Below, one piece after another: positions 1 to 22,174 of a DNA stretch of 22,174 nucleotides. The stretch is from a virus. The notes below the pieces were generated by a model, which did not search any database, was not told where the DNA came from, and saw only the letters and a program-made list of their open reading frames with translations. Each line of letters starts with the position of its first letter. The stretch's first letter is position 1. The stretch covers positions 1-22,174 of IMG/VR virus record IMGVR_UViG_3300035698_006668; one strand, written 5' to 3'. The position numbers and the translations under genes were made by a program.

Positions 1-2368
1 GGGATGAAACGATTGTATCGCCCACAAGGAAAGGAAGATCTTCATTAACAGATGCAGCATTGGTAGCGCTAAGAATAAGAGAGTCTGTGTATATTACACC
101 ACTTGCACCTGTAGCAGTCTCGCCGGGTGTATATGTTTCAAGTGCTGCAATGGTTACGGTAATACTATTTACAGTGACAGCATCTTCTGTTGTCATCTTC
201 TGGGTTGTGAAGGTAGTACTTCCCGCGCTGGTAAAATCAGTGTTAGGTCCAGTTAACGTACAGGTTGATGTAGTTACGATGATATCGGCACTGGCACCAG
301 CAGGATCCATTGTCGTGCTGCCTCCAGTGGCTACGGTCATACAGAATACATTGTCAGCATCGTCAATCCAGGACCACTTCTGACCATCAGCCAGATATGC
401 AGCGTGGAATGTATCCGCATTTGCGATACTGCCAAAGGTAAATGTTACTTGAGTGGTGCTGTCCACTGTTACGTTAACCACGTTATACGTGGTCGCGAGT
501 TGGTGTAAGCTAGCATCAACAACGGAGTTAATCCCATGTGTGCCATTATATGAGGAAACCCCTGCATTGGTTACAATGATCGAATCATTGCCAATACTAG
601 AAGAATCAAGTACCAGGTCATCAAGACTTCCAAATCGTGCTCCTAATGATAGGTCGAATGTAGCTGTGTCATTTGCATTATTTACAATACTGTTAAAACT
701 TATGGCATTGGAACTGACCGCAGCTCCATTAATTCCCCTCGTCTTACCTGCAATCGTACCAAAGAATGGTCCTATTGTCGAGGCCGCACTGGTTCTCCGT
801 CTCATATCACTGAAGAAGGAAGCCATTGTGACACCATCACTGGAGCCAATCTCCTCGCAAATGTTCCCCCCAATACCAGCAACGAGTGTGTTACTGCCTT
901 GAAGACTGTATTCTTCAATACTATTTGTCCAGCTACCCTTGGTAATACTGTCTTGATATACGATATCAGAGTGGGTGATACCCCAGAGACTAACACTTGG
1001 AGTGGTGTCTGTGACGAGATTAGGGTAATCGGTAAGATCAACAGCCACTACATTGGACTTAACAGACGCTTTGGCGTATACTAACTTGATGTTTCGACTT
1101 GTGTTGATATCGAATGTGAGTGTAACAATATCCGTAGTCTCATCATGAAATATACTGTCAGGTATAACTTGAACCTGATCTCCACCACCCTCCAATTCAA
1201 ATACAGAATAGAAATTAAAGTCACTGGAAATACTTGAGAAGGTCATAGTTTTACCATCACCACTGGTAAAACTAGCTTCGAGGGATTGAGTTCCAGGTAC
1301 ATCGATCAGAACGATCTGACCATTGAATCTTGTGGTAGTTCCAATTGTATTGATAGCAGACTCAAGGACGATTGTAACATCACCAGCTGAGTTGATGGTA
1401 AAACTGTCTGGAGTTATAAGAGAATGATTTCCGCTCGTATTCTCGGCATAAAGGAAAGGGACTATATGAAGGTTAGGTAATTCATGAGTCGCGGCACTGA
1501 TAACCAATGTCAAATCATCGGCAGTCAGGGCACCATTCAAGGAGCCTCCAGTGCCATCACCAATCACGGCTCGATATGATACTACATCTGCGTTATCCGC
1601 ATCTTCAGTCAATACATAAAAGTCTTTTGTATCTGTTGAGCCTGTATTATCAATAATAACATCAAGTTCGGTCGTGGATGTAATGGTAATTTCGTCAGCA
1701 AAAACACTATAGTTATCAAGACTATCTGTGGTAGGTGTATGTGCAATTCCTACAGCTAATTTAAGATCACCGGAAGCATGACTCACACTAAATGTGGTAC
1801 TCGTACTAGCTGCAACTTGTTTTCGGCTGTCGTTTGTGAAGGTAGACCAGTAATATTCAGCGGTTGTGCGGTGAGTCCAGGCACTGGAAGCGTCTGTTGT
1901 GGTGAACGCGGCCCCTACTGTGACTTGGGTTGAGCTGTCGACCGAGGTAACCACTTGGGATTCGCCTGTATCTGTGATATACACAACAGATCCAACAGCT
2001 AATTGAGTATCCAAGGCAGTTCCTGTAACGGTAGCAGCCCCAGCAGTCACAGCTACAGTACCTGTTCCATCTTGAAGGAGTTGACCATACACAACAGTTG
2101 GAGATGTGGTTGTGAGCAGGAGATTAATATCAGTATTAAAAGAGAGACTACCTGTAGTGCTGGCAACAGTAAAGGACTCCATTCGAAATGGAAGTGTTCC
2201 CTTATATCCCTGGTACCCCGTACGCTTCTCAACAAAGCCGGTACTGTTCGTATCCATATTACGCATATCCTCGGAATATCCGGGAGCGACTGCATCGGGA
2301 ACTGATCTTTGGTCAATCCCCTTGCTTATAATCTTATGCGGTATAGTTTGAAAGTTCTGGCGTTGCAT
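1..2368 (-). CDS. Large beta-rich tail/virion protein, C-terminus beyond window
   Basis: An open frame of 789 complete codons runs from the ATG at 2368 to the left edge without a stop, so the 3' end is missing. The ATG overlaps the stop of the preceding connector gene by one base (TAATG), which implies translational coupling. The N-terminus (MQRQNFQTIPHKIISKGIDQ) and the GYSEDMRNMDT...VEKRTGYQ stretch at residues 30-53 recall tail stabilisation proteins encoded next to gp4-like connectors in short-tailed phages. Residues about 102-165 (GTGTVAVTAGAATVTGT to FTTTDASSAW) look like a small beta domain common in phage tail proteins. The rest is rich in Ser, Thr, Asp, Val and Ile with few Cys, Lys or Met, typical of an elongated virion protein. 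I infer a tail tube, nozzle or fibre role from position and composition; the family is not certain. Confidence 0.8.
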   Translation of the reverse strand, partial: MQRQNFQTIPHKIISKGIDQRSVPDAVAPGYSEDMRNMDTNSTGFVEKRTGYQGYKGTLPFRMESFTVASTTGSLSFNTDINLLLTTTSPTVVYGQLLQDGTGTVAVTAGAATVTGTALDTQLAVGSVVYITDTGESQVVTSVDSSTQVTVGAAFTTTDASSAWTHRTTAEYYWSTFTNDSRKQVAASTSTTFSVSHASGDLKLAVGIAHTPTTDSLDNYSVFADEITITSTTELDVIIDNTGSTDTKDFYVLTEDADNADVVSYRAVIGDGTGGSLNGALTADDLTLVISAATHELPNLHIVPFLYAENTSGNHSLITPDSFTINSAGDVTIVLESAINTIGTTTRFNGQIVLIDVPGTQSLEASFTSGDGKTMTFSSISSDFNFYSVFELEGGGDQVQVIPDSIFHDETTDIVTLTFDINTSRNIKLVYAKASVKSNVVAVDLTDYPNLVTDTTPSVSLWGITHSDIVYQDSITKGSWTNSIEEYSLQGSNTLVAGIGGNICEEIGSSDGVTMASFFSDMRRRTSAASTIGPFFGTIAGKTRGINGAAVSSNAISFNSIVNNANDTATFDLSLGARFGSLDDLVLDSSSIGNDSIIVTNAGVSSYNGTHGINSVVDASLHQLATTYNVVNVTVDSTTQVTFTFGSIANADTFHAAYLADGQKWSWIDDADNVFCMTVATGGSTTMDPAGASADIIVTTSTCTLTGPNTDFTSAGSTTFTTQKMTTEDAVTVNSITVTIAALETYTPGETATGASGVIYTDSLILSATNAASVNEDLPFLVGDTIVSS

Positions 2369-3306
2369 TATTTTCTCCAGACGCGGTTCGTACTCTTAAT
2401 TCGGAATGATAGTTCCCTGCCAGCCCAAGTGTGCTCAACCTGTGCCTCAAATTCCTTGAGGACGTTGCGCTCAACCCCAGTATCATAACCCAATGCCCTG
2501 CGAATCTCGGCCACAGCATATTGAATAAGAAAGTTGGTAGTTGGTTGTTGAAGAAAGATCACACAAGTTCCATGAATATCCGTAATGTAATCATCAACTT
2601 CGATGTCACTTGGAATATCACCGGCAATGGTTTTACCATCAACACTTGTTCGTGTTGGAGTTTGATAGAAGGTTAGTTGTGTTCCGGCGCTAGTCTTGAT
2701 CTGATTGCTACCGCGTATCTCACCGGTCTTACTGTCAACAAAGTTAACATATTTCAGATAGTTATCGCTAGTTGATAATCCAGATCCAATAGCATCAAGC
2801 ACGACATTAGCATCACTTATACCATCTACGGCAGCTGTGAATGCTGTTACTCGTCCCTGTTGTTTTCGAAGCGTTTGCGGTCTTTTAACATAATAAGCAA
2901 AATATGTTACGGTATTTGGAGCAGCTGGAGCAGGGAGTAGCTCAACCTTACGGCCTCGAATCGTATAACGAATGGGACGATTACCAACAATACTGTTTCG
3001 AAATGGAGTGGTTCGACGATAATTCAATCGATCCAATTCATAAGCAACACCCCCTTGGACTGCCTCAACCTTCTGTAACCGTTGCTCGAAAGCGCCATCT
3101 GGTATATCGAAAGTATATCCATCGCTGTTTAATTGGACTTGTGCTCGTACAATCAACGGCTCTGGGTAATGTCGGGCATATATGTCCCAAGCATAACTGT
3201 TACCACGATTCAGGGCATTGAGGATAGTATCGTCGCTTACCGTTGTTGTGTTTGTTTCTTGTATTTGTTCCCTTACTTGGGATAATAGATCATCTACGGT
3301 AAACAA
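2368..3306 (-). CDS. Head-tail connector / tail accessory protein (P22 gp4-like)
   Basis: This 312-residue protein probably docks under the portal and joins head to tail. The N-terminus (FTVDDLLSQVREQIQETNTT followed by LNALNRGNSYAWDIYARHYP) has the helical 'alternating insert of a few residues in a gene-start helix bundle' layout of gp4-type adaptors, followed by a beta-rich centre and a C-terminal helical segment (AVAEIRRALG...EHTWAGRELSF). The start is TTG, preceded eight bases upstream by a perfect AGGAGG, which decides it; a nearby ATG in another frame gives only five codons. The downstream gene starts within its stop codon. The family assignment is from overall pattern and position after fibre genes and before the large tail protein; I could not align it to a named homologue. 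Confidence 0.6.
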   Translation of the reverse strand: MFTVDDLLSQVREQIQETNTTTVSDDTILNALNRGNSYAWDIYARHYPEPLIVRAQVQLNSDGYTFDIPDGAFEQRLQKVEAVQGGVAYELDRLNYRRTTPFRNSIVGNRPIRYTIRGRKVELLPAPAAPNTVTYFAYYVKRPQTLRKQQGRVTAFTAAVDGISDANVVLDAIGSGLSTSDNYLKYVNFVDSKTGEIRGSNQIKTSAGTQLTFYQTPTRTSVDGKTIAGDIPSDIEVDDYITDIHGTCVIFLQQPTTNFLIQYAVAEIRRALGYDTGVERNVLKEFEAQVEHTWAGRELSFRIKSTNRVWRK

Positions 3307-3321
3307 GGCATCTGCCTCCTC

Positions 3322-3609
3322 TTAGCTAAACATTGCACTCAAATCACCAGCTGATTCGGAATCCTCTGAAGGCTCTTCTTCCGTTGGGGCTTCACTATCT
3401 GACTCTTCAAGCTTGGAAAGGGCTTCGGCAACAGCTGCTTCTAGTTCACCAAGATCGTCAGCACTCATAGTTTTGAGTTGACTCTTGATACCTTCAAGGT
3501 CGGAACCTTCGCTCAGCTCTTCTTCGGGCATCTCATAGTCCATTCCGTCCATCGGAGCTTCATCTGATTCTGGTGCTTCGGGCATTTCGCCCATCTTAAA
3601 ATCTGCCAT
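3322..3609 (-). CDS. Strongly acidic 95-residue protein, unknown function
   Basis: I start the gene at the ATG at 3609 (MADFKMGEMPEAPESDE) because AAAGGAAG lies seven bases upstream; an upstream alternative at 3666 would begin inside the promoter and adds 19 poorly placed residues. The protein is about one third Asp and Glu, with almost no aromatic residues and few basic ones. Residues about 56-85 (DDLGELEAAVAEALSKLEES) form a likely amphipathic helix, and the flanks look disordered. It has its own strong promoter immediately upstream and sits among tail genes. A small assembly chaperone or scaffold-like factor would fit, as would a DNA-mimic protein, but nothing in the sequence decides between them. 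Confidence 0.75.
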   Translation of the reverse strand: MADFKMGEMPEAPESDEAPMDGMDYEMPEEELSEGSDLEGIKSQLKTMSADDLGELEAAVAEALSKLEESDSEAPTEEEPSEDSESAGDLSAMFS

Positions 3610-3637
3610 GGTATCTTCCTTTACATTGATATAATTA

Positions 3638-3666
3638 AGTATAGCACACCCATATGGGTATGTCAA
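3638..3666 (-). promoter_or_regulatory. Sigma-70 promoter P1 upstream of the acidic protein gene
   Basis: On the minus strand the sequence reads TTGACA (3666-3661), a 17-bp spacer, then TATACT (3643-3638). The -35 is preceded by CC as in five other promoters of this window. The -35 lies three bases beyond the stop codon of the previous gene, and transcription would start about 20 bases before the Shine-Dalgarno sequence of the gene at 3609. It would give the tail genes their own transcript. Confidence 0.8.
3648..3659. promoter_or_regulatory. Palindromic operator candidate inside the P1 spacer
   Basis: ACCCATATGGGT is a perfect 12-bp palindrome centred between the -35 and -10 boxes of P1. A dimeric DNA-binding protein placed here would block RNA polymerase. 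None of the other five promoters has this palindrome in its spacer, so regulation would be specific to this promoter. No binding protein can be assigned. Confidence 0.4.
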
Positions 3667-3669
3667 GGA

Positions 3670-4212
3670 TTAATCTAGTCCTAGTCGTTTTTTGTTTGCA
3701 TTAATTGTATTTTCAAGACGTTTAATCAGTTTTTGATCCTCCAGTCCAACAACATCCAATGTCGTATTTGTGTCTTTATTATATATTCTTGCTCTTTTGT
3801 CAGCTAGGATCCGTTCCAACTTCCGGGTATCTTCAATTTCCTTGCCTATCTTAGCATAATCCAGAGTCAATTCTTTCTTTTTCACCCTATTCATTACTTC
3901 AAGAGCACCTTTACTGGATGATTTAGGAAACTCAGCGAGCTTCTTACCAGCCCTCGCGATTTTGGGCATTGGTACCGTACCTAGTCTTGGTCCATTCGGA
4001 TCATATTCGGGGATAACATTCTCTCTGAACATGGCACTACCTGTAGCCAGGGCAGGTCCCAATACTGTGTCTTCTGGATCACTAGTAAGATCTTCTTCCC
4101 ACTCTTTGAGTTTCTTTCGAGCCGCCGCCGTTCTTGCTTGACCCCACCGTTCAGGGGCGTGTGCCATGTCGCGAACTCTTTCGAGAAGACTCTTATTTAA
4201 TTTTGGATCCAA
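3670..4212 (-). CDS. Hypothetical 180-residue basic protein
   Basis: I do not recognise this protein. It starts at a TTG with GGAG eight bases upstream; the ATG just before is in another frame and stops after nine codons. It is lysine- and arginine-rich with three charged helical stretches (for example LLERVRDMAHAPERWGQART at residues 9-28 and GKEIEDTRKLERILADKRAR near 123-142) and a proline-glycine-rich centre (EYDPNGPRLGTVPMPKIARA). There is no signal peptide or membrane segment. It lies between the large fibre gene and the acidic-protein promoter, so a virion-internal or assembly role is possible. The preceding 88-base gap holds no other convincing element. Confidence 0.7.
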   Translation of the reverse strand: MDPKLNKSLLERVRDMAHAPERWGQARTAAARKKLKEWEEDLTSDPEDTVLGPALATGSAMFRENVIPEYDPNGPRLGTVPMPKIARAGKKLAEFPKSSSKGALEVMNRVKKKELTLDYAKIGKEIEDTRKLERILADKRARIYNKDTNTTLDVVGLEDQKLIKRLENTINANKKRLGLD

Positions 4213-4300
4213 GATCGATACTCCATGGTAAATACTTAAAACAATCAGAATAGTCTTCTATATTAATTCTACCGATACATAGTTCTTATCTCCAGTTGCT

Positions 4301-6355
4301 TTATAGTTCTGCGTCAGCTGTAATAAAGTCAGAACTATCATTCCAAATGTAAGGCCGACCTGTTGTAAGTCCTGTGTAATTGTTTAAATTTATACGGCCA
4401 CCGACTTCATTAATAGCCACTGTCCCTACACCCGCACTAGATTGATTTTTATCCAAGGCAAAAGCATCAGTTACGGTTATTTGTCCGGTGGACCCTATGG
4501 ATGGGGTGGCACGCATGGGAGGTGAGAATACCAGGGAGGCATCAAGTCGTGTTGTTGAAGCTGGTATCAAACTTTGACAAATCACCTTCTGGTAATACCT
4601 CTGACAAGCAGCAAGCTCACCAGCTACAGAGCCGCTATATCGTTCCCAAGGCGTTGCAGCGGAGTCTTTCTCCAACTTAACCTGAGTTAACAAAAAGTTA
4701 TTAGACGTACTATCTAGTCCGTTGACTTGGTTTGATGTGGTATAAGAAGCTGATGCATTCCAAGTGTCCGCCGTACCATTACTACTGGACCCACCAGCTA
4801 GAGCCCATCCTATGCGTAAACCAATCCCATTTGTCCTATTCCAGTTCCCCGCAGAGGAATCTATAGTGAGAGTTATTGTCTTTTTTTCCCACGTATTGGT
4901 TGTGTCGACTGTGTACTCAGAGGGGTATCCGTATCCTGCGTCGGAATTTTGTACAAACATAGTGAATATACCTGTCTTTGTAGATTTAACCCAGAAACTT
5001 ATAGTAATTTCTTGATTATCTATTTCCTGGAAGTTAAATCCCTCAAGCCTGGTTTGTAGAACATATAAGTCCCCAGCTGCTATAGAGGCATCCGCGGTAG
5101 TACAATCAACCTTCAGAGAGTAGCTACTACTATGACCGGATTCAGCTACTGTTGGAACGTCAGTATCTTGGGTTATAGTCACTTCGGCTGCCCCAGATTG
5201 GTCATAATAGTACCATCTATCTAATGTGTACGCACCAGTCGGGTTTACATGCGAAGCTCCACGTTGGGCAAAATCCATGCCCCCATTAATGATAAAGTTT
5301 TTTCGAACGAGAGCAGCACCTGCAACAGATGGAGTACCCCAAGTACATACCCCGGATCCGTTTGTTGATAAGTATTGTCCAGTTGATCCGTCTGCCGTTG
5401 GAAGTGTGTAGATTACATTACCCGCTAATGCTGGTGCCTTAAAGCCAGTATATGATGAGCCTCCACCTGAGGGCTCTCCCAAACGTAATTCCTGTTGATT
5501 GTCAATCAAAAGATCGCCAGTAACCGTTCCACCAACTAGGGGGAGTTTAGCATCTAATTGAGTTTGAATCGAACTGGTTACACCATTAACATATCCAATC
5601 TCGGTGGATGTGGTTGTGGCTGCGCTGGTAAATCCGGATCCATCGGACACAAGAGCCCGACTCGCGGTTGTTGACGCCAGTTTATTCAGGGCAATGGCAG
5701 CAGCAGCTTTGATATCAGCATTGACGACATTGGTTATGGTGTTGTTATCACTGTCAATATTTTTATTGGTAAGGGTGTCCGTGGTATCTCGTCCGACAAT
5801 GACGTCATCGCTATCTTGAACGGTAAGGGTACGGATCGTTCCTGTTGTTATACCGGAAGCTTCGAATCGGACCTCCTTCGTGGCATCGGCATTGTCCTGA
5901 ATACTGAATACAGCATCAGATACGTCGAACGTTGTTGGGCTATTAATTGCTGGACTGGTGAGTGTCTTATTGGTTAATGTATCTGTTGTGGCTCTCCCGA
6001 CAAGGGTATCATCACTGTCCTGAACAGTTAATGTTCGTATAGTGCCTGTGGTAATTCCACTGGCTTGAAACCTTACTTCCTTGGTGGCATCGCCGTTATC
6101 TTGGATACTGAAGACAGCATCAGATACGTCCAAGGTCGTTGGAGATGTAATGGCCGGGGATGTAAGAGTTTTATTGGTAAGGGTTTGAGTTGCAGTTTCG
6201 CTAACCAGTTCACTGGCTGCGGCATCTTCGTTGGGAAGGCTTATGACATTCCCTTGTGAATATGTAGTTGAGGCATTGGGTTTAACAGTAATATCGAAGT
6301 TACCAGCTTGAAATATTAACTGTGTTAGCTCTCGTAATTTACCAAGTACATCCAT
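4301..6355 (-). CDS. Fibre-like protein with duplicated repeat and C-terminal jelly-roll
   Basis: This 684-residue protein is probably a tail or head fibre that contacts the host surface. ATG at 6355 has AAGGA seven bases upstream. Residues 1-50 could be the virion attachment part. Residues 56-123 and 124-191 are two copies of a 68-residue repeat beginning TQTLTNKTLTSP / TDTLTNKTLTSP, typical of beta-structured fibre shafts. Residues about 350-560 start with NFIINGGMDFAQRGAS and contain TLDRWYYYDQSG and ITISFWVKSTKTG, a pattern of carbohydrate-binding jelly-roll domains in phage fibres. The end of that part (VKLEKDSAATPWERYSGSVA, then ELAACQRYYQKV) is a motif shared by many marine phage fibres. 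Receptor specificity cannot be read from the sequence. Confidence 0.8.
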   Translation of the reverse strand: MDVLGKLRELTQLIFQAGNFDITVKPNASTTYSQGNVISLPNEDAAASELVSETATQTLTNKTLTSPAITSPTTLDVSDAVFSIQDNGDATKEVRFQASGITTGTIRTLTVQDSDDTLVGRATTDTLTNKTLTSPAINSPTTFDVSDAVFSIQDNADATKEVRFEASGITTGTIRTLTVQDSDDVIVGRDTTDTLTNKNIDSDNNTITNVVNADIKAAAAIALNKLASTTASRALVSDGSGFTSAATTTSTEIGYVNGVTSSIQTQLDAKLPLVGGTVTGDLLIDNQQELRLGEPSGGGSSYTGFKAPALAGNVIYTLPTADGSTGQYLSTNGSGVCTWGTPSVAGAALVRKNFIINGGMDFAQRGASHVNPTGAYTLDRWYYYDQSGAAEVTITQDTDVPTVAESGHSSSYSLKVDCTTADASIAAGDLYVLQTRLEGFNFQEIDNQEITISFWVKSTKTGIFTMFVQNSDAGYGYPSEYTVDTTNTWEKKTITLTIDSSAGNWNRTNGIGLRIGWALAGGSSSNGTADTWNASASYTTSNQVNGLDSTSNNFLLTQVKLEKDSAATPWERYSGSVAGELAACQRYYQKVICQSLIPASTTRLDASLVFSPPMRATPSIGSTGQITVTDAFALDKNQSSAGVGTVAINEVGGRINLNNYTGLTTGRPYIWNDSSDFITADAEL
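5783..6190 (-). repeat. Two in-gene 204-bp repeats encoding a fibre shaft unit
   Basis: Copies at 6190-5987 and 5986-5783 encode 68 residues each and are directly adjacent. They differ at few residues (for example DNGDATKEVRFQ versus DNADATKEVRFE) but at many third codon positions, so they are an old duplication held by protein-level selection. A third, shorter start of the unit (TDTLTNKNIDSD) follows at residue 192. Confidence 0.85.
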
Positions 6356-6412
6356 GAAAATTCCTTAAAGGTAATAAAGGCGGGATGATAAGTTATCACC
6401 AAACCGCTTCTG

Positions 6413-6430
6413 TCTGCCTCGCCTGGCAGA
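6413..6430 (-). other. Intergenic hairpin between decoration and fibre genes
   Basis: In the 97-base gap 6356-6452 the minus strand reads TCTGCC, a six-base loop and GGCAGA. A separate palindrome, TGATAAGTTATCA, lies at 6386-6398. No U-run follows either, so this is not a standard intrinsic terminator; an mRNA-processing or stabilising structure is possible. Confidence 0.4.
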
Positions 6431-6452
6431 GCGCCTTCATCGGGTTAGGTTA

Positions 6453-7265
6453 TTATGCGAGGTAATCAATAACGTGGTATGTTATTTTGTATTGCATTGG
6501 AGAATCACCAGTAGTAACTTCACCAGATGCTACTGTGAATTCAACAGCTTCATTATCAAAAGTAGTGATAAGAACACCATCTCCAGTAGCAGCAGCTTGG
6601 GCGTCATAAAGAGCACCAGGTTGTCCGAGCCAGTGAGCATCAGCACCGGCAGTCAAGACGGCATGAACATCATTATCAATAGCGAGGATATCTAGTCCAC
6701 CACTGTATTGAAGAGTCAAATCTTCCCCAGCATCCGCACCATAAGTAGCGGAATTGTAGTTAAGAAACAATTGAACTTCGTCGATAACGATAGCTTTTGA
6801 AGCACCCGGAGCTGCAATAGCTGTGATCGGAGTAGCATTCAATGCCAGAATTTCGCTTGTGGTTAATGTTCCAGTAGCAACACGGGAGGTACTAGAAGCC
6901 GCAGCACTTTCAAAGTTACTTTCAACTTTGAATACTGACCATGTAGATCCACCGAATGTTAATATTGTGGTAAGACCTGCGGGACAGGTAACAGCACCAA
7001 CCGTAACATCCTCAGAGGCATCACGATTAACGACTTCAACGAACTTATCTTCATCGAAATAGGTGAGGGGAAGCACGATAGCAGTTGCACTATTGTCTTG
7101 ATTTGGAATGATAACAACATCAGGAACCTCGGTTAAGGTTGATGTATCACCAGTTGAGGCTGTGTAAACATACTTCTGACGAAGTGAATTTTCAACCTGG
7201 GTTTCATACTTACTGAGCTTTCGGGCCTTCTTATAGGCTCCAGCTCTTACTGATCTTTGTGTCAT
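6453..7265 (-). CDS. Probable capsid decoration or head-fibre protein
   Basis: This 270-residue protein follows the coat gene. ATG at 7265 has AAAGGA upstream. The N-terminus is basic and helical (TQRSVRAGAYKKARKLSKYE), which could anchor it to the capsid. It continues with beta-rich, alanine- and threonine-rich segments: SATAIVLPLTYFDEDKFVEV, a small domain around residues 105-125, and a C-terminal domain opening RVATGTLTTSEILALNATPI and closing with MQYKITYHVIDYLA. The C-terminal domain pattern (new-start strand, VIDEVQLFLNY, LTLQYSGG) is one I associate with phage head decoration or fibre proteins. Position directly after the coat gene supports this. It has no catalytic motif. Confidence 0.6.
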   Translation of the reverse strand: MTQRSVRAGAYKKARKLSKYETQVENSLRQKYVYTASTGDTSTLTEVPDVVIIPNQDNSATAIVLPLTYFDEDKFVEVVNRDASEDVTVGAVTCPAGLTTILTFGGSTWSVFKVESNFESAAASSTSRVATGTLTTSEILALNATPITAIAAPGASKAIVIDEVQLFLNYNSATYGADAGEDLTLQYSGGLDILAIDNDVHAVLTAGADAHWLGQPGALYDAQAAATGDGVLITTFDNEAVEFTVASGEVTTGDSPMQYKITYHVIDYLA

Positions 7266-7287
7266 ATTATATCCTTTCGTGGGAACA

Positions 7288-7324
7288 CCGAGGAAGAGTG
7301 ACCGATATGGCCACCACTCCTCGG
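7288..7324 (-). other. Stable intergenic hairpin after the coat gene
   Basis: The minus strand reads CCGAGGA ... TCCTCGG, a seven-base outer stem, followed inward by an imperfect stem with G-U pairs and an AUAUC-type loop. It occupies most of the 66-base gap between coat and decoration genes. It lacks a U-run; attenuation, RNase processing or mRNA stabilisation are possible roles. Confidence 0.5.
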
Positions 7325-7331
7325 GGACAGA

Positions 7332-8714
7332 TTATACTGTGAAGTTATTAAGTTGGAGGCCAGCAGCAGGATGACGAGTTAAAAGAGTCATATAGCCGAA
7401 CATGAATTTCTGGATGTTTGGAGAGTAGCCACTTGAATCGTTCTTAAGGAACATATCTTGGCCGCCGACTTTAACATCTTTGAAATCTTTACCGTGAAGT
7501 TCGCAAACTCCTTTTTCTTTTCCACCTTCAGGAAGGATCCAAACTCGGTCCCCTCTTGTGAATTCAGTTTCCATAAATGCCAATTGATCGTTACCGTGTT
7601 GGTATCCGAATCCCTTGAATCCACGTTTATCATCCGAAACGGATATCAAACGTCGGTCAGTTTCTTGAGCATCAATAAGAGCAGTTATGGTTTCAGGAGA
7701 GGACAAGCATTGCTTGTACTTATAACGTCCTTGACCAACGATAGTCTTAACTTTATCCATACCTTTTTGGATGAAGCTCATATCGAATGGCTGTGCACTA
7801 CAGTCATAATGAGTACCAGCAGTTGCTCCACTCATGGTAATACCATGAAGGATTCGTCCATCATTAGCAAACAATGACTCAAGACCAGGCATTACTTCAG
7901 TCAGGTTGTTGACGTCAGTTGCGGATGATTGAGCAGCAATAGTTGAGTTGGTCAATGCTTTTGATACTGAATCATATCGTTGACAAACAGTTGATGCACT
8001 TGAAGCAAGATCGGTAGCAGCGGCTGCACCAGTTATAGCAACATTAGTTGAACCATAGCAAGTTACAGTTACAGTATTAGCATCACGATCACGGTCAGTT
8101 ACGATACCATAAGCAAAGTCAGCAGCATCGAGTGCTACTTCAACAGTTCCATTAGTATTATAAAGGGAGATAGCATCACCGAATTCGCAGTAACGAGCGC
8201 CGTCACCAGAACCAGCAGCAAAGTAGATTACCAGGCTGTTTCCGCCGCCATCAGTTGGGACAGTTGTTGCATGAGTTGTTCCGATAATTCCACGTCCATC
8301 ACCATGAAGGTCAATAGAGAGTCTTCGCTTCTGAGCTATGGCTTTACTATTGATTTCAAGGGCAAGAGGTTCGATATATTTGTGAGGAGCTGAAAGGGCT
8401 CTATCCCAAAGATCGTATTCTAGTTCAATTGTGGAAAAGATTTCGTTGAATCCAGCACTATACTCAGATGCAGTTACCTGGCTAGCAGATGGAAAAGATG
8501 CACTTGAACCTTGAGCTGACCATTGGATGGCTCTTGGACCTAGGGTGCTTTGGAGCATAAAGTTGATTGCACGAGCAGCTTCGTCGCTGACTTTCGTTTT
8601 GGTGATCATTTCCCAATCGCGGAAATCTTCACTGATCTGGTTTACCATACCGTCTGTATAGACGATCTGGAGCAGTTTACCGAGGTTAGCTGCTGTGTCT
8701 AATTGAGTTGCCAT
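7332..8714 (-). CDS. Major capsid (coat) protein
   Basis: This 460-residue protein is the best candidate for the coat. It starts at ATG 8714 with AAGGA upstream and lies immediately after the probable scaffold and portal genes, the usual order. The N-terminus (TAANLGKLLQIVYTDGMVNQ, then ISEDFRDWEMITKTKV) and the following AINFMLQSTLGPRAIQWSAQ, IELEYDLWDRALSAPHKYIE segment resemble the N-arm and spine helix of coat proteins. The middle is alanine- and threonine-rich beta (DAADFAYGIVTDRDRDANTV), and the C-terminal part holds KYKQCLSSPETITALIDAQE and PNIQKFMFGYMTLLTRHPAA, expected for a capsid core domain. An HK97-type fold is an inference. The gap on either side is short. Confidence 0.75.
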   Translation of the reverse strand: MATQLDTAANLGKLLQIVYTDGMVNQISEDFRDWEMITKTKVSDEAARAINFMLQSTLGPRAIQWSAQGSSASFPSASQVTASEYSAGFNEIFSTIELEYDLWDRALSAPHKYIEPLALEINSKAIAQKRRLSIDLHGDGRGIIGTTHATTVPTDGGGNSLVIYFAAGSGDGARYCEFGDAISLYNTNGTVEVALDAADFAYGIVTDRDRDANTVTVTCYGSTNVAITGAAAATDLASSASTVCQRYDSVSKALTNSTIAAQSSATDVNNLTEVMPGLESLFANDGRILHGITMSGATAGTHYDCSAQPFDMSFIQKGMDKVKTIVGQGRYKYKQCLSSPETITALIDAQETDRRLISVSDDKRGFKGFGYQHGNDQLAFMETEFTRGDRVWILPEGGKEKGVCELHGKDFKDVKVGGQDMFLKNDSSGYSPNIQKFMFGYMTLLTRHPAAGLQLNNFTV

Positions 8715-8726
8715 AATAGGTTATCC

Positions 8727-9767
8727 TTAATTGTAGTTACTGAGGTCAAATCCGCCAGTTAATATACCGGCTAGATCTCCTTCTTTAAGTTTTGCATCTA
8801 TTTCTGCTTTACGATTATCCTTAGGTGCCTTCACTGCCAGCTTTTGAGCCTTAGCCTTAACGAGCTTTCGTTTTTCGGTGACTGCTTTTTTGACTACCTT
8901 ATCGGATGATACTTTAAATCCCTGTCTGATCTGATTACTTATGCGTTTCATGGATTCTTCTACCATGTCGGGTGTAATCTCATCAAACTGAGACAGTTCG
9001 TTCTTTGCTTCGCTCCACAGAGTTCTGTTCATTCGCAATGCCAGCTGTTCGTTTTCAAATTCACCATCAAAGTTATATTTGAAAAAGATTGGGTTGGCAA
9101 TGGATGTCTGTTTCGCTTCTTTGGCTTCTTCAGATCGCTTATCAACATCTTCAAGTTTCTTTTGAAGCTGCTTCTCGCGGCTTTCCACTTCCTTGATACG
9201 TTTCTGATGGTCTTGGTTTGAAAGATACATCGATTTTTCGGAATCAGTCATGTCACCAATAAGGTTTTGCTCTTCTGCCCACTGCTGAAACTTATCATTA
9301 AGACTCATTCCAGTAACGGCTTCAAACAATTCCTCATGATCATCCTTGATTCCCTCAAGATAGTTCATGGTCTTCTGAAGTTCGCCATTCGATTCCGATA
9401 AGACTTCGTATTTTGATTTAAAGTCGTCTCGCTCTGCCTGCCATTGCCGGGCACCCGCTGCCATAGCATATACACGCTTGATGTTTTCTCGATCCGAATA
9501 GTCAATCTTGACTTTCTTCCCACCGGCCTTGATGTATTCAATATCAGCTTCGGGAGTTTGCGGTTCTCCTTCTTCCGAGTTGGGTTCATCACTGTCTGTT
9601 TCGCTCGATTCTTCATCGGGATTGGAAGGTTCGATTTCTTCCTCAACTTCAGTTCCTTCCTCTTCTGTATCCGCCGATACTTCAGGTTCTGGTGACTGGG
9701 CAGGCTCCTTGCCGAATAGACTGTTGATATCCTCTTGAGCCGTTGAACTTAAACTGTCGAATTCCAT
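8727..9767 (-). CDS. Probable scaffolding protein
   Basis: This 346-residue protein lies between portal and coat genes, where a capsid scaffold is expected. ATG at 9767 has AAGGA six bases upstream. Residues about 17-75 are extremely acidic and Ser/Pro-rich (EPEVSADTEEEGTEVEEEIE), residues about 100-215 form a long coiled coil (REKQLQKKLEDVDKRSEEAK), and the C-terminal third is basic (KKAVTEKRKLVKAKAQKLAV) before a short tail ending GGFDLSNYN. A disordered acidic N-terminus, coiled-coil centre and basic C-terminus that binds coat protein is typical of scaffolds. No protease motif is visible in it. It begins a transcript from promoter P2. Confidence 0.7.
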   Translation of the reverse strand: MEFDSLSSTAQEDINSLFGKEPAQSPEPEVSADTEEEGTEVEEEIEPSNPDEESSETDSDEPNSEEGEPQTPEADIEYIKAGGKKVKIDYSDRENIKRVYAMAAGARQWQAERDDFKSKYEVLSESNGELQKTMNYLEGIKDDHEELFEAVTGMSLNDKFQQWAEEQNLIGDMTDSEKSMYLSNQDHQKRIKEVESREKQLQKKLEDVDKRSEEAKEAKQTSIANPIFFKYNFDGEFENEQLALRMNRTLWSEAKNELSQFDEITPDMVEESMKRISNQIRQGFKVSSDKVVKKAVTEKRKLVKAKAQKLAVKAPKDNRKAEIDAKLKEGDLAGILTGGFDLSNYN

Positions 9768-9819
9768 GTCGATCCTTTTCTTCCCGTCTGTAATGATAGG
9801 GATGGTTATTTAATCACCG

Positions 9820-9829
9820 TCCACGTGGA
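9820..9829. promoter_or_regulatory. Palindrome downstream of P2
   Basis: TCCACGTGGA is a perfect 10-bp palindrome about ten bases downstream of the predicted P2 start site. A CACGTG core also occurs at 20859-20864, just downstream of P4, and an ACGTGG core at 22031. It could be a repressor site or chance. Confidence 0.25.
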
Positions 9830-9843
9830 TAGATGATATTATA

Positions 9844-9872
9844 ATAGTACCACACTTACCCTTAAAAGTCAA
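9844..9872 (-). promoter_or_regulatory. Sigma-70 promoter P2 for the capsid genes
   Basis: On the minus strand TTGACT (9872-9867), 17 bp, then TACTAT (9849-9844), with the CC before the -35 shared by the other promoters. A further TATAAT lies just beyond the -10. It sits in the 137-base gap between portal and scaffold and leaves a leader of about 70 bases before the scaffold gene. Confidence 0.7.
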
Positions 9873-9904
9873 GGATAAAGTGAATTAATGTGCGGTGTTG
9901 TACC

Positions 9905-11887
9905 CTATGCCATCGGAGCTACGCCTGGTGACTGTCCTGGGGCTACTTCGGGGGCTGGACCCGCTCCGCCAGCTGGACCTGGGGGATTTGCACCTGTGTT
10001 GGCCTCTTGTGCCGATGGAGCACCCAGTCCAGACGCCTTAAGTTGTTCTCGTTCCCGAATGTGGTGCTTAATAAGAGACTTAACGCGGTCTGTGAGGTCC
10101 CTAAACTCGGCACTCTCCAGATATTCGTATGAATAAGCCAACCGACCATTTTGGTCCTGCATCTCTTCAGGCGGAACATAAACATCACCCTCGCCTGCTA
10201 TCATCTCTTCGAATACCTCTTGCTGTCGTTCCCTAGCCCGGTCATTAATATCATATAAGCCATCAAGTTCATTCAATTTAAGCATCCGGACAATGGTCTT
10301 TCCATCAATGCCATACTTCTCGAAGACAGGCATGAGCTGCATGATCTCCTCGCGCCGACTTGTTGGATCGAGAGACAGGCTAGCACCATATTCAACGACA
10401 ATATCGAATCCACTGTCAACATCAGCACCACTTATCTCCATAGATTCAAATGCTTTTTCCTTTCCGAGTACGCTAATCACCTCGGGAATGCTCCAGTGTC
10501 TGCGGATTAGGTTCAGATAACTCTTGTATATAGATTCAACGAAGCCAACATACTTGTTAAACAGACGTCTACGTACCATATTACCTTGATTGGTGGCATA
10601 TTGCATACTGAAGCCAGATGTTTCTCGACTCTGCTCTCCAAACATGGATTCATTTACACCAGCCATACTATCAATACCAGCTGTTAATCGATCGCGAAGT
10701 GCGCTCATATCAGGCGGGGATTGTGGAGGTGAAACATAATGAGGTCCTTGATTACCAGTTACCTTGATGATATCCCGAGGAGAATCGGTAATACTGTCTT
10801 CTTGAATTTCACTACCTTCGGGGAGAACCATTCGGAAAGCACCAGCTGATTGAACGTTATCAAGTGTTAATGTGTCCAATCGATTCACAACATCCTGAAT
10901 CTCAACGTCATATTCGATAAAACTCTTTCCATATACCTGATCAGCCACATCAATGTCTGTAAGTATGTGGAATGGTAGTCGGGCAGTGGGAACAGTCCCT
11001 TTAGACTCTAATGTTTCCCGGAAACTGAACGGATTCTTGTGGATATCACCCACAAGAGAGCCATCTTCCACGAATTCAACGTATCGTCCAGCCATGCCAT
11101 TGATTGGCATGCCCTTTTCCCAATAACACAGGACACTTACCGGCTGATCTTCCAGTTGGTGGCGGTCTTTAAAGGAATGACGAACCTTGGCGCGACTATA
11201 TTTCTCGGATTGCTCCAGAATCTTCTTGGCATGACGAGGATAACTCATATGAGCCTCTTCTTTGGTCATCCACTTACGTTCAATCACATATCGAACATCA
11301 TCCCAACACTTGGCGAATGGATCAACATATACATCCCAGGTTGACGTAGCAACGATTTCGATATCGCCACTCATAGTTATCTCACCCGTTCGTTCATCCA
11401 GACTGTCCAGAATACCAGCATCGTTATTCCAAACGGTTTTCATCCACCCAGTACCATACAACAAGGTCTTGGCGGTAGCTTGATCTGTACGTTCTTGCAT
11501 CTTATAGCGACGAACAGCGTGGCGTACCAAACGATCAGCAGCATCTGCGCTACGTCGATCTCCAATATCGGAACTGGTCGGACGTACCACAACACTTGGG
11601 GGATTCGCACTCATCTGAGCATGGATGAATCGGTAATTCTTGAATGTATAGTTGACGCCAATGCTATCAGCATCCTCTACGTCAAGGAAGGAGGCCAGAT
11701 CATTGATATTAACACCGCCTTGATCCATTCCAGTGTCCGTTAGCATACCATCATGGTTATATATTGTAGCTTCATTCAATCGCCACTGACGTTCGAACTG
11801 TCTGCGGTAGTCGCCAGCATCATTATAAAGCTTCTTGAGTTGCTTCTTAGCATATATCTCTGACCACTGAAAGATTCTTAAAGACAT
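9905..11887 (-). CDS. Portal protein
   Basis: This 660-residue protein forms the DNA channel at one capsid vertex, on which the terminase docks. Signatures are the N-terminal helical part (residues 1-40), the segment TLLYGTGWMKTVWNNDAG near 141-158 followed by IEIVATSTWDVYVDPFAKCWDD, the ADQVYGKSFIEYDVEIQDVV helix and the long wing and clip parts, all typical of P22-type portals. Length is within the range for short-tailed phages. Residues about 595-660 are low-complexity Gly/Pro/Ala (NPPGPAGGAGPAPEVAPGQS), which makes the DNA there more GC-rich. ATG at 11887 has AAAGGG upstream and overlaps the end of the HNH gene by ten bases. Confidence 0.88.
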   Translation of the reverse strand: MSLRIFQWSEIYAKKQLKKLYNDAGDYRRQFERQWRLNEATIYNHDGMLTDTGMDQGGVNINDLASFLDVEDADSIGVNYTFKNYRFIHAQMSANPPSVVVRPTSSDIGDRRSADAADRLVRHAVRRYKMQERTDQATAKTLLYGTGWMKTVWNNDAGILDSLDERTGEITMSGDIEIVATSTWDVYVDPFAKCWDDVRYVIERKWMTKEEAHMSYPRHAKKILEQSEKYSRAKVRHSFKDRHQLEDQPVSVLCYWEKGMPINGMAGRYVEFVEDGSLVGDIHKNPFSFRETLESKGTVPTARLPFHILTDIDVADQVYGKSFIEYDVEIQDVVNRLDTLTLDNVQSAGAFRMVLPEGSEIQEDSITDSPRDIIKVTGNQGPHYVSPPQSPPDMSALRDRLTAGIDSMAGVNESMFGEQSRETSGFSMQYATNQGNMVRRRLFNKYVGFVESIYKSYLNLIRRHWSIPEVISVLGKEKAFESMEISGADVDSGFDIVVEYGASLSLDPTSRREEIMQLMPVFEKYGIDGKTIVRMLKLNELDGLYDINDRARERQQEVFEEMIAGEGDVYVPPEEMQDQNGRLAYSYEYLESAEFRDLTDRVKSLIKHHIREREQLKASGLGAPSAQEANTGANPPGPAGGAGPAPEVAPGQSPGVAPMA

Positions 11888-12366
11888 TTTGCACCCTTTC
11901 TAAGATTCTCGTCTGCTGATAAGATCTGGAGGTTATCGAATTTATGCTCTCCACCTTTACTTAAGGGGTATATATGATCGACATGAAACTTCTCACCACA
12001 AGAATTACTAAGAATCTTAGCCATTAAATATAATGAATTAATCAATCCCTTATTCTCCGTTATATTCGTTTTAGATCTACGTTTTGCTTCATATTGATTA
12101 CATAAATATTGATTATTTGACTTCCATTGAGCCTGAACTCTAGCACATCGATCTCTATTAGCCTCAATCCATGCCTTTTGGGAGGCTTTAATGGAGGCTG
12201 CGTTCTTCATTCTGGCTTTTCGTCCATGTTCTTTATAGAGTTCGGGCATTTCTAGTCTTCGATTCTTTACATAAGCGGACTGACAAGCCTTGCAATCTCT
12301 CCGTATACCATAAAAGGCATCCTCGGATTTCTCCTCACTACATTTTGTACATATCTTCAAACTCAT
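11878..12366 (-). CDS. HNH endonuclease (free-standing, probably a homing enzyme)
   Basis: This 162-residue protein has an N-terminal zinc knuckle with Cys6, Cys9, Cys25 and Cys28, a long Lys/Arg-rich helical middle, and a C-terminal HNH core: FHVDHIYPLSKGG at residues 127-139 (His128, Asp130, His131), then DNLQILSADENLRKG (Asn145, Asn154). It would cleave DNA, and such genes in phages usually spread themselves between related genomes. It is inserted between the small gene upstream (ATGA overlap) and the portal (ten-base overlap). All catalytic residues are present, so it looks intact. Its codons are more AT-rich than those of its neighbours, which fits recent arrival. A host-DNA or packaging role is possible but less likely. 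Confidence 0.88.
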   Translation of the reverse strand: MSLKICTKCSEEKSEDAFYGIRRDCKACQSAYVKNRRLEMPELYKEHGRKARMKNAASIKASQKAWIEANRDRCARVQAQWKSNNQYLCNQYEAKRRSKTNITENKGLINSLYLMAKILSNSCGEKFHVDHIYPLSKGGEHKFDNLQILSADENLRKGAKCL

Positions 12367-12659
12367 TTCTTCTTCCCCTTCTTCGGTTTACGCTTCGACA
12401 TAACTTGCTTGGCTAGGTCCTTGATATAGTTCATTGGATTTGATTCCCCCTCTGAGCCTGGATCATTGTCAATCATCTCACGTCCAGTCATTTCGCTGTT
12501 GAATTCGGGCAGTGGAAGCATACCAGCAGGTAACATTCCCTCCCAGCAGTCTGTTAGCTGATCATGTTTCATATGACATTCCTCACACAATGAAACTTCC
12601 TCCGGCCTTTTGGTTGGCATAGGTAACTCGACATTAAGTTTAAATGATTGCTTATCCAA
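12363..12659 (-). CDS. Hypothetical 98-residue protein with Cys/His cluster
   Basis: I do not recognise this protein. The start is TTG at 12659 with AAAGGA seven bases upstream. A cluster SLCEECHMKHDQLTDC at residues 23-38 could bind zinc through three Cys and one or two His. The C-terminus is very basic (VMSKRKPKKGKKK). It ends with an ATGA overlap to the HNH gene, and its first bases overlap the tail of the decayed HNH gene upstream. A DNA-binding helper near the terminase is a possible but unproven role. Confidence 0.65.
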   Translation of the reverse strand: MDKQSFKLNVELPMPTKRPEEVSLCEECHMKHDQLTDCWEGMLPAGMLPLPEFNSEMTGREMIDNDPGSEGESNPMNYIKDLAKQVMSKRKPKKGKKK

Positions 12660-12919
12660 CTCTATTTCCTTTCATAAGATTTTCCACAGCGGGAATCACT
12701 TGAAGATTAAGTGGGCAGTGTAGTCCACTTTCTTTCTTTGTTGTTCTGTCGCCAGATTTTCCCCATTTTACTGGATCTATCTTTATTTACTTGATAATAA
12801 TTAGCACTATTTAATTTTGTACAAGGTTTACAATGGGCTCGATACCCACAATCAATTCTTGAATCAGCAAAAAATTCATTAAAGGGTTTATTTTCTTTAC
12901 AGGTATTACAGGATTTCAA
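12652..12919 (-). pseudogene. Decayed HNH endonuclease: head and tail kept, catalytic core lost
   Basis: A 70-codon frame starts with TTG at 12919 (AGGA seven bases upstream; TTGA overlap with the gene before). It encodes a zinc knuckle with Cys4, Cys7, Cys30 and Cys33 (SCNTCKENKPFNEFFADS) and a basic helix, and stops at 12707. Shifted by one base, the DNA continues as SGLHCPLNLQVIPAVENLMK then GNRVG and a stop at 12652. That is the characteristic end of HNH endonucleases (NLQ...ENL.KG). The part with the His-Asp-His core is absent, so an internal deletion plus a frame change explains it. The knuckle fragment may still be translated. Confidence 0.75.
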
Positions 12920-13041
12920 TGTCGTTTCCTCATAGCAAGCTTGAACATGAGTCTCATCTTCAGTCTCTCATGACGTATCCCCATCCAAAAAGCTCCATGG
13001 ATTGGTACCAGAATTAACAGTGCTAACACTATCGCTGCCAT
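12916..13041 (-). CDS. Small 41-residue membrane protein
   Basis: An unbroken 41-codon frame begins at the ATG directly after the terminase stop (TAAATG) and ends in a TTGA overlap with the next start codon. GGGG lies seven bases before the ATG. It fills the gap between the two genes exactly. Residues 2-22 (AAIVLALLILVPIHGAFWMG) are a hydrophobic segment long enough to cross the membrane, and residues 23-41 are strongly basic and amphipathic (RHERLKMRLMFKLAMRKRH). A small holin, antiholin or other membrane factor would fit; there is no family match I can name. Confidence 0.65.
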   Translation of the reverse strand: MAAIVLALLILVPIHGAFWMGIRHERLKMRLMFKLAMRKRH

Positions 13042-14610
13042 TTAAATCCCCACGTTACTGCGCAGTCGCTTGCCATTTATGACAGCACCACGTTTTCGTT
13101 TGACTCTGCTATCAAAAGCTCGGCCCCACTTCTTTGATTGCTTCTTTTTATTCTCAGTTTCTTCACGAGCTACCTTCATTATACTTGCATCTCGACTTAA
13201 CACAACAATTTCCTTGGGCTTATTGGGGAAGTTATCCACCAGATATTGAAGCGCATCAAGGATATGATACTTGGTACTACGTCGGATACCAGTTCCGTCA
13301 CTGGTCCACTCTGCATCATTCATTTCACTGAATAGATCGAACAATTTTTCACCAAATTGAAGCCATCCATCTCTCATTGCCTGCTGTACATTGGTGATTA
13401 GCTCAAGTTTTCGTTGGCTTTTATTGTAAACACCCATGTAGGTGATACCTTGCTTGACTGCTTCCTTCATAAATCCAGCTTCATGTGGATCATATATACG
13501 TCGAACGATGTTATATGGTCTGATCATACGCTCAACTTCCTCGACAAGATCACTTGGGGCCTTGCCTGGAATATATTGTGCTCGTACTATCCACCAAAAA
13601 CCATTAGCAGGATCGCGTGCCGCCAATATAAAGCCAGCTTTACCACTAGCAGCAGGGTCTGTTGCCACCACATGAGGCCATAATGGACTATATGTTGGAG
13701 GTAATTGTTTAACGTGGAGTGTTTTTTCGAGATGAAAGACCTTGTCTTCTGCCCCTTGCCATGCACCTTCAAGGATTGTCATCTGTTCTTCGAGGCTAAG
13801 ATGATTAATCTTGGCTCGTTCTTCTTCTTCACGTCCCCAATAGATTGGATTGTCAAGCTTTCCCATCTGATATTTGATACCGATGGATGGATCTACGTTG
13901 TCAACCATTGCCCGGACTCGTTCGTTCCGACTCTTTGGTGTGAATGTAGCAAGGAATTGGGCTCTACGACTATCACAACGACGATGAAGTTCCTCGATGT
14001 ACTTATAATCACCCGGCATTTCATCCAACCAGACGAAGTGAGCGACATAGGATTGAACCTTTTCGGCCGCTTCCTTTGCTTTATCATGTGATGTGAAGAT
14101 GATAGTGTTACCATTATCACGATTCACAACTTCCTTTATGACTCCACCTTGCTTCTTTGGATTATTATAACTGGATTTAGGCAGGTATGGTTTGATCTTT
14201 GTGTTCCACAGCTTATCGAGTTGGTCGGTTGTACGACCAGCCACAATAATAAGAAGAGGCTCATCAGACCAATCAACCCATCGGTGTTCACATACACCGC
14301 AGGTAAAGTTCTCTCCGGTCTTTGTTATTAGGGTACTGTCACACACGTTGCATGAGTGGGCATTGGGACGTTTCCAATATGGATCACTCTCAAGGAACAT
14401 CCACGCCGTACGTCTTGCACCAATGGTGGATTTGCCACTCTGGTTACCAGCAACAACATAGATGTGCAGATGCTCCCTATCTATAAGAGGAGGGAGTTGC
14501 TTTGGACTAGCTGTACTTTCAACCTTATATGGATCAAAACACAAATTCCTGCGTATAGCATCTCGTTTAGCTAGAGCAGCGGCAAGTAATTTTTTATTGT
14601 CTTTAATCAA
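13042..14610 (-). CDS. terL: Terminase large subunit
   Basis: This 522-residue motor packages DNA into the prohead and cuts the concatemer. The ATPase domain has Walker A GNQSGKST (residues 55-62), Walker B VWLDE (193-197, Asp196 and Glu197) and coupling motif ATFTP (221-225). The C-terminal RNase H-type nuclease has Asp318 (VVATDPAASGKAG), Asp374 (IYDPHEAG) and Asp452 (YHILDALQYLVDN). Between Walker A and B sits a four-cysteine zinc ribbon (Cys87, 90, 104, 107), not present in most terminases. The start is TTG at 14610; an in-frame TAA lies directly before it and the next Met is past Walker A. The basic C-terminus (KRKRGAVINGKRLRS) may contact DNA or portal. Confidence 0.95.
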   Translation of the reverse strand: MIKDNKKLLAAALAKRDAIRRNLCFDPYKVESTASPKQLPPLIDREHLHIYVVAGNQSGKSTIGARRTAWMFLESDPYWKRPNAHSCNVCDSTLITKTGENFTCGVCEHRWVDWSDEPLLIIVAGRTTDQLDKLWNTKIKPYLPKSSYNNPKKQGGVIKEVVNRDNGNTIIFTSHDKAKEAAEKVQSYVAHFVWLDEMPGDYKYIEELHRRCDSRRAQFLATFTPKSRNERVRAMVDNVDPSIGIKYQMGKLDNPIYWGREEEERAKINHLSLEEQMTILEGAWQGAEDKVFHLEKTLHVKQLPPTYSPLWPHVVATDPAASGKAGFILAARDPANGFWWIVRAQYIPGKAPSDLVEEVERMIRPYNIVRRIYDPHEAGFMKEAVKQGITYMGVYNKSQRKLELITNVQQAMRDGWLQFGEKLFDLFSEMNDAEWTSDGTGIRRSTKYHILDALQYLVDNFPNKPKEIVVLSRDASIMKVAREETENKKKQSKKWGRAFDSRVKRKRGAVINGKRLRSNVGI

Positions 14611-14687
14611 TTATATGACTTCTCTTTCTTTGTGGCAGGAAGGTCGATCTTACATCCAGTACAGATTTTAGATAGAATAGGATTCAC
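14607..14687 (-). CDS. 26-residue CxxC microprotein before the terminase
   Basis: A 26-codon frame begins with GTG in a GTGA overlap with the stop of the preceding gene and ends in a TTGA overlap with the terminase start, so it fills the gap exactly. GGTGG lies nine bases before the GTG. It encodes VNPILSKICTGCKIDL followed by a Lys-rich end. The KICTGC motif matches the start of the HNH gene at 12366 (KICTKC), so it may be a remnant zinc knuckle from an HNH gene, or an independent peptide. Its translation would also carry ribosomes to the terminase TTG. Confidence 0.55.
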   Translation of the reverse strand: MNPILSKICTGCKIDLPATKKEKSYN

Positions 14688-15022
14688 CAATCTTGAACCA
14701 CCAAGACCTGGCCAACAGTGACTCCGCCAGTCTTACAACGAAGTTGCAACAATGTTCCCGCTGGGAATGAAGAACCGCTGAAGGTAATCACAGCCCATAC
14801 TGATGAAGATTGGTATGCGGCCAAGGCAGTAGCATTAAGCCAATCAGATCCATCAATGCTTTCATAAACTTCCAGACTGGTTAAAGCACCAGCACCGAGC
14901 TTAACAAATACACTTATTGGCTTATTGATGTCGCCCTTACGTACCTGAATTGAATCTACAATCACCTCACCGACTGCATATGCTCGTGGAGCGCCTTTGT
15001 ATTCTTGTCCTTTATATGCCAT
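14684..15022 (-). CDS. Probable small virion protein, 112 residues
   Basis: I do not recognise a named family. ATG at 15022 overlaps the previous stop by one base (TGATG), with AGGA eight bases upstream. The protein is beta-rich, with strands such as GEVIVDSIQVRKGDINKPIS, VFVKLGAGALTSLEVYESID and GTLLQLRCKTGGVTVGQVLV, and a short basic start (AYKGQEYKGAPRA). This composition suits a single-domain structural or decoration protein. No catalytic motif or membrane segment is seen. Confidence 0.65.
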   Translation of the reverse strand: MAYKGQEYKGAPRAYAVGEVIVDSIQVRKGDINKPISVFVKLGAGALTSLEVYESIDGSDWLNATALAAYQSSSVWAVITFSGSSFPAGTLLQLRCKTGGVTVGQVLVVQDW

Positions 15023-15252
15023 CAGTATTGTCCTATCACATTAGTTGGTTCAATTATCATATCATCAAGCTTCTTTTGAATAGCAGCCCGTTTCTTTGGG
15101 TCACTCTCCATTGCCAGCTTTTCCTTGAGGTTAGCTATGACTTCGGCCTTGGCCATGTCATTGGCATCAAGGACTTGTTGGGCATCAGGCTCAGCACCAT
15201 CACTCAACCAATTCATTAACTCATCCAGCATGCCTGGCTTCTTATCGCTCAT
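15022..15252 (-). CDS. Hypothetical 76-residue helical protein
   Basis: ATG at 15252 is in an ATGA overlap with the upstream membrane-protein gene, with AGGA seven bases before it. The protein is mostly charged helix (LDANDMAKAEVIANLKEKLA, then SDPKKRAAIQKKLDDMIIEP). It has no Cys or membrane segment. Its function cannot be inferred; a small cytoplasmic partner in assembly or lysis is possible from the neighbours. Confidence 0.65.
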   Translation of the reverse strand: MSDKKPGMLDELMNWLSDGAEPDAQQVLDANDMAKAEVIANLKEKLAMESDPKKRAAIQKKLDDMIIEPTNVIGQY

Positions 15253-15791
15253 AAGTTTATTCCTATATCGAACATCATCGTTCCATCATTGGTGGCGCCG
15301 CCGCCGATGCTAACAATAGACCAGACATTGTATGATCCATGTATATAATATTTCAGGTCGGTCATTAGTCCAACACTGATTCGTAGTTTTCGGTTGGTTA
15401 TTTTATTAATTTCAGATGTGAACTTTTCGCGTTCCACTGTGAGTCTTCGTTCGTATTCGATTTCGATCTTGGTTTTGATCTCGGTTTCGGTGACCGTGGT
15501 AGAGTCAGTCTCCGTTCGGGTCTCTTCTGTGACTGTCCCGTCTGGAAGGGTGACAGTCTTTGTCTTGATCCGTTGTTTAAGTTGTTCGTTGGTCTTAGAC
15601 AACTCATCAATTGTGGCCACACTCTTCTCCAGAAGTTCCTCATACCGCCGCTCTTTCTCCACTGCCACCCTCTTGAACTCCGATATACTGACTGAAGCCC
15701 AGTGACTATTGACGCCTACAACGACCATACCGAGGATGAAACCTACGAGAAGGAAGATAAGACGTGGATATTTTTGGATTATTGCTTTCAC
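15249..15791 (-). CDS. Membrane-anchored coiled-coil protein (possible inner-membrane spanin)
   Basis: The start is GTG at 15791, with AAGG eight bases upstream. Residues 10-27 (RLIFLLVGFILGMVVVGV) form an N-terminal membrane anchor. Residues about 38-75 are a coiled coil (RVAVEKERRYEELLEKSVAT), followed by TVTLPDGTVTEETRTE near 79-94 and a second charged helix at about 105-130. The C-terminal 45 residues look beta-rich (WSIVSIGGGATNDGT). An N-anchored protein with periplasmic coiled coil next to a holin-like gene suggests a lysis spanin, but no separate outer-membrane lipoprotein partner is visible and the beta end is unusual. Confidence 0.65.
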   Translation of the reverse strand: MKAIIQKYPRLIFLLVGFILGMVVVGVNSHWASVSISEFKRVAVEKERRYEELLEKSVATIDELSKTNEQLKQRIKTKTVTLPDGTVTEETRTETDSTTVTETEIKTKIEIEYERRLTVEREKFTSEINKITNRKLRISVGLMTDLKYYIHGSYNVWSIVSIGGGATNDGTMMFDIGINL

Positions 15792-15804
15792 TTATATTAC
15801 CTTA

Positions 15805-15873
15805 CTAGCTTTTGGCCTTGTAGAAGTCATCTAAAGGTTTTGATATATCACACGGTTTACACTGTTTATCCAC
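15805..15873 (-). CDS. 22-residue CxxC microprotein
   Basis: A GTG-started frame overlaps the end of the holin-like gene by eight bases and stops two bases before the Shine-Dalgarno of the next gene. It encodes VDKQCKPCDISKPLDDFYKA and two more residues. The pattern CxxC-(5)-PL-DFYK is that of the N-terminal knuckle of phage HNH/endonuclease VII-like proteins, but the chain ends there. It could be the head of a deleted endonuclease gene. The Shine-Dalgarno is weak (ACGGG), so expression is uncertain. Confidence 0.4.
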   Translation of the reverse strand: MDKQCKPCDISKPLDDFYKAKS

Positions 15874-16111
15874 CAATAAATACCCGTAGTGAGATGGCTA
15901 TGCCGATAAGGGTACTGAGTATACCGAGCACTATACCGACTTTTTTATAATTAATCTTGTCTGCTTTTCTATCCATATCGTCTTCAAGTAAATCACAGCG
16001 ATAAATATGATATTTTAAATCTGCTTCGATCTTAACAAGTGTAGCTGACTGCTCCTGTGACTTATTGTTTAGTCCTTTTAACAGATCAAATATCATTTCA
16101 TCACTATTCAT
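15866..16111 (-). CDS. Holin-like protein: coiled coil plus C-terminal membrane segment
   Basis: This 81-residue protein has an N-terminal charged coiled coil (residues 5-52, with LVKIEADLKYHIYRCDLLED) and one hydrophobic segment at about 57-79 (VGIVLGILSTLIGIAISLRV). The layout matches XhlA-like small membrane proteins that act in phage lysis together with a holin, and it could itself be a class III-like holin. It is the first gene after promoter P3 and is followed by another membrane protein. The Shine-Dalgarno is weak. No endolysin is present in the window, so the lysis assignment is inference. Confidence 0.55.
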   Translation of the reverse strand: MNSDEMIFDLLKGLNNKSQEQSATLVKIEADLKYHIYRCDLLEDDMDRKADKINYKKVGIVLGILSTLIGIAISLRVFIGG

Positions 16112-16211
16112 TATCTTTTATTTCTCATCTATATCGAGTTTCTCTTCGATTGGGGTTATTGATTGTGATCTTGTATTCCATATATTCCCCACATTTGTTA
16201 GTGTATAATTA

Positions 16212-16240
16212 ATAATAACACACTTATGTCCATTTGTCAA
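16212..16240 (-). promoter_or_regulatory. Sigma-70 promoter P3 for the lysis/terminase genes
   Basis: On the minus strand TTGACA (16240-16235), 17 bp, TATTAT (16217-16212), with CCC before the -35. The -35 lies three bases past the stop codon of the previous gene. The leader to the gene at 16111 is about 90 bases. Confidence 0.8.
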
Positions 16241-16243
16241 GGG

Positions 16244-16486
16244 TTATTCACTGATAAATCGATTATCAATCAGATATTGAAATCCTTGGGCACTTGTTAA
16301 CTCTCCAGAGACATCCGAGGAGTGTGATAATGTGAGCATCTCAGAGTCAATATCGGCCAGGGTCTTCTCATTACGACTAAATCGCTCCATGTCAACAATG
16401 GATGCTAGGTAATACACACCAGGGAGTATGCACTGCCCCGCCCATGTACCCTCACTGCCACTATTATTCTTTAGATAAATTGGCAT
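16244..16486 (-). CDS. Hypothetical 80-residue protein
   Basis: I choose ATG at 16486, which overlaps the upstream stop by one base (TGATG); a longer TTG start at 16516 would overlap that gene by 31 bases. The sequence opens PIYLKNNSGSEGTWAGQCIL, then PGVYYLASIVDMERFSRNEK and an acidic helical end (ADIDSEMLTLSHSSDVSGEL). It follows a beta-rich structural gene and ends at promoter P3. A small virion-associated protein is likely from position only. Confidence 0.65.
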   Translation of the reverse strand: MPIYLKNNSGSEGTWAGQCILPGVYYLASIVDMERFSRNEKTLADIDSEMLTLSHSSDVSGELTSAQGFQYLIDNRFISE

Positions 16487-16998
16487 CAGAAGACAACCTT
16501 TATATGAGTATAGCAATTAATACTAGATGGTTTATTACCGGAGGTCTTTTGCATTGACCATATATCCCCAATAACTAAGCCCACCGGAGTTACCAAAACC
16601 TTTGTTGCCGTGTCACTTGAAGTGAATACCAATGTCTCGACTGCTATTGCATTCCGATAGAAAGTTATTGTGACTGAAGTGAGGGCAGATGGTATACTGG
16701 CGGACAGTGAAGTAACCTCACTAGTTTCCGTAACAACAAATGGATGTGTGTCACTGGAATTCCCGCTAACATATTCTAGCCAACGGCCATCCTTGACTTT
16801 TGATTCATATCCACTAGTCAATACATAACGAGATTGGCCTCCAGTAATTGCTGTTTCGATGATAGCATCCTCAACATTATCCGAAACATAACCCACAGCA
16901 CTGAATGGCATCTCACTTGAGATGAATTCTTTTTCCTCATGGAATTGAAGTTCGATCCCATTCTTTTCCACTATCATCATTTTAACGCTATCTGGCAT
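16486..16998 (-). CDS. Probable fibre- or tail-associated structural protein, 170 residues
   Basis: ATG at 16998 has no clear Shine-Dalgarno; the preceding bases are AT-rich and follow a strong hairpin. Residues about 35-60 (YVSDNVEDAIIETAITGGQS) and the beta-rich remainder (SVTITFYRNAIAVETLVFTS and SDTATKVLVTPVGLVIGDIW) are of the type found in phage virion proteins. Position between fibre-like genes supports a virion role. No named family is recognised. Confidence 0.6.
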   Translation of the reverse strand: MPDSVKMMIVEKNGIELQFHEEKEFISSEMPFSAVGYVSDNVEDAIIETAITGGQSRYVLTSGYESKVKDGRWLEYVSGNSSDTHPFVVTETSEVTSLSASIPSALTSVTITFYRNAIAVETLVFTSSDTATKVLVTPVGLVIGDIWSMQKTSGNKPSSINCYTHIKVVF

Positions 16999-17009
16999 AA
17001 ATTAAATTG

Positions 17010-17036
17010 GGATAGGCCCGAAAGCCGAGCCTATCC
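17010..17036 (-). other. Strong intergenic hairpin after fibre gene
   Basis: On the minus strand an 11-bp stem (GGATAGGCTCG paired with CGGGCCTATCC, including one G-U pair) encloses a five-base loop. AAUUUAAUUU follows, not a proper U-run. It ends 12 bases before the next start codon and could control its translation or act as a weak terminator. Confidence 0.55.
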
Positions 17037-17046
17037 TCATCCTATA

Positions 17047-17856
17047 CTAGAGGTTCTTTTTCACAAAGTCAACTTCAACATGGAGATCAGTTGCATTTTT
17101 TGCAATTCCTGTTTTCCATACATAGTTACCTGAAGTGGATGGTTGTGTACTAGAGTGGGCGGTACCGCTCCAATAGATTGTATCACCGAATGTTTCAGCG
17201 GTTAATACACCAGTCATGATCTGGTCATTCGCAGTAACAACAACAGAACCAGCGGCCCCCTCTGTTGTTAAAGCCAATCCCGGACTCCATGAAGCTGTGG
17301 TTAAGGTTGTCTTAGATACAGTATCATTGGCGGAAATATAAACAAGATCTCCCTTGGTTACTCCCGTTCCATCAACTGTATAAGACGGTCCAACTGCCAG
17401 AGCAGCAACCTCAGCAAGTGCTCCTTCAACATCCGTCGATGTAAAGTAAGCGGCGGAATCTTCAATACCAATTGTTGCAGCACCTTCACCTGTGGCTGTA
17501 CTTGCCAATAGACTCATTGGAACTGCATCGTCAGATGCACTATCAATAGTCAATGTAACTGGATCGCCTACACTGGTGAGTTGATTTGATCCCATTGATT
17601 GATCACCCGTAAAGGCTCGTGTACCGTCTGCTAACGTGTATTGGGTGTGATCGTCATCCGCAAGGCCGTTAAGCCCTCCGTGATCAATATCACCAGCATC
17701 AATCATTGTTGCATCAATTTTTCCGCCTGCATCAAGTACAATTGGTTTGCCTGCATCGCCAGCTCCGGCACTGGAGTTGACATGATCGGCAGTCTCGTAT
17801 GCAATTGCTTCCGTCGTAAAACCACTGGCATCAAGATAAAAAAACTTTTGTGACAT
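17047..17856 (-). CDS. Fibre-like virion protein, 269 residues
   Basis: ATG at 17856 has AAGGAG seven bases upstream, the best ribosome site in this region. Residues about 52-72 contain the collagen-free fibre motif IDHGGLNGLADDDHTQYTLA, and residues about 125-145 contain DSAAYFTSTDVEGALAEVAA; both occur in phage fibre and head-fibre proteins. The C-terminal part is beta-rich with Thr and Gly (PGLALTTEGAAGSVVVTAND, DTIYWSGTAHSST). It probably decorates the head or forms a fibre. No enzymatic motif is seen. Confidence 0.7.
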   Translation of the reverse strand: MSQKFFYLDASGFTTEAIAYETADHVNSSAGAGDAGKPIVLDAGGKIDATMIDAGDIDHGGLNGLADDDHTQYTLADGTRAFTGDQSMGSNQLTSVGDPVTLTIDSASDDAVPMSLLASTATGEGAATIGIEDSAAYFTSTDVEGALAEVAALAVGPSYTVDGTGVTKGDLVYISANDTVSKTTLTTASWSPGLALTTEGAAGSVVVTANDQIMTGVLTAETFGDTIYWSGTAHSSTQPSTSGNYVWKTGIAKNATDLHVEVDFVKKNL

Positions 17857-17859
17857 AGA

Positions 17860-18180
17860 CTACTCCTTGGTTGTTATCTCGCCTCCAGATATTTCCCTTG
17901 TTCGTGGGTCATATCCGAAGTCTTTGTCTATATTATATTTTAATCGCAACTTATCTGCGACTTTCTTTTGAGCATCGGCATTATCATTCACTGCCGACTT
18001 CGCTTCGGCAATACGAAACCCCTCTATGGTTCGTTTGTGTTGATATATTTTAGAATATAATTCATTTATCTCACGTCGTTGCTCAAGTATTGTAACTTCC
18101 AACACAAGCACGTCTCTTTTATGTTGTCCTGTTTCTATCTTTTGCAACTCTTCTGGTTCGAGAAACTTCTTTTTTTTCAT
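17860..18180 (-). CDS. Coiled-coil protein, 106 residues
   Basis: ATG at 18180 overlaps the previous stop by one base (TGATG). Residues about 10-60 are a continuous coiled coil (LEVTILEQRREINELYSKIY), then a charged helix and a short end (DFGYDPRTREISGGEITTKE). The start is Lys-rich. Its function is unknown; a small oligomeric linker or chaperone for the neighbouring fibre proteins is possible. Confidence 0.65.
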   Translation of the reverse strand: MKKKKFLEPEELQKIETGQHKRDVLVLEVTILEQRREINELYSKIYQHKRTIEGFRIAEAKSAVNDNADAQKKVADKLRLKYNIDKDFGYDPRTREISGGEITTKE

Positions 18181-18614
18181 CAGATCTGTATTACCTTTTG
18201 ATTATTAACATTTACCACGATGTCTGTGGCATTGATAGCCTGACCTATTATTTGTTGATGGCCTGTGGTGGGCGGTGTGGTAGTCAGACCTCCTGTTTCT
18301 GATATGAACACAGCCTTACGTCGAGATAACCCACTGGATATATTCGTCATCAATCCCATCACAATAACAATACACTCCGTTGAACTTGATTTTGATTGAA
18401 TAATCCCAACTACGAGATCATCATAAACGTTTGAAGTCAGTGAATTAACTCTGTCATCTATTGAAACATCAACTACTACAGGGTCTCCAACAAGATCACC
18501 AGGCTGACAGGCAGCTGGAAAACCTAATGGAACTAATATGGTAGTTTCAGGGACTCCAACAAAGTCGGGAAGTCCAGTAAATGGATTATATCTGGATACC
18601 GCTTCTGAAATCAA
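18180..18614 (-). CDS. Probable virion surface/decoration protein, 144 residues
   Basis: The start is TTG at 18614 in a TTGA overlap with the upstream gene, with AGGGG eight bases before it; the next Met is at residue 86. The protein opens NPFTGLPDFVGVPETTILVP and ends VFISETGGLTTTPPTTGHQQ, then IIGQAINATDIVVNVNNQKV. The last part matches the beta barrel ending 'G..QIIG.A...T.I.V' common in phage decoration or fibre proteins. It has no enzyme motif. Confidence 0.65.
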   Translation of the reverse strand: MISEAVSRYNPFTGLPDFVGVPETTILVPLGFPAACQPGDLVGDPVVVDVSIDDRVNSLTSNVYDDLVVGIIQSKSSSTECIVIVMGLMTNISSGLSRRKAVFISETGGLTTTPPTTGHQQIIGQAINATDIVVNVNNQKVIQI

Positions 18615-18817
18615 CTAACTAACGCCCCTCTTATATCTCTTCCAAGACTGTCATATTCAAGTTCAACAGCCGCTAAAAGTATATCTCCTTTACCAAAGTA
18701 GCGATAAGTTGCAATTGTATTAGTTCCACTGGTATCATATTCAACCGTATATTTTATATATTTTTTGGGGGCCAATGTTCCAGAATTAAAACTCGCCCCC
18801 GAAGTCCTTGTGGTCAT
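18611..18817 (-). CDS. Hypothetical 68-residue beta-rich protein
   Basis: ATG at 18817 has AAAGGGGG eight bases upstream and is in an ATGA overlap with the microprotein before it. The sequence KYIKYTVEYDTSGTNTIATY and LLAAVELEYDSLGRDIRGAL suggests antiparallel strands. It is followed by the TTG-started surface protein in a TTGA overlap, so it is likely co-translated as a structural partner. Confidence 0.65.
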   Translation of the reverse strand: MTTRTSGASFNSGTLAPKKYIKYTVEYDTSGTNTIATYRYFGKGDILLAAVELEYDSLGRDIRGALVS

Positions 18818-18894
18818 CTGATACCCCCTTTATAAATTTCCAGGTAGTTCCGACTACCTGGCTTCAACGATATCTTTATTCGTCCTGCTTGCAT
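18814..18894 (-). CDS. 26-residue basic microprotein between protease and structural genes
   Basis: A 26-codon frame starts in a TAATG overlap with the protease stop and ends in an ATGA overlap with the next gene, so it fills the gap exactly. GGAG lies ten bases before the ATG. It reads MQAGRIKISLKPGSRNYLE and then a short Lys/Gly/Arg end. Its charge is strongly positive. A nine-base inverted repeat lies inside it. I know no family; its precise coupling on both sides is the evidence that it is real. Confidence 0.6.
   Translation of the reverse strand: MQAGRIKISLKPGSRNYLEIYKGGIR
18840..18861. other. Nine-base-pair hairpin inside the microprotein gene
   Basis: CCAGGTAGT, a four-base TCCG loop and ACTACCTGG form a perfect stem. 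On the minus strand it ends 22 bases before the start codon of the 68-residue protein and 11 bases before its Shine-Dalgarno. No U-run follows. It may reduce or couple translation of the downstream gene. Confidence 0.5.
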
Positions 18895-19505
18895 TAGGGG
18901 GGTTCTCCAATAATTGAATCTATTAAACCTAGATCGTATGCTTCATCAGCATTAATAAACCAATCAAAACTCATCTTGTTATGTAGGGTGGCTGCTGTCA
19001 TCTTTTTCTTTACATTAATTCGGTCCAGAAATATAGATGCAAATTGCTTATCCCACTTCTTTGCTTCGTCCATTACCCGATAGCTGTCCTGAGAGTGTTG
19101 ATTAACCTGTGCATTTGCCGTTCCGTAATGAAGCATGATCCTACTATGAGGAGCCATCTTACGTTCATCAGCGGCCTGAAGTATGATGGATCCCATTGAC
19201 ATGGCGTGTCCATATACCTCAATAATAACATGACTGTTACATGCTTGTATCTTATCATAGATAGCCATACCGTGATATTCACAGCCGCCTACGTTATTCA
19301 TAATGATCGTTAATGGAACTTCCGGCTTGATCCTATCCAGCATATGAAGTCCCTTGATAGTCTTCTCGGCCATTGAATAGTCAACTCCAAGTTCATTACC
19401 TTCAGAGTCTGCGGAGGCACTTCCCATATAAAGAGTCTTTGATTTGAAGTCAATTCCATAAACAAAGAACATACTGGATGAATTAAATTCATTTTCAATA
19501 CTCAT
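18894..19505 (-). CDS. ClpP-type serine protease, probable prohead protease
   Basis: This 203-residue protein has the ClpP (peptidase S14) triad: Ser103 in HAMSMGSIILQAADER, His126 in SRIMLHYG and Asp181 in FDWFINADEAYDLGLIDSII, the last matching the conserved DRFLSA...GLVDSI region of ClpP. The MNNVGGCEYHGMAIYD segment at 69-84 matches the substrate-binding loop (the N-[SP]-PGG type). In phages, such proteases mature the capsid. Unusually it lies far from portal, scaffold and coat genes. ATG at 19505 is in an ATGA overlap with the gene before. Action on the host or on another phage protein is also possible. Confidence 0.88.
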   Translation of the reverse strand: MSIENEFNSSSMFFVYGIDFKSKTLYMGSASADSEGNELGVDYSMAEKTIKGLHMLDRIKPEVPLTIIMNNVGGCEYHGMAIYDKIQACNSHVIIEVYGHAMSMGSIILQAADERKMAPHSRIMLHYGTANAQVNQHSQDSYRVMDEAKKWDKQFASIFLDRINVKKKMTAATLHNKMSFDWFINADEAYDLGLIDSIIGEPP

Positions 19506-20023
19506 ATCTTGCCACCGGCCTTCTCAATATATAGATCCAATGCTGCAATGTCATCTGGTATAGTATCATCAAGGAATTTAATCTCTGTCTTTTGTTTCTT
19601 TATCTTGCCTGCTATCTCGATCAATAGCTTGGCTGCTGCGAGTCTGTCGCCATCCTTCTCAGCTGTATACAGTATATCACCCACAATGCCCAGAGCGGCG
19701 CTAGCCAGAGCCTCGGCTTGATTCTCGAATGACATGACATCAAGGAACCAACTCTTGAAACCAGGAACAGACCACCATTTCTCGATGACGGATCTTCCGG
19801 TCAGCTGAACTGCGAATGCTGCTGTGATTGTCTTTGGGGTAGGGCCACCAGATAACATGGCATGAAACTCAGATTTCAGTTGACGCTGATCCAAGGTAGG
19901 CTTATATATATTAGCGGCTTCGATTATTTCTTTCACAACTTTGCTATCCGTCTTTGTTATTTTCACCTTGTCACCAATCTGTCCCCAATGGAGGTCCAAT
20001 TTAAGGTGTGGACCAGGCACCAT
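19502..20023 (-). CDS. Possible small terminase subunit or DNA-binding protein, 173 residues
   Basis: This protein is mostly helical. The part LTGRSVIEKWWSVPGFKSWF (residues 74-93) followed by EALASAALGIVGDILYTAEK and GDRLAAAKLLIEIAGKIKKQ resembles the end of small-terminase-type proteins, where a helix-turn-helix is followed by an oligomerisation helix and 'AAKLLIE.AGK'. The N-terminal strand-rich part (LDLHWGQIGDKVKITKTDSK) is unlike the family. The position before protease and virion genes fits. ATG at 20023 is 15 bases from GAGGAG, a long spacing, so the start is not certain; GTG follows it directly. The assignment is tentative. Confidence 0.5.
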   Translation of the reverse strand: MVPGPHLKLDLHWGQIGDKVKITKTDSKVVKEIIEAANIYKPTLDQRQLKSEFHAMLSGGPTPKTITAAFAVQLTGRSVIEKWWSVPGFKSWFLDVMSFENQAEALASAALGIVGDILYTAEKDGDRLAAAKLLIEIAGKIKKQKTEIKFLDDTIPDDIAALDLYIEKAGGKI

Positions 20024-20050
20024 AGCAGATGGTTGGGGACTCCTCTGCTA

Positions 20051-20464
20051 TTAACGATCTCGTTTTGCTTCGTCTGCGAACTGTCTGAATTGTGCCTTGA
20101 TCCTGGCCTTGTGCCACTCTTGCTTGGCTATCTTGAACTCCTCGGGTGTCATATATTGTCGAAGATCGTTGATAACATTCTCGTCTGCTTGGTTGAATTC
20201 ACCAGCATCAATATGTGTCGGAGGCTGACCTCCTTCGGCTATTGCCCTCCGCTTTAACAGCTTCTCGTGCAATGAGTCAGGTACGTCGGAGTGACTTGGG
20301 GGAATATAGTCTCGGGATTGCTCGGGGCTTACGGCCTCTCGGAGCTGTTGGAGGATGTCTGGCTTGCTTGCTTTGATACTATCATCAACGCCAGGTCCCA
20401 CACGAGGCTTCTTGGCTGTGATTAGATCGACCAGGGTCTTTCCTATCTTGCTGTATACACTCAT
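20051..20464 (-). CDS. Hypothetical 137-residue protein
   Basis: ATG at 20464 is in an ATGA overlap with the winged-helix gene before. The protein is charged and mostly helical with a proline-rich centre (EQSRDYIPPSHSDVPDSLHE), and ends in a basic helix (EEFKIAKQEWHKARIKAQFR). No membrane segment or known motif is seen. Its position between a winged-helix protein and a possible small terminase suggests a role in control or packaging, without direct evidence. Confidence 0.65.
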   Translation of the reverse strand: MSVYSKIGKTLVDLITAKKPRVGPGVDDSIKASKPDILQQLREAVSPEQSRDYIPPSHSDVPDSLHEKLLKRRAIAEGGQPPTHIDAGEFNQADENVINDLRQYMTPEEFKIAKQEWHKARIKAQFRQFADEAKRDR

Positions 20465-20808
20465 ATGTTAAGTTCTCTTCGTTTATGCCACTCAGGCTGC
20501 ACCAAGTGCAACGTAGCGTCCTTGCGGCCAAGGGTTAGCCTAGATATGATACCGAAGCTTTGCATCCAACTGAAAGTTTCACAGAGCCTCACAGGACGTA
20601 CATGGAGTTTGCGTGCTAGTTTGCTGATATCAACAGTTATCAATCCATTATCGCGTTGGATATGCTCGTTTCCATAGAACAACTCCAAAATAAGCCGTCC
20701 TGCACTTGGTCTATATCTAGGGCTACTCATGTTTAGGCTGGCCTCATGGTATTTTTCGCCACCTGAGTTACCTAGGATCCTCGACATCACGTACATAGCG
20801 TCGATCAT
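20461..20808 (-). CDS. Winged-helix DNA-binding protein
   Basis: This 115-residue protein is the first gene after the control region. Residues about 37-103 form a winged helix: helix GRLILELFYG, strand LITVD, then HTH ISKLARKLHVRPVRLCETFS and recognition end WMQSFGIISRL with a wing to about 103. It could regulate the promoters and repeats upstream. The start is uncertain: ATG at 20808 lacks a clear Shine-Dalgarno, and the domain itself could begin at Met27 (20730). Residues 2-21 (IDAMYVMSRILGNSGGEKYH) resemble part of the HNH gene, see findings. Confidence 0.65.
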   Translation of the reverse strand: MIDAMYVMSRILGNSGGEKYHEASLNMSSPRYRPSAGRLILELFYGNEHIQRDNGLITVDISKLARKLHVRPVRLCETFSWMQSFGIISRLTLGRKDATLHLVQPEWHKRRELNI

Positions 20809-20884
20809 GGATGCTTCTGGGGGACTCAGGTGGGCGACTGGTTTCGTCTCTTCAGTACACGTGGTAAATCACGAGTATATAACC

Positions 20885-20913
20885 ATGATAGCATAGTTTG
20901 CTTCAAATGTCAA
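20885..20913 (-). promoter_or_regulatory. Sigma-70 promoter P4
   Basis: On the minus strand TTGACA (20913-20908), 17 bp, TATCAT (20890-20885), preceded by CCC. The leader to the ATG at 20808 is about 70 bases. It is the nearest promoter to the winged-helix gene. Confidence 0.75.
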
Positions 20914-20952
20914 GGGATATTATGGGATTCGAGGTACAAGATTGGGGGATTT

Positions 20953-20968
20953 GGTATTGGACAATACC
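20953..20968. promoter_or_regulatory. Operator-like palindrome upstream of P4
   Basis: GGTATTG-GA-CAATACC, two perfect seven-base arms, lies 40 bases upstream of the P4 -35 and inside the P5 leader. It could bind a dimeric regulator or fold as a weak hairpin (two-base centre, so more likely a DNA site). Confidence 0.45.
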
Positions 20969-20989
20969 GAGGAGACTATTCAGTCATAC

Positions 20990-21032
20990 GTTTAACTCGG
21001 TAACATTACTTCGTAACGTTAATTCGTTAAAC
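20990..21032. repeat. Nested inverted repeat at the P5 start site
   Basis: Outer arms GTTTAAC (20990-20996) and GTTAAAC (21026-21032) enclose an inner hairpin: TAACATTAC (21001-21009), loop TTC, GTAACGTTA (21013-21021), with one mismatch in nine pairs. The predicted P5 start site is about six bases beyond its right end, so the first bases of the transcript fold into it. It includes one TTAACTCG half-site of the 14-bp repeat. Confidence 0.55.
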
Positions 21033-21041
21033 TATAAATAT

Positions 21042-21070
21042 AGAATATCATATTTTACATCAAAAGTCAA
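21042..21070 (-). promoter_or_regulatory. Sigma-70 promoter P5
   Basis: On the minus strand TTGACT (21070-21065), 17 bp, TATTCT (21047-21042), preceded by CC. It lies upstream of P4 and the palindromes and drives the same genes. Confidence 0.7.
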
Positions 21071-21168
21071 GGACTAAATTGATATATATTGTAATTAGAT
21101 CGAGTTAAGGAGAGTATTTCGTGGATGTACCTTCGTTTCACACCCGTACCATACAGGTTTTCACGGCA

Positions 21169-21234
21169 GATATCATTATATTACGTGGATTTACGTCTGT
21201 CTAGATATACTTATCCTCCCAATATAATGATATC
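21169..21234. repeat. Perfect 14-bp inverted repeat with 38-base spacer
   Basis: GATATCATTATATT (21169-21182) and AATATAATGATATC (21221-21234) are exact reverse complements. The spacer contains TTACGTGGA and TTTACGTCTG half-repeats. It could be a protein-binding pair or fold in RNA; it is not followed by a U-run. Confidence 0.55.
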
Positions 21235-21249
21235 CACCTCGATTCAAGA

Positions 21250-21281
21250 GTTGGCATTGGGTTATATGATCCATTGCCAAC
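21250..21281. repeat. Hairpin element 1 of the GGCATTG family
   Basis: GTTGGCATTGG and CCATTGCCAAC surround a ten-base spacer and pair at 10 of 11 positions, the T-T mismatch being central. A conserved mismatch occurs at the same place in elements 2 and 3. Confidence 0.6.
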
Positions 21282-21470
21282 ATCAGTACCGGAAATAGCC
21301 CCCGAGTGTGATATGGAGTTAATCATTTATACACACACCCCCAAACCCCACTTACCCCTCCAATTAAACGCCCGTATGGGAAGGTAACTTTATCGATATT
21401 ATATCCGGGGTATCCTCATCGTAGTAAGGAGAGATCGGCCGAGTATCAACACGTCGCGTAATGTGGCAAT

Positions 21471-21498
21471 GGCATTGCATCGAGATATACACACTGCC
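21471..21498. repeat. Hairpin element 2 of the GGCATTG family
   Basis: GGCATTG (21471-21477), 14 bases, CACTGCC (21492-21498) pair with one central mismatch. A GGCAATG copy lies directly upstream at 21465. The spacer CATCGAGATATACA matches that of element 3 at 10 of 14 bases. Confidence 0.55.
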
Positions 21499-21568
21499 AA
21501 CTCAATCACACTCCAATAAGTGAGCCTCAAGGCGAACGGACAAGGGCAGTCCCCTCTATACTAAGGTT

Positions 21569-21596
21569 GGCATTGCATCCATATATCCACATTGCC
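21569..21596. repeat. Hairpin element 3 of the GGCATTG family
   Basis: GGCATTG (21569-21575), 14 bases (CATCCATATATCCA), CATTGCC (21590-21596). The left arm is preceded by GTT as in element 1. Two further single arms GTTGGCAATGG lie at 21738-21748 and 21999-22009 without right arms. Confidence 0.55.
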
Positions 21597-21606
21597 CCCT
21601 TTCTCC

Positions 21607-21732
21607 TTAACTCGACCTACTTAACTCGATCTACTTAACTCGATCGAGTTAACTCGACCTACTTAACTCGACCTACTTAACTCGATCGAGTTAACTCGAC
21701 CTACTTAACTCGACCTACTTAACTCGATCGAG
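21607..21732. repeat. Nine-copy 14-bp iteron-like array with A-A-B order
   Basis: Nine direct 14-bp units start at 21607. Unit A is TTAACTCGACCTAC (the second copy has one change, T for C), unit B is TTAACTCGATCGAG. The order is A A B A A B A A B, so three 42-bp blocks. Each B followed by the next TTAA makes the palindrome TTAACTCGATCGAGTTAA (complete at the first two B units; the third continues TTAG). Isolated copies of the same half-site occur at about 20992 and in reverse orientation near 21099-21108 and 21757. Iterons of this kind bind replication or partition proteins in plasmids and phages; that role here is inference. Confidence 0.85.
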
Positions 21733-21794
21733 TTAGAGTTGGCAATGGTGTATGTATCGAGTTAGACTATCTACTCGGCCTTACCTATACTGAT

Positions 21795-21823
21795 ATTATA
21801 TCAATACACTCATATATTGTCAA
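21795..21823 (-). promoter_or_regulatory. Perfect-consensus sigma-70 promoter P6
   Basis: On the minus strand TTGACA (21823-21818), 17 bp, TATAAT (21800-21795), preceded by CCC: an exact consensus. Transcription would start near 21788 and run into the GTTGGCAATGG arm, the 14-bp repeat array and the hairpin elements before reaching P5 and the first gene about 980 bases away. Confidence 0.8.
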
Positions 21824-21929
21824 GGGAATAATGAAACTACTGGATATTAAAGGAATATATTATAACTAACAATGGAATCAACCGTATCATCGACGTAGCC
21901 TACCGCACATGGATACCACCCCGATATTT

Positions 21930-21947
21930 TGATCATTAATTTGATCA
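21930..21947. repeat. Pair of TTTGATCATT sites
   Basis: TGATCA palindromes at 21930-21935 and 21942-21947 are in an AT-rich stretch, 12 bases apart, each inside TTTGATCATT. Two sites on nearly the same helical face could bind a regulator. Confidence 0.3.
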
Positions 21948-22041
21948 TTTTAAAGGAATTTGTTTAAGATAGCAAGGGATTCGCTCGGCGGCGGGGAGGT
22001 TGGCAATGGCATCGTATCTCACTCTCAATCACGTGGTATAT

Positions 22042-22110
22042 GGATGATGGGAGAGTAACGTGGTATGCTTGTATGGTATATGTGTGTGTGGATGGATGGT
22101 GGGAGAGTAA
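22042..22110. repeat. Direct repeat, GGATGATGGGAGAGTAA type
   Basis: GGATGATGGGAGAGTAA (22042-22058) and GGATGGTGGGAGAGTAA (22094-22110) differ at one of 17 bases. ACGTGGTAT also occurs twice nearby, at 22031 and 22059. The DNA between them has a TG-rich tract. Confidence 0.55.
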
Positions 22111-22112
22111 TT

Positions 22113-22174
22113 CACTCCCCGGATCACTCCCCGGATCACTCCCCGGATCACTCCCCGGATCACTCCCCGGATCA
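22113..22174. repeat. 12-bp tandem repeat at the window edge
   Basis: CACTCCCCGGAT occurs five times without change from 22113 to 22172 and a sixth copy starts (CA) at the end of the window. The window stops inside the array, so its full length is unknown and assembly may have broken here. Confidence 0.9.

Follow-up and report, generated by a model that had tools for sequence, protein, structure and literature searches.

A short non-coding stretch of a virus genome holds nine consecutive copies of a 14-bp unit arranged with unusual symmetry, and the question is what such an array does at the head of a late operon. The DNA analysed here (the window) is a 22,174-base IMG/VR virus record of the class linear. 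The structural genes identified in it are all on the minus strand. The genes needed below are the following:

9905-11887, minus strand: portal
13042-14610, minus strand: TerL
18894-19505, minus strand: ClpP-like protease
19502-20023: p3, putative small terminase subunit, assigned by eye
about 20461-20730, minus strand: p1, predicted winged-helix protein of 89 amino acids, first late gene, with the start taken from the alignment with relatives

To the right of this minus-strand late operon, a non-coding region of about 1.4 kb runs from ~20731 to the contig end and contains the array. An Endonuclease VII/HNH-like gene (11878-12366) and a related short zinc-finger-like ORF (12707-12919) lie between the terminase and portal genes, and their products are possibly homing endonucleases.

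The array consists of the following parts:

21607-21736, unstranded: whole array, A-A-B three times, nine 14-bp units in a 42-bp super-repeat
21635-21652, unstranded: palindrome 1, perfect, 18 bp, TTAACTCGATCGAGTTAA
21677-21694, unstranded: palindrome 2, perfect, 18 bp, one period of 42 bp or 4.0 turns after palindrome 1
21719-21736, unstranded: palindrome 3, ending in TTAG, with one arm mismatch (8/9 arm pairs)

The nine units occupy 21607-21732, start at 21607+14n (n = 0 to 8) and follow the order A A' B / A A B / A A B, where A is TTAACTCGACCTAC, A' is TTAACTCGATCTAC and B is TTAACTCGATCGAG. Unit A', at 21621, differs from A by one base and had not been listed in the original prediction. 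TRF reported 8.7 copies with 88% matches at the period of 14 bp and 3.1 copies with 98% matches at the period of 42 bp. Together with the unit alignment, the latter value confirmed the strictly periodic array of nine 14-bp units with a 42-bp A-A-B super-repeat that had been predicted. Since the 14-bp step puts TAA in every frame, the array is non-coding.

The 9-bp half-site TTAACTCGA (columns 1-9) was identical in 9/9 units, and the three variable columns (10, 12 and 14) all fell within the 5-bp spacer (chance 0.027). Compared with A, unit B has exactly three bases changed, which give the spacer TCGAG, turn it together with the next TTAA into a reverse half-site and so complete the 18-bp palindrome at every third unit. 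The expectation that the last palindrome would be incomplete was borne out, as two are perfect and the third is not. While the units do end at the predicted position 21732, the TTAG at which palindrome 3 ends carries its arm beyond it, to 21735/21736. The 18-bp windows placed at unit starts formed graded palindromes with 6/9 (A), 7/9 (A') and 9/9 (B) arm pairs, adjacent windows sharing the TTAA overlap. The array contains 12 half-sites in both orientations, and the 18-mer TTAACTCGATCGAGTTAA with up to 3 mismatches had 10 matches in the window vs 0.02 in shuffles.

The 42-bp period corresponds to 4.0 helical turns at 10.5 bp/turn, with each 14-bp step turning by 120 degrees. This phasing is arithmetic; its importance is something that we infer. 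Given three B among nine units, the probability of the strict period three was 0.036, and the A-A-B order is explicable without function because block duplication would give it. The restriction of the variation to the spacer and the exact completion of the palindromes make the half-site and the palindrome look selected, whereas the A-A-B order by itself may be a historical accident. We conclude that this cis element is real and highly regular and that it probably binds protein; from its sequence, its use as a platform on which a DNA-binding protein docks seems almost certain. The general kind of element is familiar and the mixed symmetry is unusual; in the literature searched, we found no array with such a mixture of palindromes and direct half-sites.

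The relatives of the phage were identified by the alignment of TerL, which showed 75–76% identity for contigs L003, L004 and L009, 44% for L010-L013 and 34–43% for more distant contigs. The 66-kb relative G008 has its late operon in one direction, from about 3040, and its early genes (for DNA polymerase A, a helicase, the Sak annealing protein and a resolvase) in the other, about 1.4 kb apart. The late/early layout of G016 is the same. By analogy, the region in the window would be a divergent control region, its own early genes lying outside the contig.

The array and the half-site were absent from the control regions of G008, G010, G016 and G012. The period, for which conservation in relatives had been proposed as a check, is therefore not kept in these phages, while the closest relatives do not reach the region: L003 and L004 end before it, and L009 covers only 431 bp upstream of p1. 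This 431-bp stretch contains no TAACTCGA site, the position homologous to the array being outside it. As the array is missing in all relatives with a readable control region, it is, as far as these sequences extend, lineage-specific, with the closest relatives stopping short of the spot. Neither the region nor the array had a match in phage or plasmid records, the unit pair and the palindrome had none in other IMG/VR contigs, and scans with p1, p3 and the protease yielded no further relative spanning the region. No prophage relative was found either: the absence of a related TerL among 84,980 bacterial and archaeal genomes suggests a lytic life, and the phage is probably lytic.

Several repeats elsewhere were considered as counterparts of the array and rejected. 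The 15-bp arrays of L010-L013 and G008, which share a TCRAGTTA core, are pentapeptide-repeat genes, that is, open frames with A(N/D)LxG repeats. G008 (L025, L022) has at least two genes for pentapeptide-repeat proteins (61118-61819, 65544-66005 and 1-181), one of them partly duplicated at both contig ends. Three copies of GCGTAACTAG in G016 were not significant as an equivalent site (36/500 shuffles). The Herbinix contig L039 carries, at 5029-5098 and adjoining an amidase gene, five tandem copies of the 14-bp repeat TTAACTCGATATAC with the same 9-mer and period. This was judged a coincidence because the collection is large (257-Gb) and the context unrelated.

Isolated half-sites and predicted promoters of the control region are located as follows:

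20992-21000, plus strand: half-site TTAACTCGG, about 35-43 bp downstream of the predicted PC start
21092-21113, minus strand: exact half-site with flank, an inverted copy of the left edge of the array (20/22 bp)
21314-21322, minus strand: half-site TTAACTCCA, 8/9 match
21757-21765, minus strand: half-site CTAACTCGA, 8/9 match, 23-31 bp downstream of the predicted PA start
21795-21823, minus strand: PA, predicted sigma70 promoter, TTGACA-17-TATAAT (12/12), oriented towards the late genes and the array
21175-21203, minus strand: PB, predicted promoter, TAGACA-17-TATAAT, enclosed by an inverted repeat of 22 bp (21169-21234)
21042-21070, minus strand: PC, predicted promoter, TTGACT-17-TATTCT
20885-20913, minus strand: PD, predicted promoter, TTGACA-17-TATCAT, immediately upstream of p1, the first late gene
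21251-22008, unstranded: second motif TTGGCA(A/T)TG, in dyads or single sites at 21251-21280, 21463-21500, 21567-21597, 21739 and 22000

With at most one mismatch, four isolated half-sites were found in the remaining 1.24 kb of intergenic DNA vs five in the 20.8 kb of coding DNA, so that the rate outside the array was 3.2/kb in the intergenic region vs 0.24/kb in the rest of the window. The five one-mismatch copies in coding DNA are background. At the coding rate, about 0.3 isolated intergenic half-sites would be expected instead of the 4 observed (Poisson about 2e-4, calculated by hand), which supports a sequence-specific binder. The predicted copies at 20992 and 21100-21108 were recovered, whereas those at 21757 and 21314 had been overlooked. 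The copy at 20992 falls in an inverted repeat near PC (21070-21042). The exact half-site at 21100-21108 is situated 60-68 bp downstream of the predicted PB start and 30 bp upstream of the PC -35.

Three of the four isolated half-sites sit 23-68 bp downstream of the predicted late-facing sigma70 promoters PA, PB and PC, and the array itself lies 52-181 bp downstream of PA, the nearest and strongest late-facing promoter predicted. As in a phage operator cluster, repeated dyad sites are thus found near promoters, 23-181 bp downstream of the predicted PA, PB and PC starts. The promoter scan yielded 12 predicted sigma70-like sites vs 5.0 expected, and the perfect consensus at 21823-21795 is among the four best that face the late genes. 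In the window, L009, G008 and G016, late-facing promoters agree with the sigma70 consensus at 11-12 of 12 positions, and each of these three relatives has a predicted 12/12 consensus promoter upstream of the late operon. Such near-consensus sites suggest that the late genes are transcribed from host-type promoters, which would have to be restrained.

Other elements were also seen in the control region. The 22-bp inverted repeat (86%) around predicted PB could extrude as a cruciform. Copies of TTGGCA(A/T)TG occur on both flanks of the array, some as dyads of about 30 bp, and are likely sites of a second protein. A perfect 12-bp tandem repeat, TCACTCCCCGGA, forms a second repeat array at 22112-22174 (5.2 copies), where it runs off the contig end and is probably the point at which the assembly stopped. 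Control through Dam and GATC was considered and rejected: GATC was dense in the two arrays but at background level elsewhere in the region. The sequence ACACCCCC(A/C)A, preceded by a TTA-like sequence, was present once per control region (window 21327-21345; G008, L022 2316; G016, L033 17614) and is possibly a conserved element.

The gene next to the control region encodes p1, whose start was shifted to 20730 after alignment with its relatives. The AlphaFold2 model of p1 (pLDDT 78, pTM 0.66) has the element order of a winged helix. In the VIA-align comparison, its best match was CAP with a Z of 8.7 (rmsd 1.8 over 64 residues), a value at the upper end of those given by common folds. Many winged-helix proteins were matched and no single family stood out; a family missing from this list is not thereby excluded. 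In L009 and G016, the first late gene codes for a relative of p1, and in G008 a relative is encoded at the late-operon head. The L009 protein is 56% identical and has a similar putative recognition helix, and the G016 relative in the same position was aligned by hhalign with a probability of 96.6 (E 5e-10). At most a doubtful relative (13–17% identity) is encoded at the late-operon head of G012 and its close kin G014. Sigma-factor-like proteins are likewise encoded near the late-operon head of G012 (L030 3264-3821, minus strand) and G014 (L031 670-1236). The G012 protein matches PHROG 1740 (E 2e-13), its gene being next after the possible p1 relative. The p1 relatives and this sigma-like gene indicate that regulators occupy the late-operon head in this phage group. 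A gene for a putative DNA-binding regulator, with its function deduced from the predicted fold, is thus located near the array, and p1 is, on the model, the best candidate for its binder. The missing TAACTCGA site near the L009 p1 counts against this assignment, and the array may just as well be bound by the product of an early gene that lies past the contig end.

The best reading of the array is that of an operator or silencer controlling the late promoters, to which we assign a probability of roughly 0.45; it was ranked first because it needs the fewest unseen parts. The array would be a cis-acting multi-site operator at the late-operon head of a probably lytic phage. A phage DNA-binding protein would occupy the 9-bp half-site as a monomer and the 18-bp palindromes as a pair. 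The original prediction had likewise proposed one protein that binds half-sites and dimerises at the palindromes, and this would agree with a 9-mer that never varies, palindromes that are exact and half-sites that are dispersed. Lying four helical turns apart on one DNA face, the three palindromes could nucleate three dimers, while the pair of direct half-sites in each interval, turned by about 120 and 240 degrees, would be filled cooperatively. The resulting compact nucleoprotein complex, 52-181 bp downstream of PA, may restrain leftward late transcription early in infection, as a repressor or roadblock, until its occupancy changes. Through the isolated half-sites that closely follow them, PA, PB and PC would be linked to the protein that binds the array, and if p1 is this binder, its position as the first late gene would create a feedback loop.

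The operator reading is consistent with the constant half-site and the spacer-only variation that completes a reverse half-site in B, the spacing of 4.0 turns, the excess of isolated half-sites downstream of predicted promoters, the consensus late-facing promoters that would need restraint in the window and three relatives, and the predicted winged helix of p1 with relatives at the late-operon head. Against it stand the 431 bp upstream of a 56%-identical p1 without TAACTCGA, the four control regions without array or half-site, the position of the array downstream of the nearest promoter and not at its -35/-10, and the equal claim of an early protein. A more elaborate form, in which palindrome dimers on one face and monomers at the 120-degree half-sites build a superhelical winged-helix complex that times late genes transcribed from host-type promoters, is speculative and quite unlikely.

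The main rival, less probable, is a replication origin, with the units serving as iterons of a phage initiator and helicase being loaded by it onto AT-rich DNA close by, in the interval that separates the late from the early operon. The nine units do provide several direct repeats of a presumed binding site, and with their internal dyads they resemble the lambda O iterons, which are 19-bp imperfect inverted repeats adjoining an AT-rich tract (PMC7466680). The control region also includes TTATACACA at 21327, which is the sole strict DnaA box in the window, as well as the stretch richest in AT (82% near 21027-21097), and the cumulative GC-skew minimum of G008, G010 and G016 falls at the corresponding divergent region. 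However, the DnaA box (280 bp away) and the AT-rich stretch (about 500 bp away) are neither adjacent to the array nor conserved in relatives, the skew is confounded by gene orientation, and an origin layout would be expected to persist, whereas the relatives have neither a tandem array nor a strict DnaA box there. No initiator of the Rep_3 type was found in the window or relatives, the early part of the genome lying outside the contig. A neutral or selfish higher-order repeat, in which slippage produced a 14-bp triplet and 42-bp blocks were then amplified with no protein involved, is unlikely. It would account for the greater likeness of the 42-bp copies than of the 14-bp units (98% vs 88%), as expected of recent block amplification, and it agrees with the 12-bp repeat at the contig end, the absence of the array from relatives and the L039 repeat, which shows that coincidences occur in a 257-Gb collection. 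It does not account for a half-site that never varies, for palindromes that are completed exactly or for the four single half-sites close to promoters.

In known phages, the terminase small subunit recognises repeated DNA sites, and the gene for p3 lies 1.6 kb from the array, upstream of TerL and in one operon with it. A pac- or cos-like packaging site for this subunit is nevertheless very unlikely, as the array is far from the p3 gene, relatives have no related array, the isolated half-sites follow promoters and the p3 assignment has no support from any family library. Still less probable is a centromere-like partition site of an extrachromosomal prophage. The layout of 42-bp repeats with an 18-bp palindrome recalls the tandem palindromic repeats of sopC of F, with twelve 43-bp repeats each containing a 16-bp inverted repeat (PMC9178275), as well as the parS of mycobacteriophage RedRock, with eight direct 8-bp repeats (PMC7157519). 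Searches that worked on controls found no ParA (PF13614), ParB (PF02195), integrase (PF00589) or HTH_3 repressor (PF01381) in the window, itself an incomplete genome, or in five related records, one of 66 kb, and the bacterial and archaeal genomes held no relative. With these proteins and Rep_3 missing from the relatives, partition or lysogeny appears unlikely. The chances are just as slim for an RNA element, a long hairpin in the leftward PA transcript acting as an attenuator or processing signal. For the leftward RNA of 21585-21790, the folding energy was -75.7 kcal/mol vs -45.2 in shuffles, and the hairpin is closed by flanking CCAUUGCC/GGCAAUG sequences, but the strong folding follows from the units being palindromic repeats: any such tandem array folds so, as do the other strand and the DNA. 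Moreover, the half-sites lie in both orientations relative to transcription, and the Rfam search of the region gave nothing at the gathering score, the weak miRNA-precursor matches being hairpin look-alikes. Among the roles originally offered, silencing or transcription control fits best in view of the promoters and the adjacent conserved gene for a predicted winged helix, an origin comes next, and the case for partition suffers from the lack of any ParA or ParB in the window and the five related phage records.

The proposed operator shares features with several known systems. Like the lambda origin, it has repeated sites with internal dyads in a phage control region, on which a multi-protein complex is built in lambda and is proposed here. 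The lambda sites, however, are 19-bp inverted repeats inside gene O with an adjoining AT-rich tract and the O initiator, whereas the window array is intergenic, with 14-bp units, a perfect palindrome at every third one, no adjacent AT-rich tract and no known initiator. Its 42-bp super-repeat with one dimer palindrome each is close to the 43-bp repeat of sopC and the parS arrays of phages and plasmids, but there are three repeats instead of the twelve of sopC, extra direct half-sites between the palindromes and no ParA/ParB found. In BldC operators (PMC5859096), a small winged-helix protein occupies 9-bp direct repeats head to tail in variable number, as proposed for p1; the BldC sites, AATTXXXX(C), are contiguous and without palindromes, and we saw no family relation of p1 to BldC. 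Mycobacteriophage stoperators (PMC9283540) are also asymmetric sites downstream of promoters at which a phage protein could stop transcription. They are spread genome-wide in temperate phages and bound by the immunity repressor, unlike the 12 array and 4 isolated half-sites of the window, which are confined to one region, partly palindromic and in both orientations instead of one.

How phages restrain late genes that are transcribed from host sigma70-type promoters is poorly known beyond a few models. The region described here is a compact, testable candidate for such control, as it combines one array and several predicted promoters with a single small protein that is conserved and predicted to bind DNA. 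Should the helical phasing prove important, it would provide a simple route from one half-site to a higher-order repressor complex.
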